From assembly GCF_000174015.1 (NCBI RefSeq), contig NZ_ACFE01000001.1, forward strand, positions 124,001 through 188,000: a stretch of 64,000 nucleotides of DNA, in the 5' to 3' direction. Below, piece by piece: positions 1 to 64,000 of the stretch. Under the pieces are notes generated by a model. It was given only the letters and a program-made list of their open reading frames with translations, ran no database searches and had not been told where the DNA came from. Origin of the DNA: Lancefieldella rimae ATCC 49626. Its GTDB lineage: Bacteria > Actinomycetota > Coriobacteriia > Coriobacteriales > Atopobiaceae. Positions within the stretch are counted from its first letter, which is position 1. Each line of letters opens with the position of its first letter. The position numbers and the translations under genes were made by a program.

Positions 1-2251
1 TGCCATGGCATGTTTAGTGCTTCTAACGGGTGAGTTGCGAAACGTCCTTTTTATGGTGGTAGTTTTTGCAAATCTGTTGATTGGCATCGTACAAGAAGTG
101 CGCGCCAAGCTCATGGTAGATCGCCTGAGCCTTTTAGCAGCTCAAAATGTGACGGTTATTCGCGATGGTCATGATAAGGCCATATCTCCTTCTGAGCTGG
201 TAGTTGATGATCTCATTCGGCTTCGTACGGGAGACCAGGTTCCGGCTGATTGCACGTTGGTTGAAGGATTGCCGACAGTTGACGAAAGCCTGCTTACGGG
301 TGAGAGCAAGCCTGTCGAGAAGAGACAAGGCGACGAGCTTCTCAGCGGAAGCTTCATAGATTCAGGTGGTTTGGTGGCTTGCATTACACGTGTGGGACAG
401 GATGGTTATGCCGCACGTATTAATGCCGAAGCAAAATACGTTAAACCCATAAACTCAGAAATCATGCAGACGGTTAACTCAATCATCCGCACAGGCTCAA
501 TTGCCCTGATACCGCTTGGAATAGGGCTTTTTTTGCGCACCTATCTGCACGCACCAAACGATGTTTCTGCTGCCATCTTATCTTCGGTTGCTGCTGTTAT
601 CGGTATGATTCCGCAGGGTTTGGTGCTTTTGACCTCTTCGGTTTTGGCCATTGCCACCGCCCGTCTTGCGTTTAAGAAAGTGCTTATCCAACAAACGTAC
701 TGCATTGAGACGCTTGCCCGCATTGATACGCTCTGTTTGGATAAGACCGGAACAATTACCACGGGGAATATGGAAGTTGCTCATATTGTTGACGCTGACC
801 TGGACCTTAAATCCGATGTCTCACATATCATAGAGGCGCTCGCCGCCATTACGGACGCCAATAGGCATGATGCGAACGACACCGCTCAGGCAATCCTTAC
901 CTATCTTGCGGCGCATGACGTACGGCCTCCACGTATTTCTCGCGCCATACCGTTTACCTCGGCACGTAAATATTCAGGTTGCATAACCAATGATGGTATA
1001 TGTTATGTTATGGGTGCGGCTCAGTTTGTTATGAACTCGGAGATTGCACAGCGCTCTCTCGCGTCGGGTATCTTCGATGAACTTGAACGAGTGCTTGTGG
1101 TCTGCCAGGTGGAGGGCATATCTGAAGACAACGCCATTATTGGCACGCCGCAACTCTTGGGTTTTGTCGGTATCCAAGACCAGATCAGACAAACCGCTCC
1201 AGAAACAATTCAATACTTCATACAGCAAGGAGTTGACCTTCGCGTTATTTCCGGTGATGATCCACGTACCGTTGCTGCCATTGCACAGCGAGCCTGCATT
1301 CCTCATGCGGATGCGTGGGTTGATGCGACAACACTGAAAGACGAGAAGGACATTGCGCACGCGGTTGCAACCGCTCACGTATTTGGCCGGGTCACCCCAC
1401 AGCAAAAGCGTCTTTTGGTGCAGGCACTCCAGGCTGAGGGGCATACGGTAGCAATGACGGGCGATGGCGTGAATGACATTCTCGCACTGAGAGAATCGGA
1501 TTGTTCAATATCCATGGCATCAGGATCTGCTGCGGCTCGAAATGTTTCTGAGATTGTTTTGGTTGACAACGATTTTGCTCATATGCCTGAGGTTGTGGCA
1601 GAAGGACGGCGCTCAATCAATAATCTGCAGCGTTCTGCATCACTTTTCTTGGTAAAAACGGTATTCACTGCAGCGCTTGCTCTTTTTTGCATCATTATGC
1701 CGCCGTATCCGTTTATCCCTATTCAGATGTCTCTTCTCTCCTTTGCAACAGTGGGATTCCCGTCTTTCGTGCTTGCGCTTGAGGCGAATCACGATCGCGT
1801 ACAGGGTAACTTCCTCAAAAACGTACTCAAACGTTCACTTCCTGCTTCGGCGGCAATTACCGTTTCTTTGGCGCTGGCCATTGTATGCGGACGCCTAATG
1901 GGGGTATCACGTGCTGAGGTATCTACTGTCTGTCTTATGGTGACCGGAATTATTGGAATTTTGCTCATTTATCGCATTTCACTTCCGCTCAATACGCTCC
2001 GCGGAACTCTACTTGCCGCAGTGAGCTTGATGGTTATATTGGGATGTACGGTTCTTAGATCGTTTTTCCGCATCGTCTGGTTGATGCCCAATATGTATGG
2101 GCTTCTCGCTCTTGCACTTGTTGTCGCGCTTTGTATTTTCAATCGGCTCTATACCTTCCTTCAAGATCGCAGCAATCAAAGTCGGATATTTGCAGTTTTT
2201 GTTCGTGTTTTTGGTGGGAACAATAATATGCGCACGCCAAGCGATGCATAA
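1..2251 (+). CDS. P-type cation ATPase, CtpE-like (5' end outside window)
   Basis: Membrane pump that uses ATP to move a cation. The frame is open to the left edge, so about the first 100 residues are missing. Visible in order, numbering from the first in-window Met: the actuator-domain TGES near residue 98, a membrane-helix MIPQGLVLL near 201, the phosphorylation motif DKTGT near 246, the hinge TGDGVND near 485, and a hydrophobic C-terminal half with several helices. Gly-Leu-Val-Leu-Leu after the MIPQ turn resembles mycobacterial CtpE (linked to calcium uptake) more than heavy-metal pumps, and no metal-binding CPC motif is visible. Ion specificity is inferred. The zinc-ribbon gene begins 41 bp downstream. 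Confidence 0.88.
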   Translation, partial: AMACLVLLTGELRNVLFMVVVFANLLIGIVQEVRAKLMVDRLSLLAAQNVTVIRDGHDKAISPSELVVDDLIRLRTGDQVPADCTLVEGLPTVDESLLTGESKPVEKRQGDELLSGSFIDSGGLVACITRVGQDGYAARINAEAKYVKPINSEIMQTVNSIIRTGSIALIPLGIGLFLRTYLHAPNDVSAAILSSVAAVIGMIPQGLVLLTSSVLAIATARLAFKKVLIQQTYCIETLARIDTLCLDKTGTITTGNMEVAHIVDADLDLKSDVSHIIEALAAITDANRHDANDTAQAILTYLAAHDVRPPRISRAIPFTSARKYSGCITNDGICYVMGAAQFVMNSEIAQRSLASGIFDELERVLVVCQVEGISEDNAIIGTPQLLGFVGIQDQIRQTAPETIQYFIQQGVDLRVISGDDPRTVAAIAQRACIPHADAWVDATTLKDEKDIAHAVATAHVFGRVTPQQKRLLVQALQAEGHTVAMTGDGVNDILALRESDCSISMASGSAAARNVSEIVLVDNDFAHMPEVVAEGRRSINNLQRSASLFLVKTVFTAALALFCIIMPPYPFIPIQMSLLSFATVGFPSFVLALEANHDRVQGNFLKNVLKRSLPASAAITVSLALAIVCGRLMGVSRAEVSTVCLMVTGIIGILLIYRISLPLNTLRGTLLAAVSLMVILGCTVLRSFFRIVWLMPNMYGLLALALVVALCIFNRLYTFLQDRSNQSRIFAVFVRVFGGNNNMRTPSDA

Positions 2252-2292
2252 AGAGTACTATAGCTGAGACGATTACACGGAAAGGGGAGCGT

Positions 2293-3465
2293 ATGCGTTG
2301 TCCAAAATGCGGAGTCATTGTTCCTGACGGAACACCAAAGTGCCCGCATTGCCATGCGGATTTTGGCCATACGCAGCGAATTCCCGTAACGGATGCACAG
2401 TGGTGCCCGCATTGCGGAGCACTTGTGGAAAAAGATATGGAGCTGTGTCCTAAGTGTGGCATGCCGCTTCCTAAAGCGCTCCGTCAAAGTGCTGCTCCCA
2501 ATCCAATTCGCCCGCAAAGAAATCTTCGACTTCCTGAGATAGAAGAAGAGTTATATGGAACCAAGCGGGGAAAAGTAACCGTTTTAGGTGTAGATGTGAC
2601 ATCCGGCGAGAAGAACGTCTCTGCTCAGGAAAATCCGGATCCACACGTCTCTGAAACTTCCGCCAAAGCAACGTCTGAATTTGATGGCGCACACACACTC
2701 GATCCCGATTCCACCGCCGTGGTAACTCTCAATGAACGACAGCCGGCACCTCGTTTTGAAAGTGCCATTCCTTCGGAGCCATCCCGCAACGGAGACAGTG
2801 AAAGGGCTGAAGGTATGCCCGGTTTACGTGTCGTTATTTTTACGGCAATCCTAGCTCTTATTGTGGTGGGGGGCAGTGTGCTCTTCATTACGCATCCATG
2901 GGACCCTTCTGGTAATGAAGAAAAGACAACACAAGGTACCGATCTTTCAAAACAGGGATTTCCGGGCGTCGTTGAAAAGCTTAAGGGCCAAGATAACAGT
3001 GATACGTCAGCTCCAAGTACTGACAGCGACCCTTCATTTGACGCGATGGAAGCGGATTACAAGAAATTATCAGAGCTTGAAGAGCGCTTGAACAGCAACG
3101 AGGCCACCTTTGACACCGTTGCCATTACCGCCTCAAAAGAAGATCGACAGAAAGCCGCAGATGACACTCAACAAACGGCTCTTGAAATCAGTAATTTAAT
3201 TGACGATATCAATAACATTGATGACGCGGCCGGCGTGTATAGAACCCAACTGGACAATCTTGCCAAATTGGGCAATTGGCTGCGCAACCGTTCGGACGCA
3301 CTTGAGAAGGGCTGGAGTCTTTCACTTGCCGCCGAAGACCCAAAGAGTGCCAAAGACCGAATTTTAGAACCGGTAGACGGTATGCGCGATGGGTCCGGAA
3401 AAAGTGAATATCAGCAGCTCTTTGAGAAGAATTATGATTCTTGGAAGCCCACAAAAAAACAATAA
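2293..3465 (+). CDS. Double zinc-ribbon, single-pass membrane protein
   Basis: Predicted 390-aa protein of unknown function. Two N-terminal zinc ribbons are built from CPKC/CPHC (Cys3, 6, 17, 20) and CPHC/CPKC (Cys38, 41, 52, 55). A long acidic, Ser/Pro-rich linker follows, then one membrane helix at about 177-200, and a charged, helix-rich C-terminal part of about 190 residues. The topology predicts zinc ribbons inside and the C-terminus outside. An AAAGGGGAG ribosome site precedes the ATG. It lies between an ion pump and a cyclophilin, upstream of the rod-shape operon. Zinc-ribbon/one-helix proteins are common in Gram-positive envelopes, but no specific role can be assigned. Confidence 0.72.
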   Translation: MRCPKCGVIVPDGTPKCPHCHADFGHTQRIPVTDAQWCPHCGALVEKDMELCPKCGMPLPKALRQSAAPNPIRPQRNLRLPEIEEELYGTKRGKVTVLGVDVTSGEKNVSAQENPDPHVSETSAKATSEFDGAHTLDPDSTAVVTLNERQPAPRFESAIPSEPSRNGDSERAEGMPGLRVVIFTAILALIVVGGSVLFITHPWDPSGNEEKTTQGTDLSKQGFPGVVEKLKGQDNSDTSAPSTDSDPSFDAMEADYKKLSELEERLNSNEATFDTVAITASKEDRQKAADDTQQTALEISNLIDDINNIDDAAGVYRTQLDNLAKLGNWLRNRSDALEKGWSLSLAAEDPKSAKDRILEPVDGMRDGSGKSEYQQLFEKNYDSWKPTKKQ

Positions 3466-3570
3466 GTGCCATCGTTTTGTTTGCCGAAACTATGAAAACT
3501 GTAGACAACTGCTAAAATAACAAAGTTATGACATGTTTCCACCATAGCGTGGAAGGCAGGAGGACAAAAC

Positions 3571-4113
3571 ATGGGCTTTGGGCTTGATCCGCTTTATACC
3601 CCAAAACGTCACGTTACCGGCACGGAGATAGCGGTCTTCGATACTTCAAAGGGCACCATTCGTGTCCAGCTTGACGGTGTAGGTGCGCCAATTCATGTTG
3701 CAAATTTTTGCGAACTTGCCGAGTCGGGCTTTTATGACGATACAAAGTTTCACCGTTATGTTCCGGGGTTTGTCATCCAAGGAGGAGATCCTTACACGCG
3801 TGAGATGAACCCAGCCGATGTGGCCGCAGGTCGTCCGGGTGCGGATGGAATTCCGGGAACCGGAGGTCCGGGGTATCGCATCAAAGCTGAGTTTGCCAGC
3901 AATCCTCACAATTTGCATGACGATGGGGCTCTTGCAATGGCTCGCTCTTCTGATCCAGATTCTGCGGGCTCTCAGTTTTACTTCTGTCTTGGATCTCAGC
4001 ACGGATTGGATTCAGGATACACTGTCTTTGGCAAGACGCTTGAGGGTAAAGCCGTTATCGCTGAACTTCGAGCAGGAGATGTACTGCATTCCGTTCGTAT
4101 TGAGACCGCATAA
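3571..4113 (+). CDS. Cyclophilin-type peptidyl-prolyl cis-trans isomerase
   Basis: Catalyses cis-trans isomerisation of peptide bonds before proline. The 180-aa sequence carries the cyclophilin core: FHRYVPGFVIQGGDP (catalytic Arg in FHR) near residues 67-80, and later the SAGSQFYFCLG-like segment and YTVFGKTLEG. No signal peptide or membrane helix is present, so it is probably cytoplasmic. A strong GGCAGGAGG ribosome site precedes the ATG. A 105-bp gap separates it from the zinc-ribbon gene and may hold a promoter. The TPR gene follows after 33 bp, so the two may be co-transcribed. Confidence 0.9.
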   Translation: MGFGLDPLYTPKRHVTGTEIAVFDTSKGTIRVQLDGVGAPIHVANFCELAESGFYDDTKFHRYVPGFVIQGGDPYTREMNPADVAAGRPGADGIPGTGGPGYRIKAEFASNPHNLHDDGALAMARSSDPDSAGSQFYFCLGSQHGLDSGYTVFGKTLEGKAVIAELRAGDVLHSVRIETA

Positions 4114-4146
4114 TTCTTTTGCATAGATAAAAAGTTGGAGGAAACC

Positions 4147-5568
4147 GTGAAACAGCAGGCATATGAACAAGGAAAGGCTGCCTATCAGTCAGGTGATTGG
4201 TTACGAGCCGTTACGCAGCTTGGTCAGGTAAAAGAGGCTGGCGAGAAGAACGGTGAAGTTGACCATCTACTTGGCAATGCATACATGAAGCTGGGTCAGT
4301 TTGAATCCGCAGCATATGCATACAACTCAGCACTTGAAGACGTGGCGTACGGAAAAGTTGGCGCTCTTCTCACAAATAGAGGTCGCGCTCTTTTGGCTGC
4401 CGGTCAGACACAAAACGCCATTGACGTACTTTCAAAGGCTGTTCAAGATCCGTCATATCTCACCCCATACAAGGCCTATCTTGCTTTGGGTTCAGCATAT
4501 GAGCAGCTTGGAGATACGAGAAATGCCGGCATTGCGTATCGTAATGCTGCGGTTGACGAAGCAAATCCACATCCCTCAGGGGCTCTTCGGAGCCTGGGTA
4601 AGAGCTTCATGGGTCTTGGCCGTCCGGTTGATGCCGTTGAGGCATATCGTACCGCGCTTGATTTTCTGACACCCCTTGAGAGCCAGGCTGAAGTTTACTG
4701 CGCGCTTGGTCTTGCCTATGTGGCGGCCAACCGTATGTCCGAGGCCGTGGACGCATTTTCACACGCAACTTCCGATGCTTCCTTTGTCATGCCGGATGAC
4801 GCGCGAGCCGCGTATGAAGCCGCGCAGAACGCCGTTGCAAGGATCCGCTCCCGTAAGCCTTCCGAAACCGATGCATTCTTGCAGGCTGCAGGATACGGAA
4901 ATTACGATCCGCTTGATCCCATGGGTGAATCCGGTGAGCTTATTCCTTCTGCGGAAGACACCGGGTTCTTCTCGCTTTCCGAGGAAGACATTCTTGCGCA
5001 GGATAAAAAAGACAGAAAAGTTCGTCGTAAGCACCGCCATACCGGACTTAAGGTTTTTCTTGTCATCTTAGTTCTTCTTGCGGCGCTTTGCGGAGGCGGT
5101 GTCTTTGCCTATACGCAAGGATATGGCTGGCCAACTCAGCAATCAGTGATAGAAGGCATTTTCTCTGCCAAAGCACAGGGTACCAGCGGAAATATCAAGC
5201 AGTATATTACCAGTACCGTTGATGACAAAAAGGTGCAGGAGATTAGTAATACGCTGCCGTCCTCGGGCACTCCCACCATTTCCGACCTCACTAAGACGGC
5301 GACAACCTCAACGGCACACGTTACGGTTAATACGGGAAGTAACGGCAACATTGAGTACACCATTGCACTTGTACGCGATGGTATTGGCTGGAAGGTCTCA
5401 GACGTTGTAACCAACTATGTACCAAGCAACGGTCAGCAGCAGACGGACAATAACCAGCAAACAAATGGTCAGACTCAAACACAATCTCAGTCCAGAACCA
5501 CAAACACCGAGCAAACACAGACAACGCAAACAGAGAACAACTCGAATTTATCTCATTCATCTAACTAA
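4147..5568 (+). CDS. TPR-repeat, single-pass membrane protein
   Basis: A 473-aa protein of unknown function, starting at GTG 4147 because GGAGG lies just upstream; a TTG at 4135 overlaps that site and is less likely. The first ~230 residues are tandem TPR helices (phrases such as AYMKLGQFESAAYAY and YEQLGDTRNAGIAYR), a protein-interaction scaffold. A basic stretch (KKDRKVRRKHRH) leads into one membrane helix near 300-322. The outer part ends in a Gln/Thr/Asn-rich tail. It is followed by the mreB promoter region, so it may contribute to cell-envelope assembly; that is inferred only from position. Confidence 0.78.
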   Translation: MKQQAYEQGKAAYQSGDWLRAVTQLGQVKEAGEKNGEVDHLLGNAYMKLGQFESAAYAYNSALEDVAYGKVGALLTNRGRALLAAGQTQNAIDVLSKAVQDPSYLTPYKAYLALGSAYEQLGDTRNAGIAYRNAAVDEANPHPSGALRSLGKSFMGLGRPVDAVEAYRTALDFLTPLESQAEVYCALGLAYVAANRMSEAVDAFSHATSDASFVMPDDARAAYEAAQNAVARIRSRKPSETDAFLQAAGYGNYDPLDPMGESGELIPSAEDTGFFSLSEEDILAQDKKDRKVRRKHRHTGLKVFLVILVLLAALCGGGVFAYTQGYGWPTQQSVIEGIFSAKAQGTSGNIKQYITSTVDDKKVQEISNTLPSSGTPTISDLTKTATTSTAHVTVNTGSNGNIEYTIALVRDGIGWKVSDVVTNYVPSNGQQQTDNNQQTNGQTQTQSQSRTTNTEQTQTTQTENNSNLSHSSN

Positions 5569-5579
5569 GTTGTGAACTT

Positions 5580-5661
5580 CTCAGCCGTCCCGTGCATGCG
5601 GAACGGCTGAGCGTTACACTAGAGACACTGTTGGGAAAGAACCGGATGCACAAACCATCCG
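5580..5661 (+). promoter_or_regulatory. Two hairpins upstream of mreB
   Basis: A 9-bp inverted repeat (CTCAGCCGT / ACGGCTGAG, 5580-5611) follows the TPR gene, but without a T-run, so it is a weak terminator at best. A second short stem (CGGATG / CATCCG, 5643-5660) lies just before mreB. TACACT near 5615 could be a -10 box. Together they mark the leader of the rod-shape operon. Confidence 0.4.
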
Positions 5662-5678
5662 ATAGATGATTGGAAACC

Positions 5679-6722
5679 ATGTCTATCTTCGATTCGCTCT
5701 TCGGAGAATATAGCGGAGACCTCGCAATTGACTTGGGAACCGCAAACACGCTGGTTGCCGTCCGCGGCCAGGGCATTGTCATTAACGAACCTTCTGTTGT
5801 TGCTATCGACAAGAGCGAGAGTCGCGTTTTGGCAGTAGGTGCAGATGCAAAACGCATGATTGGCCGCACACCCGGTTCAATCATTGCCGAGCGCCCACTT
5901 AAAGATGGTGTTATTGCAGACTTTGACGTCACCGAAGTGATGCTTCGGTACTTCATTGAGAAAGCGCGCGAACGCAAATATCCGTGGTCGCCGCGGCCGC
6001 GTGTCGTTGTGTGTGTTCCTTCCGGCGTTACGTCTGTCGAGAAGCGCGCCGTCTTTGAGGCAACCATCCAAGCGGGTGCCCGTCAGGCATATCTCATTGA
6101 AGAGCCCATGGCGGCTGCGATTGGTGCCGATCTTCCCATTGAAGATCCTACGGGGTCCATGGTCGTTGATATCGGCGGCGGTACGACTGAGGTAGCGGTC
6201 ATCTCCATGGGAGGCATTGTCGTCTCGCAGTCGATTCGTACCGCAGGCGATGAATTTGATCAAACGATTCTTGAGCACGTACGTGATGCATATAACCTTT
6301 CAATCGGAGAGCGCACCGCGGAGGACATCAAAATTAAAGTTGGCTCTGCGGCACCTTTGGCGGAAGAGCTCGACGTTGAGGTAAACGGCCGCGATGTCAT
6401 GAGCGGTCTTCCTAAAACGGTCCGTATTGAGTCGGAAGAGATTCGTCGCGCTTTGGATCGCCCGCTTGATGAGGTCACCAAAGCAGTAAAAGATGCTCTC
6501 GATGTTACGCCGCCTGATTTGGCGTCCGATCTTATGTATTACGGTATCCTTCTTACCGGTGGCGGCGGATTACTCCGCGGCCTTGATCAGCGGCTTCGTG
6601 AAGAAACAGGAGTTCCGGTTAACGTGAGCCCTACCGCTCTTGAAAATGTTGTTACCGGCTGCGCAAAAGTACTTGAAGCCAATGCTCTTTCCGGTGGGTT
6701 TGTTCAAAGCGCAGGCCAATAG
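5679..6722 (+). CDS. mreB: Rod-shape actin homologue MreB
   Basis: Actin-like ATPase that forms membrane filaments and guides lateral peptidoglycan synthesis. The 347-aa sequence has the expected landmarks: phosphate-1 loop DLGTANTLV near residue 15, phosphate-2 loop DIGGGTTEVAV near 158, and the adenosine motif LTGGGGLLRG near 285. An upstream in-frame TTG at 5670 would add three residues; the ATG at 5679 gives the usual MreB start. Length is normal for the family. It opens a tight operon mreB-mreC-mreD-mrdA-rodA, with mreC starting 2 bp after its stop. Confidence 0.96.
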   Translation: MSIFDSLFGEYSGDLAIDLGTANTLVAVRGQGIVINEPSVVAIDKSESRVLAVGADAKRMIGRTPGSIIAERPLKDGVIADFDVTEVMLRYFIEKARERKYPWSPRPRVVVCVPSGVTSVEKRAVFEATIQAGARQAYLIEEPMAAAIGADLPIEDPTGSMVVDIGGGTTEVAVISMGGIVVSQSIRTAGDEFDQTILEHVRDAYNLSIGERTAEDIKIKVGSAAPLAEELDVEVNGRDVMSGLPKTVRIESEEIRRALDRPLDEVTKAVKDALDVTPPDLASDLMYYGILLTGGGGLLRGLDQRLREETGVPVNVSPTALENVVTGCAKVLEANALSGGFVQSAGQ

Positions 6723-6724
6723 GA

Positions 6725-7804
6725 ATGCCGTTTACTAACGGAGCAAGAGGACTCTCATCCGGCCTCAAAGACAATTCAACAAAGCATACTGGCGGTAGGA
6801 CGTTTATCATCCTGTCAATTCTATCTGCCGTGCTTCTGACGGTAGGGGTACGCCTCGGTGAGACGGGACCGATTGCGGTGGTCCGTGGGGGCTTTAATAC
6901 CATCACCATGCCCATTCGCGTTATTGGCTCTGCAGTGACCGCTCCTTTCCAGGGAGTCGGCAATATCTTTGTGAACCTGACGGCAAACCAGGAAACACTG
7001 ACGCAGCTCCGTGAAGAGAACGAACAGCTTCGTTCCCGTAACGCAGAGCTTGAAGAAGCCAATACGTCCGTGCAGAGACTGCAAGGGCTTCTCGATCTTC
7101 AAAATACATACAACCTCAAATCCACGGGTGCGCGCGTAATCTCCGGATCGAGCGATTCGTGGAGTTCCACCATTACCATAGATAAAGGCTCCATCTCCGG
7201 GCTTGCGGTTGGTATGCCGGTAACCGACAGCTCGGCGGCAATCGGACAGATTATTTCCGTCAGTCCAACCAGCTCAACGGTGCGGCTTATCACCGATGAG
7301 CACTCTGGGGTAGCTGCAATGGTGCAGTCAAGCAGGGCACAGGGAATTCTGATGGGATCGGCCTCGGGACAGCTCACGCTTAACCAAGTCCGCACGGACC
7401 AAACGGTCAAGGTGGGGGATACCATCGTGGCAAGCGGTTTGGGCGGCGTATTTCCCAAAGGGCTTCCTTTGGGAAAGGTGACGAGCGTTGAGACCAATCC
7501 CGGTGCTCTGTATTACACCATTGTGGTTGAACCCATTGGACATGTGACAAACAACGAAGAGGTCATGGTCATTACTTCTCTTACCGAAGAGCAAAAGGCA
7601 ACGGCAGAAGACATTGCTGAGGCAGATACACAAAATACGGGAGGAAATACGTCTTCAGGCGCAAGTTCGGGCTCAGGATCAGACGGCAACGACAAGAACA
7701 AATCTGATTCGTCCTCAAACTCCACCTCAAATGACAATGCTCAAACGTCTCTTCCTGCTCCTTCCAATACCGCCCAGCACAATCAGACAAGCCGGACGGA
7801 CTAG
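6725..7804 (+). CDS. mreC: Rod-shape protein MreC
   Basis: Bitopic elongasome scaffold that links MreB inside to the transpeptidase outside. The 359-aa protein has one N-terminal helix at about residues 25-42, a coiled coil near 80-125 (LTQLREENEQLRSRNAELEEAN), and the double beta-barrel MreC domain to about 285. The last ~65 residues are a Ser/Asn/Gly-rich disordered tail not usual in model MreC proteins. ATG 6725 lies 2 bp after mreB, so translation is probably coupled. Confidence 0.94.
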   Translation: MPFTNGARGLSSGLKDNSTKHTGGRTFIILSILSAVLLTVGVRLGETGPIAVVRGGFNTITMPIRVIGSAVTAPFQGVGNIFVNLTANQETLTQLREENEQLRSRNAELEEANTSVQRLQGLLDLQNTYNLKSTGARVISGSSDSWSSTITIDKGSISGLAVGMPVTDSSAAIGQIISVSPTSSTVRLITDEHSGVAAMVQSSRAQGILMGSASGQLTLNQVRTDQTVKVGDTIVASGLGGVFPKGLPLGKVTSVETNPGALYYTIVVEPIGHVTNNEEVMVITSLTEEQKATAEDIAEADTQNTGGNTSSGASSGSGSDGNDKNKSDSSSNSTSNDNAQTSLPAPSNTAQHNQTSRTD

Positions 7805-7813
7805 GGGAGCATT

Positions 7814-8374
7814 ATGCGTCTAACGGACAGAAACAGAGATGTGCACAACATCGTTTTTCTCGCCATAGTATGTTTGGTTCTTCAGCTTGCACTTGCTCCA
7901 AACATTGCTCTTTTGCAAGGACATGCTAACTTTGCTTGTATTTTTGCGATGTTGATTGCTTTGAGTATAGGTGGGCGTACGGGAACCATCTGCGGCTTTA
8001 TTGCGGGAATCTTCTACGATCTTTCGTCCACAAGCCCCATTGGATTAATGGCGCTCCTTTTAACGGTTATGTCGTATATCCTTGGGCGAGAAGTGCGCAA
8101 CCGCTTGTCCGGAAACTTTGGATCAAGTGTTGGAAAAATAGCGATTTCAGTTACTGCGGTATCAGTGGCACAACAAGTTTTTTCGTCTATTTTGGGACAG
8201 ACCACAAATCTTATGGAAGCGCTTGGGTTTATCGCGTTTCCAACCATTATCCTGACGGTCGTGTTTTCTCTACCATTTGCGTACCGCTATTCTCGCTCTC
8301 AAAGCTCAAATACATCCTTGGGAAAAGAGCTCAATTTTCGTGGCGTAAAACGCGCAGCTAAGCATCTGAGGTAG
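7814..8374 (+). CDS. mreD: Rod-shape membrane protein MreD
   Basis: Integral membrane member of the elongasome. The 186-aa protein is nearly all hydrophobic with about five helices, and includes the MreD-type GRTGTICGFIAGIFYDLSS segment near 55-75. It ends in a short basic tail. An AGGGGAG ribosome site precedes ATG 7814, only 9 bp after mreC. Recognition rests on that segment, size, hydropathy and position between mreC and mrdA. Confidence 0.9.
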   Translation: MRLTDRNRDVHNIVFLAIVCLVLQLALAPNIALLQGHANFACIFAMLIALSIGGRTGTICGFIAGIFYDLSSTSPIGLMALLLTVMSYILGREVRNRLSGNFGSSVGKIAISVTAVSVAQQVFSSILGQTTNLMEALGFIAFPTIILTVVFSLPFAYRYSRSQSSNTSLGKELNFRGVKRAAKHLR

Positions 8375-8381
8375 CGTTTCT

Positions 8382-10391
8382 ATGAATATGACGTTGATAA
8401 TTCTCGCGGTCTGCCTTTTGATCGCCGTCGGACTCATAACTATCTACTTTATATTTGGACGCAAGAACTCTCCTTTCAAGTTTGATATCGGCGGAGGTTC
8501 TCCGCGTGCGGCCGGCGGAGCCGATGCGTCGCCGGAAAAGACACTGTCTTCACGGCTTGTGGGATTGAGCGTAGCCGTGGGAGCGGTATTTGCCACCTTG
8601 TTTGCACGGCTCTGGTCCATGCAGTTGGTATCGAGTGATGAGTATCAAAAGCAGGCGGACAGTAATCGCACCCGAACGGTAACCACCGCCGCTCCTCGTG
8701 GACGTATCCTTGATCGCAACGGCGTGGAACTTGTGACCAATCGTCCAAGCCCAACGGTAGTGGCAAAATCCAATGTTGCCGATGATGACGTAGAGATGCA
8801 GGTATTGGCAAATCTGCTTGGCATGCCCAAAAGAGCCGTTTACAGAAAGATCATTGATACGTCGGAAGGTGCGCAAAGTCTGCGCACCGTTGCAATCGAT
8901 GTTTCTCGCCACGTCGTAGCTGCCATTTATGCTCATCCGGGCGTATTTGACGGCGTCAGCATTGAAGAAAGAACACAGCGCTCATATCCAAACGGCACTC
9001 TTGCGGCGCATATCGTGGGATATACCGGCACGGTTACGCAAGAACAACTGGAAAACAGTAAAACAGCCGACGGTGGTTTTGTGTATGCGCACGGTGACAT
9101 CGTGGGTCAAACCGGGGTAGAGCTGCAATACGAATCGGCACTGCAGGGCGTTCGTGGTGAGCAGACCGTCTATGTTGATGCCAGCGGGCAGGTACTTGAC
9201 CACAGCACATCCATTGAGCCACAAAGCGGTTCCGACGTTGTTTTAACCATTGATGCAAAGGTTCAGAAGGCAGCTGAAGATGCACTGGTTAATGCAATTA
9301 AAATTTCTCGTGCGGCAGGTTTTTTGGGCAAAGCGGCATCCGTCGTTGCCCTTGATGTAACAAACGGTGAAGTCATTGCCATGGCAAGCTACCCGACCTT
9401 CTCGCCAAGCGTTTTTGTCGGCGGCATTTCATCGGCCGACTGGGAGAGTTTACAGTCCGAAGATGCCAATTATCCGCTGATGAATCGTGCCATCGCAGGA
9501 CAATATCCATCCGGTTCCGTAATCAAGGCGCTTACCACGTTTGCCGGTCTTGACTTTGGCATATGTACGCCAGAATCCTCGTGGTACTGCACGGGCTTTT
9601 GGACCGGCTTTGGTGAGGAATACGGTATGCACTGTTGGAAGTTATCCGGCCATGGTACGGTTAACCTTGTTACCGGCATCATCAACTCCTGCGACATCGT
9701 CTTTTACGAGATTGGTAAGGGCTTTTTCTACAATAACGAACACCCCGAAGGCATGCAGGAAATCTTCCGCAAATTTGGCCTTGGCGCGCTCTCTGGTATC
9801 GATTTGCCCGAAGAGGCCTCCGGCAGAGTCCCTGACGCCAAGTGGAAGTGGGATTACTACTCAAGCTCACCGGACGATGCGCGCTCATGGCAGGGTGGAG
9901 ACAACTGCAACCTTTCCATTGGCCAGGGCGATCTTTTGGTTACGTGCTTGCAGATGGCAAATGCGTATTCGGGCATTGCCACGCGCGGACAGATTTGGAA
10001 GCCCCATGTGTTAAAGAGCATCAATGCCCGCTCGGGTAATGGTTCGGTCATCGAATACAAAAATGAAGCTATCATTGAGTGTAAAGAGTCGGATACAAAC
10101 TACGACATTGTAACCCGCGGTCTTCATGGCATGGTATATGAGGAAGATCCCGCCTATACCGCTCACTGGACAAGTCTTGACGTTCAGGTTGAAGGTAAGA
10201 CCGGTACGGCACAGCAGATTACCGTAGGCGATCCGGTGGGTTGGTTTGTTGGTTATGCGCCGGCAGACAATCCCAAGTATTGTGTCTGTGCCAATGTCGA
10301 TTGCGCGCCGTCGGGTGCAGGCTCTGCAATGTATGTTGTCCGCGATGTCTTTGGTGCTATTTATGGCCAAAAAGACACTGCTTCACGATAG
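8382..10391 (+). CDS. mrdA: Penicillin-binding protein 2, elongasome transpeptidase
   Basis: Class B penicillin-binding protein that cross-links peptidoglycan with RodA. The 669-aa protein has a membrane helix at about residues 3-26 and a second hydrophobic segment near 62-80, so it has an N-terminal extension compared with simple PBP2. A PBP-dimerisation domain follows (TAAPRGRILDRNG near 103). In the transpeptidase domain the nucleophile motif is S-V-I-K near 377, the second motif region NSCD, and the third motif KTGT near 605. Its stop overlaps the ribosome site of rodA. Confidence 0.95.
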   Translation: MNMTLIILAVCLLIAVGLITIYFIFGRKNSPFKFDIGGGSPRAAGGADASPEKTLSSRLVGLSVAVGAVFATLFARLWSMQLVSSDEYQKQADSNRTRTVTTAAPRGRILDRNGVELVTNRPSPTVVAKSNVADDDVEMQVLANLLGMPKRAVYRKIIDTSEGAQSLRTVAIDVSRHVVAAIYAHPGVFDGVSIEERTQRSYPNGTLAAHIVGYTGTVTQEQLENSKTADGGFVYAHGDIVGQTGVELQYESALQGVRGEQTVYVDASGQVLDHSTSIEPQSGSDVVLTIDAKVQKAAEDALVNAIKISRAAGFLGKAASVVALDVTNGEVIAMASYPTFSPSVFVGGISSADWESLQSEDANYPLMNRAIAGQYPSGSVIKALTTFAGLDFGICTPESSWYCTGFWTGFGEEYGMHCWKLSGHGTVNLVTGIINSCDIVFYEIGKGFFYNNEHPEGMQEIFRKFGLGALSGIDLPEEASGRVPDAKWKWDYYSSSPDDARSWQGGDNCNLSIGQGDLLVTCLQMANAYSGIATRGQIWKPHVLKSINARSGNGSVIEYKNEAIIECKESDTNYDIVTRGLHGMVYEEDPAYTAHWTSLDVQVEGKTGTAQQITVGDPVGWFVGYAPADNPKYCVCANVDCAPSGAGSAMYVVRDVFGAIYGQKDTASR

Positions 10392-10394
10392 GAG

Positions 10395-10405
10395 GCGAGA
10401 AGAAC
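10395..10405 (+). repeat. GCGAGAAGAAC repeat in the rodA leader
   Basis: An exact 11-mer copy of the window-wide repeat fills the spacer between the rodA ribosome site (AGGAGG, 10390-10395) and its ATG at 10407. It is one of the few copies outside coding sequence. Confidence 0.85.
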
Positions 10406-10406
10406 C

Positions 10407-11633
10407 ATGGCACTTGATACGTCAGCTGTTACCAAACAGCGAGGGCTTTCTCGCTTCAAAAAAACAAGCTCTCCCAAAGGACTTACGGTCAATGGCAAAA
10501 AGTCTGACGGTAAGAGAGACATTCTTGGCAACTTGTATTTGCCACAGCTCATACCTGCATGTCTTTTGATTCTTATTGGCATTGTGGTTATCTATACCGC
10601 ATCGCTTAACATCTCCGAGGCAAACTTCCCACGTCATCTTGCGGGTATTGCCATTGGTGCGGTAGTTGCAATTTTGATGTGGCGCTATGATTACCGCAGT
10701 CTTGCTAATATGTCTACATTGCTTCTGGTAGTAGTTTCACTTTTGATGATTTTACCGCGCGTCCCCGGCCTCGGTGTATCCGCAAAAGGTATGACCGGAT
10801 GGGTCAAAATTCCCTTTTTACCGCTTCGTTTTCAGCCGTCCGAAATTGGCAAGATCGGTCTTATTTTTCTGATGGCTGCCGTGGGTGCAGAATATCACGG
10901 TAAGGTGGAGACCCTTAAAGACTACGTCAAACTCTGCGGAACGCTTCTCGTTCCTTTTGGCTGTATTATGCTCTTGCCTGACTTGGGAACCGGTCTTATT
11001 CTTTTGGCCATTGGCGCCACAATCATCATTTGCTCGGGGGCAAAAAAATCGTGGATTGCAATAACGTTCATACTGCTCGTTGCGGTTGTAACCTTGGTTG
11101 TTGCCACGTCTCTTATCCCGGGTATTCCACATATCTTAAAGGACTATCAGATTAAGAGACTGACGGTATTTGTGGATCCTTCAATCGATCCTTCCGGAGA
11201 CGGATATAACCTACAACAGGCAAAAATTGCAGTTGGGTCCGGAGGTCTTTTTGGCAAAGGGGCAGGCAATGCCACTCAGGCAAGCGGTCGCTTTCTCCCT
11301 GAAGCACACACCGATTTCGTATTTGCGCTTTTTGCGGAAGAGTTTGGTTTCGTCGGATCTTTGATTATGCTGGCGCTCTTTGCATGGATGATTTTCTCGA
11401 CGGTGCTTCTTGCGATGCGCCTTGACAATCCCTTTGCCAAACTCACCCTTGTGGGCTGTGTTGCCATGTGGACGTTTCAAATGCTTCAAAATATTGGCAT
11501 GTGCATTGGTATCATGCCAATTACGGGTATTCCTCTGCCATTCATCAGTTTTGGCTCCACTTCGATGATTGCGCAGATACTTGCCGTTGGCGTTGTACAA
11601 TCCGTCTGGCGACATCGGCAAAAATCAGCTTAG
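10407..11633 (+). CDS. rodA: Lipid II polymerase RodA (SEDS family)
   Basis: Peptidoglycan glycosyltransferase of the FtsW/RodA/SpoVE family and partner of PBP2. The 408-aa protein has a basic cytoplasmic N-terminus of about 45 residues, then about ten membrane helices. Family segments visible include RFQPSEIGKIG near 146-156, LLPDLGT near 190, and the long SGGLFGKGAGNATQ..LPEAHTDFVFA stretch near 275-310, ending in GIPLPFISFGSTS near 373. Position after mrdA favours RodA over FtsW. The AGGAGG ribosome site is 11 bp from the ATG. Confidence 0.94.
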   Translation: MALDTSAVTKQRGLSRFKKTSSPKGLTVNGKKSDGKRDILGNLYLPQLIPACLLILIGIVVIYTASLNISEANFPRHLAGIAIGAVVAILMWRYDYRSLANMSTLLLVVVSLLMILPRVPGLGVSAKGMTGWVKIPFLPLRFQPSEIGKIGLIFLMAAVGAEYHGKVETLKDYVKLCGTLLVPFGCIMLLPDLGTGLILLAIGATIIICSGAKKSWIAITFILLVAVVTLVVATSLIPGIPHILKDYQIKRLTVFVDPSIDPSGDGYNLQQAKIAVGSGGLFGKGAGNATQASGRFLPEAHTDFVFALFAEEFGFVGSLIMLALFAWMIFSTVLLAMRLDNPFAKLTLVGCVAMWTFQMLQNIGMCIGIMPITGIPLPFISFGSTSMIAQILAVGVVQSVWRHRQKSA

Positions 11634-11646
11634 AGTGGGGGGCGTC

Positions 11647-12504
11647 ATGGCTCGCAGTACATCTACGGCAAAGATTGTCAATTCTTTAGTACACGGTCTT
11701 GGAGGCGATTTTGACCAGCTCGAAGCGGTGTCCGTAAGCGTTTTCGTAGATCGGACGTGCCCTTCATATCTGGTGCAAGCACTACGGCAAGCTCTTGTTC
11801 CCGCGCGCACCAACGCCTCCGTTAACGTATTCGACATAGATGCGGCAAATGCACAGACTTCTCTCATGAAAGCCTCCGATGTGGTGCTTTTTCTCTCCGG
11901 CGGGAGCCGGCAGGTAGGCGAGAAGTGCGCCGAGTTTGCATCGCAAAAAATACCCACGGCAATTATCGTCGAATCTGCCGTTGAGGCTCCGCAGATACAA
12001 GTTCCCACCGAAGTGGCTGCATACATCACCATTCTTGCAGGCACCTCATCGGAAGCATTGCTTGAGCGTCTGGCTGCCTGGCTTTGCTCTGCCACCGATA
12101 AGGGTGTTTCATTTGCCGCGTCGTTTCCGTTTTGCCGGGAGACATGCATTGCATCACTTATAGCCCAGTGTGCTACCACGAATGCCGCCATTGGTGCCGT
12201 AAGTTTGCTTCCCGGCTCCGATATGGCCCTTATGACTGCCTCACAGATACGTTTGGCACTTGATATTGCCGCTTCCTATGGACTGACTTCACGCATTGAG
12301 CGAATTCCGGAACTTGCCGGTGTTATTGGTGCTGGTCTTGTATATCGATCTGCGGCACGTTCCATGGCAAGCGCAATACCCGTTTTTGGCTGGTTCATTA
12401 AAGCGTCTCTAGGCTATTTTGGAACGAAGGCAACCGCACGCGCCATCAAGGAGCGCATTGAGCTTCTCAAACGCTCTGAGAGTCAACCGCAGGTAGAGGG
12501 ATAA
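11647..12504 (+). CDS. DUF697-domain membrane-associated protein
   Basis: A 285-aa protein starting at ATG 11647, which has a G-rich ribosome site just upstream; the frame is open further into rodA, but that start has no ribosome site. Residues ~1-160 form an alpha/beta region with VVLFLSGGSRQVGEKC. Residues ~180-270 match DUF697 (AIGAVSLLPGSDMALMTASQIRLALDIAASYG, then two amphipathic helices). DUF697 normally sits behind a Ras-like GTPase, but no P-loop is visible here. It is the last gene of the elongasome operon, 13 bp after rodA, so a role beside the rod complex is possible but unproven. Confidence 0.65.
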   Translation: MARSTSTAKIVNSLVHGLGGDFDQLEAVSVSVFVDRTCPSYLVQALRQALVPARTNASVNVFDIDAANAQTSLMKASDVVLFLSGGSRQVGEKCAEFASQKIPTAIIVESAVEAPQIQVPTEVAAYITILAGTSSEALLERLAAWLCSATDKGVSFAASFPFCRETCIASLIAQCATTNAAIGAVSLLPGSDMALMTASQIRLALDIAASYGLTSRIERIPELAGVIGAGLVYRSAARSMASAIPVFGWFIKASLGYFGTKATARAIKERIELLKRSESQPQVEG

Positions 12505-12548
12505 AAATAGAAAATCCATAGTTTTATCGGGTAATCTCACGGTTTTGT

Positions 12549-12705
12549 GCTAAACTGCTTTGAGCTGTGTTTCTCGCCGAGGGACATGGGGCATCGATAC
12601 GTTTCCCGCGAATGCCACAGGTCACGGTCTGAAAGTCTTTGCTCGGGCTTTGGAAACCGGTGTTCAAATAATCGTTGCAAGATCCGGCAATGAAGGGTTA
12701 CATAC
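12549..12705 (+). promoter_or_regulatory. rplU promoter and leader RNA
   Basis: TAAACT at 12551-12556 with a TGC just before it looks like an extended -10 box; the -35 is weak. About 145 nt of untranslated leader would precede rplU. Such a leader is long enough for L21-type ribosomal-protein autoregulation, but I could not confirm a known fold. Confidence 0.4.
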
Positions 12706-13056
12706 ATGTACGCAATCGTAGCAACTGGCGGCAAGCAGTACAAAGTTGCCAAAGATGATGTTATCGCTGTTGAGAAGCTTGATGCTCAGGTTGGCGATAA
12801 GGTTAAGCTTGATGTTCTTATGCTTAACGATGGTAAGAAGACCATCGTTGATTCTAAAACGCTTTCTTCTAAAAAGGTAACGTGCGAAGTTCTTGAGCAG
12901 TTCAAAGATCAGAAGGTTCTTGTGTTCAAGCTTCATAAGCGTAAGCGTTATCGTCGTACTAACGGCCACCGTCAGCAGCTTACCAAGCTGAAAGTGACGT
13001 CTCTTCCCACTACTCGCAAGGCTGCGACCAAGGCAACCGACGAGTCCGCTGAGTAA
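12706..13056 (+). CDS. rplU: 50S ribosomal protein L21
   Basis: Large-subunit ribosomal protein that binds 23S rRNA. The 116-aa sequence begins MYAIVATGGKQYKVAKDD, the typical L21 N-terminus, and carries VFKLHKRKRYRRTNGHRQ in the C-terminal half (FKxxRRKxYRRxxGHRQ in the family). A Lys/Ala/Thr-rich tail of about 10 residues extends it slightly. It is paired with rpmA 78 bp downstream, the usual bacterial arrangement, and obg lies 4 kb further on. Confidence 0.97.
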   Translation: MYAIVATGGKQYKVAKDDVIAVEKLDAQVGDKVKLDVLMLNDGKKTIVDSKTLSSKKVTCEVLEQFKDQKVLVFKLHKRKRYRRTNGHRQQLTKLKVTSLPTTRKAATKATDESAE

Positions 13057-13134
13057 AATCGGTTTGGTTTTTTGTATATTGTTACTACAACAATTTCCAA
13101 TACCAACCACTTCTAAGATAGGCAGGTAGTACTT

Positions 13135-13389
13135 ATGGCACACAAGAAAGGTCTCGGCTCATCTCGTAACGGCCGCGATTCCCAGGCGCAACGCCTTGGC
13201 ACCAAAATTTACGGTGGTCAGTCCATTAAGGCTGGTCAGATCATTGTTCGTCAGCGTGGCACCCACATTACCCCAGGTGTCAATGTAGGACGTGGCAAAG
13301 ACGATACCCTCTTTGCACTCGTTGACGGAGTTGTTGAGTTTAAGCAGGGCGTTAAGCACGTTGTCAATGTCGTTGAAGCCAAGGCATAA
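13135..13389 (+). CDS. rpmA: 50S ribosomal protein L27
   Basis: Large-subunit protein whose N-terminus reaches the peptidyl-transferase centre. The 84-aa sequence starts [20 protein letters not shown] and contains the family's GTKIYGGQ and [10 protein letters not shown]. It starts directly with MAHKKG, without the cleavable N-terminal extension of Firmicutes L27. A strong terminator follows 28 bp after the stop. Confidence 0.97.
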
Positions 13390-13417
13390 GCTCACCACAC
13401 GTTATATTGGTATGCAC

Positions 13418-13443
13418 AAGGAGCCCTTCGGGGCTCCTTTTTT
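13418..13443 (+). terminator. Terminator of rplU-rpmA
   Basis: Perfect 9-bp stem AAGGAGCCC / GGGCTCCTT closed by a TTCG tetraloop and followed by a T-run: a textbook Rho-independent terminator. Confidence 0.95.
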
Positions 13444-13574
13444 GTGACGTGCTTTATGATGCCCCATGCACGCCCTACGTTTCAGAATTGTTTCAAGTTT
13501 TATTTTGGCTGGCGTATCAAATCCGTCCCTGTTATCCTTAAAATACGTTCAATAGGTTTTTGGAAGGAGGACAC

Positions 13575-13649
13575 ATGAAACACGGTCTTACAACAACTTC
13601 TCACACACAGTGGTGGTGGCACAATTGGTCTTCCTTCGGTCGATGGTGA
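13575..13649 (+). CDS. Trp-rich leader peptide (attenuator)
   Basis: A 24-codon ORF that ends TQWWWHNWSSFGRW, with Trp codons at positions 13, 14, 15, 18 and 24. GGAAGGAGG at 13562-13570 is one of the strongest ribosome sites in the window. A terminator hairpin begins 25 nt after the stop, and a tryptophan-type ECF transporter follows. This is the layout of a trp leader peptide: with little charged tRNA-Trp the ribosome should stall at the WWW run. Function is inferred from this arrangement; the peptide itself is probably not functional. Confidence 0.88.
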   Translation: MKHGLTTTSHTQWWWHNWSSFGRW

Positions 13650-13706
13650 GTCATTCCTGCTGTATATCGCATACAAGGGCTCCCGGAAAGACCGGGGCTT
13701 TTTTAT
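13635..13706 (+). promoter_or_regulatory. Tryptophan attenuator: terminator and competing antiterminator
   Basis: Terminator: GGGCTCCCGG (13677-13686) pairs with CCGGGGC (13692-13698), followed by TTTTTT. Competing pairing: CTTCGGTC (13634-13641), inside the last codons of the leader peptide, can pair with GACCGGGG (13690-13697), which includes the loop and right arm of the terminator (two G-U pairs). A ribosome stalled at the WWW codons (13611-13619) would leave 13634-13641 free and so block the terminator. A ribosome that reaches the stop would cover it and allow termination. The folds were drawn by hand. Confidence 0.75.
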
Positions 13707-13767
13707 TATGAATTAGTTTTTTACTTTGTATCAGACCTTCTTTAATCATTCGTGAAAGGATATATCC

Positions 13768-14352
13768 ATGTCATCCGAACACAAGGACTTCACTTCTACT
13801 TCCGCCTCTACACCTGCCCAACCCCGCACGGTTGTCCAAACAAAGTCCGAGGGTGCTCTTGATGTGACATCGCTGGTAACCGTAGCAGTACTTATCGCAG
13901 CCGGTTTGATTCTTGATCTTACCGTAGGGAAGGCAATCAGTGCCATTGGTATTGGACCGGAGTTTGTTATCGCGTCATTTTGCCTTGCAATCATAGTGCT
14001 TAAGCCTCGCGCAGTTCAGTCCATTATCATTGGGCTTATCGCCGGCGCGGTCATACAAATTACCACGTCTCTTCCCGGAGCCGACCTTGTTGCCGAGCCC
14101 ATCTCGGCGCTCGTCATGTTTGCATTTGTTTCAGGTTCATTTGCAAAAAGCAAGATCATGCCTTTTGTCGGCTCTTTTGTTACCACCACTATCTCCGGTC
14201 TTATTTTTGCCGCCATTGCAATTCCTGCAAAACATGCCGGCTTTGATCTGTTTTTAGTCATGGTTCCCGTTATCTTGGGTACGGCGCTCTTTAACGCCAT
14301 TGTGGTACAGGCGCTTGCAGCTCCGCTTACGCAGGTTACAAACCACCGGTAG
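13768..14352 (+). CDS. trpP: ECF transporter substrate-binding subunit, TrpP-like
   Basis: Membrane S component that should bind tryptophan and pair with an energising module. The 194-aa protein has a ~35-residue polar N-terminus, then five to six helices. The stretch AVIQITTSLPGADLVAEPISALVMF (about residues 92-116) mirrors the TTAFPAGQIPN..DKPVTAF region I recall from Bacillus TrpP. An AAAGGA ribosome site precedes ATG 13768. Upstream is the Trp-codon attenuator; downstream are the ATPase and T component, making a self-contained transporter. Substrate assignment rests on both family resemblance and the leader. Confidence 0.82.
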   Translation: MSSEHKDFTSTSASTPAQPRTVVQTKSEGALDVTSLVTVAVLIAAGLILDLTVGKAISAIGIGPEFVIASFCLAIIVLKPRAVQSIIIGLIAGAVIQITTSLPGADLVAEPISALVMFAFVSGSFAKSKIMPFVGSFVTTTISGLIFAAIAIPAKHAGFDLFLVMVPVILGTALFNAIVVQALAAPLTQVTNHR

Positions 14353-14530
14353 CTTTTAAAAACCCCGGTCTACTTTGAGAACCTCAGTCGATACCATGTG
14401 TTAGAAATTGAGTTTTTTACAAAAAATCTGCGTGCTGCCAAATTCTCGTTGGTTGGCACGCGATTCTTGTATACACTCAAATACACTCAAAGTGCCGTCG
14501 AAAAAACAACCTTAAACGAACCAATGGATG

Positions 14531-14541
14531 GCGAGAAGAAC
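14531..14541 (+). repeat. GCGAGAAGAAC repeat in the ecfAA leader
   Basis: Exact 11-mer copy of the window-wide repeat directly touching the ATG at 14542, with GGATGG before it. The 14353-14530 spacer holds a short stem (GCGTGC / GCACGC, 14430-14461) and no other recognisable signal. Confidence 0.8.
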
Positions 14542-16488
14542 ATGCAGCCCGTACTTGATTTTCAAAATGTAGTGTTTTGCTATCCAAATGGCAAAACTCC
14601 CGCACTCTCAGATATAGACTTTAAGCTTAACAAAGGCGACTTTCTTGGCATTATCGGGCCTTCCGGAGCAGGCAAGACAACCCTTACTTCATTGATGTCC
14701 GGAGCTATCCCGCATCACTATCAGGGGATGTTCTATGGTGCCGTTCTTGTTGAGGGACGCGATACCTGTGAGATGACCTTAACGGATATCTCACGCTTTG
14801 TGGGCCTTATTCTGCAAGACATTGACGCTCAGATGGTTGCTACCATTGTTGAAGATGAGCTGCTCTACGGACTTGAGAATTTCGGAGTTCCGCATGAGTG
14901 CATTATGGATCGTCTTGACTTTGCGATAGAGGCCGTAGGCATAGAGAGCTTGCGGTATAGAGAAATTGCAACGCTTTCCGGAGGGCAAAAGCAGCGTGTG
15001 GCCATTGCCGCAATCATGGCACTTCAGCCGGAGGTCATGGTGCTTGATGAACCTACGGCGGCACTTGATCCCGTATCATCGCAGGCGGTGTTTGAGACGC
15101 TTGCCCAGCTTAACCGTTCCAAAGGCATTACGATTGTAGTAGTGGAGCAAAAAGTTGCGCTTCTCGCCGAATTCTGCTCTCGTATGTTGGTATTGGCGGA
15201 TGGAAAAATTGCAGATGAAGGAAGTCCCGAGGAGGTATTTTCTCATTCTGCGGAGCTGAGGGAATTGGGTGTTGACAGTCCTCGTACGGCCCGTATTTCA
15301 AACTACCTTTACAAACTTGGTCTTTCAAGTCAAAAGAACGTCTCGCTCAGCGTTCGTGATACCTGTGCTTCTATCGGCCGTATTGTGGGGGAGAGCAGAA
15401 ACGTTACGTACGAAACTCCACTTCATATAGAAAACCACATCCAAAAAGACGCACTTCAACCATCCTATTTACCGGTTATTGATAGTCCCATTATGGCGTC
15501 TGCCACGGGACCTTTTGGAAAAATATCGACAGAAGCTCAAGAGAAGGCTCCTCCGCTTGAGGTGATTGACGTATCGTTTCGCTACGACGTGAGCAACGAT
15601 GGCGTCAACCACATTACGTTTTCGGTTGAGCCTGGTGAGCTTGTGGCTCTTATCGGACAAAACGGCGCCGGTAAAACAACGGTTACCAAGCTGGTTAATG
15701 GCCTTCTTCGTCCGCAAGACGGAGACGTACTCATTATGGGATCTTCAACTAAATCCAAAAAAATCAGCGAAATCGCACGTCATGTGAGTACGCTGTTCCA
15801 AAATCCGGATTATCAAATTTGCAAAGAGACCGTACTTGAAGAAGTGGCTTTTGGTCTTGAGCTCAAAGGTATCGCTTCCAAAGAAGCCACCGAGCGCGCG
15901 CATAAGACCCTTGAGCACTTCAATCTTGATCCGGAGGCCTCTCCGTTTTTGCTTTCACGCGGTCAGCGACAGATTGTTGCTTTGGCCTCCGTGGTGGTTT
16001 GCGAGCCAGACATACTCATTTTGGATGAGCCTACCTGTGGCCTTGACTATAAGGAATGCATGGTTGTTATGCAAGCCGTTGAAGAGCTTCGCGAGAAGGG
16101 CTGTGCGGTTCTTATGGTGTGCCATGATATGGAAGTGGTTTCCGATTTTGCTACTCGCCTGATAGTTATGACACAAGGCTCAATCATTGCCGATGGCCCG
16201 CTCGCCGACGTATTTACCCAAGACGATATTATGAGAGCGGCTGCGGTTATACCTCCGCAGGTAACGCAGGTTGCCCGTGTTCTGTCTAAACACGTTGATC
16301 CTGCTTATACCGGTCTTACCAAGGTATCCGAGATAGCAAAAATGACCGAGCGTATTGTACGTGATGCCAAGAATCGCTCGGCAGCCGCTCGTTTTGTTGA
16401 GGCGGCCACTGCAGAACATGCCCAGAAAAACCGCAGACAAAATCAAGCGACTACGGATACGTTCAAGGAGATACCGAATGACAAATAG
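14542..16488 (+). CDS. ECF transporter ATPase, two fused ABC domains
   Basis: Energising ATPase of the tryptophan ECF transporter, with EcfA1- and EcfA2-type domains in one 648-aa chain. Domain 1: Walker A GPSGAGKTT near residue 40, signature LSGGQKQR, Walker B VMVLDEPTAALDP. A linker of about 80 residues follows. Domain 2: Walker A GQNGAGKTT near 375, a degenerate signature LSRGQRQ, Walker B ILILDEPTCGLDY. ATG 14542 is preferred; the frame is open back to 14398 and an ATG at 14524 is possible. The first domain keeps the canonical signature while the second has Arg for the second Gly. It overlaps ecfT by 11 bp. Confidence 0.9.
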   Translation: MQPVLDFQNVVFCYPNGKTPALSDIDFKLNKGDFLGIIGPSGAGKTTLTSLMSGAIPHHYQGMFYGAVLVEGRDTCEMTLTDISRFVGLILQDIDAQMVATIVEDELLYGLENFGVPHECIMDRLDFAIEAVGIESLRYREIATLSGGQKQRVAIAAIMALQPEVMVLDEPTAALDPVSSQAVFETLAQLNRSKGITIVVVEQKVALLAEFCSRMLVLADGKIADEGSPEEVFSHSAELRELGVDSPRTARISNYLYKLGLSSQKNVSLSVRDTCASIGRIVGESRNVTYETPLHIENHIQKDALQPSYLPVIDSPIMASATGPFGKISTEAQEKAPPLEVIDVSFRYDVSNDGVNHITFSVEPGELVALIGQNGAGKTTVTKLVNGLLRPQDGDVLIMGSSTKSKKISEIARHVSTLFQNPDYQICKETVLEEVAFGLELKGIASKEATERAHKTLEHFNLDPEASPFLLSRGQRQIVALASVVVCEPDILILDEPTCGLDYKECMVVMQAVEELREKGCAVLMVCHDMEVVSDFATRLIVMTQGSIIADGPLADVFTQDDIMRAAAVIPPQVTQVARVLSKHVDPAYTGLTKVSEIAKMTERIVRDAKNRSAAARFVEAATAEHAQKNRRQNQATTDTFKEIPNDK

Positions 16489-17227
16489 CGTGATTGACTA
16501 TACCGAAGGCTCAAGCTTTCTTCATAAGGCAAATCCAATCACCAAGGTATTTCTCGCCATTGAGCTTTTTGCGGCGGGTATCCTTGCACCCAACTTCCCG
16601 GCGATTTGCTTTGTCATTGCACTGACACTTTTCATCAATATCATCTCGAGCAACGCTAAAAAAGCATTTAAGCTTCTGGGGGCATTTAGCGTTATCGGCG
16701 CCTTCATGTTTGTGGTTCAGGCTCTCATTGCACGATCGGGAGAGCCTGTGTGGTATTTCATCACCGATCAAGGTCTTATAACGGCAGGAAACGTAGCTTT
16801 GAGAACCATTGCCCTGGCGCTTCCGTTGCTCTCGATGCTTGCCCTTACTCGTATGGAAGACCTTACCGGTGCATGTGTAGAGGTTTTGCACATTCCGTAC
16901 CGCTATGCGTTTACCGTCACAACCGCACTGCGTTTTGTTCCGATATTTTTACAGGAAATGACGAAAATAAAAGAAGCACAGACGGCTCGCGGCATTGAAT
17001 TTGACTCCAAAAATCCCTTTCGCCGGCTCCAACTGCAGCTTCCCTTCATCGTTCCTTTGATAGTCTCATCGGTGAAAAAAGCAGACGCTACCGCGCTTTC
17101 AGCGGAGCAGCGAGGCTTTTATTTGCGTACAAGAAAGTCCTCACTTAAGCGCTATCCCATGCGGTTCTCTGACATTGCAGTCCTTCTTTTGGGATTTGTG
17201 GTGCTTATCGCGATAGCTCTTTGGTAG
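16478..17227 (+). CDS. ecfT: ECF transporter transmembrane component EcfT
   Basis: Membrane coupling protein that joins the S component to the ATPases. The 249-aa protein starts at ATG 16478 behind AAGGAG. It has several N-terminal helices, then the coupling region with the two Ala-Arg-Gly-type motifs: AQTARGIEFD near 168 and a more divergent AEQRGFYLRT near 209. The last helix (FSDIAVLLLGFVVLIAIALW) ends the protein. The overlap with the ATPase gene indicates translational coupling. No terminator is evident before obg. Confidence 0.9.
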   Translation: MTNSVIDYTEGSSFLHKANPITKVFLAIELFAAGILAPNFPAICFVIALTLFINIISSNAKKAFKLLGAFSVIGAFMFVVQALIARSGEPVWYFITDQGLITAGNVALRTIALALPLLSMLALTRMEDLTGACVEVLHIPYRYAFTVTTALRFVPIFLQEMTKIKEAQTARGIEFDSKNPFRRLQLQLPFIVPLIVSSVKKADATALSAEQRGFYLRTRKSSLKRYPMRFSDIAVLLLGFVVLIAIALW

Positions 17228-17271
17228 CTTTAAATCACCACAAATCGAGCATTTCGTTTACAGGACGTTGA

Positions 17272-18726
<1,455 letters not shown>

Positions 18727-18727
18727 T

Positions 18728-19426
18728 ATGTCTGAGGTACCTCACATACTTCCCGGCCTTCCTCATTTGGGTTCCGATGCTTCAAGAACGTACCGAATGG
18801 GCATCATGGGCGGTACGTTTGATCCCATCCACTACGGACACCTCGTAGCGGCTGAGACAGCTTTTGATGAACTTAACCTTGATGTCGTGGTCTTTATGCC
18901 GGCCGGAAAACCTGCGTTTAAGCAAAATCAACCGGTCTCTGCTGCCGAGGATCGCTATGCCATGACACTGCTTGCAACCTCAGATAACCCGCACTTTGTT
19001 TCAACGCGTTTTGAGATTGATCATCAGGGCATCACGTATACGGCAGAAACGCTTTCCCGTCTGAGGGATCTCTATCCCAAAAACGTGGAGTTTTACTTCA
19101 TAACCGGTGCCGATGCCATCGCGAGCATTATTTCCTGGAAGGACACGGGTAAGGTGGCGCGTCTTGCTCATTTTGTTGCGGCAACTCGACCCGGTTATAA
19201 TCTTGAAAGAGCGAGAAGTGCGCTTGAAGCATCATCTTATGAATTTGACGTTACCTACTTAGAGGTTCCGGCATTGGCGATTTCTTCAAGCTATCTCCGC
19301 AGGCGCGTGGCACAGGCGCAGAGCCTGCGCTATCTGACGCCGGATAGCGTTGCCGGCTATGTACACAAGCATGGCTTATATGGAGCAGATTCAACGCCTC
19401 TTACGGCACGAGGGGAGCGCTCTTGA
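18728..19426 (+). CDS. nadD: Nicotinate-nucleotide adenylyltransferase
   Basis: Makes deamido-NAD+ from nicotinate mononucleotide and ATP in NAD synthesis. The 232-aa protein has GGTFDPIHYGHL near residue 28 and the C-terminal ISSSYLRRRV, both characteristic nucleotidyl-transferase motifs. The ATG sits 1 bp after obg, giving about 22 residues ahead of the usual start; a later ATG (MGIMGGTFDP) is a possible alternative. It overlaps the next gene by 4 bp. Confidence 0.94.
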   Translation: MSEVPHILPGLPHLGSDASRTYRMGIMGGTFDPIHYGHLVAAETAFDELNLDVVVFMPAGKPAFKQNQPVSAAEDRYAMTLLATSDNPHFVSTRFEIDHQGITYTAETLSRLRDLYPKNVEFYFITGADAIASIISWKDTGKVARLAHFVAATRPGYNLERARSALEASSYEFDVTYLEVPALAISSSYLRRRVAQAQSLRYLTPDSVAGYVHKHGLYGADSTPLTARGERS

Positions 19427-20079
19427 GCCAAAGTAGCATTACGTTCATAACACCTTCATATACACCCGAGCAGCAAAAGGTCATAGACCGGCTTGAGAGC
19501 GATCTGCATACCCATATGTATGAGGTTAAACCCAAACGATTTGCCCACAGCATTTCGGTGGGCCATATGGCCGAAACGATGGCACTTGTCTATAACGCCA
19601 ATCCTTTTTATGCGCGTATTGCCGGCATTTTACATGACTGGGACAAAGTTCTTTCAACAAAGGAAACTCTTGCACGTGCGTGCGCATGCAAGCTTGATAT
19701 GGGAGGCGCTCCATATCAAAACGTTGTGGGACTCATCCACGGCCCTCTTGCCGCATGCGAGCTGCCAAAGTACTATCCGTGGCTTCCGCAAGAGGTTCTC
19801 GGCGCTATTTCCAAACACACAACCGCCGATCTTGAAATGTCGGATCTGGATAAAATTGTCTATGTTGCCGATCTTATCGAGCCAGGTCGTCCCGAGTTTT
19901 CCGGTATTGTGCAGGTAAGGGATCTTTTTAAGAAAGGCGCCTCTTTGGATGAGCTCTATCAAGCAAGTTTTATGGAGACCTTATCGTATGTGGTGGCATC
20001 GAGAAAATATCTCTATCCAAAGTCCGTTGCCATATATAATGCCATGATAGAAAACACGCACGCCAAAGAGCAACATTAA
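19423..20079 (+). CDS. yqeK: HD-domain hydrolase, YqeK family
   Basis: Likely symmetrical diadenosine-tetraphosphate hydrolase, judging by the YqeK family. The 218-aa sequence has the metal-binding HD pattern: His in KRFAHSISVGHMAE, then GILHDWDK with paired His-Asp, then HGPLAACE and SKHTTADLEMSDLDKIVYVADLIEPGR. It starts at TTG 19423 behind AGGGGAG. The nadD-yqeK-rsfS order is conserved in many Gram-positives and supports the call. Confidence 0.9.
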   Translation: MSQSSITFITPSYTPEQQKVIDRLESDLHTHMYEVKPKRFAHSISVGHMAETMALVYNANPFYARIAGILHDWDKVLSTKETLARACACKLDMGGAPYQNVVGLIHGPLAACELPKYYPWLPQEVLGAISKHTTADLEMSDLDKIVYVADLIEPGRPEFSGIVQVRDLFKKGASLDELYQASFMETLSYVVASRKYLYPKSVAIYNAMIENTHAKEQH

Positions 20080-20128
20080 GGCGCATACGAGTAGTTCTTG
20101 TTGATTGATGAAAGGATTTGGAGCGTAC

Positions 20129-20494
20129 ATGCCAGTAACCCCATTTGAACTTGCGACAATTGCAGCCACTGCGGCAGACAATAAAAAAGCACACGATATT
20201 TGCGTATTGGACCTTACTGAGCTCAGCGACGTCTGTGATTACTTTGTTATCTGTACCGGTGATAATGCTCCAATGGTTGATGCCATAGTGGACGAGGTGC
20301 GCGAGAAGGTCCGCAAAAATACCGGAATCAGCCCTCTTTCAACTGAAGGTCGGGCAAATCTGAAGTGGATACTTGTTGACTTTGGCTCAGTGGTAGTACA
20401 CGTATTTCAACCTGAGACAAGGGATTACTACCGTCTTGAACATCTATGGGCGCAAGCACCTCAGGTAAAACTTGACCTTGAAGGTGCCCTGTAG
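20129..20494 (+). CDS. rsfS: Ribosomal silencing factor RsfS
   Basis: Binds L14 and blocks subunit joining under starvation. The 121-aa sequence shows the family's DLTELSDVCDYFVICTGDN, EGRANLKWILVDFGSVVVHVF and YRLEHLWAQAP. ATG 20129 has TTGGAG just upstream; an ATG at 20108 without a ribosome site would add seven residues. It converges with dinB with a single base between the stops, and no terminator is visible there. Confidence 0.95.
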   Translation: MPVTPFELATIAATAADNKKAHDICVLDLTELSDVCDYFVICTGDNAPMVDAIVDEVREKVRKNTGISPLSTEGRANLKWILVDFGSVVVHVFQPETRDYYRLEHLWAQAPQVKLDLEGAL

Positions 20495-20495
20495 C

Positions 20496-21836
20496 CTACG
20501 TATTGTCTTTTCCGCTAGGCATTGTGTCCGAGATGCGGCCTTCAAAACGAAGATCACGGCCAAATCGCACGGCATCGGCTCCGTATTTGTCTTTCAAAGC
20601 ATCGGTAACTGCGGAAAGAGAAGGACGGTGGGGAAGCGCGCGCGTCTGAGAATGTTGAGAAGCATTCGTATCGTCAAAGGTATTCTCGTCAAAAAGGGTT
20701 GGCTGAGTAGGCTTTATATAAACTTCGGAAAAGCCGCTTATACCGACACCAATCAAACGCACGGGCTGGCCAAAATGCCATACTTCATCGAGAAGTTCTT
20801 CGGCAACGTCGCTAAATTCATCTTCTTGATCCGTTCTGATATCGAGTGTTCTTTGCGCGGTATGCGAAGAGGTAACCGAATTTTTTATTTTGAGGGTGAC
20901 CGTATGCCCCTTGAGATGCTTCTTTCTTAGTCTTCTGCCTACGATTCCACATATATGTTTGATTGCAGCGCGTATTTCATGCTCATCGATAAGATCCGTA
21001 TCAAAGGTACGCTCATTTGAAACCGACTTTACTTCACGAGGGCAGGCCGCTTCTCGCACATGGGAAACCTCACGACCGGCGGCCCGTGTGACAAGACGCG
21101 GTCCGGCGATACCAAATAAACTTTCCATTTGTAAGACATCGGCACGCGAGAGCTGGCCCAATGTTTTAATGCCGTGTGAATGCAGTTTTCGCGCGGTTGA
21201 GGGGCCGATGCCGCTCATGGCTTCAATCGGCAGCGGAGCGAGAAACCTTTGCTCGGTCCCAGGAACGACAACGGTAAGTCCGCGGGGCTTCTCGCGCTCA
21301 GACGCGATTTTTGCTACGGTCTTATTGCAGCCAATACCGATTGAGCAGGTCACTCCCAGCTTGGCAACACGGCGTTGGATGCGTTGACAGATATGTATGG
21401 GATTCTCGTGAGAATACCGACCGGGCGTAATGTCAAAAAACGCCTCGTCAATGGATACCTGTTCTACGAGAGGAGTCTCACTACTCAAGATATCCATCAC
21501 GGCTTTGCTCATCTCTTGATACCGCCCGTAGTTTCCGGACGTCCAAATGGCTTTGGGGCAGAGCTTTTGGGCGGTAAGAGAAGGCATTGCGGAATGAACG
21601 CCAAACTTTCGCGCTTCATATGAAGCCGTTGAAACAACGCCGCGCTTATCGGGAGATCCGCCGACAATAACGGGCTTGCCACGCCAGTTAGGATGGTCGA
21701 GTTGCTCGACCGACGCAAAAAAGGCATCCAAATCCAGAAGGCCAATGGCGGCGCCTTGCCAGATATTTTTGTCAAACGGCGAGGTGTCACCCGTAGGAGA
21801 TGCGTGAGAGCAAGATATGTCAGGGTGCGTATTCAT
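20496..21836 (-). CDS. dinB: DNA polymerase IV (Y-family)
   Basis: Translesion DNA polymerase. The 446-aa protein has the catalytic motifs DLDAFFASVEQ near residue 32 and SIDEAFFDITPG near 131, the thumb helix-hairpin-helix segment (IGPSTARKLHSHGIKTLGQL), and a little-finger domain. A C-terminal tail of ~50 residues ends in RFGRDLRFEGRI, as in many Gram-positive DinB proteins. ATG 21836 is preferred over 21854 because a TATACT box lies immediately upstream. It is the only leftward gene in the first 30 kb. Confidence 0.93.
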   Translation of the reverse strand: MNTHPDISCSHASPTGDTSPFDKNIWQGAAIGLLDLDAFFASVEQLDHPNWRGKPVIVGGSPDKRGVVSTASYEARKFGVHSAMPSLTAQKLCPKAIWTSGNYGRYQEMSKAVMDILSSETPLVEQVSIDEAFFDITPGRYSHENPIHICQRIQRRVAKLGVTCSIGIGCNKTVAKIASEREKPRGLTVVVPGTEQRFLAPLPIEAMSGIGPSTARKLHSHGIKTLGQLSRADVLQMESLFGIAGPRLVTRAAGREVSHVREAACPREVKSVSNERTFDTDLIDEHEIRAAIKHICGIVGRRLRKKHLKGHTVTLKIKNSVTSSHTAQRTLDIRTDQEDEFSDVAEELLDEVWHFGQPVRLIGVGISGFSEVYIKPTQPTLFDENTFDDTNASQHSQTRALPHRPSLSAVTDALKDKYGADAVRFGRDLRFEGRISDTMPSGKDNT

Positions 21837-21861
21837 ACAGCTAGTATAGTACATTTAGAGT
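21837..21861 (-). promoter_or_regulatory. dinB promoter, probably leaderless mRNA
   Basis: Reading leftward, TATACT (21848-21843) ends 6 bp before the ATG at 21836, so transcription would begin at or near the start codon. No ribosome site is present, which fits a leaderless message. The -35 is unclear (TTCCAT or TTGTTC). Confidence 0.45.
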
Positions 21862-21903
21862 AAAATGGAACAAGTGTTTCGCCATCTGGAGAACGTGCAC
21901 ATT

Positions 21904-22006
21904 TTGCGAGGTTAAAAATATATCTTGCGAGGTGAATGCATTGCTGTAAACTAGTAAAGCGTTTATGGCTTTGCGGTGCAGCCAATCAATCCAACCGATG
22001 CACCGC
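21904..22006 (+). promoter_or_regulatory. rpsP: rpsP promoter, repeated TTGCGAGGT boxes and leader hairpin
   Basis: TTGCGA (21925-21930) and TAAACT (21947-21952) form a promoter with a 16-bp spacer. TTGCGAGGT occurs twice, at 21904-21912 and 21925-21933, 21 bp apart, so the -35 box lies inside the second copy. The leader contains an 8-bp inverted repeat GCGGTGCA / TGCACCGC (21973-22006) ending just before the ribosome site. Confidence 0.55.
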
Positions 22007-22025
22007 TTGACTGAAGGAGTTTTCA

Positions 22026-22394
22026 TTGGCAGTTAAGATTCGTCTGGCCCGTCACGGTGCCAAAAAGCGTCCGTACTATCGTGTTGTCGTCGCCGATGGC
22101 CGTATGCCTCGCGATGGTCGCTATATTGAGGAGATTGGTCGCTACAATCCACTGACCAACCCCAAGACGATTGACATCAACCTCGAGAAGGTCGATGAGT
22201 GGATTTCAAAGGGCGCTCAGCCTTCAAACACTGTTTCTCACTTGGTAGAGATCGTTCGCAGTGGCGCTCCCGTTGTGGAAAAGAAGGCAAAACTTTCCAA
22301 GAAGGCTCAGGCCAAAGCTGCCGCCGCTGCTGAGGCTGCCGCAGAAGAAGCGGCAGAGGCTTCTGCAGATGCTCCTGAAGCAGAAGCTGAGTAA
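22026..22394 (+). CDS. rpsP: 30S ribosomal protein S16
   Basis: Small-subunit assembly protein. The 122-aa sequence begins with the S16 signature [30 protein letters not shown] and ends in an Ala/Glu-rich tail of about 35 residues, longer than in E. coli. It starts at TTG 22026 behind GAAGGAG. It opens the conserved cluster rpsP-khpA-rimM-trmD, with lepB and glyQS added downstream. Confidence 0.97.
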
Positions 22395-22397
22395 ACC

Positions 22398-22697
22398 GTG
22401 GCAGATACTATTGAATCTGTAACGGATACCACCTCAGAATCGCTTGCAGAAATGCCTTCCGATAAGGTTGCCGACCTTGTTGAATACATAGTGTGCGGTC
22501 TTGTTGATAACGAGGATGCCATTTCTCTTGATGTAACGGATCGTGAGGATGGAGCCCTTATCGAGGTGTCATGCTCCGAGCAAGATGCCGGTCGCATTAT
22601 TGGGCGCAAGGGTCGTACCATCAAGGCCATCCGCACGCTTGCGCGTGCCCTTGGTCAACGTGTTGGCACTGCGGTAGATGTTGAGGTTGTAGGCTAA
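22398..22697 (+). CDS. khpA: KH-domain RNA-binding protein KhpA
   Basis: Small RNA-binding protein that partners KhpB in Gram-positives. The 99-aa sequence has an acidic N-terminus and a KH domain with the loop IIGRKGRTIKAIRTLARALG near 68-86. GTG 22398 lies 3 bp after rpsP. Location between rpsP and rimM is conserved across Gram-positive bacteria. Confidence 0.93.
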   Translation: MADTIESVTDTTSESLAEMPSDKVADLVEYIVCGLVDNEDAISLDVTDREDGALIEVSCSEQDAGRIIGRKGRTIKAIRTLARALGQRVGTAVDVEVVG

Positions 22698-22700
22698 GGC

Positions 22701-23234
22701 GTGCGCGAACAATATCGGGCTGTAGCCTATGTGGTAAAAACGCACGGTAAACAGGGGGAGGTTGTGATAACACCTATTCACAACCTTCCCTCTGTCATAG
22801 CTAGGGACATGACCGTTATACCGGTACCGCCAGCACTAACGGGTCCTCGGAGCCTTGAGGTTACCAAGGTTGTCTCCGATACACGTCACGGCAGTTTGGT
22901 ATCGTTTGCCGACATAGATTCTCTCGGAGACGCAAAGAACTTGGTGGGAAAGACGCTTTTGGTACGCCAAGCGGATTTGCCTCAAGACTTTGCACTGCAT
23001 GACGTGAATTCGCTTTTAGGCAGAGAAGTTATTGACGCTCACTTTGGGCTTCTCGGCACGCTCTCAGAAGTGCTCTTTACACCGGCACACGATGTGTGGG
23101 TCGTCAAAGGCACAAAGAAAGACATTCTTATTCCCGTGGTTGGTGCATACATACGTGAAGTACCTTCTGCGGGCGCTCTATACGTTGAGGTGCCGGCGGG
23201 TTTTGTAGGCGAGAAGAACGGGGAGGATGCATGA
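22701..23234 (+). CDS. rimM: Ribosome maturation factor RimM
   Basis: Needed for 16S rRNA processing and 30S assembly. The 177-aa sequence has the N-terminal YVVKTHGKQGEVVI segment and a C-terminal PRC-barrel (LLGREVIDAHFGLLGTLSEVLFTPAHDVWVV ... DILIPVVGAYI). It starts at GTG 22701, 3 bp after khpA, and its stop overlaps the trmD start, so the cluster is tightly coupled. Confidence 0.93.
   Translation: MREQYRAVAYVVKTHGKQGEVVITPIHNLPSVIARDMTVIPVPPALTGPRSLEVTKVVSDTRHGSLVSFADIDSLGDAKNLVGKTLLVRQADLPQDFALHDVNSLLGREVIDAHFGLLGTLSEVLFTPAHDVWVVKGTKKDILIPVVGAYIREVPSAGALYVEVPAGFVGEKNGEDA
23209..23219 (+). repeat. GCGAGAAGAAC repeat at the 3' end of rimM
   Basis: Exact 11-mer copy, read here as Gly-Glu-Lys-Asn, in the last codons of rimM just before the trmD ribosome site. 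Confidence 0.8.
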
Positions 23235-24022
23235 TGCATTTTGACATACTGTCGGTCTTCCCTGAGGTTTTTGCCCCATACCTTGACGCGTCCATTATGG
23301 GTCGCGCCCAAAAAGCAGGTATTTTTGACTTTACGGCACATGATTTGCGCAAATGGACCCACGACCGTCATCACAGTGTAGATGATGCACCGTTTGGCGG
23401 CGGCCAAGGTATGCTGATGAAACCGGCTCCCATATTTGAGGCGGTTCGAGACATTGCTTCTCAAGCGTCCACAAAGCCATATACGGTGTTTTTCTCGCCC
23501 GCAGGCAAGCCCTATACCCAAAAGGTGGCAGAGCGCCTCTCTTCCCAAGAGCGTATTCTCTTTGTGTGTGGTCGCTATGAGGGTATGGATGAGCGCTGCT
23601 ACGAGCTTGCCGATGAGAGTATCTCTTTGGGCGACTATGTACTTACGGGCGGAGAGCTTGCCGCGCTTGTGGTGATCGACTCAATTGTTCGCCTGCTTCC
23701 GGGAGCTCTCGGAGATGAAATGAGCTCGCGTGACGAGTCTTTTTCCGAAGGTCTTTTGGAGTATGCTCAATATACGCGGCCGGCGGATTTTGAGGGCAGG
23801 CTCGTTCCGGAAGTACTCCTTTCGGGAGATCACGCTGCCGTTGCCGGATGGCGCAGGAAGTCCTCGCTTGAACGTACTGCCATCATGCGAGAAGATCTTC
23901 TCGCAAATGTATCACTCAGTGCTGAGGAGCAGGCATTTATTGAAGATATACGGGCGCATAAAAAAGCGTCCGGCATTCAATCCGGCGGAAAAGGGGAGGA
24001 TGAACGTAATGACACACACTGA
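23231..24022 (+). CDS. trmD: tRNA (guanine37-N1)-methyltransferase
   Basis: SPOUT-fold enzyme that makes m1G37 and prevents frameshifting. The 263-aa sequence has GGGQGMLMKPAP near residue 57, VCGRYEGMDERC near 115 and the knot motif SLGDYVLTGGELA near 133. The start is one of two adjacent ATGs at 23231/23234. It overlaps lepB by about 14 bp. The gene contains the paired repeat at 23887-23904. Confidence 0.96.
   Translation: MMHFDILSVFPEVFAPYLDASIMGRAQKAGIFDFTAHDLRKWTHDRHHSVDDAPFGGGQGMLMKPAPIFEAVRDIASQASTKPYTVFFSPAGKPYTQKVAERLSSQERILFVCGRYEGMDERCYELADESISLGDYVLTGGELAALVVIDSIVRLLPGALGDEMSSRDESFSEGLLEYAQYTRPADFEGRLVPEVLLSGDHAAVAGWRRKSSLERTAIMREDLLANVSLSAEEQAFIEDIRAHKKASGIQSGGKGEDERNDTH
23887..23904. 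repeat. Inverted pair of GCGAGAAG repeats (18-bp palindrome)
   Basis: GCGAGAAGATCTTCTCGC is a perfect 18-bp palindrome made of two 8-mer copies in opposite directions, separated by AT. It lies inside trmD, encoding Arg-Glu-Asp-Leu-Leu-Ala. Confidence 0.9.
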
Positions 24023-24572
24023 AGATTCTTCTCACCACACGTCCAGCGCAGTGCTTGAGTATGTATGGATCATCCTTGGCGCATTGGCTCTTACGTTTGT
24101 TTTAAGAACTTTTGTTTTCAACGTGTTTACCGTTCCCACGGGTTCCATGCTGAATACCATTCAAGAAGGAGACCTTTTGGTGGGGGAGAAGGTTACTCTT
24201 CTCTGGGATCAGCCAAAGCGCGGAGATGTGGTAACGTTTCGCAGCCCTGCCGACGAAGAAACTCTTTTGGTAAAACGAGTCATTGCCACCGCAGGACAAA
24301 CGGTGGATTTACGTGACGGTGCTGTATATGTTGACGGCGAGAAGCTCGACGAACCGTATACGGAAGGCAAGCCAAGCACGTCTCTCGCGTCTCAGCCCGG
24401 TGCAAAAATTACCGACTATCCCTATACTGTTCCTGACGGATGTATCTTTGTTATGGGAGATAATCGCACCAATTCTCTTGACTCTCGCTTTTTTGGACCC
24501 GTTCCTCTGAAGAACGTCACCACAAAGACACTGTTTATTTTTTGGCCCATCAACCATGCCCGAGGACTTTGA
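24009..24572 (+). CDS. lepB: Signal peptidase I
   Basis: Cleaves signal peptides of exported proteins. The 187-aa protein has one N-terminal membrane helix ([20 protein letters not shown]), the catalytic serine in PTGSML near residue 46, the catalytic lysine in LLVKRVIA near 84, and the box E segment [16 protein letters not shown] near 143. ATG 24009 is chosen for its spacing from GGGGAGG; ATG 24000 is also in frame but too close. It overlaps the end of trmD and the glyQ start. Confidence 0.94.
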
Positions 24573-25525
24573 TGCTCGAGCCTAAGAGAAAGATGGATAT
24601 GAGCACTACACCACTTACTTTCCAAGATATGATTCTGGCTCTGGAACACTACTGGGCGGACAAGGGCTGTACCGTCATGCAGCCTTATGACTCTGAGGTC
24701 GGCGCCGGTACGTTCCATACGGCTACCATTTTGCGCTCACTCGGGCCCGATGCCTGGCGCACCTGCTATCCTCAGCCCTGTCGCCGACCTGCCGACGGCC
24801 GCTATGGCGAGAATCCCAACCGTCTGCAGCATTACTATCAGTTCCAGGTACTCATTAAGCCGTCACCGGCAGATTCACAGGACTTGTACCTTGGCTCTCT
24901 TGCTGCCATCGGACTTGATCCAAAAGACCATGACGTGCGCTTTGTTGAGGACGACTGGGAAAGCCCAACGCTCGGCGCTTGGGGTCTTGGCTGGGAAGTC
25001 TGGCTCAACGGCATGGAGGTAACTCAGTTTACCTATTTCCAGCAGGTCGGAGGCATTGAAGTTGATCCCGTTCCTGTTGAGATCACCTATGGTCTTGAGC
25101 GCATTGCCATGTATGCCCAAGGGGTTGACTCCGTTTTTGACCTTGTATGGAGTTATCTGCCCGACGGCACTCCGATGACCTATGGAGAAGTCTTTTTAGA
25201 GAACGAGCGCGAGTTCTCAACCTATAACTTTGAAGTGGCTAACGTAGAGCTTATGCGCGAGAAGTTCGATGAATACGAAGCAGAATGCCATAGCTGCCTT
25301 GAGCGCAAGCTACCGCTGCCTGCATACGACTGCGTCATGAAGTGCTCTCATGCCTTTAACCTGCTTGATTCTCGTGGCGCTCTTTCGGCGGTAGAGCGCG
25401 CGAACTATATCCTGCGCGTGCGAACGGTTGCCAAGGCTTGTTGTGAATCGTATCTCAGCGAAGTTGCCGCTACTAAAAAAGATGACAACAACCAGAATGA
25501 TGCTCAGAAAAAGGAAGTGGCCTAA
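24572..25525 (+). CDS. glyQ: Glycyl-tRNA synthetase alpha subunit
   Basis: Catalytic subunit of the tetrameric bacterial GlyRS. The 317-aa sequence has [17 protein letters not shown], the [23 protein letters not shown] block and [13 protein letters not shown]. The ATG overlaps the lepB stop (TGATG), suggesting coupling; ATGs at 24593 and 24599 would give shorter forms. A Lys/Asn-rich tail is present. glyS follows with no gap. Confidence 0.95.
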
Positions 25526-27619
25526 ATGGGGGAAACCAAGGATTTTTTGCTTGAAATTGGCACCGAAGAAATGCCTTCCGCACCTCTTTTGAAGGCCGTC
25601 GCACAGTATAAGAAGCTCATTGTTTCTGGACTCGATGAGGCCGGACTTGCTCATGGTGAGGCACGTATTATCTCAACTCCACGCCGCCTGAGCGCCTATG
25701 TCAAAGACGTTGCCTTGGCAACCGAAGAGATCAACGAAGTTATGCGTGGTCCTAAGTGTGAAATAGCCTTTGACGCGGAAGGAAATCCTACGAAGGCTGC
25801 CTTGGGTTTTGCACGCAAAGCCGGCATGGACGCCTCAGAGCTTACCCGTCGCGTTGATGATGACGGCCATGAGTACGTCTTTGCACAGCGTATCATTCCC
25901 AGCGTTTCTGCCATCAAGATTTTATCCGAGCTCTCTGAGCGCATCATTCCCGCAATCGATTGGCCTCGCAGCCAAAGGTGGGGCTCCACGCATGAGCGCT
26001 TTGTCCGTCCAATCCGCTGGATCTGTGCTCTTCTCGGCACTGAAGTCGTACCGGTAACCTACGCAGACGTCATTAGCTCAAATACGACGCAGGGTCATCG
26101 CGTCCTTGGGAGTGGTACCCATGTGGTAGACGAGTCGTCACACTACGAGCAGGTACTTGAAGCGGCATACGTGCTCTCCGCAGAGCGTCGCCGCAGCGTT
26201 ATTTTGGACGGTATTGCACGTATTGAAGAAGAGCGTCCTGGTTTTCATGTGGACACGCCTCAGAAGGTTCTTGATGAGGTCATCAACCTTACCGAGTGGC
26301 CGAGCGTTTTGGTAGGCACCTTTGATGAAGAGTTTCTCAAGGTTCCCCATGAAATCATTACCGAGTCCATGCTTTCAAACCAGCGCTATTTCCCCATATA
26401 TGACGCAAACGGCGAACTTACCCGTGAGTTTGTCATTGTCTCCAACGGAAATCCAGCGTGTTCACAGCAAGTCATTGACGGTAACGAGCGCGTCGTGCGT
26501 GCCCGTCTGGACGACGCCAAGTTCTTCTTTGAAGAAGACCTTAAACATTCACTTGACGAATTTACCGGCGAACTTTCCGACGTTGTTTTTCAAGAAAAAC
26601 TGGGAACCGTTCTTCAAAAGGTTGAACGTATCGAGAAGATCGCTGCGTTTCTCGCGCAGGCTGATTCCGAAAACGACGACACGGTTGTTGAACATGCTCA
26701 CCGAGCCGCACATCTTTCCAAGGCCGACCTGGTGAGCCAGGCCGTTGTTGAGTTTACCAGCCAGCAAGGTGTCATGGGTGGCTATTACGCAAAGGCCGCC
26801 GGTGAGAGCCCTGACGTGGCGGACGCCATTCGCGAGCACTATCGTCCACGTTTTGCAGGAGATGAGCTTCCTTCCGGACCCATTGGCCGCTATGTTGCCG
26901 CAGCCGACAAACTTGACACCATCTGCGGTCTTTTTGCCATCGATGAGCCGCCAACCGGCTCTTCCGATCCGTACGCCGTGCGCCGGGCAGCCATTGGCGT
27001 CATTGCTTTGCTCCGGACAATGCCCAACGTACGCCTTAAAGATTGCATCCGCTATGCACTTGATCTCTATACGGAACAAGGCTTGCAATTTGATACGGTA
27101 AAGGTTCAAAGGGAGGTTGAAGCGTACTTCCTTGGACGTTTGGTTACCATTGCACGAGATGAGAAGATCTCCCAAGAGGCCATTGATGCCGTCGCACACA
27201 TTAACGTCATAGACCCAGAGGAGTTTTTGCGCCGCACGCGTGCACTTGACGATGCCCGCATTGAAGACCCTGAAAACTTTGAGAACCTTGCGATTGCCTA
27301 CAATCGTGCCTCTAAGCTCGGCGACATATCGCTTGGGACCGATGTCAATGAGTCTATTTTGACTGCTTCAGAGCAGGCGCTTCTCGATGCGTGTAAAGAA
27401 GGCGAGAAGAACGTTCAGGATGCACTTACGGATAACGACTTCAGAAGTGCAACGCGTGCGCTTGGAAAACTTCGCAAGCCGATAGACAAATTCTTTGACG
27501 ATGTGCTTGTCATGGACGACGATACTACCGTTCGCGGAAATCGTTTGCGTCTTTTGAACAGATTTACGCAGGTATTTGAACACGTCGCCGATATTGGTGC
27601 ACTTTCGCGTAAAAAGTAA
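25526..27619 (+). CDS. glyS: Glycyl-tRNA synthetase beta subunit
   Basis: Beta subunit that binds tRNA-Gly. The 697-aa protein begins DFLLEIGTEEMPSAPL and contains the family blocks TPRRLSAYV, GPKCEIAFDAEGNPTKAALGFARK and the HD-like region FAGDELPSGPIGRYVAAADKLDTICG near residue 450. The C-terminus carries the anticodon-binding region (FFDDVLVMDDDTTVRGNRLRLLNRF). Length is normal. It begins directly after the glyQ stop. Confidence 0.96.
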   Translation: MGETKDFLLEIGTEEMPSAPLLKAVAQYKKLIVSGLDEAGLAHGEARIISTPRRLSAYVKDVALATEEINEVMRGPKCEIAFDAEGNPTKAALGFARKAGMDASELTRRVDDDGHEYVFAQRIIPSVSAIKILSELSERIIPAIDWPRSQRWGSTHERFVRPIRWICALLGTEVVPVTYADVISSNTTQGHRVLGSGTHVVDESSHYEQVLEAAYVLSAERRRSVILDGIARIEEERPGFHVDTPQKVLDEVINLTEWPSVLVGTFDEEFLKVPHEIITESMLSNQRYFPIYDANGELTREFVIVSNGNPACSQQVIDGNERVVRARLDDAKFFFEEDLKHSLDEFTGELSDVVFQEKLGTVLQKVERIEKIAAFLAQADSENDDTVVEHAHRAAHLSKADLVSQAVVEFTSQQGVMGGYYAKAAGESPDVADAIREHYRPRFAGDELPSGPIGRYVAAADKLDTICGLFAIDEPPTGSSDPYAVRRAAIGVIALLRTMPNVRLKDCIRYALDLYTEQGLQFDTVKVQREVEAYFLGRLVTIARDEKISQEAIDAVAHINVIDPEEFLRRTRALDDARIEDPENFENLAIAYNRASKLGDISLGTDVNESILTASEQALLDACKEGEKNVQDALTDNDFRSATRALGKLRKPIDKFFDDVLVMDDDTTVRGNRLRLLNRFTQVFEHVADIGALSRKK

Positions 27620-27684
27620 GGTAAGCTGTAAGATGTTATGGTATAAGCAATACTATCAGTGACTTACTACTGAAAGGACTTACG

Positions 27685-28083
27685 ATGATACCTCTCGATC
27701 TTGACAATGATATCTTTGATACCGGCGTACCTATTTTGTATGTAATGTCTGACGCTCGTGGCGATACGGGCATTGCGGTTGTCCGCGCAGCTGCGGCTCA
27801 GTTTGATGGCCTTGAGATTGAGGTTATTCGCGTTCCTAACGTGAAGAATGTCGATCAGCTGCGTGAGTACTTTGATGGCAGAAACGACGGTAAGCGGCCA
27901 CGTGCGGTCTTCCACACCTTTGCCGATGCGGCGCTTCGCCGTGAAATTCGCCGTGAGCTTGATGCCCGTAAGATTCCTTCCATTGACCTGTTGGGACCTT
28001 CCGTTACCATTTTGTCAACACTTACAGGCGAGGAGCCAAGCAGAGCCATTGGCGCAACTTTTAACGGACCTATTGAGAAATAA
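27685..28083 (+). CDS. Half-length kinase/pyrophosphorylase-like protein (DUF299 N-terminal part)
   Basis: The full family (PpsR, about 270 aa) phosphorylates and dephosphorylates PEP synthase or pyruvate phosphate dikinase. This 132-aa protein matches only the N-terminal half: YVMSDARGDTGIAVVRAAAAQFDG, then RAVFHTFADAALRREIRRELDARKIPSIDLLGP. The C-terminal half with the P-loop is absent, and the downstream 260 bp do not encode it. It therefore cannot be the usual regulatory enzyme unless a second part exists elsewhere. An AAAGGA ribosome site precedes the ATG, and a strong terminator follows, so it looks like an intact gene rather than debris. Confidence 0.75.
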   Translation: MIPLDLDNDIFDTGVPILYVMSDARGDTGIAVVRAAAAQFDGLEIEVIRVPNVKNVDQLREYFDGRNDGKRPRAVFHTFADAALRREIRRELDARKIPSIDLLGPSVTILSTLTGEEPSRAIGATFNGPIEK

Positions 28084-28092
28084 GAACCGAAC

Positions 28093-28161
28093 CTGCACGC
28101 ATAGGGCATCCGCACCTACACGTATAGAGCATCTGTACCTACCATATAGGACATCTTTGGA
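28093..28161 (+). repeat. Three 23-bp direct repeats
   Basis: Three imperfect copies with an exact 23-bp period begin at 28093, 28116 and 28139, sharing ATAG(G/A)(G/A)CATC and CTNCAC/CTACC. They lie between the PPPase-like gene and its terminator. The period is not a multiple of an obvious coding unit and a stop codon precedes them. Confidence 0.7.
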
Positions 28162-28162
28162 G

Positions 28163-28191
28163 AGCCGAGGCGCAAAAGCCTCGGCTTTTTC
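28163..28191 (+). terminator. Terminator after the PPPase-like gene
   Basis: AGCCGAGGC pairs perfectly with GCCTCGGCT around a short A-rich loop, followed by TTTTT. Confidence 0.95.
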
Positions 28192-28344
28192 ATGTGCTCT
28201 ATAGCTGGTGTATACCTACAACAAAAATTTACCTACAACAAATAAATTGTACACAATCTATTAATACTTGGTGGTTTTGGTTGTTGAAGGAAGGGGAGTT
28301 GGGTATATGTGCATTGTGTAAATGATACGAGATTGGAGCCAATT

Positions 28345-29295
28345 ATGGCGAATGTAATACGCAAGGATCTTGTTATTGTTGGCGGTGGTCCCGCAGGTCT
28401 TTCTGCCGGAATTTATGCGACGCGCGCGCTTCTCGATACGGTCATTCTTGAAAAAGAGGCCGTAGGAGGCCAGACCATCTTAACAACCGAGATCGACAAC
28501 TATCCGGGCATGCCGCATACCGACGGCTTTACCATTGCCGATACCATGCAAAAGCAAGCCGAAGATCTTGGCGCCAAGGTGGTAATGGGCAACGTGGTGG
28601 CTCTCAAGCATGATGGCACTACGGGTCTGTTTGAAGTTGTCACTCCGGAGGTAACCTACGAGGCTCGCTCGGTTATCGTTTCCGGAGGCGCAACACCTCG
28701 CCACGCCGGTTTTGAAGGAGAAGAGCAATTCACGGGGCACGGTGTTTCGTACTGTGCTACCTGTGATGGAATGTTTTATCGAGGAAAACACGTCTTTGTT
28801 ATTGGTGGCGGTAATACAGCGGTTGAAGAATCGCTGTTCTTGGCCCGATTTGCCGATAAGGTAACGCTTATTGTCCGTAAGGATCATCTCCGCGCCGCAA
28901 AATATGCCATTGAGCAATTTGAAGCGCATCCAAAAACAGAGATACGGTATCTGACGAGCATTACAAAGGTCGATGGCAATGACCTTTTGAACTCCGTGAC
29001 GTTCCGGAACAATGAGACAGGCGAAGAACATACGGAGACTTATGAGGAAGGATCGTTTGGCATTTTTGTTCTCGTAGGACGCGTGCCGTCAACCGAGCTT
29101 CTCGATGGACTTGCGGATATAACTCCACAAGGCTATGTTGTAGCCAATCCAACTATGGCAACCAAGACACCTGGTCTTTTTACCGCAGGAGATTTAAACG
29201 AGAAGCCCTTGCGTCAGGTTATTACTGCAGCGGCTGACGGGGCAGTGGCAGCAGCCTCTGCGGCTTTGTATCTCGGACAGGCTGTTGACGGTTAG
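28345..29295 (+). CDS. trxB: Thioredoxin reductase
   Basis: FAD/NADPH enzyme that reduces thioredoxin. The 316-aa protein starts at ATG 28345 behind TTGGAG. The FAD dinucleotide fold is VIVGGGPAGLSAGIYATRA near residue 10, the redox-active CATCDG lies near 136-141, the NADPH fold is FVIGGGNTAVEESLFLAR near 150, and GLFTAGDLNEKPLRQVITAAADGAVAA closes the FAD site. It is monocistronic, with a long leader upstream and a strong palindrome downstream. Confidence 0.95.
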   Translation: MANVIRKDLVIVGGGPAGLSAGIYATRALLDTVILEKEAVGGQTILTTEIDNYPGMPHTDGFTIADTMQKQAEDLGAKVVMGNVVALKHDGTTGLFEVVTPEVTYEARSVIVSGGATPRHAGFEGEEQFTGHGVSYCATCDGMFYRGKHVFVIGGGNTAVEESLFLARFADKVTLIVRKDHLRAAKYAIEQFEAHPKTEIRYLTSITKVDGNDLLNSVTFRNNETGEEHTETYEEGSFGIFVLVGRVPSTELLDGLADITPQGYVVANPTMATKTPGLFTAGDLNEKPLRQVITAAADGAVAAASAALYLGQAVDG

Positions 29296-29339
29296 TGTTG
29301 ATCCTCAAGTTTAGTACGTAAGATATCTGCAAATACCAT

Positions 29340-29375
29340 ATCTACCTGCGGATATATTATATATCCGCAGGTAGA
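29340..29375. terminator. 36-bp palindrome downstream of trxB
   Basis: ATCTACCTGCGGATATA pairs perfectly over 17 bp with its complement around a 2-nt centre. A moderate T-run follows on the right. It probably ends trxB transcription. Confidence 0.75.
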
Positions 29376-29441
29376 TTGCTTATTTTAGTGAGACAGGGGA
29401 GCCAAAGTTCCAAACAGCATGGATAAGGCAGTTTTTTGAAC

Positions 29442-29532
29442 CTGTGATGTAGTTTTATGTGACGAAAAGAACGGTTTTCTCGTCAAATATGCATCACAGC
29501 CTAGGGTTTTGAAGCAAAAAAGTACATCACAG
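29442..29532. repeat. Extended hairpin with three TGTGATG-type arms
   Basis: CTGTGATG (29442-29449) pairs with CATCACAG (29492-29499); inside, TGACGA pairs with TCGTCA. A further copy, TACATCACAG (29523-29532), is the perfect complement of CTGTGATGTA at 29442-29451, so the first arm has two possible partners. Confidence 0.6.
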
Positions 29533-29558
29533 CTTTCTTCAGAATCCAGCTTTCAGAA

Positions 29559-29588
29559 TCGCCTCACAAATTGTCGCCTTACAAATTG
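29559..29588 (+). repeat. Tandem 15-bp repeat
   Basis: TCGCCTCACAAATTG is directly followed by TCGCCTTACAAATTG (one mismatch). Just upstream, CAGCTTTC..CAGAATC is also nearly duplicated (29530-29560), so this spot has seen local duplication. Confidence 0.7.
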
Positions 29589-29661
29589 AAATCGGTTATA
29601 CCGCTTGAATGAAAGTCTTTCCAATACCGTCATGGTATTACTGTCTGTACTAGAATAAAAA

Positions 29662-29699
29662 CATGAATTACATTATAGCTCCGATACAGGTAATTCATG
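29662..29699. repeat. 10-bp inverted repeat
   Basis: CATGAATTAC and GTAATTCATG are perfect complements separated by 18 bp. They lie 20 bp before a TATAAT box and could be an operator or RNA stem. Confidence 0.6.
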
Positions 29700-29718
29700 G
29701 TGTTCAGAATTTACGAGG

Positions 29719-29777
29719 TATAATTACTCCAGTGGGTATGTTCTGATTGCTTAAAACGGCTCTCAGAGCCTTGTTTT
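29719..29777 (+). ncRNA. Possible very short transcript: TATAAT box to terminator
   Basis: A consensus -10 TATAAT (29719-29724) without a clear -35 is followed ~33 bp later by a hairpin GGCTCT / AGAGCC (29758-29770) and TTGTTTTT. A transcript would be only about 45 nt. This is speculative; the terminator is better supported than the promoter. Confidence 0.25.
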
Positions 29778-29832
29778 TGAGATGTTTCTAAGGGGTTCAT
29801 ATATTGCCAATCTCGCATTTTGCTTATTGCTC

Positions 29833-29843
29833 GTTCTTCTCGC
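29833..29843 (-). repeat. GCGAGAAGAAC repeat in the gene-free region
   Basis: Exact 11-mer copy on the minus strand, well away from any gene. It argues against a purely codon-driven origin of the repeat. A degenerate neighbour (TTATTGCTTGTTCTTTTTCT near 30006) resembles its flank (TTATTGCTCGTTCTTCTCGC). Confidence 0.85.
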
Positions 29844-30046
29844 TATAAAAGTCTGATAATCGATATTATGTAAAGTAGATATGAAGTCAATTTGGAATGA
29901 CAAGATAATTCCCACAAGATAAGTCACAAGAGTCGAGAATCACCTCACCCTCGCCCTGTTACGGCTACCGGTAAGAAATTCTTATCGAACGTTTCGGCGG
30001 CTTCTTATTGCTTGTTCTTTTTCTCTAACGTTCAAGGCTTCATTAC

Positions 30047-31681
30047 TTACGGTCGCGAACTCGGATGATGATGCAACAGATCAGACGCTGCCTGGGTCAT
30101 GAGATCAAGTTTCAGACAGACGTCGTCTTCATAGGCCTCATCGAGAATGATCAAAATTGAGTCAAAGGCTTGAAGCCGTGTATTGCCGGTAGGAATAAGT
30201 TCTTTACCGGCACGCTCAATGGTGACAATGCGGATTTTATCCGGCCATGGCACATCCTTAACGCACATACCTTCAATGCGGCTACCCGCCCCAAGCGTAT
30301 ATTCTTGAAGGATCTTCTCGCCGCCTATTGGTCGGTTTGTGTCCGATGGCGCATCAGAATGTATGGGCAGCGCATTTAAAAGTTGCGCAAGCAAATGGTC
30401 GTAAAATGGGTCCACTCGTAATACATTTGCAACGGTATATGAAATGACCGAAACGGCTGTCATGGCGGCGAGCGCTTCCAGCGAGCCCGTAAGTTCAAAC
30501 ACAAGCACGACGGCCGTTACAGGAGCCCGAATAACGCTTGCAAAGACCCCCGCCACACCCATCGCAACGAAATTTGGAACGTATGCCATGGGAATGCCAA
30601 AAAGATGAGACACGCAAAGCCCCATAAATGTTCCCAAAAGGGTCCCCATAACTACCAAGGGAAAAAGTGTTCCTCCCGGGGTTCCCGCACTGAAACAGAC
30701 GGTTGTGAAGGCATACTTCCCCACTAAAAGCGCGAGAACGCTCAATTCCGTGAGAGTTGCAGGTTCTTTGATCTTTTCGATAAGAGCATCCCCACCGCAA
30801 AGCAAATCGGGTGTGCTCAATGCAACAAAGCCTGCAATTATGAACGGAATTATGAGACGGACGTACGGCACACATACGTTAATCTTGCCGTATGCTTTCT
30901 GCAAAGAAAACATACCCTTATTGTGAAGTGCCCCTAAAACGCCGCATATGATACCAACAAAGAGGACGAAAACATAATCAATATGCGGCAGAGGCTGTAC
31001 GTAATCGAGTCGTATAACCGGCTTCATGCCAAATACGTTAGAAACCAAAAAATCAGCCACAACCGATGAAGTCATAGCAGAGATGATAAGCGGCGCATGA
31101 AATTCTTTTTGAATCTCTTCAACGGCAAACAAAGTCCCGGTAAGCGGTGCATGAAACGCCGCTGACATGCCAGCAGCTGCACCACACGTTACGAGTAAAT
31201 GTTCCTCTCCCCTTTTAAGGTGCAAAAGTTTTGAGATCGCTTTACCGGACATGCCTCCTAACTGCACGGATGGACCTTCTCGACCCATTGAAAGACCGCC
31301 GAAGGCGACAAGAACACCCTCGATAAACTTTGCAGGCAAAACTCGATACCACGGAGCATTCAGATGTCCTATGACCTCGGCATTCGTTTGCGGTATACCG
31401 GATCCCGAGGTAAGCGGCTCCCATTTGACAAGGCGACCAACGCAAATGCTCAGGATAACGAGAAGCAAAAACCAGAGGGCAACAAAAAGGAGATTTCCTG
31501 AAATAAGTCCTGTTATACCGCGCATTTCCTTTTCTGCATACGAAAGAGACAGTCGATAGAGCGTTACGACTCCCCCGCCGAGAAGACCCACGAGCGCACC
31601 TTCACCTACAAGAGCAACTTGAAATCGCCGTGAGAAATGTCGCTCAACTGCGGAAGTGTCTTGCCGTGTATCAGAGGTCAT
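30047..31681 (-). CDS. ClC-family chloride/proton transporter with TrkA-C domain
   Basis: Membrane anion transporter. The 544-aa protein starts at ATG 31681 behind GAGGAG. Selectivity motifs are GSGIPQT near residue 79, GREGPSVQLGG near 119 (the gating Glu is present, as in exchangers) and GTPGGTLFPLVVMG near 335. About eleven hydrophobic helices are visible. Residues ~465-530 form a TrkA-C-like ligand domain (GSRIEGMCVKDVPWPDKIRIVTIERAGKELIPTGNTRLQAFDSILII). It is followed on its 3' side by the gene-free region. Confidence 0.93.
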   Translation of the reverse strand: MTSDTRQDTSAVERHFSRRFQVALVGEGALVGLLGGGVVTLYRLSLSYAEKEMRGITGLISGNLLFVALWFLLLVILSICVGRLVKWEPLTSGSGIPQTNAEVIGHLNAPWYRVLPAKFIEGVLVAFGGLSMGREGPSVQLGGMSGKAISKLLHLKRGEEHLLVTCGAAAGMSAAFHAPLTGTLFAVEEIQKEFHAPLIISAMTSSVVADFLVSNVFGMKPVIRLDYVQPLPHIDYVFVLFVGIICGVLGALHNKGMFSLQKAYGKINVCVPYVRLIIPFIIAGFVALSTPDLLCGGDALIEKIKEPATLTELSVLALLVGKYAFTTVCFSAGTPGGTLFPLVVMGTLLGTFMGLCVSHLFGIPMAYVPNFVAMGVAGVFASVIRAPVTAVVLVFELTGSLEALAAMTAVSVISYTVANVLRVDPFYDHLLAQLLNALPIHSDAPSDTNRPIGGEKILQEYTLGAGSRIEGMCVKDVPWPDKIRIVTIERAGKELIPTGNTRLQAFDSILIILDEAYEDDVCLKLDLMTQAASDLLHHHPSSRP

Positions 31682-31766
31682 GCCTGGTATCTCCTCGTAT
31701 CTTATATAGAAAAGCACGTAAACCGTAGTTAGATTGTACGCTTTACGTGCTGTTAATTCAAAATAT

Positions 31767-31777
31767 GCGAGAAGAAC
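31767..31777 (+). repeat. GCGAGAAGAAC repeat between clc and nlpC genes
   Basis: Exact 11-mer copy in the 155-bp intergenic region, outside any gene. Confidence 0.85.
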
Positions 31778-31836
31778 TCTGGTTGCAACGCAAATAGACG
31801 TCTCAAAAACAAACTCAAGACTTCTGTTTTCCGATA

Positions 31837-33045
31837 CTACCCGCTAAAAGGTCCACCGCCATAGAAGGCCCAGACAGACCCAATACAGACACCAAGAGCC
31901 TCATTTGCGGCGTGTATCATCTGTCCGTTGCCGATATAGATGCCTATGTGATTGTATCCGGAGCGCGTAAAGACGCAATCGCCATAAGAAAGCTCATCCA
32001 TTGAATCTTTCCAGTTTCCTGCGGCTTTAATATTGCGTCCAATGGTACCTGCGGAGCCGGCTCGATATCCCAAGAAGCAGTAGTACACGAGACCGCCGCA
32101 GTCAAAGCCGCCGTCGCTCGGACTTGCTCCTCCCCACACATACGGCCAACCTAAACAAGAATAGGCAGATCCAACGCCACCACACGGATATGGGCTTCCA
32201 CTACCGGAACCGCCGGAGCCGCTGTTGGAGTTGCTTGAATTTGTGTTACTGGGGGTATTGTTATTGGTATTGTTGTTGGAATCGTTGTTGCTCGGCGTTT
32301 GATTATTGTTGTTGGTATTGTCGTCTTCTTCTTGGCTGTTTTGGTTCCCATTCCCATTATCAGGAGCGGAAGGCGTTTCATTGGTGGCATAGTTGATGGC
32401 CGTAGAGATATTGCTGTTTTTGTTATTTTCTGCGGCGGCCTGCTCTTCAAGCTGCTTTTTTACCTCAGCATCAAGAGAGTCGTAATAGGATTTTGCCTCA
32501 GCAATTTGCGCCTTTACGTCGTCGGCCTGAGATTTCATAGCGGCAACCTGCTCTTGCAGCTGGGTTTGCTGAGCCTCAAGCTCATTTCTTTGCTGCGTGA
32601 GCTGATCTCCCAGCGTCCGTACCTGATTGATTGAGTCGGACTGCTTTTTGTTGGTGCGATCCATATAATACACACGGCTGATAAAGTCATCAGGACTTGA
32701 AGCGCCCAAAATAAAGTCAAGTGCCTCTTGAGGTCCTGTCTTATAGGAACTTCTCATGGCAGCGGCGAGAATACCCCGCTGAATCTTCAACTTATCTTCT
32801 GTTTCAGAAATCTGCTCTTGTACGTCAACAATCTTGTTGTTGGTGTCATCCAGGGCGTAGGTTTTCTCATTAAGATCTTCTTCAGCCTGAGCAAGCTCAG
32901 CGCCCAAAGAATCTAACTTAGCAGAAGCCGCTTCCAAATCGGATTGAGGGTCTGCATATACAACATGAGAAGTTAGCCCTGCAAAGATGGCAGAAGCAGA
33001 CAGTGTAAGCATGGCACGACGTGTGATGTTGCGGTTAAAATTCAT
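31837..33045 (-). CDS. Secreted NlpC/P60 peptidoglycan endopeptidase
   Basis: Cell-wall hydrolase expected to cut stem peptides. The 402-aa protein starts at ATG 33045 behind AAAGGA. The signal peptide contains T-R-R-A-M-L-T, a twin-arginine-like motif, and ends near ...VVYADP. Residues ~30-220 form a long coiled coil, as in PcsB/CwlO-type hydrolases. A ~65-residue Asn/Ser/Gly low-complexity linker leads to an NlpC/P60 domain with WPYVWGGASPSDGGFDCGGLVYYC and YNHIGIYIG. The catalytic Cys stands in DCGG rather than the common DCSG. Confidence 0.9.
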   Translation of the reverse strand: MNFNRNITRRAMLTLSASAIFAGLTSHVVYADPQSDLEAASAKLDSLGAELAQAEEDLNEKTYALDDTNNKIVDVQEQISETEDKLKIQRGILAAAMRSSYKTGPQEALDFILGASSPDDFISRVYYMDRTNKKQSDSINQVRTLGDQLTQQRNELEAQQTQLQEQVAAMKSQADDVKAQIAEAKSYYDSLDAEVKKQLEEQAAAENNKNSNISTAINYATNETPSAPDNGNGNQNSQEEDDNTNNNNQTPSNNDSNNNTNNNTPSNTNSSNSNSGSGGSGSGSPYPCGGVGSAYSCLGWPYVWGGASPSDGGFDCGGLVYYCFLGYRAGSAGTIGRNIKAAGNWKDSMDELSYGDCVFTRSGYNHIGIYIGNGQMIHAANEALGVCIGSVWAFYGGGPFSG

Positions 33046-33137
33046 ATATGTCCTTTCAGCACTCGCAACAACTATGGTAACGCTTTTACCCAAATAGGTC
33101 GACTGTCTATACATAAAACTGCTCGTAGATGACGCGA

Positions 33138-33175
33138 TAAAAAAAGGTGAATCTCAGAAATTCTGGGATTCACCT
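33138..33175 (-). terminator. Terminator of the apt operon
   Basis: Reading leftward, AGGTGAATC pairs with GATTCACCT (stem extended by CCAG/CTGA) and is followed by TTTTTTT. Confidence 0.9.
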
Positions 33176-33228
33176 GTGCGTTTATCGAGTTCTAATAAGT
33201 TTGTGAAAATGTGTTTGAGAAAAGAAAC

Positions 33229-33768
33229 CTACTGTTTTACCTTGATAAGCGTATATACCTCAGTGTTGGGGAAATACTTTGAAATGGTTGTGCGAGGATC
33301 GAGATAGCACAGTTCAAGTGCAAACGTAAAGCCTTCCACCCTTGCTCCTGCCTGTTCTGCAAGACGAGCAGAAGCTACGCAGGTTCCGCCCGTAGCCACA
33401 AGATCATCAGCAATAAGAACAACGTCATCTTTGTTGAGAGCGTCTTTGTGAATCTGCAGCTCATCGGTACCATACTCAAGATCGTAGGACTGAGTAAACA
33501 CCTCGCGAGGAAGTTTTCCGGGTTTACGAGCAGGAATGAAGCCGGCGCCAAGTGCATATGCTACGGGAGCACCAATCAAAAAACCACGTGCTTCTGCACC
33601 AATGACCTTGGTAATTCCGCAGTTTGCAAAATGTCCCGCAATGTCATCAACAAGGGCTTTAAAACACGTTGGATCTTTAAACAAAGGTGTAACGTCCTTG
33701 AAGATGATTCCTGGCTCCGGATAATCCGGAATGCTGATAACGTGGCTTTCATAGTCATAATTAGGCAA
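33229..33768 (-). CDS. apt: Adenine phosphoribosyltransferase
   Basis: Salvages adenine to AMP with PRPP. The 179-aa protein starts at TTG 33768, which has AAGGGGAC upstream; the frame runs further back but that would add ~40 unrelated residues. Family motifs are IPDYPEPGIIFKDVTPL, IGAEARGFLIGAPVA and the PRPP loop VLIADDLVATGGTCVAS near 121-137. It is the last gene of the group RidA-FHA-MerR-apt. Confidence 0.94.
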   Translation of the reverse strand: MPNYDYESHVISIPDYPEPGIIFKDVTPLFKDPTCFKALVDDIAGHFANCGITKVIGAEARGFLIGAPVAYALGAGFIPARKPGKLPREVFTQSYDLEYGTDELQIHKDALNKDDVVLIADDLVATGGTCVASARLAEQAGARVEGFTFALELCYLDPRTTISKYFPNTEVYTLIKVKQ

Positions 33769-33850
33769 TTTTGTCCCCTTCAGACGTGTGGAACCCAATG
33801 GGCACCAAAAAACAATACCGACGTAGTGCTCTGTATAACCTAAGTAGAGT

Positions 33851-34666
33851 TTAAGTAGAGTTGATTTCCATATCTTTAAAAGAATCACTCACAAGACGCG
33901 TAATAAGTTCGTTTCTCATGGCATTGGTAAGTCCGAGCATGCGTGTCAAAGCTTGCGTAAATTTACGACGTGTCTCTGAGTTTGCCTCTACTTCAACTCC
34001 TCCACCCTTTTTTGCATACACGACCAGTGATTTTGCAAACATGCTTGATTCGCGGTTTGCGGCCATGACATACTGACGCAAGTTTTTGGGCTCAAATCCA
34101 AAATGGCGCAGCTCGTGAGCCAGACGAATAAGCGTAAGATCATGACCGTCAACAAGATCTCTGCCATGAGGCGAACGCTTAAGCGTGATTACACCAACCT
34201 CGGAGAGCTGACGAACAAAACCTACGGAAGCGCCCACAAGATCCGGCATACGGTCGATTGAGTGGAACTTCTCGACAATTCTTTGATCGTCAATAGGTAC
34301 GACAATGGCGTCAGCGTTACCGGCACCAATAATGGGAGCACTTGCTTGTCGGTGAGTTTCCGCTTGGACACTTGTGTGATTGTCGTTGCGAGGAATACTA
34401 CCGATCGCATTCTTACCTTGGTCTTGCCGCTCAAGTTCTTCTCGGATGACCGAAAGAGGCATAAAGCGACTCTTTTGGAGATACAGAATGGTTTCCAAAC
34501 GCTGAACGTCACGTTGAGAGTATTGTCGATACCCGCCTGAGGAACGTGAAGGCTCAAGGAGACCTTCATCTTCAAGGTAACGTACCTTTGAGATTGTAAG
34601 GTCGGGATAGTTCTCTTTCAGCTTATCGACAACCTTACCGATGGTAAGAAAGCTTGTATCAGCCAT
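33851..34666 (-). CDS. MerR-family regulator, FtsR/Rv1828-like
   Basis: DNA-binding regulator of 271 aa. The N-terminal winged helix reads LTIGKVVDKLKENYPDLTISKVRYLEDEGLLEPSRSSGGYRQYSQRDVQRLETILYLQ, the form seen in actinobacterial FtsR-type proteins where a longer insert separates the first helices. A ~60-residue variable linker precedes a second helical domain (LVGASVGFVRQLSEVGVITLKRSPHGRDLVDGHDLTLIRLAHELRHFGFEPKNLRQYVMAANRE). In mycobacteria and corynebacteria such genes lie beside an FHA gene and affect division; the same pairing occurs here, 9 bp after the FHA gene. Confidence 0.85.
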   Translation of the reverse strand: MADTSFLTIGKVVDKLKENYPDLTISKVRYLEDEGLLEPSRSSGGYRQYSQRDVQRLETILYLQKSRFMPLSVIREELERQDQGKNAIGSIPRNDNHTSVQAETHRQASAPIIGAGNADAIVVPIDDQRIVEKFHSIDRMPDLVGASVGFVRQLSEVGVITLKRSPHGRDLVDGHDLTLIRLAHELRHFGFEPKNLRQYVMAANRESSMFAKSLVVYAKKGGGVEVEANSETRRKFTQALTRMLGLTNAMRNELITRLVSDSFKDMEINST

Positions 34667-34675
34667 ACGAGCTTC

Positions 34676-35086
34676 TTATGCACGAGGTTTGCTGGTATGA
34701 AATACCATACGGAAGGTGCCAATTTGGATGGTTGATCCATCCTGAAGGGTTGCCTTATTGATAATGGCACCGTCAACCCATGTTCCATTCAACGAATTAA
34801 GGTCCTCAATAGTGGCATACCCAAGGCCAAGATTGGAAAGATCGATCTGTGCATGATGGCGAGAAACCGTCATGTCGTTCAAAAAAACACTGTTCTTGGG
34901 ATCTCGTCCCAACGAAATATGTGTGGAATCAAGCTCAAACGTCTCACCCGTCTGAGGTCCTTTAACAATCGTGAGCACGGGATGAGAGGGGTGGTCTTTA
35001 CTCATCAAATCAGGAACCGTAGCATCTGCCGAAGGCATATGGAAAATCTCTGTTTTACCGGGTTGCTGGTTATATGTTGGGGCCAT
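34676..35086 (-). CDS. FHA-domain protein, GarA/OdhI-like
   Basis: Phosphothreonine-binding protein of 136 aa. The FHA core is complete: ISLGRDP near residue 70, SRHHAQIDLSNLG near 87, and NSLNGTWVDG near 107. In GarA and OdhI an N-terminal ETTSVF-type motif is phosphorylated by Ser/Thr kinases and then binds its own FHA domain. Here the only comparable sequence is KTEIF near residue 11, with a single Thr, so the same switch is uncertain. Its neighbour is the MerR regulator, as in actinobacterial genomes. Confidence 0.88.
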   Translation of the reverse strand: MAPTYNQQPGKTEIFHMPSADATVPDLMSKDHPSHPVLTIVKGPQTGETFELDSTHISLGRDPKNSVFLNDMTVSRHHAQIDLSNLGLGYATIEDLNSLNGTWVDGAIINKATLQDGSTIQIGTFRMVFHTSKPRA

Positions 35087-35127
35087 AAATACCTCTCCTT
35101 TATAGTTTTACCGTCTCTATAATACCG

Positions 35128-35508
35128 CTAACGGCACGCAATACAGTCCATTTCAACTAAGGCGTCCAAAGGAAGTCGCGAAACCTCTACAACATTTCTT
35201 GCCGGCGCAGGAGTAGTAAAACGTTGTGCATATACTTCGTTTACCGCATCCAAGTCATTGAGATTGGCAAGATAAAGCGTTGTTTGGGCAACGTCGGAAA
35301 GAGTGCAGCCTGCTTCCGCCAAGATGCTTTGAATGAGATCAATCACTCGTTCGGTTTGTTCCGTTATGCCTCCCGTTACCAACTCCTTATTGTTTTGAGC
35401 GGAAATCGGAAGTTGACCTGAGGCAAATACCAACCGTCCTGCGGTGGTCCCTTGAGAATAAGGTCCAATGGCTGACGGAACGCCTTGGGCATTGATTGAA
35501 TATTTCAT
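35128..35508 (-). CDS. ridA: RidA-family enamine/imine deaminase
   Basis: Removes reactive enamine intermediates formed by PLP enzymes. The 126-aa sequence has the family's AIGPYSQGTTAGRLVFASGQLPI near residues 13-35 and the C-terminal ARNVVEVSRLPLDALVEMDCIA with the conserved Arg that binds the substrate carboxylate. Strong GAGGGGGAG ribosome site. Upstream of the FHA-MerR-apt group. Confidence 0.93.
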   Translation of the reverse strand: MKYSINAQGVPSAIGPYSQGTTAGRLVFASGQLPISAQNNKELVTGGITEQTERVIDLIQSILAEAGCTLSDVAQTTLYLANLNDLDAVNEVYAQRFTTPAPARNVVEVSRLPLDALVEMDCIACR

Positions 35509-35567
35509 ATTCTCCCCCTCAGGTTGAGGCTTAGAGATTAATAGCGCACGGATACAAGCCGTATATA

Positions 35568-36419
35568 TTACTGTAACGCTTGTCCGCCTATAAAATCGCG
35601 AGACGAACGAACAAAACCGTGAACGTTATGTATATCTTGAGAGATTGATGCTTCATCGACATTGTGAGACGCGCTCAACCACGACAGCTCATGTGAAAGA
35701 ATCCGCATAAGGTCCGCTTCTCCGATTGGCACTACCATGGGAAATGAAAGAAGGCTCCTCCAGAATATTTGAACCTGCTGCGGATTAACCAAAACGATAT
35801 ACGCATCAAGGTCTTTGAGAGGTACGTGACCAATAAGCGCCGCAATCCTCGCATCGAGTAAGCAAAACGACAGTTTTCCTATCGGAGGGAGGGCTGACTG
35901 CGCGTCCTTGAGATAATCACTGAGTACTTCATGCGCACGCGGCCCTGCCAAAAAAAGCGGAACCAGAAGTTGATCGGCATCTTCAAGCGAAACCGTCTCA
36001 GACGAAGCACCTTCCCGTTTCTTTTCGAATAGGTATTTCGCAATACATGATGAAAGAAGTCCGCCGTGATTTGATACATCAAGATAGAAATACTCATTGT
36101 CTCCGGAGCGAGCGACAAGGGCAACCGACACCACAGCACCGTCATCAGTAAAAACAGGCTGAAATGAAAGATCCCCTATGTCAAGAATGGGTCCTGCAAA
36201 TATATCGGAAACAAGAGACGGAGCCAAGGATCCGCTGATAAGTTGATACGTATGACCCGATACGTCAAAAAGACAACACTCAGCCTCTGAGGTCTTATCG
36301 CCTTCCGCAGATGCAGGTGTGCCATACGAGATGGGAATCTCGTATCCCGTTTGTGGATTTATGTCAAAAACAGCTCCGAGAAGTTCATGTTCTGCGTGCA
36401 GGATTGTATGCTTGGCCAT
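35568..36419 (-). CDS. GcvT/YgfZ-like protein
   Basis: A 283-aa protein related to the folate-binding aminomethyltransferase fold. Near residue 47 it has CCLFDVSGHTYQLISG, matching the GcvT LFDVS..G motif, and it ends RDFIGGQAL, matching the GcvT C-terminal DFIGREAL. Much of the middle is divergent and it is shorter than GcvT (about 360 aa). No other glycine-cleavage gene is nearby. ATG 36419 follows the dacA stop by 1 bp, so it is in the pgsA-dacA operon. Function may be closer to a YgfZ-type role or to binding a C1 carrier; unproven. Confidence 0.65.
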   Translation of the reverse strand: MAKHTILHAEHELLGAVFDINPQTGYEIPISYGTPASAEGDKTSEAECCLFDVSGHTYQLISGSLAPSLVSDIFAGPILDIGDLSFQPVFTDDGAVVSVALVARSGDNEYFYLDVSNHGGLLSSCIAKYLFEKKREGASSETVSLEDADQLLVPLFLAGPRAHEVLSDYLKDAQSALPPIGKLSFCLLDARIAALIGHVPLKDLDAYIVLVNPQQVQIFWRSLLSFPMVVPIGEADLMRILSHELSWLSASHNVDEASISQDIHNVHGFVRSSRDFIGGQALQ

Positions 36420-36420
36420 G

Positions 36421-37689
36421 TTATTCCACCGTAAAAAGATATGGCGCAACGGAGGCAATATCAAAGATGTTATACAAGGGAACCGTCTGCGGAATCGTAC
36501 GCGCCTGATAGAAAACAGTTCCGGCATCTCTTTTGCCCTGCGACCAGGTAATGGTTCCAATCATTTGATTATTTGCTGCCGGCAAACCTGAACTCAGCGT
36601 GGTAATGGTGTAGCTCATGTCTCCTGCACCAGGCCAAGCAAGCACCGAGCGCGAAGCGTATGGCCGCACGACGGAGGTCATCATAAAGTTATCAATATAG
36701 GGTCTCGTTTCAACAATATTCGAGACATTACATGCGGGTATCCGAGTGAAGTGAGCGTATCCCCAGTCATACATAATCCTAGTATCCGCAAAACGTCCGG
36801 AGTCGGTGGCACATCCAAGAACGCAGCTATACAGCGTAACGCCATTACGCCGTGCCGCGCCCAAAAAGGCCGTTCCGCTGTCTTCGGATCCCGTCTTGAG
36901 GCCAAGCATACCCGGATAGGTGCTCAAGAGCTTATCGGTAGAAGGCCATGTAACTTCTTCTCCCTGTACCGTAGCGGTCACAGATGTCATGGAAACGGTA
37001 CTTGCAAGAAACGGGTAGTGCTCACGCGCATAACGAGCCATAAGTGCCAAATCACGGGCGGTAGAGTAGTGATCATCCGCATCAAGACCATGAGGATTTG
37101 AGAAGTGTGTGTTGGTCATGCCAATTTCAGCGGCTTTTTTATTCATGAGGTCTGCAAATGCCTCCTGAGAGCCTGCGACATTGATGGCAATGTTATATGC
37201 CACGTCATTGGCTGAATGTACCAACAGCACCTGAAGGAGCTCTCTGAGCGTTGGGTGTTCGCTCGTTGAATAATTTGCGAGTACGGAACCTTCCTCCAGA
37301 TCAACCGACACGATATTGCATGGCTTATCAAGATCTATCCCCGAATCCAGAGCAACCATGGCAGTCATAACTTTGGTAATGGAAGCCATGCCCATCTTGC
37401 GATCAGGATCTTTACTCCAAAGAACGTTTCCTTGATCGTCTTCGAGAATGGCGGATTGTGCCTCTGTAATCTCAGGTTCTGCGGCAGTATCGTCTGCTGC
37501 ATAGGCATACTGTGAGATGCCAAGGGCGAGAGGAGCCAACGACATAACGGCGACAAGCAGAAACACCCAAACTACCCTTACAACCCACCTGCCGTGAAAC
37601 TGGTACATACGTTTATCATACGGATGAGAAGTTCCTCTAAGCGTGCATTTGTGTGGGGCAGTCGCAAAATTTTGCACCGTAAACCTCAT
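36421..37689 (-). CDS. dacA: D-alanyl-D-alanine carboxypeptidase (PBP5 type)
   Basis: Trims the terminal D-Ala of peptidoglycan stem peptides. The 422-aa protein has the three active-site motifs: S-I-T-K in MASITKVMTAM near residue 103, S-A-N in VHSANDVAYN near 158, and KTGS near 263. A signal/anchor helix lies at about 35-60, after an unusually long n-region of ~30 residues; a start at 37608 would remove it but lacks a ribosome site. The ATG overlaps the pgsA stop (ATGA). Confidence 0.92.
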   Translation of the reverse strand: MRFTVQNFATAPHKCTLRGTSHPYDKRMYQFHGRWVVRVVWVFLLVAVMSLAPLALGISQYAYAADDTAAEPEITEAQSAILEDDQGNVLWSKDPDRKMGMASITKVMTAMVALDSGIDLDKPCNIVSVDLEEGSVLANYSTSEHPTLRELLQVLLVHSANDVAYNIAINVAGSQEAFADLMNKKAAEIGMTNTHFSNPHGLDADDHYSTARDLALMARYAREHYPFLASTVSMTSVTATVQGEEVTWPSTDKLLSTYPGMLGLKTGSEDSGTAFLGAARRNGVTLYSCVLGCATDSGRFADTRIMYDWGYAHFTRIPACNVSNIVETRPYIDNFMMTSVVRPYASRSVLAWPGAGDMSYTITTLSSGLPAANNQMIGTITWSQGKRDAGTVFYQARTIPQTVPLYNIFDIASVAPYLFTVE

Positions 37690-38438
37690 TCATCTTCCTC
37701 GGCTGCACGGATGATGCGGGCAGCCTGAACGGTATAAACAACGGCAGTTGCAGCGGAAAAAAGGATACCTACGTACACAAAGAGAATACCAAAACCACCC
37801 GGTTGGCTATTGAGAACCGGAAGCCATGAAACACGTACAAGACCCAAACCGTCCACCACGGGCATACCCAGCAGTAAAAATGAGAACCCCGTCATAAGAC
37901 AGGCAGTTGCAATTTTTCCGATATAGACCACGTCGATCGGCCGGCGGCGAAAATGACGAGTAATCAATGCGCCACAGGTCAGATAGGCATCGCGTCCAAT
38001 GACAAAAAGAGGAATCCAAAGCGGTAGTTCCCCTGTAACAAGGAGGCCAAGTACGCCCGTAAACAACAGGACTCGATCCATGATGGGATCCATAACTTTG
38101 CCCACCCAGCTGACGGTTTGGGTACGTCGCGCTACCTGTCCGTCAAGAAAATCCGTAACGGCAGCAACAACATAGCAGGTAAGTGCAACCCACCGATTTC
38201 CGTGGGTGCAAAAGATATAGAGAAAGACAAACGTAAGAATGAGGCGGCAAAATGTAATGACATTGGCCACGGTGAATACTTGGTTAGAAGGATTATCAGG
38301 TGTTCCAATGGGAGCGGTAACCGTACCGGCACCCTGAGCACGTGCAGCCGTTGCATCGGTGATGTCTTTTACCTGTGTGGTTGCTTTGCTCACCTGTGTA
38401 GTGACCTGTGACTTTATGCGATTCGTTCTATCTGACAC
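37686..38438 (-). CDS. pgsA: CDP-alcohol phosphatidyltransferase (phosphatidylglycerophosphate synthase)
   Basis: Makes phosphatidylglycerophosphate from CDP-diacylglycerol and glycerol-3-phosphate. The 250-aa protein has the family signature D-x2-DG-x2-AR-x8-G-x3-D-x3-D as TDFLDGQVARRTQTVSWVGKVMDPIMD. About six membrane helices are present. The first ~55 residues are polar (TTQVSKATTQVKDITDATAARAQ), an extension not needed for catalysis. It heads the pgsA-dacA-GcvT-like operon. Confidence 0.92.
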   Translation of the reverse strand: MSDRTNRIKSQVTTQVSKATTQVKDITDATAARAQGAGTVTAPIGTPDNPSNQVFTVANVITFCRLILTFVFLYIFCTHGNRWVALTCYVVAAVTDFLDGQVARRTQTVSWVGKVMDPIMDRVLLFTGVLGLLVTGELPLWIPLFVIGRDAYLTCGALITRHFRRRPIDVVYIGKIATACLMTGFSFLLLGMPVVDGLGLVRVSWLPVLNSQPGGFGILFVYVGILFSAATAVVYTVQAARIIRAAEEDE

Positions 38439-38522
38439 GTTCTTTTACTCCCCGACTTCCATACTGGGACGTTTCGTTTGTATATATGCACCGTCTAGTG
38501 TATCGCTTGTATCGCTTTTTTG

Positions 38523-38530
38523 GCGAGAAG
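38523..38530 (+). repeat. GCGAGAAG repeat, intergenic
   Basis: Exact 8-mer copy between the pgsA start and the end of the M20 peptidase gene. Confidence 0.8.
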
Positions 38531-38532
38531 AC

Positions 38533-39969
38533 CTATCCGGCCATACGTTTTATAAAATCGATAAGCACTCTGATTCCTTGCATGTATACACGCTTGGCAA
38601 TGCGCTCATTAATGCCATGAACGCCAGTAGCCTCGTCTTCCGGGGTGGGGCGAAACGGGCTGATACGCAGAATGGAATCACATATGGATTCATAGCGGAT
38701 GGAGTCGGTTCCCCCGCACACAAAGGATGGGACAAACTCCACCTTTGGATAATAATGCTCAAGCACTTCTTTCAGCTCTTGATACCCGGCTTTGTCCGTC
38801 TTGTCCATCCGTCCCGCCGGTGTCGTGTGCAAAGCCTCAACCTCAACGTCAAGTTCACCGAGAGCCTTATGAATATGGTCAAGTACATCATCTGCGGTTG
38901 TACCGGGAAGCATCCGGAAATTAATCGTAGCCTGCACGTCACCGGGCATGACATTTGCAGCGCTGCTCCCGCCTTCGAGCATGTTGACGGCCATGGTCGT
39001 ATTCACAAACGGATACAGTTCACGAACGGTGCTTGCGGCCTCTGCGAGCTTCTCGCCTGAGGCAGGAAGATCTTTTACAAGAGTTGTAAACGGCTCTTCG
39101 GTGATATGAGGGGCAAGTGTCCGGAAAGTCTCGCACACAATGGCGTTGAGCTGCGGTGGAAACGGATGCTCGGCAAGGCGCGACAAGGCAGTGCACATAT
39201 GCTCCAGTGAGGTGCCCCCGAAGGGGTTTGATGAATGACCTCCGCATCCGCGTACCGTTAAACGTACGTTTAAAAAGCCTTTTTGCGAGATGCAGATGTC
39301 TGAAAGAATGGTCCCCGGTGCCCCGTATGCAGAACCGTCAAAAAACGTGGTTGTACCTTCATCCAAGAGACATTCCGCACGAATCCCCCGCTTTTCCATA
39401 CAGGCTGCTATCCGTGTTGCCCCACGCGAATCAACCTCTTCGTCTTCACCAAAGGCCAAATAAATGCTACGGCGTGGCGAGAAGCCCCTCGCAAGCAAAA
39501 ACTCGACAGCCTCAAGCTCCCCCATCAGCATGTCTTTGATATCAAGTGCACCGCGACCCCAGATAAACTCATCGTCGACAACACCATCAAAGGCTCCGTG
39601 AATCCATCTGTCCTTTGTGCCTGCCACCACGGGTACGACATCTTGGTGCGCAATGAGCATCACACCGGAAAGGTTAGGCTCAGAGCCCGGGATGGTTATC
39701 AAAACCGAGTGTCCGATACGCTCAAGACCCTGTGAAGACGCCGCAAGAACATGGGGAAATTCGGTTTCCATCAATTTTTGCAGTCGATCAAACTGTGAAA
39801 AGTCGGTGTTCTTCTCGCCGGCATAGACCGTCTTACATCGGATGGCTTGTGCGAGACGATCCGCAATCTTTTCTGTGTCAAGCTGTGGATACTCGTCTTC
39901 ATGGGCAAAGTGATCGTATATGTTTATGTGAGACGTCTGCTTTTGCAAAGCAGCAGTTGTTAATGTCAT
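38533..39969 (-). CDS. M20-family metallopeptidase
   Basis: Zinc carboxypeptidase/dipeptidase of the M20/ArgE family. The 478-aa protein starts at ATG 39969 behind GGGAGG. Metal and catalytic motifs: GVMLIAHQDVVPV near residue 110 (H-x-D), WGRGALDIKDMLMG (bridging Asp), and AFGEDEEVDSRGA (catalytic Glu pair), then a dimerisation domain and C-terminal CGGTDSIRYESI and H in GVHGINER. The overall form resembles the CPS1-like M20 peptidases rather than PepV. Substrate is not predictable. Confidence 0.9.
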   Translation of the reverse strand: MTLTTAALQKQTSHINIYDHFAHEDEYPQLDTEKIADRLAQAIRCKTVYAGEKNTDFSQFDRLQKLMETEFPHVLAASSQGLERIGHSVLITIPGSEPNLSGVMLIAHQDVVPVVAGTKDRWIHGAFDGVVDDEFIWGRGALDIKDMLMGELEAVEFLLARGFSPRRSIYLAFGEDEEVDSRGATRIAACMEKRGIRAECLLDEGTTTFFDGSAYGAPGTILSDICISQKGFLNVRLTVRGCGGHSSNPFGGTSLEHMCTALSRLAEHPFPPQLNAIVCETFRTLAPHITEEPFTTLVKDLPASGEKLAEAASTVRELYPFVNTTMAVNMLEGGSSAANVMPGDVQATINFRMLPGTTADDVLDHIHKALGELDVEVEALHTTPAGRMDKTDKAGYQELKEVLEHYYPKVEFVPSFVCGGTDSIRYESICDSILRISPFRPTPEDEATGVHGINERIAKRVYMQGIRVLIDFIKRMAG

Positions 39970-40064
39970 AAAACCTCCCTTGATGTATGTATGGTATCGG
40001 TTTTGTGAATCTTTATGCGCTACAATCACTCTTGTTATTGCAATTGAAACACCTGAGGGATTCT

Positions 40065-40952
40065 ATGATTAAACTTGTGCTTTCCGATATGGATGAGACG
40101 CTCAAACGGGCAAATGAACCGCTGGTACCTAAGCGTACACTGAAAGCAATTACTGCTCTGAAAGAGGCTGGCATTGATTTTGGTCCGGCTACCGGACGCT
40201 CTGCCTATGACGCACTCCCCTTCTATGGTTTTGATGCACGCTATCTGCAAACGGCTATCTGTGGCTCGGGTAAAGTGGTTTACGGTAAGAGCACACTTGT
40301 TGCCAAGCGAGTGCTCCCCGCAAAGACACTTGAGCGAATTCTTCAGGTCATCGCAAAGCACAAGGACACCTACCTGGCATATTTTGATGAAGGACCAGCG
40401 GAGCCTCCACTTGATGTATCCATTAGGCCTGCATGGATGATTTTTGGAGTTACTCAGACGCAGGTTGATTATATCAACGCACACTACGATTCTTTTACGG
40501 CAGCTCAAGGCCCCAACACGGTACCTCACGACAAGGATTTTATTTCGGTCGGTATATTGGCGCCTCAGGATCGGTTGGCCCGTGAAGCCATGTTTGACGA
40601 CGTATTAACACAAATTCCAGAGATTGATCTGGTGAGCCCTTATACCGGCTGGTATGACGTCAATCCTAAAGGTTTCAGCAAAGCGGACGGTTTTAAGATT
40701 CTTCTTGAATATCTGAATTTAGCCCCCGATGAAGTGGTATTTTGCGGCGATTCTGGCAACGATTTGACGCTTCTTAAACTTTCACCTCACTCGTTTTGTG
40801 TTGGCAACGGATCCGATGAGGCAAAGGCGGCGGCGACCTACACTTTGAATGGCACGGTTGACGAAGAAATTGTTGCACAGCTCATGGAAGCGCTTGTGGC
40901 CGACGGAGGAGACATCAGCGGCTCGCATGTACAGGCACTTATCGAGCGTTGA
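40065..40952 (+). CDS. HAD-superfamily phosphatase, Cof type
   Basis: Cytoplasmic HAD phosphatase of 295 aa. The first motif is DMDET (residues 8-12) where most Cof proteins have DxDGT, so the usual Gly is Glu. A capped alpha/beta core follows, with the last motif VVFCGDSGNDLTLLKLSPHSFCVGN near 226-250. ATG 40065 follows GAGGGA. It reads divergently from the M20 gene and converges on the NADH oxidase. Substrate unknown; sugar phosphates are typical for the family. Confidence 0.87.
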   Translation: MIKLVLSDMDETLKRANEPLVPKRTLKAITALKEAGIDFGPATGRSAYDALPFYGFDARYLQTAICGSGKVVYGKSTLVAKRVLPAKTLERILQVIAKHKDTYLAYFDEGPAEPPLDVSIRPAWMIFGVTQTQVDYINAHYDSFTAAQGPNTVPHDKDFISVGILAPQDRLAREAMFDDVLTQIPEIDLVSPYTGWYDVNPKGFSKADGFKILLEYLNLAPDEVVFCGDSGNDLTLLKLSPHSFCVGNGSDEAKAAATYTLNGTVDEEIVAQLMEALVADGGDISGSHVQALIER

Positions 40953-40988
40953 TGTCTCCTCACCTTTAATTTGAGGGTTGTAACCTTG

Positions 40989-42341
40989 TTATGCTTTTTC
41001 GGAAGCCTTGGCAACGGCCGCCATGGCGGCAGATCCAATGTAGTTCACAGGGTTGGTAAAGTTTGGCTGGAACAAAAGGTCCACACCGGCAAGAGCGTCA
41101 ATGGTCATGTGATTGGCAATGGCCACGGAAACTACATTTGCCGCCTGAGCCACGTCATCATGTGTCGAGAAGAACTGCGCGCCCTTAACTTCTCGCGTAG
41201 ACGGTTCCCAAACCAGCGTCACCGTCACGGGTTCGCTGGTGAGCATAAACTCTGGACGGTAATTCTCGGTGATGGTAACAGAGTCATACTCATAGCCGCG
41301 TGCCTTGCCGCTTTCTACCGTGAGACCCGTGGCGGACATCGAATACTCATACAGCTGGACGGCATTTGTCGCCTGTGTACCGGCATAGGGCAAAGTTGGC
41401 TCAACCATGTTGGGACCCACGTGCAAACCCTGACGCACTGCGTTTGTTGCCAGCGGGATGTAGTCATCTTTGCCGGTAACGTTGAAAAGAATGGAAGCGG
41501 AATCTCCCGCGGCAAAGACGCCGGGAGCGGAAGTGCGCAGATACTCGTCAACCTTGATGGCGCCGTTTTGTGCCATGTCAAGCTGGCCGACAAAAAGATC
41601 GGTACGCGGCAGAAAACCAATACCCAAGATGGCATAGTCGGCGATATAGGATCCCTTATCGGTTATCACGCTCACCGCATCACCGGTATCTTTAAAGGAG
41701 ATGACCTTCTCGCCAAGGGCGAGCGTGACGCCGTGTCTACGATAAGCGTTTTCAACTTGATCGGTAATTTCGGCGTCAAAATTCTTGGCCAACACACGCG
41801 GCATCATGTCGATAAGAGTTACCTGCTTGTTGCGCTCGGAAAGTTGCTCGGCAAGTTCTGCGCCGATGTAGCCCGCCCCAATGATAACTGCGGAAGCGGC
41901 GTTGCCTATAGCGTCATGAATACGCTTGCCGTCAGCCCAGTTCTTGCACTGAAGGACACGTGGACCGTCGATACCGGGCAGCGGTGGCACAATGGGCTTG
42001 GAGCCGGTAGTTACCACAAGGTAATCAAAGTCATCTTCATGCGACTCCCCCGTTGTGAGATCGGTCCATGCCACATGTTTTGTCCGTACGTCGGCAGACG
42101 TTACATCGGACGTCATGTGAACATGCGCGCCTGCCTGCTCAAGAGCCGCGGGCGAACTGTAGAACATCTTGTTGGGGTCACTGACGTGATCTCCTACCCA
42201 CAACGCAATGCCACATGACAGAAACGACACGGTGTCGTTGCGCTCAAAAACGTGGACTTCCCAATCAGGATGCGCAGCCAAGATTGATGTGGTGGCAAAA
42301 ACGCCCGCATGCGTGCATCCGATTACTGCAACTTTAGCCAT
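40989..42341 (-). CDS. nox: NADH oxidase / CoA-disulfide-reductase-type flavoprotein
   Basis: FAD enzyme of 450 aa that in anaerobes and lactic bacteria reduces O2 to water with NADH. The FAD fold is VAVIGCTHAGVFA near residue 4, the single redox cysteine lies in SFLSCGIALWVG near 42, the NADH fold is VIIGAGYIGAELAEQLSE near 153, and the FAD site GVFAAGDSA near 276. Cys42 in that context is diagnostic of NOX/CoADR. A palindrome at 42372-42388 lies upstream, suggesting regulation. Confidence 0.92.
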   Translation of the reverse strand: MAKVAVIGCTHAGVFATTSILAAHPDWEVHVFERNDTVSFLSCGIALWVGDHVSDPNKMFYSSPAALEQAGAHVHMTSDVTSADVRTKHVAWTDLTTGESHEDDFDYLVVTTGSKPIVPPLPGIDGPRVLQCKNWADGKRIHDAIGNAASAVIIGAGYIGAELAEQLSERNKQVTLIDMMPRVLAKNFDAEITDQVENAYRRHGVTLALGEKVISFKDTGDAVSVITDKGSYIADYAILGIGFLPRTDLFVGQLDMAQNGAIKVDEYLRTSAPGVFAAGDSASILFNVTGKDDYIPLATNAVRQGLHVGPNMVEPTLPYAGTQATNAVQLYEYSMSATGLTVESGKARGYEYDSVTITENYRPEFMLTSEPVTVTLVWEPSTREVKGAQFFSTHDDVAQAANVVSVAIANHMTIDALAGVDLLFQPNFTNPVNYIGSAAMAAVAKASEKA

Positions 42342-42371
42342 AACCTCTCCTCTTTAATTGGTTCCGTAAAT

Positions 42372-42388
42372 GCTACTAAGTTAGTAGC
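42372..42388. promoter_or_regulatory. Palindromic operator candidate upstream of nox
   Basis: GCTACTAAGTTAGTAGC is a perfect 8-1-8 palindrome located 31-47 bp before the nox start, where a repressor could cover the promoter. Confidence 0.6.
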
Positions 42389-42522
42389 TATTTTGCCACA
42401 AGTGCAGAGAATTGAGGACGAGAAGACTGCAAAGAAAATCGATTTTATTTTTTAAGTTGTATCACATAGTCACGACGATCATAAATCTGTGCAATTATGC
42501 AATAAGCTTCCGTAAATGAAAG

Positions 42523-42560
42523 AAATCCTCTATGTAATCATCAATTACATAGAGGATTTT
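42523..42560. terminator. Terminator between hcp and nox
   Basis: A 16-bp perfect stem (AATCCTCTATGTAAT and its complement) with a 5-nt loop, flanked by T-rich sequence on both strands; it ends hcp transcription and is likely bidirectional. Confidence 0.9.
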
Positions 42561-42580
42561 AAGCAAAACATAAAAATTAC

Positions 42581-44170
42581 TTATGCCAGCATCTTCGCAA
42601 GATCCTCAGACACTTCACCAATTGGAGCAATACCATAGTTCTCAACGAGGATATTGAGGACGTCAGGACTAATGAAAGCAGGAAGCGTTGGCCCAAGCTT
42701 GATGTTCTTGATACCGAGGTGTAAAAGGGTTAAAAGCACACAAACAGCCTTCTGTTCGTACCAAGAAAGTACAAAGCTCAAAGGTAGATCGTTAACGTTA
42801 CAGTCAAACGCTTTTGCAAGTGCAAGAGCAATCTGTACTGCGCCATATGCATCGTTGCACTGACCAACATCCAAAATACGTGGAATACCACCAATAGTTC
42901 CCAGGTCAAGATCATTAAAGCGGAACTTACCGCAAGCAACAGTAAGAATCACAGAGTCTGTTGGAGTCTGCTCAACAAGCTCAGTGTAGTAGTTGCGGCC
43001 TGGTCGTGCGCCATCGCAACCGCCAACTACAAAGAAGTGCTTGATAGCGCCTGACTTAACAGCATCAATAATCTTATCTGCAATACTTAAAACGGCACCG
43101 TGGGAGAAGCCTGTCATGACTTTATGTCCACCATTGATGCCGGTAAACTCTTGGGCGGTTTCATATCCTCCCAGCTCGAGCGCTTTATTAATAACAGGAG
43201 TGAAGTCCTTCTCGCCATTAACCTCATCAATATGAACAAGCTCAGGGAAGGCAACAAGCTCTGTTGTAAAAATGCGATCTTTATAGCTGGGGCGTGGTGG
43301 CATTAGGCAGTTAGTGGTAAAAACAACGGGAGCCGGAATATTTTTAAATTCCTTCTGTTGATTTTGCCATGCAGTACCAAAATTTCCCTTGAGGTGCGGA
43401 TATTTACGAAGCTCGGGATATCCATGAGCAGGAAGCATCTCGCCGTGAGTATAGACGTTAATGCCTTTGCTTTCAGTCTGCTTGAGAATTGTCTCCAAAT
43501 CACGCAAATCATGTCCTGAAACCACAATAAAAGGTCCTGGTTCAACAGTGAGAGTGACTTCGGTTGGTGTCGGAGTACCATAAGCACCGGTATTTGCGTC
43601 GTCCAAAAGACCCATGCAAATGAGATTGACCTCTCCTACTTCAAGCGTCAGAGACAAAAGTGTGTCAACAGAGGACTCGGTAGCCAAAGCAGCCAGCGCC
43701 TTAACAAAGAATGCATCAATACGCTCGTCTGTTTTACCGAGCACGCGGGCATGATAGGCATACGCCGCCATGCCGCGCAGGCCAAAGAGAATGAGTGATT
43801 TCAGAGAACGAATATCCTCATTGTCAGTCCAAACGCCACCTAGTGGCAAATCAGCTGCAGCGCTTATACCGGCTTCTGCGGCAAGACGGTTCTTTTCGCT
43901 TTGAACCTGCGTTGTAATTGCATCAACAGCCTTTTTGTCAAAGTTAACATTAGTGACACAGGTAAAGAGTCCATTAACGATAAGTTCGTCAGCGCGACGA
44001 GTGCGCTTGTGAGCCACCAGTTCTGTCTGAGCCAATCCTACAAGCGCTCCGGTAAGTTCATCTTGAGCAAAAGCAACATCAAAGGGCTTGCCACAAACGC
44101 CAGCTTTACCGGTACATGCTGTACACGCTGCGGTTTGTTCACATTGAAAACAAAACATCTTGTCTTCCAT
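42581..44170 (-). CDS. hcp: Hybrid cluster protein (hydroxylamine/NO reductase)
   Basis: Iron-sulfur enzyme linked to nitric oxide and hydroxylamine detoxification. The 529-aa protein begins MEDKMFCFQCEQTAACTACTGKAGVCGKP, supplying the cubane-cluster cysteines (7, 10, 19, 26). Hybrid-cluster ligands are spread later: VSGHDL, FTTNCLMPP, VGGCDGARPGRNYYTE, DVGQCNDAYGA and an SWYEQKAV segment. A GAGAGGA ribosome site is present. A Crp/Fnr-type regulator diverges from it, with a palindrome between. Confidence 0.95.
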   Translation of the reverse strand: MEDKMFCFQCEQTAACTACTGKAGVCGKPFDVAFAQDELTGALVGLAQTELVAHKRTRRADELIVNGLFTCVTNVNFDKKAVDAITTQVQSEKNRLAAEAGISAAADLPLGGVWTDNEDIRSLKSLILFGLRGMAAYAYHARVLGKTDERIDAFFVKALAALATESSVDTLLSLTLEVGEVNLICMGLLDDANTGAYGTPTPTEVTLTVEPGPFIVVSGHDLRDLETILKQTESKGINVYTHGEMLPAHGYPELRKYPHLKGNFGTAWQNQQKEFKNIPAPVVFTTNCLMPPRPSYKDRIFTTELVAFPELVHIDEVNGEKDFTPVINKALELGGYETAQEFTGINGGHKVMTGFSHGAVLSIADKIIDAVKSGAIKHFFVVGGCDGARPGRNYYTELVEQTPTDSVILTVACGKFRFNDLDLGTIGGIPRILDVGQCNDAYGAVQIALALAKAFDCNVNDLPLSFVLSWYEQKAVCVLLTLLHLGIKNIKLGPTLPAFISPDVLNILVENYGIAPIGEVSEDLAKMLA

Positions 44171-44235
44171 AACATCCTCTCCAAATTCCGATTCGTTTTC
44201 GGCTTTTCTATAGTGCTCCCACTATGTAATGATGT

Positions 44236-44253
44236 ATGTTGTAGTTACAACAT
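44236..44253. promoter_or_regulatory. Crp/Fnr-type palindrome between hcp and its regulator
   Basis: ATGTTGTAGTTACAACAT is a perfect 8-2-8 palindrome containing TTG-N6-CAA, the half-sites used by nitrosative-stress members of the Crp/Fnr family. It sits in the divergent 112-bp hcp-regulator gap, 66 bp from the hcp start and 30 bp from the regulator start. Confidence 0.75.
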
Positions 44254-44282
44254 TTGATGATTTTTAGCGATAAGGACGTGCT

Positions 44283-44951
44283 GTGGCTGGTTTTAGCATT
44301 GATTACAACCTGCTTTCAAAGACGAAAGCATTTGCAGGAGTAAGCGAAAACGATTTTGAAGCGCTTCTCGCTCACCTCAAGGCAAAGGTACGGAGCTATC
44401 AACGTGAAGAGACAATCTTTTGTGCAGGTCAGAAGTCGCACCAGTTTGGAATTGTGCTTCAAGGTTCCGTTCACGTTGAGGGATCCGACGCGCAGGGAAA
44501 CATTTCTGTCATGGGTGCATTTCATGCAGGCGAGATGTTCGGCGAAGCGTATGCGGTACTGGGCAACGTGCCTCTGCTGACGAGCGTCGTGGCATCGGAA
44601 ACATCCGAGGTGCTCCTTTTAGACGTGCGACAGCTTACGACACACGTATGCGCGGTGTGTGCAGGACTTGATCGCCTGACTACCAATCTTTTGCAATCGG
44701 TTGCCGAAAAGAACGTCATGCTGTCACGACGTATTCAAGATGCTGCCCCTAAAAGCATTCGTGGTAAATTACTTGCATACCTAAACACGCGAGCCCAGAT
44801 GGAAGGCTCGCGTGAGTTTGACATTCCGTTCAATCGGCAGCAACTTGCCGACTACCTTGGAGTTGATCGAAGCGCCTTAAGCGCCGTTATCTCTTCTTTG
44901 GCTCGTCAAGGCGTCATTAAGGTACACCGAAGTCATTTTGAGATGCTGTAG
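44283..44951 (+). CDS. Crp/Fnr-family transcription regulator
   Basis: A 222-aa regulator starting at GTG 44283. Residues ~20-130 form a cyclic-nucleotide-like beta-roll (QFGIVLQGSVHVEGSDAQGNISVMGAFHAGEMFGEAYA). A dimerisation helix and Crp-type helix-turn-helix follow (FNRQQLADYLGVDRSALSAVISSLARQGVIKV). The N-terminal cysteine cluster of true FNR is absent, so it does not sense O2 through that iron-sulfur cluster. Divergence from hcp suggests it responds to NO or redox state and controls hcp, like HcpR/DNR proteins. Confidence 0.88.
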   Translation: MAGFSIDYNLLSKTKAFAGVSENDFEALLAHLKAKVRSYQREETIFCAGQKSHQFGIVLQGSVHVEGSDAQGNISVMGAFHAGEMFGEAYAVLGNVPLLTSVVASETSEVLLLDVRQLTTHVCAVCAGLDRLTTNLLQSVAEKNVMLSRRIQDAAPKSIRGKLLAYLNTRAQMEGSREFDIPFNRQQLADYLGVDRSALSAVISSLARQGVIKVHRSHFEML

Positions 44952-44960
44952 TACTTACTA

Positions 44961-45824
44961 TTAAATATCTTCGTTTAACTGACCTTTTTGTTCAATTACT
45001 GCATCTGGTTCTTTATCATCAACGTCAATGAACTCAGGATCAATCTCAATAGATGAAGATGAGTAAATAGTACTATCTGCAAGGGGTGTTGTTTGGAGAT
45101 ATTTTTCCAGTTTCTTTGCCATGGGATAATAAGTACCCAGTGTAATTCCTCCTGAAACTGCAGCGCCAATAAGTGGAACGATTTTTGATACACCTTTTGC
45201 AAAGACGTCCTTTGTCATCTTTACACCAATAAACGCCGCCACTTTCTTTACCACGGGATACACAACACCTTTAGTAAGAGCCTTTTGTGGTAACTTTTTC
45301 GCTACTTGTTTTGCCATTTGCTCGGCAATTTTTCCAATAGCTTCGTTTGCTACACCGGCGCCAAACATAACGCCCATAAAGAGTATGAGCATATTCTTTG
45401 TTGCTTCATCAATTTCACTAGTATTTTCATCAAAGAAATCTGGCCATCCATAGAGATATGCAAGCTTTTGTGAAATTCTCATAGCATGAACGACATACTG
45501 TGCCAAGTCAGCAGGAATTGTTGCGGCCACCGCAAGACCTCCGGGAGCACCGGCCGCCGCTGAAAGTGCGGTAACTTTTGCTGTCTCAAACTTAATCGAA
45601 CCTTCTGAAGCTTCATCTATTACTCGTATGCTTACACCGGCCTTCTCTGGAGATGTATCTATAATTTTCTGTAATGTTTTTTCATCAACTTTAGTCTTAA
45701 ATGATGCCCTAAGAAACTCCTCACGATTTATTCGGGCTCCCGGTAGCTTTACTGCTGTTATGACTGCATTATTAAAAACTTCTTCCGGGTTTAAATCTTC
45801 GAGTTCTGCAAGAGGATTATTCAT
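44961..45824 (-). CDS. EcsC-like protein
   Basis: A 287-aa protein of uncertain function. The central region LAVAATIPADLAQYVVHAMRISQKLAYLYGWPD (about residues 98-130) resembles the EcsC family, as do the alternating hydrophobic helices near 140-240 (GVMFGAGVANEAIGKIAEQMAKQVAKKLPQKALTKGVVYPVVKKVAAFIG). No signal peptide is present and the C-terminus is acidic. It converges with the Crp/Fnr gene. Its promoter region contains a run of nine G residues, discussed separately. Confidence 0.55.
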   Translation of the reverse strand: MNNPLAELEDLNPEEVFNNAVITAVKLPGARINREEFLRASFKTKVDEKTLQKIIDTSPEKAGVSIRVIDEASEGSIKFETAKVTALSAAAGAPGGLAVAATIPADLAQYVVHAMRISQKLAYLYGWPDFFDENTSEIDEATKNMLILFMGVMFGAGVANEAIGKIAEQMAKQVAKKLPQKALTKGVVYPVVKKVAAFIGVKMTKDVFAKGVSKIVPLIGAAVSGGITLGTYYPMAKKLEKYLQTTPLADSTIYSSSSIEIDPEFIDVDDKEPDAVIEQKGQLNEDI

Positions 45825-45872
45825 TAGTATTCCTTTCGAAATATTTCTCAGATAAAAGTAACTGACAGTCAG

Positions 45873-45900
45873 AGATTACCCCCCCCCGCTTTTTTAGCAA
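45873..45900 (-). promoter_or_regulatory. Promoter with G9 tract in the spacer (possible phase switch)
   Basis: Reading leftward: TTGCTA (45900-45895), then AAAAAGC plus nine G residues as a 16-bp spacer, then TAATCT (45878-45873), about 49 bp before the EcsC-like start codon. Gain or loss of a G would change the spacer from 16 to 17 or 15 bp. The -10 is only a partial match. Confidence 0.5.
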
Positions 45901-45925
45901 GCAACAGGGAAAAGGTTTTCGTAAA

Positions 45926-45965
45926 CGGTATATTCGGAAAATAGAAATGGCGGTATATCCGAAAT
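45926..45965. promoter_or_regulatory. Repeated CGGTATATYCG boxes
   Basis: CGGTATATTCGGAAA (45926-45940) and CGGTATATCCGAAAT (45951-45965) are direct repeats 25 bp apart; each is a near-palindrome (CGG-TATAT-CCG). They lie in the divergent region between the EcsC-like gene and the ADP-ribosylglycohydrolase and may bind a regulator. Confidence 0.45.
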
Positions 45966-46092
45966 GACCTATCAGACCTCAGACGGTATCTATGTCGTTC
46001 CGATTACGGACTTAACAGCCTAAGGTAGACTTACGCTATTGAGATACGGTAACGATATAGTCATGGTGGTTTCGAGCGATGGGAGTGTGAGT

Positions 46093-47226
46093 ATGGATAA
46101 GCAAATCTTTGCTGATGCAGTCCGAGGCTGCCTTGTGGGAGGAGCCGTTGGAGACGCGCTTGGCGTGCCCGTGGAGTTTCTCGCCACAGAAGAAATATTC
46201 AAGCACTATGGTGCCGCGGGTATCCAAGAATTTGACCTTGATGCCGCAACAGGCAAGGCCCTCATCAGCGACGATACGCAGATGACGCTCTTCACGGCTA
46301 ACGGCCTGCTCTTTGGCTATACCAGAGCACTCTATCGTGGGATTTCCGCCGCTCCCAGCGTGTATATCAGAGATGCTTACCTGGACTGGCTCCATACGCA
46401 GGTACCTGATTTTACCAACACCCCTCTTCCCTCTTGGCTGCTTGAAGTTCCTGAACTCCATGCGTGGCGAGCTCCCGGTCGCACCTGTCTGACCGCTCTT
46501 GCCAATGGAGCGCACGGAAGTCTTGATAACGTCATTAACAACAGCAAGGGCTGCGGCGGAGTCATGCGTGTAGCTCCTTTAGGAATTTTTAATGAAAATC
46601 CGGTCCAGGCCGCTCAAAACGCCGCCGAAGCGGCCGCCATTACCCATACGCATCCGCTTGGTTTTATCTCTGCCGCAGTACTTGCTTTTCTTGTTTCGAC
46701 GTTTACCCATCGAGACAACCCGCAGGTCACAAAAGATGACTTCAAAGAAGCACTTCTCGCGTGCTACACAATGCTTAAAGAAAAATTTTCCGAGTTCAAA
46801 GAGGATGTCGAAGCGCAGATAGCCTTACTAAAACAAGCCATTGACCTTGCCGAATCTGGCGAGAAGGACTTGGATGCAGTACTCTCGCTCGGAGAAGGCT
46901 GGGTAGGTGAAGAGACCATTGCGATTGCCGTGTACTGCGCATGCAAACACCTCGACGACTTTGATGCGGCGGTGCGCGCAGCAGTCAATCATGGCGGCGA
47001 CAGCGATTCCACCGGAGCGGTCACGGGCAATCTTATAGGCTCAATCGTCGGCTTCAATCGCATTGACACACGCTGGATTAAAAACCTTGAACTTGCGGAT
47101 GTTATCCTTGAGATGGCAGATGATCTTGTAACTTCGCGTTACAATGGTTTTTCGGAATGGAATGTCAAACCCAGTGAGGCTGAACTTCGCTGGCAAAACA
47201 AGTACATCGAGGGGAAACGTCTCTGA
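46093..47226 (+). CDS. ADP-ribosylglycohydrolase-family protein
   Basis: Family members remove ADP-ribose from proteins or nucleic acids using two Mg ions. The 377-aa sequence has the metal motifs GGAVGDALGVPVEF near residue 16, SDDTQMTLFTANG near 58 (D-D-T) and NHGGDSDSTGAVTGNLIG near 300 (D-x-D-S-T). ATG 46093 follows GGGAG; earlier in-frame starts lack a ribosome site. It precedes a HAD phosphatase by 67 bp, possibly in one transcript. Substrate unknown; no ADP-ribosyltransferase is visible in the window. Confidence 0.9.
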   Translation: MDKQIFADAVRGCLVGGAVGDALGVPVEFLATEEIFKHYGAAGIQEFDLDAATGKALISDDTQMTLFTANGLLFGYTRALYRGISAAPSVYIRDAYLDWLHTQVPDFTNTPLPSWLLEVPELHAWRAPGRTCLTALANGAHGSLDNVINNSKGCGGVMRVAPLGIFNENPVQAAQNAAEAAAITHTHPLGFISAAVLAFLVSTFTHRDNPQVTKDDFKEALLACYTMLKEKFSEFKEDVEAQIALLKQAIDLAESGEKDLDAVLSLGEGWVGEETIAIAVYCACKHLDDFDAAVRAAVNHGGDSDSTGAVTGNLIGSIVGFNRIDTRWIKNLELADVILEMADDLVTSRYNGFSEWNVKPSEAELRWQNKYIEGKRL

Positions 47227-47293
47227 TAAGTTCTGCAAAAAATGCTCCAGCTCAGTTCTTTTGAACGCACCGTTGAAGCAAAGGATGGTACCT

Positions 47294-47944
47294 ATGAACA
47301 AAAATGCTTTTATCTTTGATATGGACGGCCTGCTTACCGACAGTGAGATCGTCTCGTATGCCATCTTTCGTGACGTACTTGCCGAAGCTGGTGTCAAACT
47401 TACAAAGCAGGAATACGCAACGCATTGTTGCGGACAGCCGGCTGAGCCCAGCATTCATTATCTGAAAGAGCGCTATGGGCTGCCTTGGACCGAGCAAGAG
47501 CTGGCCGATAAGCTTCACCGGTTGGAGTTTGAACGAGCAGGAGAGATTGTTGCAAAACCCGGAGCTCAAGAAATCCTTTCCTACCTTAAAGACCAGGGAT
47601 CAAAACTCGCCCTTGCCACTTCAAGCAAAGTTCCTCGTGCGGAGATCATCCTGACAAACAATCGTCTGCGTGATTTTTTTAATGAACTCACGTTCAGCCA
47701 TGAGGTCAAATATGGCAAACCCGCTCCCGATATCTTTTTGAAAGCTGCATCAAAGCTTGGCGAGAAGCCCGGTGAATGCGTCGTGTTTGAAGACTCCGAA
47801 GCTGGCGTTCGCGCTGCTCATGCAGCGGGCATCCCTGTTATCTGCATTCCGGACTTAAAGCAGCCAAGCGACGAGGTGCGTGCACTTGCCTGGCGCATTG
47901 AGCCATCGCTTCTCAGTGCGTTGGAGTTTCTGCGTCAAAGCTAG
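47294..47944 (+). CDS. HAD-family phosphatase / beta-phosphoglucomutase-like
   Basis: A 216-aa HAD hydrolase of subfamily IA. Motifs: nucleophile FIFDMDGLLTDSE near residue 8, Thr/Ser motif LALATSSK near 105, and the acidic pair FEDSEAGVRAAHAAGI near 165. The cap is helical as in beta-phosphoglucomutases. ATG 47294 follows AAAGGATGG. Its 3' end overlaps the convergent glycosidase gene by 32 bp, which suits a joint sugar-metabolism role, but the exact substrate is unknown. Confidence 0.87.
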   Translation: MNKNAFIFDMDGLLTDSEIVSYAIFRDVLAEAGVKLTKQEYATHCCGQPAEPSIHYLKERYGLPWTEQELADKLHRLEFERAGEIVAKPGAQEILSYLKDQGSKLALATSSKVPRAEIILTNNRLRDFFNELTFSHEVKYGKPAPDIFLKAASKLGEKPGECVVFEDSEAGVRAAHAAGIPVICIPDLKQPSDEVRALAWRIEPSLLSALEFLRQS

Positions 47945-49307
47945 CCTCTAAAGACTCTTCATTCGGCAGTGGAGTGGTAACATCCAGCGGAATTCCAAGC
48001 TTCCAGTACGAAAGGCTAAATGCCGGCAACTTCACAGTACCTGACAGGTCAGCAGACTCTCCCGTAAGTAACTCTTGCGCCGCTCCCCCATTAAGCGGTA
48101 CGTCAAAGTCGCATTCGTCAGCGTTGACGGCAACCCAGATTTTCTCGCCATCACACGCGCGCTCAAAAACCAACTGTCGGTTGGTAAGAAAGACCTGTCG
48201 ATAACCACCATATTGAAGCGCTTTTTGTTTGCGATGAAGCTTTGCGAGCCGCGAAATCAACGCGGTAAGCTCATTCCATTCAGGCGTGGGATAGCTCATA
48301 CGCAGCGCGTCGTCTCCGTCGTGCTTATCGCCTACAGCACCCCACTCGCTGCCATAATACACACAGGGAATGCCAGGCATGCCAAAGAGAATTCCATAGA
48401 GTGCCGGCAGGTGACGTTTATCTTTGAGTATTGTTGCGACGCGCGTAACGTCGTGATTGTCAGCAAACGACAAAAGATGTGTGTTTTGGTATATACCGCC
48501 CTCACCAAACTGCCGGTTGAGGGAGTAGTTAATTTCAAACAGGTTAAGGTCGTTAAAGCTGGAATACAGCCCCTTTTGACATTCGTAGTTTGTGCAGCTC
48601 TCAAGCATGTCGGGATTGACGATGCGCTTGTAGTCTCCACCGAGGATCTCTCCAAGCAGCAAGAAATCAGGTTTCAGGCTGTCACAAAACGAACGCAGCT
48701 GTCGCAAAAAGCCCTCATCAAGCAGATATGCCACATCAAGACGGATCCCATCGATGTCAAATTGCTCAGTCCATAGCCTGATGGACTCAAAGAGATGCTG
48801 TACTACCTCAGGATTGTGCAGGTTCAGTTTTACCAGGTCATAGTGGCCTTCCCAACCCTCATACCACAGGTTGTCCCCATAGGCATCGTTGCCGCCAAAG
48901 TTTATAAAAAACCAATCTTTGTAACGGGATTGCTCTCGCTTTTCCAGCACGTCCTGAAATGTCCAAAAGCCGCGGCCGACGTGATTAAACACACCGTCAA
49001 GCACCACACGAATACCTGCTTCGTGAAGTGCTGCGCACACGTTGGCAAAGTCCTCATTCGTTCCCAAGCGCACATCGATTTTTTGATAATCACGCGTATC
49101 GTAACCATGCCTATCCGATTCAAATACGGGCGAGAAGTACACGGCATTGCAGCCAAGCCTCGTCAGATGAGGTATCCAGTCAACGACCTTGAGAATTCTA
49201 TGTTCAAGTACACCGTCGTTCTCGCGTGGTGCACCGCAAAACCCAATGGGATAAATTTGGTAGAAAACGCTCTCGTTTGCCCAATTGATTGAATTGTTGT
49301 CAGCCAT
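47913..49307 (-). CDS. GH13 alpha-amylase-family glycosidase
   Basis: Cytoplasmic alpha-glucan hydrolase of 464 aa; no signal peptide is present. The four GH13 regions are visible: DGVFNHVGR near residue 97, GIRLDVAYL near 189 (nucleophile Asp), LLGEILGG near 219 (acid/base Glu) and ADNHDVTR near 280. The sequence starts WANESVFYQIYPIGF and has a C-terminal beta domain. This short form resembles intracellular maltodextrin- or neopullulanase-type enzymes. It converges with the HAD phosphatase gene. Confidence 0.92.
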   Translation of the reverse strand: MADNNSINWANESVFYQIYPIGFCGAPRENDGVLEHRILKVVDWIPHLTRLGCNAVYFSPVFESDRHGYDTRDYQKIDVRLGTNEDFANVCAALHEAGIRVVLDGVFNHVGRGFWTFQDVLEKREQSRYKDWFFINFGGNDAYGDNLWYEGWEGHYDLVKLNLHNPEVVQHLFESIRLWTEQFDIDGIRLDVAYLLDEGFLRQLRSFCDSLKPDFLLLGEILGGDYKRIVNPDMLESCTNYECQKGLYSSFNDLNLFEINYSLNRQFGEGGIYQNTHLLSFADNHDVTRVATILKDKRHLPALYGILFGMPGIPCVYYGSEWGAVGDKHDGDDALRMSYPTPEWNELTALISRLAKLHRKQKALQYGGYRQVFLTNRQLVFERACDGEKIWVAVNADECDFDVPLNGGAAQELLTGESADLSGTVKLPAFSLSYWKLGIPLDVTTPLPNEESLEASFDAETPTH

Positions 49308-49521
49308 AACCCGCTCTCTTCTGATTGCTTTGTACTCACCATAGATATGGTACATATTCAGTTTAGCTTTAGGGTCTTACTTTTGAGGTTTATGAAACCA
49401 AGTATTCTTGATTTGCCACGTCTTGTGCTTTTATGCCAAAGGTTAAGAGCGTAAAATACTAGAGGCAGCTTTAACTCAGTCTTTTGAACATCAAAACATT
49501 TCAACAAAATGTGAGGTGCGT

Positions 49522-50130
49522 ATGAGGGTACAACGGCTTATCAAAGAAACCTGCAAAATCGTCTCCGAAGATGTGGGTGAAGTCAAAGCAGCCCAAATCG
49601 CACGGTCAGCGCAAAACCGATATGAAGCTCTACGTGCAGAAAACTCGTCGGATTCCAAAGAGCTCCGATCTCATTCATATAAGCGCATTTATCCTGGAAT
49701 TGCAGTATATGAAGCCATGAGGTCAGAGGGTATTTCTCAAGAAAAGGCCGTCTGGTATATCCGCGAGTATTTCCAACGACTTGCTGCTAAAAGAGTGCCT
49801 TTTTTCCAGAGAACCATTAAAACGTTTGGCCTTGCTCGGAAATTCCCTCACCTTTTTGTGGCAGGCGTTAAGAAAAGCTGTCAACCAAACGCAGGATTTG
49901 TCTATGAGCTTCCAGAAAGCCATGACAATGAAGCTCGAATCAATATTGTCAGATGTCCATATTTCGAGATATGTAAACGGTATGGCTGTCCAGAAATAAC
50001 TTCTGCATACTGCGATAGTGATGACGCAGGATATGGCAACCTGCACCCAAATCTCATCTGGGGTCGTACAAAAACCATAGGACACGGTGGTGATTGTTGT
50101 GATTTTCTTTTGGAATATAAGGAAGAATAA
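49522..50130 (+). CDS. ATC-hydrolase-family protein (L-2-amino-thiazoline-4-carboxylate hydrolase-like)
   Basis: A 202-aa protein of the family named after the cysteine-forming ATC hydrolase of Pseudomonas, although most members are uncharacterised. Visible are an N-terminal helical part with YPGIAVYEAMRSEGISQEKAVWYIREYFQ, and a C-terminal cysteine-bearing region: RCPYFEICKRYGCPEITSAYCDSDDAGYG and HGGDCCDFLLEY. The Cys pattern suggests a metal or thiol site. ATG 49522 follows GTGAGG. It opens a rightward AT-richer group of four small genes. Confidence 0.75.
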   Translation: MRVQRLIKETCKIVSEDVGEVKAAQIARSAQNRYEALRAENSSDSKELRSHSYKRIYPGIAVYEAMRSEGISQEKAVWYIREYFQRLAAKRVPFFQRTIKTFGLARKFPHLFVAGVKKSCQPNAGFVYELPESHDNEARINIVRCPYFEICKRYGCPEITSAYCDSDDAGYGNLHPNLIWGRTKTIGHGGDCCDFLLEYKEE

Positions 50131-50223
50131 ATTGTATGTAAAACGTCATTTATTCTTTTCTCAATTTTTAAACCATGAAATATTACGTTGTACTATATAG
50201 ATTGTAAGGAGACGAGAAACCCT

Positions 50224-50688
50224 ATGTGCTTGATTTGCGACCGAATCCAAATGATCAAAGCAGGCAACAATCCTTATTTTGTTAAAGAATTAGAAACAGG
50301 CTATGTCGTCCTGGGAGATAATCAACATTTCAAGGGTTATACAATCTTCCTCTGCAAACAACATGCTACAGAACTACATGAGTTAGACGCTGACTTCAAG
50401 CTTAACTTTCTCAAAGAGATGTCGCTTGTTGGAGAAGCTGTATCGCGTGCGTTCCCATGCGAAAAAATGAACTACGAGCTCCTTGGCAACGGCAACTCTC
50501 ATCTTCACTGGCATCTCTTCCCCAGAGTAGCCGGCGACCTTGGAAAATATGGACATAACGGCAAAGGTCCCGTCTGGTGGTATCCCATGGAGAAGATGTA
50601 TGACGACTCCACTCGTCCTTCTCCAGTAGAACTAGATGAGCTGAAGTCAAAACTTTCACGTGAGCTTACTAAGGCGGTTTCTTTATAA
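50224..50688 (+). CDS. HIT-family nucleotide hydrolase/transferase
   Basis: A 154-aa histidine-triad protein. The H-x-H-x-H motif reads HLHWHLFPR near residue 98, and an N-terminal CLICDR pair of cysteines may bind zinc. Members hydrolyse or transfer nucleoside phosphates (AMP-lysine, Ap4A). ATG 50224 has GGAG upstream. The neighbours are unrelated enzymes, so the substrate is not indicated by context. Confidence 0.88.
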   Translation: MCLICDRIQMIKAGNNPYFVKELETGYVVLGDNQHFKGYTIFLCKQHATELHELDADFKLNFLKEMSLVGEAVSRAFPCEKMNYELLGNGNSHLHWHLFPRVAGDLGKYGHNGKGPVWWYPMEKMYDDSTRPSPVELDELKSKLSRELTKAVSL

Positions 50689-50747
50689 AAAACATAGTTT
50701 GTTACGATAGGACTGCTTTCGCTAACCTTTCGTAAAGGAGATGAAGA

Positions 50748-51380
50748 ATGGCTTTTGACTTCAAAAAGGAATTTAAAGAGCTATATGCACCAAAAAATAA
50801 GCCCAGCTTAATAACTATTCCGCCTATTAATTATCTTGCGGTAAGAGGATCTGGAGATCCCAACGTAGAAGATGGTGAATACAAGCAGTCAATAGGTCTG
50901 CTTTACGGCGTTGCTTATGCCATCAAAATGAGCAAAAAGAGTACACATCATATTGAAGGATACTTTGATTTTGTTGTTCCTCCATTAGAGGGCTTCTGGT
51001 GGCAAGAGGATACTCAGGGCGTTGATTACGCACATAAAGAAAACTTCAAGTGGATTTCAGTTATTCGCCTGCCTGACTTTGTTACCAAAGAAGATTTTGA
51101 TTGGGCTGTTGCTGAAGCAACTAAGAAAAAGAAGTTAGATTTTTCTAAGGTAGAATTCTTTACCTATGATGAAGGCCTCTGTGTACAATGCATGCATATT
51201 GGACCTTACAATAACGAGCCTGAAACTGTTTCACTCATGCATGAATACATGGAGAACCAGGGATACGTTTTAGACATCAACGATGAGCGCATGCATCATG
51301 AAGTTTACCTAAGTGATGTGCGTAAGGTAGCTCCTGAAAAACTAAAAACCGTGATCAGACATCCAATCAGAAAAGCCTAA
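50748..51380 (+). CDS. GyrI-like small-molecule-binding domain protein
   Basis: A 210-aa stand-alone GyrI-like domain. The sequence LITIPPINYLAVRGSGDPN near residues 21-39 and the second half LCVQCMHIGPYNNEPETVSLMHEYMENQGY match the duplicated SHS2-type fold found as ligand domains of MerR/AraC regulators. No DNA-binding part is present. Some single-domain members hydrolyse or bind hydrophobic drugs. A strong GTAAAGGAG ribosome site precedes the ATG. Base composition is visibly AT-richer than most of the window. Confidence 0.8.
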   Translation: MAFDFKKEFKELYAPKNKPSLITIPPINYLAVRGSGDPNVEDGEYKQSIGLLYGVAYAIKMSKKSTHHIEGYFDFVVPPLEGFWWQEDTQGVDYAHKENFKWISVIRLPDFVTKEDFDWAVAEATKKKKLDFSKVEFFTYDEGLCVQCMHIGPYNNEPETVSLMHEYMENQGYVLDINDERMHHEVYLSDVRKVAPEKLKTVIRHPIRKA

Positions 51381-51487
51381 TGAACTTCATTGCTTTGGGT
51401 ATAAATCTGTAAACCAATCTTCTAACTAAAGCAATAACATTAAATTCTAATTTCACGAGTAGTAAAATAACGAAGGAGGAGGTGTTT

Positions 51488-51751
51488 ATGTCAAAGAAAC
51501 AGATTAATCTATTTGTAGGCTCTATCGGAGCTTTTATCGGAGTATTTGTTTTTATCGCTTATATTCCACAAATTATTGCAAACCTACAGGGAGTAAAGGC
51601 TCAACCTTTTCAACCACTATTTGCAGCAGTTTCTTGTCTAATTTGGGTCATCTATGGTTGGACTAAAGAGCCCAAAAAGGACTGGATTCTTATTATTCCA
51701 AATACTGCTGGTGTAATTTTGGGCGGTTTAACGTTCCTCACTGCTTTATAG
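51488..51751 (+). CDS. SemiSWEET sugar transporter
   Basis: An 87-aa three-helix half-transporter that works as a dimer. Helix 1 contains the PQ turn in AYIPQIIANL near residue 27; helix 2 has AAVSCLIWVIYGW with the conserved Trp, and helix 3 IIPNTAGVILGGLTFL with the conserved Asn. GGAGGAGG precedes ATG 51488. A terminator follows. Substrate is probably a mono- or disaccharide by family analogy. Confidence 0.88.
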   Translation: MSKKQINLFVGSIGAFIGVFVFIAYIPQIIANLQGVKAQPFQPLFAAVSCLIWVIYGWTKEPKKDWILIIPNTAGVILGGLTFLTAL

Positions 51752-51777
51752 TAATTAAACAACAGCTTTAATTTAAT

Positions 51778-51812
51778 AATCCAGCAGCATCTAGTGGTGC
51801 TGTCGGATTTTA
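51778..51812 (+). terminator. Terminator after the SemiSWEET gene
   Basis: AATCC..GCAGCA pairs with TGCTGT..GGATT (one internal mismatch) and is followed by TTTT. Confidence 0.8.
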
Positions 51813-51892
51813 ATTAACACACATCTTGCCTCTGTAGTTTTTCTTGGTGCTTTTTTCGTTCTGTATCATAAACAAACTCAATAGGCTAGTTT

Positions 51893-52555
51893 TTAGACAT
51901 CCATTCTTGGAAAACCAATCTGCCTCAGCGCCTCATACAGCACAATGGCAGCCGCATTTGAGACATTGAGTGCGCTGACCGAAAACTCGTTAGGGTCAAT
52001 AAAGTTCCCACAGATATCCTGCTGTAAAAGCACAGGATGAGAGTACTGATCCTCACCGTCAAGTGCGTCGTGCTTCTGGCTCCAGTCTTCACGGTTAACT
52101 AGACTGACAGAGTCTTGCAACATCGGAATTCTCTCGCACTCGTCTGCGTACTTAGCAAGAAGTTCCTCGGATAGTCCTAGGCTTTCTTTGCCAAAAATGA
52201 GATAATCACCATCACGATACGTTGCCTGCGTATACGTCTTCTTGGCTTTTTTAGTAAGAAAATGCAGGCGAGGTTTATCTACAGCACCATCGTTAACATC
52301 GTGTGTAAAATCGTCTGCTGATACGTTAGGCATATCGGCTAAACCGTTCTTCTCTACAAATTGATTCCAATTGTCATAGACAGAAACGTTTAGACTTTTC
52401 CAATATGCCATACCTGCACGTTTGAGGCTTTTATCATCAAGTGAGAAACCCAAGGGGCCAACTAGGTGCAGATGCGTACCACTTACAACACAGGTGCGAC
52501 CAATATTGCCAGTATTGGCAGGAATCTCTGGTTCTACTAATACAAGATTAAACAT
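51893..52555 (-). CDS. trmL: tRNA (cytidine34-2'-O)-methyltransferase
   Basis: SPOUT methyltransferase for the wobble base of tRNA-Leu. The 220-aa protein starts MFNLVLVEPEIPANTGNIGRTCVVSGTHLHLVGPLGF and carries LIFGKESLGLSEELL near residue 120 and the C-terminal LNVSNAAAIVLYEALRQ. An internal insert near 140-180 makes it longer than E. coli TrmL (about 157 aa). ATG 52555 is preferred; the longer frame runs into the pit gene. It lies just downstream of pit on the same strand. Confidence 0.87.
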   Translation of the reverse strand: MFNLVLVEPEIPANTGNIGRTCVVSGTHLHLVGPLGFSLDDKSLKRAGMAYWKSLNVSVYDNWNQFVEKNGLADMPNVSADDFTHDVNDGAVDKPRLHFLTKKAKKTYTQATYRDGDYLIFGKESLGLSEELLAKYADECERIPMLQDSVSLVNREDWSQKHDALDGEDQYSHPVLLQQDICGNFIDPNEFSVSALNVSNAAAIVLYEALRQIGFPRMDV

Positions 52556-52569
52556 TACTGACCTTGCCG

Positions 52570-53565
52570 TTATGCCAAAACAAAGCTGATCAAGAAAGCA
52601 ATCAAGCCGCCAAGCGCCATGGTTGCCGGCAACGTAACAAACCAAGCGGCAATAATTTTACGAGCCACACCCCAACGAACAGAGCTACGACGCCGAGCAG
52701 ATCCGGCGCCCATGATGGAAGTGGTAATGACCTGCGTGGTGGAAACGGGTGCGCCTATGGCTGTCATGAGTTCGATAGCAACCGTGGAGCTTGCTTCTGC
52801 AACAAAGCCAATAACCGGAGTAAGCTTGGTTACACCGTCGCCAACGGTGCGCATGATGCGGCTACCTCCAATAGAGGTACCGAGCGCCATGGTGGTTGCA
52901 CAGAGTAGCTTGACCCATAGAGGAATTCCCATTGAAGGGTCATGAAGGCCGGCTGTCACCAGTGCAAGTGTGATGATACCCATGGTTTTTTGAGCATCGT
53001 TGTTACCATGACTGTAAGCCATAAATGCAGCCGAAAGAACCTGAAGACGGTGAAACAGACCGTGCGCTTTTTTAGGTGGCCAGTTTGCAAAGAGCTCAAA
53101 GACCAGCTTCATGATGAAATAACCCAAAGCCATGCCAATAAGCGGAGAAGTAAACAGTGGGATAACGACCTTCTTCAGAACACCTTCCCACATAATGTGA
53201 TTGGTAGTTCCGGTAAATACGATGGTTGCACCAATAAGGCTCCCAATCAAAGCATGCGAAGACGAACTTGGAATTGAAGCCCACCAGGTAAATAAATCCC
53301 AAATAATGGCTCCGGCCAATGCAGCAAAGACCACATAAAGCTGCAGCTGAATATCGACAAGACCGGACGCAATGGTCATGGCAACTTTTTCACTCATTAA
53401 AGCGCCAATGAAGTTCATGGTTGCCGACATCAGAATGGCAACACGTAAAGGCAGTGCCTTGGTATACACCGTAGTGGCAATGGCATTTGCAGTATCGTGA
53501 AAGCCGTTAATAAATTCAAAAATGACTGCGGCGGCAAGAACCGCAACAAGCAGAATACTACCCAT
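52570..53565 (-). CDS. pit: Inorganic phosphate transporter, Pit family
   Basis: Low-affinity proton- or sodium-coupled phosphate carrier of 331 aa. The two family signatures are GFHDTANAIATTVYT near residue 21 and AYSHGNNDAQKTMGI near 197. About ten helices are present. It overlaps its DUF47 partner gene by 8 bp, the usual pit arrangement in Gram-positives. Confidence 0.95.
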   Translation of the reverse strand: MGSILLVAVLAAAVIFEFINGFHDTANAIATTVYTKALPLRVAILMSATMNFIGALMSEKVAMTIASGLVDIQLQLYVVFAALAGAIIWDLFTWWASIPSSSSHALIGSLIGATIVFTGTTNHIMWEGVLKKVVIPLFTSPLIGMALGYFIMKLVFELFANWPPKKAHGLFHRLQVLSAAFMAYSHGNNDAQKTMGIITLALVTAGLHDPSMGIPLWVKLLCATTMALGTSIGGSRIMRTVGDGVTKLTPVIGFVAEASSTVAIELMTAIGAPVSTTQVITTSIMGAGSARRRSSVRWGVARKIIAAWFVTLPATMALGGLIAFLISFVLA

Positions 53566-54181
53566 TTTTCACAATGACATTCTGTAGGGCATTTGCGACG
53601 TGTTTGGTGGCATCAAGCGTAGACTCAAGTCTGTCCATCAGGCTCTTCCACTTAATGACCTCAATAGGATCGGTGACGTTTCTAAAGATTGAACTCAGGG
53701 CATTGCGGTAGACAACATCACCTTGATCCTCGTATTCGTTGGTTGCCCGCGTATGATCAATAACAGAATCATCCTTATGATAATCAGGGAGATGTTCAAA
53801 TGCTTTCTGAAGTTCTTCGGAAGCAAACAGGATAAGATGTGCCATCTGACCTGCTTCTGGACGTATCTCGTCAATATCGTACATATCAATATGAGCTGTA
53901 ACGCTTTCTATACCATCCACAATCTCGTCCATAAGAAGAGCCAGCTCAGAGATATCTTCACGATCAAAAGGTGTGATAAAAGAGGTGTTAAGAGTAGAAA
54001 TAATCTTTCCTACCTGATCGTCACAGAGCGACTCGTAATTTGTAATTTGAGCGGTAAGATCTTCATGATCAGGGTAATTTTCAATAAACGTGACAAACAG
54101 TTTTGCAGCTGAAACGGTCAAAACACTAAACTCAGAAAACATACTGTAAAAAGCATCTTCTCTACGAGAAACACGGCTCAT
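53558..54181 (-). CDS. PhoU-like Pit accessory protein (DUF47)
   Basis: A 207-aa helical protein that in other bacteria modulates the adjacent Pit transporter. It begins MSRVSRREDAFYSMFSEFS and contains the DUF47 blocks PFDREDISELALLMDEIVDGIE near residue 75 and KWKSLMDRLESTLDATKHVANALQNVIVKNG at the end. ATG 54181 follows AAAGG; it overlaps pit by 8 bp. Confidence 0.93.
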   Translation of the reverse strand: MSRVSRREDAFYSMFSEFSVLTVSAAKLFVTFIENYPDHEDLTAQITNYESLCDDQVGKIISTLNTSFITPFDREDISELALLMDEIVDGIESVTAHIDMYDIDEIRPEAGQMAHLILFASEELQKAFEHLPDYHKDDSVIDHTRATNEYEDQGDVVYRNALSSIFRNVTDPIEVIKWKSLMDRLESTLDATKHVANALQNVIVKNG

Positions 54182-54331
54182 ATATTGCCTTTCGATCAAG
54201 CTATTTTGCCAAAACCACAAATACATTATGAGTATACAGCAGCGTAGGAAAACTATTAAGCACGTTGTAGAGGCTGAAAGTGCTTTATTTATAGTTGCTT
54301 TATGTCTTGAATTTCACAACTCGTTTTCTTG

Positions 54332-54643
54332 TCAGACTTCCCAACTGCATACCTTCATATCAACGCGACCATCAGGCAGAAACGTAATACCTTCTTTCTC
54401 GAGAAGTACTCTTTGTGCGTCAGGTCCACCGAAGGCAAAGCCGGGAGCAAGGGAACCATCTTTGAATACCACACGGTGGCAAGGAACTCCTCCGGCTACA
54501 CCGGGACTTTGGTGCATGGCAAAGCCCACATAACGAGCCTTGCGAGGCTCACCGATCATACGGGCAATCTGCCCGTATGTGGTAACTCTGCCTTCAGGAA
54601 TCTGTTTGACAATATCAAAAACGCGCTGAAAGAAGTTGTCCAT
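54332..54643 (-). CDS. Short MGMT-family protein with active-site Cys
   Basis: A 103-aa protein consisting only of the C-terminal DNA-binding half of methylguanine-DNA methyltransferase (FDIVKQIPEGRVTTYGQIARMIG, RYVGFAMHQSP). It has PCHRVV with the methyl-accepting Cys. Alkyltransferase-like (ATL) proteins of this length usually have Trp in that position and cannot transfer methyl groups, so this could be an active minimal enzyme. No Ada-type regulator is nearby. Confidence 0.9.
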   Translation of the reverse strand: MDNFFQRVFDIVKQIPEGRVTTYGQIARMIGEPRKARYVGFAMHQSPGVAGGVPCHRVVFKDGSLAPGFAFGGPDAQRVLLEKEGITFLPDGRVDMKVCSWEV

Positions 54644-54747
54644 GGCACCCGCTTCATTTGTTTGCTTTAGAAAAGAAATGTTGATTCTTACTTGCTCATT
54701 TTATGCCCAGATGATAAGGTACTAAATCGTGCAATGAAGACGCACAT

Positions 54748-54824
<77 letters not shown>

Positions 54825-54833
54825 TTAAAACAC

Positions 54834-54868
54834 AAGGTCAGAGGGTATATTTGCTCTCTGACCTTTTT
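54834..54868 (+). terminator. Terminator of tRNA-Pro
   Basis: AAGGTCAGAG pairs perfectly with CTCTGACCTT and is followed by TTTTT. It could also end the leftward DUF1667 operon. Confidence 0.92.
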
Positions 54869-54870
54869 CA

Positions 54871-55248
54871 TTATGCCCCAACTGTACCCCGCACTGATTT
54901 TGTAGTAATGATATCCGCATCAGTTCCGGCCACCCGGGCGAGAAGCACGGCGCCAAGAGCAACGGGAGCCTGAACCCTCAGACCGGAAATCTCCTTGACA
55001 ACGTCAACTACTTTATCCTTTGGCACCTCTACCGACGTCTTCACCGAAACCATGTCAATAACACCATTGTCTACGGGAACCGTAGTGGTAACCGTACGCA
55101 CGGGATGCGTCACCTCAGCGCGGGCATAGGAATTCCCTCGAGGACAAGCGTTGCCTGAAACTTCAACGATCTTCTCGTCATCAAAATGAACGGTTACCGA
55201 GCAGCCCCTCGGACACCGGATACAGGTAACGGTCTGTATGTTAGGCAT
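54871..55248 (-). CDS. DUF1667 protein of the GlpA-like oxidoreductase operon
   Basis: A 125-aa protein with N-terminal IRCPRGCSVTV and a second pair in GNACPRGNSYARAEVTHP; the four cysteines probably hold a metal or Fe-S site. In many anaerobes DUF1667 is encoded with GlpA- and GlpB-like flavoproteins, as here, and may take the electron-carrying place of GlpC. ATG 55248 follows GAGGAGG and overlaps the GlpB-like gene by 8 bp. Confidence 0.88.
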   Translation of the reverse strand: MPNIQTVTCIRCPRGCSVTVHFDDEKIVEVSGNACPRGNSYARAEVTHPVRTVTTTVPVDNGVIDMVSVKTSVEVPKDKVVDVVKEISGLRVQAPVALGAVLLARVAGTDADIITTKSVRGTVGA

Positions 55249-56563
55249 GGGCAACCTCCTCAAGGCAAACGGTGATGGAATCAAGCGCGCCGTGGTCATG
55301 TGTGTAAGAAAGAATCGCTTCTTTTTTGAGAACTACCTGCTCCATCTCACCCGGCACCATAATGGGTTTACGCTTCTTTAGTACTTGCGTGTCATCAAAA
55401 TAGACTGCGATCGCTCTGTCTTTATATACGTTGTCCACGCGAAAACGCACACACAGGCGCTCTCCCATAGCCTCGGGGTCAATGTGCTGCGGAACGGTGT
55501 ACCGGATGCCGTCTTTAGCGAGAAGCTCAATATGAGAGGAGTTCTCTTGAGACAGCGCCTGCCCACGCTCCACAAAAGCAGCGGCACTCTGACCTGCAAA
55601 GCAGGCTTCTTCGGAGACATAATCGACAAGGTCATGCACGTGAAGAACGTTTCCGCAGGCAAAAATTCCGGGTATGGATGTCTCAAGGTGCTCAGAGACT
55701 ACGGGTCCGCGAGTTATACGAGAAAGCTCTACTCCGGTCTCACGTGAGAGATCGTTTTCGGGAAGCAGACCCACGGAAAGCAGCAAGGTATCGCAAGGAT
55801 AGAGTTTTTGCGTACCGGGGATGGGAGTGCCGTGAGCATCAACCTCGGAGATCTCCACCGCCTCCACGCGCTTCTCGCCATCAATCCTGGTGACGGTATG
55901 TGAAAGCAGCAGTGGAATGCCAAAGTCATCAAGACACTGCACGATATTGCGCTTGAGGCCGCCTGAATACGGCATAAGCTCGGCCACACAGGCAACATGA
56001 GCTCCCTCAAGCGTCATACGGCGAGCCATGATAAGGCCAATGTCACCGGAACCAAGGATGACAACTTCTTTGCCCGGCATACGTCCTTCGATGTTCACCA
56101 GACGCTGCGCCGTACCGGCGGTAAAAACTCCGGCAGGGCGAAAACCGGGAATGGCAAGTGCACCACGTGGGCGCTCACGACAACCCATGGCTAAAATAAC
56201 GGCTCCCGCATGAATGTGCATGAGACCGTTCCGTGAATTTACACACGTAACGGTTCGGTCACTCGCAACGTCAATGACCATGGTGTTTAAAAGCACCTCA
56301 ACGTTTGGATCGTTTGCAACTTTCTCCACGTATCGTGCGGCGTATTCAGGTCCGGTAAGCTCCTCTTTGAATGTGATAAGCCCGAAACCGTTATGAATGC
56401 ACTGGTTAAGAATGCCGCCAAGCTCGCGGTCGCGCTCTACAATGAGAACGGAATGCGCACGCGTCGCACCGACGTTTACCGCCAAGGCTGCCGCCAGTCC
56501 GGCTGGTCCCCCACCGATAACAACCACGTCATATGAGGCGGACACCAAGAACTCACTATTCAC
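55241..56563 (-). CDS. FAD/NAD(P)-dependent oxidoreductase, partner of GlpA-like protein
   Basis: A 440-aa flavoprotein with the FAD fold VVVIGGGPAGLAAALAVN near residue 12, LGGILNQCIHNGFGL, the NAD fold VVILGSGDIGLIMARRM near 170 and GIFACGNVLHVHDLVDYVSEE near 298. It starts at GTG 56563 with GGTGAG upstream, overlapping the preceding gene by 8 bp. The operon partner is a GlpA-like dehydrogenase, so it probably passes electrons from glycerol-3-phosphate or a similar substrate to a pyridine nucleotide or other acceptor. Confidence 0.88.
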   Translation of the reverse strand: MNSEFLVSASYDVVVIGGGPAGLAAALAVNVGATRAHSVLIVERDRELGGILNQCIHNGFGLITFKEELTGPEYAARYVEKVANDPNVEVLLNTMVIDVASDRTVTCVNSRNGLMHIHAGAVILAMGCRERPRGALAIPGFRPAGVFTAGTAQRLVNIEGRMPGKEVVILGSGDIGLIMARRMTLEGAHVACVAELMPYSGGLKRNIVQCLDDFGIPLLLSHTVTRIDGEKRVEAVEISEVDAHGTPIPGTQKLYPCDTLLLSVGLLPENDLSRETGVELSRITRGPVVSEHLETSIPGIFACGNVLHVHDLVDYVSEEACFAGQSAAAFVERGQALSQENSSHIELLAKDGIRYTVPQHIDPEAMGERLCVRFRVDNVYKDRAIAVYFDDTQVLKKRKPIMVPGEMEQVVLKKEAILSYTHDHGALDSITVCLEEVAHA

Positions 56564-58049
56564 ACTTCTCACCTGCCTCAAATGGGGCAACAAGCTGCCC
56601 TTTATTCAATCCATAAAATATTTCTGAACCAGTCCCTGCTTTCGAGGTTTTCTCGATCGTAAGTCCCGGTACCCATTGAGCGAGAAGATCAAGAATCTTC
56701 GGCGTACAAAATCCCGCCTGGCAACGACCCATACAAGCTTCCGTGCGGCGTTTAACACCGTCTAAGGAGCGCGCACCCACAGGAGAGGTGATGGCAGCGA
56801 TAATCTGCGCCTCCGACACGCGATTACAACGGCATACGATTTGTCCGTACGCGGGATTTTCATCTATCAGCGCTTGCCAATCGTCTTCCGATATTTTCAA
56901 GAGATCCGGCATTTTAGGACGATATGGATTAAACGAAGGATTTTGCGGAAGGCCAAGCATCTCTTGAACCATCTGCGCCACAAGGTGCCCAATGGCAGGC
57001 GCTGAACTGAGACCCGGAGACTCGATTGCGGCACAGTCGATAAAACCGGGAGCTTCAGGAACCTCGCCGATAACAAAGTCATGATCTGGCTGATGTGCGC
57101 GAAGTCCGGAAAATGTGGCAATAATATCCCAAAATGGAATATCTTTTACCGTCATTGCAGATTTGGCCTTCACCTCAAACAATCCCTCTGCGGTAGTGTC
57201 AGTCCCCTCTTTTTCCGTAATGTCTTCCGCATTGGGTCCTACAAGAAGATTTCCACCTGTCGTTGGAGTAACTAACACACCCTTTCCCAACTTTGTAGGA
57301 AGCGAGAATATCGTGTGGTTGACATGGGCTCCCGCCGATTTATCAAGCACATAATACTGGCCTCGTCGTGGAGTTATGGTGAGCTTCTTTGTGGAAACCC
57401 AGTTATGAATTACGTCTGCATAAACCCCAGCGGCATTAACAACCGCACGAGTCTGGTATTCACACTTACTTGTACGAACACACCAAAGAACCTTGCCGTC
57501 ATCTGTTATGAGTTTTTCCACGCTTTTTACGGGGCTGTCAAAGAAAAACTCAACGCCGTTTTGCGCGGCACAATCTGCAAGGTGATGACAGAGCTGGAAG
57601 GGATTAACGATGGCGCTTGTTGGAGCAAAGAGAGCCCCTACGGCTTCCTCGGATATGTGAGGCTCAAGCTCAACTAAACGTTTACGATCTATAACCTCAA
57701 GCTCATCTACACCGTTATCTTTGCCACGTTGCTGCAGATCATACAGACCTTTGAGCATCTCTTCTGCAGTGCAGACCACAAGCGCGCCAATTGGGTCATA
57801 ATCCACGCCCAACTCTTTGCAAAGCCGTGGCATACGACGTGATCCCTCAACGTTGAGTTGAGCCATAAGACTGCCTGGTTGTGCATCAAAGCCGGCATGT
57901 ACGATGGCAGAATTTGCCTTTGTCGTTCCGGCACAAACATCTTCTTCACGTTCAATGACTGCAAAGCGTCCGCCGTACATGGAAAGCTCTCGCGCAATGG
58001 CGCAGCCAGAAACTCCTGCTCCGATGACAATCGCATCGTAAACCTGCAT
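56556..58049 (-). CDS. GlpA-like FAD-dependent glycerol-3-phosphate dehydrogenase
   Basis: A 497-aa oxidoreductase. The FAD fold is AIVIGAGVSGCAIARELS near residue 6; the dehydrogenase domain continues to about 375 (ETTKANSAIVHAGFDAQPGS substrate region). A C-terminal BFD-like [2Fe-2S] domain has VCRCNRV near 413 and CMGRCQAGFC near 450, giving four conserved cysteines as in GlpA. No glycerol kinase or facilitator lies nearby, so glycerol-3-phosphate is inferred from family only. Confidence 0.88.
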   Translation of the reverse strand: MQVYDAIVIGAGVSGCAIARELSMYGGRFAVIEREEDVCAGTTKANSAIVHAGFDAQPGSLMAQLNVEGSRRMPRLCKELGVDYDPIGALVVCTAEEMLKGLYDLQQRGKDNGVDELEVIDRKRLVELEPHISEEAVGALFAPTSAIVNPFQLCHHLADCAAQNGVEFFFDSPVKSVEKLITDDGKVLWCVRTSKCEYQTRAVVNAAGVYADVIHNWVSTKKLTITPRRGQYYVLDKSAGAHVNHTIFSLPTKLGKGVLVTPTTGGNLLVGPNAEDITEKEGTDTTAEGLFEVKAKSAMTVKDIPFWDIIATFSGLRAHQPDHDFVIGEVPEAPGFIDCAAIESPGLSSAPAIGHLVAQMVQEMLGLPQNPSFNPYRPKMPDLLKISEDDWQALIDENPAYGQIVCRCNRVSEAQIIAAITSPVGARSLDGVKRRTEACMGRCQAGFCTPKILDLLAQWVPGLTIEKTSKAGTGSEIFYGLNKGQLVAPFEAGEKCE

Positions 58050-58079
58050 TACCTTTCACCTCTCCTACCGTGCAATGGG

Positions 58080-58087
58080 CTTCTCGC
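58080..58087 (-). repeat. GCGAGAAG repeat, intergenic
   Basis: Exact 8-mer copy on the minus strand, in the 62-bp gap between the ABC exporter stop and the GlpA-like start. Confidence 0.8.
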
Positions 58088-58111
58088 TACGCCCCGATGT
58101 TGAACCGATCT

Positions 58112-59983
58112 TTAGTTTTGAGTTTCTTCAAACTGGCTCTCGTAGAGCTTTGCATAAAAACCACCATGCGCAATAAGCTCATCGTGAGAACCACGTTCAA
58201 TTATGCCCCCATCCTTAAGCACAAGGATACTGTCAGCCGTGCGAACGGTAGAAAGTCGGTGGGCAACGACAAGAGAGGTGCGTCCTTCCATCATGGTATC
58301 AAAGGCCGTCTGTACCAATTTTTCGGTTCGTGTATCAATACTTGAAGTAGCTTCATCCAAAAGGAGAATGGGAGGATCGGCGAGCATGACGCGAGCAATA
58401 CACAGAAGCTGCTGCTGACCCTGGGAAAGCGACCCTCCGCCTTCCCCGATCTTAGTGTCATATCCTTGAGGCAACTGAACGATAAACTCATGCGCCTGTG
58501 CCTGCCTGCACGCATCTTCAACCTCTTTATCCGTGGCGTGAGGCTTGCCATATCGAATATTCTCCCGTATGGTTCCCTCAAAGAGCCACGTATCCTGCAG
58601 CACCATACCAAACTGTGCTCGAAGTTCAGAGCGCATAAGGTTTTTCGTATTGTGCCCATCAACGAGAATGGCTCCGGAATCAATGTCGTAGAAACGAAGC
58701 AACAAATTGATAAGGGTTGTTTTTCCGCAACCGGTAGGTCCGACAAGTGCGATTTGTTTACCCGGAGCTGCATGAAAACTAATGTGTTGCAGCAAAGGAT
58801 GCTCTTTATCATACGAAAATGACACGTCATCAAAAACGATATCGCCCAAAGGATTCTCGATATGTTCAGGACAGGCGGGATCGGCGGTATCCTCTTTGGC
58901 GTCAAGCAAAGAAAAAACCCTGCGAGCACTTGCATAGGCAGTCTGCACTTGTGTGACAACGGCTGAAATTGCGTTAAACGGGCGCATGTATTGGTTGGCG
59001 TATGCCAAAAAGCTCTGAACTTGGCCGATACTCAGCACCGAAGGGATACCGGTAATGACACAAATACAACCCAATGCAGCCACAAGAGCATAAATAAGAT
59101 TGTTGACCAAACGGGTCGATGGATTTGAAAGAGAACTTGCAAATTGTGCACGCTGACCTACCGTATAAAGCCGTTCGTTGATGTCTTGAAAGTCCTTCTC
59201 GACAGCGCTTTTATGGGCAAAAGCAGCGATAAGTTCTTGGTTTGTAACCATTTCCTCGGCATAGGCGCTCAACTCTCCCTGAAATGCCTGCTGGCGTGCA
59301 AAAGACTGGGTGGCAAAACGGGCCACCAACGTCGCGGCCACAATAGAAAGAGGCGTTGCAAGAGCCACCACAAGCCCCATTGGTACGGAAAGCGAGAACA
59401 TAAAAGCAAGCGTTCCTATGATGGTAACCACGCCGGTAAGAAGCTGAGTAAGACCTTGCAAGAGACCGTCTCCCAGCTGATCAACATCGTTGACCACACG
59501 GGACGCAAGGTCTCCTTGGGCATGAGAGTCAATATAGGAAAGCGGGAGACGTGCGATTTTCTCGTGAGCGGCAATACGAATGGCGCGTGTTGTTTCATAC
59601 GTCAAACGATTTGTGGCCCAACTTGCAATCCATTGGGTCACGCTGGCACAAAGCACCACAAGAGCCAACTTGACAAGCACGGGAATCAGCGTGGCTTCAC
59701 TCCCCTGTACCAAATGAATCAGCTGATCGATAGCCGAGCCAACGATGATCGGCACCCAAAGCTGGAGCACCATAGTCACAACGGATCCTAAAAGAGAAAG
59801 TAAAAATAGTGCCGCATGGGGAGCAATATATCCCGCAAGGCGTCGGGTAACCTGTGCTGCGGACATTTGAGTCCCGTCTTCCGAAGCAAAGGATTCATGA
59901 TGTTTTGGATCGTTCGAGCCGTCACTGCGCACGCTGGCGCTGATGGCAGAGGCCGATCCGCCGGCTGCATACATATCGGCCAT
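58112..59983 (-). CDS. ABC exporter half-transporter, second subunit
   Basis: A 623-aa fused membrane/ATPase half-transporter. A ~40-residue N-terminal extension precedes six helices; the ATPase has Walker A GPTGCGKTT near residue 422, signature LSQGQQQ, Walker B ILLLDEATSSID and the H-loop VAHRLST. Catalytic Glu is intact. It follows the first half-transporter with no gap, so the two probably form a heterodimer of the multidrug or lipid exporter type. Substrate unknown. Confidence 0.92.
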   Translation of the reverse strand: MADMYAAGGSASAISASVRSDGSNDPKHHESFASEDGTQMSAAQVTRRLAGYIAPHAALFLLSLLGSVVTMVLQLWVPIIVGSAIDQLIHLVQGSEATLIPVLVKLALVVLCASVTQWIASWATNRLTYETTRAIRIAAHEKIARLPLSYIDSHAQGDLASRVVNDVDQLGDGLLQGLTQLLTGVVTIIGTLAFMFSLSVPMGLVVALATPLSIVAATLVARFATQSFARQQAFQGELSAYAEEMVTNQELIAAFAHKSAVEKDFQDINERLYTVGQRAQFASSLSNPSTRLVNNLIYALVAALGCICVITGIPSVLSIGQVQSFLAYANQYMRPFNAISAVVTQVQTAYASARRVFSLLDAKEDTADPACPEHIENPLGDIVFDDVSFSYDKEHPLLQHISFHAAPGKQIALVGPTGCGKTTLINLLLRFYDIDSGAILVDGHNTKNLMRSELRAQFGMVLQDTWLFEGTIRENIRYGKPHATDKEVEDACRQAQAHEFIVQLPQGYDTKIGEGGGSLSQGQQQLLCIARVMLADPPILLLDEATSSIDTRTEKLVQTAFDTMMEGRTSLVVAHRLSTVRTADSILVLKDGGIIERGSHDELIAHGGFYAKLYESQFEETQN

Positions 59984-61735
59984 CTATGCTTCCACCTCCT
60001 CCGGACGAAGCTGTGAGAGACAGATTTCTTTATATAGAGGACAGGTGGCGAGAAGTTCTTTATGGGTACCAAGGCCAACCTGATGCCCATGGTCAAGCAC
60101 CAATATCTGATCTGCCTGCATGACGGCAGCCACACGCTGGGAAATAATGACGGAAGTCACCTCTGTACGCAGTGAGTACAGTGCCCTACGGAGGCTTGCA
60201 TCCGTCGCAAAGTCAAGTGCTGAAGCCGAATCATCAAGTATCACAATGCGCGGATTTCCTACCAACGCTCGTGCAATGGTAAGTCTCTGCCGCTGTCCCC
60301 CGGAAAAGTTTGTGCCGCCTGCCTCAACAGGGCTGTCAAGCTGACGAGGCTTCTCGCGTACAAAATCAGCCGCCTGAGCAAGCTCAAGGGCTTTCCAAAG
60401 ATCCTCATCGGTTGCATGAGCATCGCGCCAAGTAAGATTTGTACGAATGGTGCCGCTTACCAGTGAAGCATGCTGAGGTACAAGGGAAACAAGATGCCGG
60501 AGTTGAGAGAAGGTATAGGTAGAAGCGGCATGACCAAAAACTTCAACGCTTCCCTCTTCCGGCTCATAAAGACGTTCGCAAAGCTTGGCTAAAGACGATT
60601 TTCCCGAACCCGTACCTCCAATAATTCCCAGTGTTGTACCAGCGGGTACCGTAAGAGAAATATGAGAAAGTGCGGGATCTCCTCCGCCGTCATAGGTGAG
60701 CGTAGCGTCTCTCAACTCAAGAGCAACACCATCGGAAAGCTCCTGATCGGAAAGGGTAATGGAGACGTTTCTTTCATCGGAAAGACCGGGAGTGATATCG
60801 AGCACTTCCATAACACGACGTGTAGAGGCCACCCCCCTGGTAACGATAATAATCAAATTTGCAATATATCCCACTGCCAGAAGTGTCTGGGTCATATAGC
60901 CAACCAGCGCAACGATACTGCCCGCGGAAAGTGAGCGAGAAGTAACCTGCGGTGCCGCAATCCAGAAAATGAAAGCAATTCCTGCATACATTATGAAAAA
61001 CGTTGCCGGATTTAAGAGCGCCGAGTAGTTGGCGGCCGTAGCCGCAATATGCGTCTGTCTATCAACCGCTTGAGCAAATTGCACGCGCTCGCTCTCTTCT
61101 CGGCGAAAAACCCGAATTACGCGCACGCCGGAGAGCATTTCCCGCATAAAAAGTGAAACCGTATCAAGACTTTCTTGCAAGATATGAAAAAGCACCGTAG
61201 TGCGGCGGATAATACACCAGAAAATAATACCAACGATGAGCATTGCTCCCAAAAAAACACTGCCGAGCTGTGGGTCAATTAAAAATGTTGCCACAATTGA
61301 GCCAACGGCCAAAATAGGCCAGCGCATCAACTGTCTGATTCCGAGCGCTACCATAACTTGCACTTGATTAATATCGTTAATGAGACGGGTAATAAGTGTA
61401 TCGGTGCCAAAACGGTGTACATCAACGCTCGACAACTCTTGCACCTTTACAAAAAGTGCACTTCGCAAATCAGTACCAATGCCTTGCGATACGATTGAGG
61501 CGTTATATTGACAAAATATGGTAAACGCAAAGCCAATACATGCGATAAGCACCAGCAGAAGACCATAGCGGATAATGTCATATACATTGCCCGAGGCAAT
61601 GCCTGCGTCTATCATGCGTGCAATGATAAGTGGCGTAAGTAAATCTCCCACCACCTCAATACTTTTTGCGCCCGTTGCCATCAGTGCACGCGTGCCGTAT
61701 TTTGTCAGCATAAAGCGGCTAAAAAGTTTCTTCAC
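59984..61735 (-). CDS. ABC exporter half-transporter, first subunit (degenerate ATP site)
   Basis: A 583-aa half-transporter starting at GTG 61735. Six helices precede an ATPase with Walker A GGTGSGKSS near residue 375, signature FSGGQRQR and Walker B IVILDDSASALD. The residue after the Walker B Asp is Asp instead of the catalytic Glu, and the H-loop reads ISQRVAA without His. Such a non-catalytic site is typical of one subunit of heterodimeric exporters (BmrCD-like). It is downstream of the ABC-F gene. Confidence 0.92.
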   Translation of the reverse strand: MKKLFSRFMLTKYGTRALMATGAKSIEVVGDLLTPLIIARMIDAGIASGNVYDIIRYGLLLVLIACIGFAFTIFCQYNASIVSQGIGTDLRSALFVKVQELSSVDVHRFGTDTLITRLINDINQVQVMVALGIRQLMRWPILAVGSIVATFLIDPQLGSVFLGAMLIVGIIFWCIIRRTTVLFHILQESLDTVSLFMREMLSGVRVIRVFRREESERVQFAQAVDRQTHIAATAANYSALLNPATFFIMYAGIAFIFWIAAPQVTSRSLSAGSIVALVGYMTQTLLAVGYIANLIIIVTRGVASTRRVMEVLDITPGLSDERNVSITLSDQELSDGVALELRDATLTYDGGGDPALSHISLTVPAGTTLGIIGGTGSGKSSLAKLCERLYEPEEGSVEVFGHAASTYTFSQLRHLVSLVPQHASLVSGTIRTNLTWRDAHATDEDLWKALELAQAADFVREKPRQLDSPVEAGGTNFSGGQRQRLTIARALVGNPRIVILDDSASALDFATDASLRRALYSLRTEVTSVIISQRVAAVMQADQILVLDHGHQVGLGTHKELLATCPLYKEICLSQLRPEEVEA

Positions 61736-61741
61736 TCCATC

Positions 61742-63598
61742 TCACCCAAGTTTCTCTGAAAGCTCAAGCCATTCATTCTCAAGCTCCGAAACGGCGGCAT
61801 TAGCATCTTCCAGCTCCTTTTGCAGCCTCATAAGGGTCTCAGCATCGCTTTGATCAGCCGATGCCATCTGAGCCTGTACCTGATCAGGCACAATCTCAGC
61901 CTTTTTAAGACGTCGCTCAACCGAATCAAATCGCTTCTTGAGTTCCCGCCGTTCCTGGTTGGCCAGAACGTGGCGAGAAGAACCCTTGGTATCTTCGTCC
62001 TTCTCGTCAGCGCAATTCTCGCCCATGGCGTATGTCTTTGCTGATGAAGCTGCTTTTGAACCGTCTTTTACATGGCGAGACGAATCTATGTTTTTAAGGT
62101 ACTCGTCAACACCACCGGGAACGTGACAAATCTTGCCTTCCATGAGAGCAAATTGATCGTCGGTGACGCGCTCCATGAGATATCTATCGTGCGTAACCAC
62201 CAAAAGCGTTCCCGGCCAGCTGTCAAGCAGATCTTCAAGAACAGCCAGCATATCGGTATCCAAATCGTTTCCCGGCTCATCAAGTACCAAGACGTTTGGC
62301 TCTTCGAGAAGAACGCACAGAAGCGCCAGACGTCGCCGTTGTCCGCCTGAAAGATCTTTGATGCGGTCGGTAAACTCTCGACGATCAAATCCTAAGCCTT
62401 CAAGAAGCTGTGTGGGGCTCTGCATTCTACCGTCAACGTAGTAGCTGGTCTTATACCGAGACAAAAGAGTGAGAACGCTTTGATCTTCTTTTTCAGACAG
62501 TCCGTCAAGTTGCTGAGAAAGCCAGCCAAACGTAACCGACGCGCCTACTTTTATCAAACCTTTCGTAGGCATAAGCTGCTGTGTCATGAGCTTTAAGAGC
62601 GTGGATTTTCCGGCGCCATTCTCGCCAAGAATACCGTAGCGGTCTCCTGGTCCTATCAGCCACTCAACACCATCGATAATGGGCTTTGCGCCTCTGCCAT
62701 CTGAAGACGGATAGACAAATGAGACATCGTGCATCTCAATGACCTGCTTGCCAAGGCGTGACATAGCCATCCGTTTCAGCTCAAGGGTATTGCGGAGCGG
62801 CGGATCGTCGGCAAGAAGTTTCTGTGCAGCCTCCACACGAAACCGCGGTTTTGACGTACGTGCTTTAGCTCCATGAGCCAACCAGTTGAGTTCTTTGCGA
62901 AGGGTATTTTGCCGACGCTCTTCCGTTGCGGCGGCTTGTCGGTCTCTCTCAACCCTCTGCTGGATATAGGCCGAATATCCTCCTTCAAAGGGATCGATAG
63001 TACCGTCATGCACCTCCCACATATGGTCGCAAACCTCATCAAGAAACCAGCGGTCATGCGTAACCACGATAAGGGCACCCTGACCCTTGGGCCAAAGGTT
63101 TGTGAGTTGTGCGGCAAGCCATTGTATGGCGTGCATATCAAGATGGTTGGTAGGCTCATCCATCAAGATGACATCCCATGTACCCGACAAAAGACGTGCA
63201 AGATCACAGCGGCGACGCTGTCCGCCGGAAAGCTGTCTTACGGGAGCATTCCAATCAAGATCTCCCACCAGCTCATCGATGATATGACGGATACGTGCAT
63301 CGGATGCCCACACATATTCAGGGGTATCCCCCACGATAGCCTGGCCAACCGTTGCATCATCATCCAACGTATCCTGCTGGCCCAGATATCCTACATGGAT
63401 ATTGCCGCGCCAAACCACCTGGCCCTTGTCGGGCGTTAACCGATGAGCAATAAGCCGTAAAAGCGTTGACTTGCCGTCACCGTTTTTTCCCACAACGCCG
63501 ATACGGTCGCCTTCGTTAATTCCGATGGTCTGGTCCGACAATACTTTTTTGCTTGGCCATTCCATCGTAAGTTCTTCACAGCCAATTAAAATACCCAT
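61742..63598 (-). CDS. ABC-F family ATPase, Uup-like
   Basis: Cytoplasmic ATPase with two ABC domains and no membrane helices, 618 aa. Walker A motifs are GKNGDGKST near residue 35 and GENGAGKST near 325; signatures LSGGQRRR occur twice; Walker B LMDEPTNHLD and LDEPGNDLD. The C-terminal ~90 residues form the basic coiled coil seen in Uup proteins, which act on the ribosome or on DNA-repair intermediates. It lacks features that would prove antibiotic protection. ATG 63598 is chosen over GTG 63607; ribosome sites are weak for both. Confidence 0.88.
   Translation of the reverse strand: MGILIGCEELTMEWPSKKVLSDQTIGINEGDRIGVVGKNGDGKSTLLRLIAHRLTPDKGQVVWRGNIHVGYLGQQDTLDDDATVGQAIVGDTPEYVWASDARIRHIIDELVGDLDWNAPVRQLSGGQRRRCDLARLLSGTWDVILMDEPTNHLDMHAIQWLAAQLTNLWPKGQGALIVVTHDRWFLDEVCDHMWEVHDGTIDPFEGGYSAYIQQRVERDRQAAATEERRQNTLRKELNWLAHGAKARTSKPRFRVEAAQKLLADDPPLRNTLELKRMAMSRLGKQVIEMHDVSFVYPSSDGRGAKPIIDGVEWLIGPGDRYGILGENGAGKSTLLKLMTQQLMPTKGLIKVGASVTFGWLSQQLDGLSEKEDQSVLTLLSRYKTSYYVDGRMQSPTQLLEGLGFDRREFTDRIKDLSGGQRRRLALLCVLLEEPNVLVLDEPGNDLDTDMLAVLEDLLDSWPGTLLVVTHDRYLMERVTDDQFALMEGKICHVPGGVDEYLKNIDSSRHVKDGSKAASSAKTYAMGENCADEKDEDTKGSSRHVLANQERRELKKRFDSVERRLKKAEIVPDQVQAQMASADQSDAETLMRLQKELEDANAAVSELENEWLELSEKLG
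61973..61983 (+). repeat. GCGAGAAGAAC repeat in the ABC-F gene
   Basis: Exact 11-mer copy on the strand opposite the coding strand, within the C-terminal linker region of the gene. Confidence 0.8.
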
Positions 63599-63614
63599 GT
63601 ATACCACACGATTT

Positions 63615-64000
63615 CTACCGAGCTTTCAGAAGTTGCAAGGTCTTATCAAGTACCGCATTGGCAACGGCAACCAGCGGCAAAGTTTCCAGCTGCTCAATCC
63701 CTGTCTTACTTACGAAAGCGACTCGATCGGTATCGGCACCAAAGGTGGAATCGGCTCTTGAAACATCATTGGCCACAATCATATCGGCACCCTTACGCTC
63801 AAGTTTAGCCTGAGCGTTTTGTAAAAGATTGTTGGTTTCAGCAGCAAAACCTATCACAATACGGTTACGCTTTTGAGCCGATAGGGTTGCGAGAATATCT
63901 GTGGTCTCTTTGAGCTTAATCTCTACAAGCGGTTCATGTTCTTTCTTGAGTTTATGGTCTGCGCACATAACAGGAGTATAGTCGGCAACGGCCGCTGTCA
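63615..64000 (-). CDS. coaBC: CoaBC, phosphopantothenate-cysteine ligase end (partial)
   Basis: Bifunctional coenzyme A enzyme; only the C-terminal ~128 residues lie in the window, since the frame is open to the right edge. The ligase part shows AAVADYTPV, the VIGFAAETNNLLQNAQAKLERKGADMIVANDVS block, then FGADTDRVAFVSK, all characteristic of CoaB. The ABC-F gene follows 16 bp downstream. Confidence 0.92.
   Translation of the reverse strand, partial: TAAVADYTPVMCADHKLKKEHEPLVEIKLKETTDILATLSAQKRNRIVIGFAAETNNLLQNAQAKLERKGADMIVANDVSRADSTFGADTDRVAFVSKTGIEQLETLPLVAVANAVLDKTLQLLKAR

Follow-up and report, generated by a model that had tools for sequence, protein, structure and literature searches.

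Organization of the locus

In the window, that is, the whole 64,000-nucleotide stretch of Lancefieldella rimae DNA analysed here, the region 13135-18726 has an ECF operon between the gene for ribosomal protein L27 and an ORF resembling the GTPase gene obg. A short leader ORF, with the L27 gene on its 5' side, precedes the operon, and the features relevant to its regulation are as follows.

13418-13445, forward strand: terminator after the L27 gene, from a terminator scan
13562-13574, forward strand: ribosome-binding site of the leader, GGAAGGAGGACAC, read from the sequence
13575-13649, forward strand: leader peptide ORF, MKHGLTTTSHTQWWWHNWSSFGRW and stop, 24 codons, read from the sequence
13611-13619, forward strand: Trp codon run W13-W15, the putative stall site, from conservation among relatives
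13634-13652, forward strand: 5' strand of the antiterminator (CTTCGGTC, TGG and GAGTC), overlapping the leader stop codon
13676-13704, forward strand: intrinsic terminator (hairpin 13676-13701 plus T tract 13699-13704), from a terminator scan and folding
13678-13697, forward strand: 3' strand of the antiterminator (13678-13682, 13683-13685 and 13690-13697), occupying both terminator arms
13768-14352, forward strand: ECF S component, putative tryptophan binder, 194 residues, in no Pfam or NCBIfam family
14542-16488, forward strand: fused ECF ATPases A1-A2, TIGR04520 and TIGR04521 above cut-off, start chosen from domain position
16478-17227, forward strand: ECF T component of the CbiQ family, PF02361, start chosen from domain position

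The leader probably has a promoter of its own, because the L27 gene ends in its own terminator; the promoter search of the window returned none for the leader and listed two minus-strand sites only. L099 and L100 likewise have an obg-like ORF after the T component gene.

The ECF uptake system proposed downstream of the leader in the first-pass annotation is confirmed by the ATPase domains (TIGR04520 and TIGR04521), the T component (PF02361) and the fold of the S component. An AlphaFold model of the latter is helical, with a mean pLDDT of 82.6 and a poorly predicted stretch over the first 27 residues, and its best solved matches in Foldseek are S components such as RibU, ThiT and the folate S component, at TM-scores of about 0.5-0.67 and with none at E<=0.001. 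Small alanines spaced AxxxA are the signature of the first helix of S components. In this family, A40 is conserved in at least 90% of rows and A44 is invariant in 18 rows, both residues lying in the first helix of the model, and two alanines in S components are also described in the available portion of PMC11109136. The protein thus resembles the RibU, ThiT and FolT transporters in S-component fold, ECF ATPases and T component, but differs from them in having neither a Pfam or NCBIfam family nor a sequence relative among solved structures, as a profile search for such a relative gave none at E<=1. The S component finds no match in Pfam at E<=1 or in NCBIfam at E<=0.001, and its membership in the TrpP family of Firmicutes thus lacks support from these family models. 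A further protein that bears the name TrpP in PMC11995493, as far as that source is available, is different from this S component. Tryptophan is the likely substrate.

Leader peptide and alternative RNA structures

The leader ORF sits behind GGAAGGAGG, a strong ribosome site, and has Trp codons at positions 13, 14, 15, 18 and 24, in agreement with the earlier description of a 24-codon frame with five Trp codons and a very strong ribosome site. By its sequence, the frame has the consecutive cognate codons expected in the leader of a ribosome-mediated attenuator. The stop codon is followed by 118 nt before the next gene, and the terminator lies in this interval, between the leader ORF and the first gene of the ECF operon, as expected of an attenuator. 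The downstream terminator claimed in the first-pass annotation was recovered by both scanning and folding: the scan detected a hairpin with T6 at 13681-13697, which folding lengthened to 13676-13701.

The pairing of 13634-13641 with 13690-13697, also anticipated there, was found at those coordinates as the helix CTTCGGTC:GACCGGGG within the minimum-energy fold of 13631-13705 (-24.2 kcal/mol; 10/200 dinucleotide shuffles as good, z -1.82). Its extent had been underestimated, as the antiterminator continues inwards from this outer helix through the pairs of 13644-13646 with 13683-13685 and of 13648-13652 with 13678-13682. The antiterminator and terminator are mutually exclusive, and computation predicts that ribosome position chooses between them, the window folding into the antiterminator (-24.2 kcal/mol) with a ribosome stalled at the three Trp codons and into the terminator (-15.6) with a ribosome at the stop codon. 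The window sequence alone is insufficient to establish the leader, as TGGTGGTGG by itself is not rare in the window (1 observed vs 0.42 expected) and the fold of the whole leader is unexceptional against shuffles (z -0.79); its significance derives from conservation in relatives, which also rules out a chance ORF.

Conservation of the leader among relatives

Among 23 loci picked by the S-component protein alone, all 23 have a leader with three consecutive Trp codons (WWW). In 22 of them, TGGTGGTGG belongs to a small ORF no more than 1 kb upstream, the leader of L013 lying before a tandem S gene. At E<=0.01, a covariance model of 13 leaders, given the terminator as its sole structure, matched 209 of the order's 395 genomes, a figure that includes weak, mostly unconfirmed matches. 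The strong matches listed at E<=1e-8 number 140 in 137 genomes, and 120 of these 140 are followed in less than 1.2 kb by an S component of the same strand, at a median of 94 nt. Nine further strong matches have an S component by tblastn (L061, L086, L092, L095, L100, L113, L114, L121 and, settling G167, L263), giving 129 of the 140 listed matches with an S component downstream; the remainder comprise eight before an NSS transporter and three at contig edges (G179, G187 and G197). Among the relatives with names are oral, gut-type and vaginal genera.

The S-component profile matches 231/395 genomes of the order, 129 of them with a strong leader match. Strong leader matches among S-gene genomes were found in 63/69 of family f1, to which the window belongs, and in 62/62 of f3, that is, in 125/131 genomes of f1 and f3 vs 4/100 in f4 and later families (f1, f3 and f4 presumably being Atopobiaceae, Coriobacteriaceae and Eggerthellaceae). 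The S genes of f4 and later families are more divergent than those of f1 and f3, and the leader was present in 0/5 divergent f4 S genes examined. Loss of the Trp codons or of the hairpin in close relatives had been named in the first-pass annotation as evidence that would count against its proposal. The leader persists in 5/5 genomes of the window's genus and throughout most of f1 and f3, whereas three of the six f1 exceptions (G008, G017, G038, G039, G067 and G073) lack it on examination: G038 and G039 (L260 and L261) have lost the Trp leader and kept a terminator with a GACC loop, and in G008 (L262) the S gene lacks a Trp leader and lies directly 3' of an RNase P RNA gene. The G008 genome does have a Trp leader at another place, before a TrpB-like gene.

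In 100 aligned leaders, hand-picked from loci selected by a model that itself contains WWW, the triplet run occurs in 99, the stop codon falls 27 nt after it in 98, and a Shine-Dalgarno match of at least 4 bases is found in all 100, the start being picked for the best match. Outside the order, a Gardnerella genome has one locus scored as leaderless (L179), yet L005 of the same genome has a leader; the S component occurs in 6/121 sampled genomes of the Gardnerella family, and in the tree the four Gardnerella-type rows cluster together, the position of the cluster being uncertain. Of 246 genomes sampled across the phylum, 15 matched, all from the window's order.

Several observations concern the S genes themselves. 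Two tandem S-component genes are found in a number of genomes (e.g., G115:C12 and G470:C2); at L013, one leader precedes such a pair, perhaps for two substrates. In Gardnerella piotii (L006:6001-6648), the S-component match spans one stop codon.

Covariation and pairing energy

The terminator is the structure best supported by covariation. It is paired in 96.5% of cells, both sides have changed in 11/12 pairs, and its covariation of 0.376 vs 0.225 in shuffled alignments was equalled in 0/500 trials. Across all columns, mutual information places terminator pairs first and second, with other column pairs mixed in that probably reflect shared ancestry. The antiterminator core is paired in 92.1%, and its GGTC:GACC core is nearly invariant, with changes on both sides at 2/8 pairs. 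For the two antiterminator helices tested, both sides have changed in 7 pairs vs 5.0 when shuffled (37/500 as high), so that covariation by column counts supports them more weakly. The first alignment-folding consensus structures also paired the Trp codons with the antiterminator block, but these helices were discarded, as the bases concerned would be covered during translation by the ribosome.

Pairing-energy tests compared native, swapped and shuffled partners in 44 clusters. The antiterminator block pairs with the left arm plus loop at -16.82 natively, -15.93 when swapped (13/5000 as good) and -10.55 with shuffled partners, and for the block with the loop plus right arm 9/5000 swaps were as good as native. 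The inner part of the block with the left arm alone was no better than swapped (439/5000), and two control pairings across the 44 clusters gave nothing. A protector helix, in which the bases after WWW pair with those after the stop codon, is also favoured across the 44 clusters (-8.23 native vs -7.07 swapped, 0/5000 as good); in the window it amounts to only -1.9 kcal/mol.

In calculations of the folding states, with the ribosome stalled and the right arm still to be made, upstream bases capture 65-67% of the left arm, against 1% with the ribosome at the stop codon, the latter partly because the block is assumed to be covered; left-arm pairing anywhere falls from 0.70-0.71 when stalled to 0.48 at the stop. 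At full-length equilibrium, the average probability of the terminator core over relatives is 0.87-0.89 stalled vs 0.98 at the stop. The terminator is thus favoured at equilibrium in most relatives, whose switch must therefore operate while transcription is under way. The window differs from most relatives in that the antiterminator is its minimum-energy fold in the stalled state.

Similar leaders on other genes and tryptophan physiology

Similar leaders occur before two other types of genes. A small ORF with two adjacent Trp codons (WW) and a following hairpin precedes 18/30 TrpB-like genes and is lacking in 12/30, these being the best 30 of the matches found in 72/111 f1 genomes. For the NSS transporter, a similar leader precedes 8/10 orthologues, all of one genus, and one of the two leaderless orthologues (L242) is a contig fragment with no upstream sequence; NSS paralogues of the same genus have a similar leader in 0/20 cases.

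The antiterminator sequence differs by class, being GGTC in ECF and NSS leaders, CGGAC in most TrpB-like leaders and GTTTACTC in Gardnerella, and antiterminators match terminators class by class, with the exception that ECF blocks pair equally well with NSS terminators. When classes were swapped, without a control for base composition, Gardnerella blocks paired at -14.4 with their own terminators vs -8.1 to -9.6 with others, and TrpB-like blocks at -18.6 vs -10.9 to -16.0; there was no native advantage within classes (ECF -19.3 native, -19.4 swapped).

A search of 395 genomes for IGPS genes identified one in 98 genomes and none in that of the window, whose host therefore probably needs tryptophan from outside. 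The leader is kept in some IGPS-bearing genomes (e.g., G006, G042 and G049). In the IGPS regions of 14 genomes, a small WW ORF with a T run was found in 0/14 stretches by a crude scan, some of the stretches ending at contig edges. G038 and G039, in which the terminator is kept and the leader lost, have IGPS, as if attenuation had decayed where tryptophan can be made.

Proposed mechanism and alternative explanations

Judged from its sequence and its relatives, the element very probably works by transcription attenuation of the classical, ribosome-mediated kind, with charged tRNA-Trp as the signal and uptake genes as the target. When tryptophan is scarce, the ribosome would halt at W13-W15 and leave the block CTTCGGTCGATGGTGAGTC free to pair with the left arm, loop and right arm of the terminator; the resulting antiterminator would allow polymerase to read into the ECF uptake operon. 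When tryptophan is plentiful, the ribosome would reach the stop codon inside the block and cover it, so that the terminator could form. In many relatives, the protector pairing might hold the block back in the absence of a ribosome. Translation of the leader and stalling on it, the sensing of tRNA-Trp and the direction of regulation are likely on this evidence, and the ribosome-mediated Trp attenuation suggested in the first-pass annotation finds support in the conservation of the elements, the covariation of the terminator and the predicted switch. The position of W24 argues against the attenuator reading, as a stall there would favour termination.

A quite improbable alternative is that the leader, though translated and conserved, exerts its effect mainly through translation, Rho or the stability of the ECF mRNA, in which case the hairpin would be a partial terminator that is constitutive. 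That the hairpin can exist alone is illustrated by G038 and G039, which keep it without the leader. However, the antiterminator pairing is conserved and class-matched, the stop codon holds a nearly fixed position relative to the antiterminator, and the ribosome site of the S gene lies downstream of the helices described. Control by another Trp-linked RNA device has next to no likelihood. T-boxes and TRAP sites are the usual devices for Gram-positive trpP genes, and under such control the small ORF would be incidental; at Rfam gathering scores, however, the window has only a tRNA, located elsewhere, the leader belongs to no Rfam family, and no T-box was found in 20 further loci, mostly chosen for lacking the leader, so that a T-box was ruled out. 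A TRAP-controlled leader has about 11 (G/U)AG repeats spaced by 2-3 nt, whereas the longest such chain at TRAP spacing in the window leader is 1, and TRAP was likewise rejected.

A somewhat more plausible alternative, still rather unlikely, accepts the attenuator and questions the cargo, such that tryptophan starvation would be the cue and the ECF transporter would import some other compound, be it indole, a precursor of tryptophan or a different aromatic molecule. In its favour, the TrpB-like enzyme, for which indole is a putative substrate, has a similar leader, and the tandem S genes near one leader in a number of genomes suggest more than one substrate. On the other side, a similar leader also precedes a transporter of the NSS family, which includes known amino-acid carriers, and a host with no detectable IGPS probably needs tryptophan itself. 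With moderate confidence, it can further be proposed that in the Coriobacteriales families f1 and f3, many of whose members lack IGPS, leader attenuation serves a small regulon of uptake and salvage instead of synthesis, comprising a new family of tryptophan ECF S components, a TrpB-like indole-salvage enzyme and, in one genus belonging to another family, an NSS transporter, each with a matched antiterminator, with a divergent version in Gardnerella.

Relation to known systems

In E. coli trpL, a leader peptide with Trp codons is coupled to mutually exclusive hairpins between which ribosome position decides, and the window leader shares these three properties. It differs in that its antiterminator strand lies in the 3' end of the leader ORF and the stop codon and pairs with both terminator arms, and in that its target is uptake. 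The mechanism is textbook, and the use of attenuation on uptake and salvage genes in this bacterial group, without synthesis, looks like the unusual part.

Closer parallels are the attenuators of the trp operons of Corynebacterium and Streptomyces, and of trpS2, described in the available part of PMC1262725. These, too, are found in actinobacteria and combine a leader peptide carrying Trp codons in twos or threes with a U-tract terminator and a competing antiterminator, but, as far as that account extends, they control biosynthesis or trpS, whereas the leader of the window precedes an uptake operon. The window leader has GGTC/GACC as its core and lacks the conserved triple gGCC-rGCy-GGCC given in the same portion; by reading, GGCC occurs nowhere in 13602-13712, and it is present in the terminator stem of some relatives. 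The genome list in the accessible text of PMC1262725 does not include Coriobacteriia, and no transporter is named there. Predicted histidine-leader control of permease and transporter genes in Gram-positives, as outlined in partial sources, offers a precedent with another amino acid in another phylum, and the available part of PMC2965389 mentions many predicted attenuators before ABC transporters in general. In the literature as far as it was accessible, no report was found in which an ECF transporter, an NSS transporter or this TrpB-like gene has a Trp leader; Korolev et al. 2015, cited in PMC4833913, may overlap.

These results predict tryptophan as the substrate of an ECF S-component family that has no Pfam or NCBIfam model, and mark the NSS transporter and the TrpB-like enzyme as likely Trp-responsive. 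They also lend themselves to comparative work, because the sequences of antiterminator and terminator vary between gene classes yet remain matched.

Two individual loci bring these gene types together. At L086 (G311), the NSS transporter adjoins the ECF operon, each with its own Trp leader, and at L097 (G352) a Trp leader precedes a TrpB-like gene, after which comes a reading frame of 498 residues whose start resembles that of the S component.
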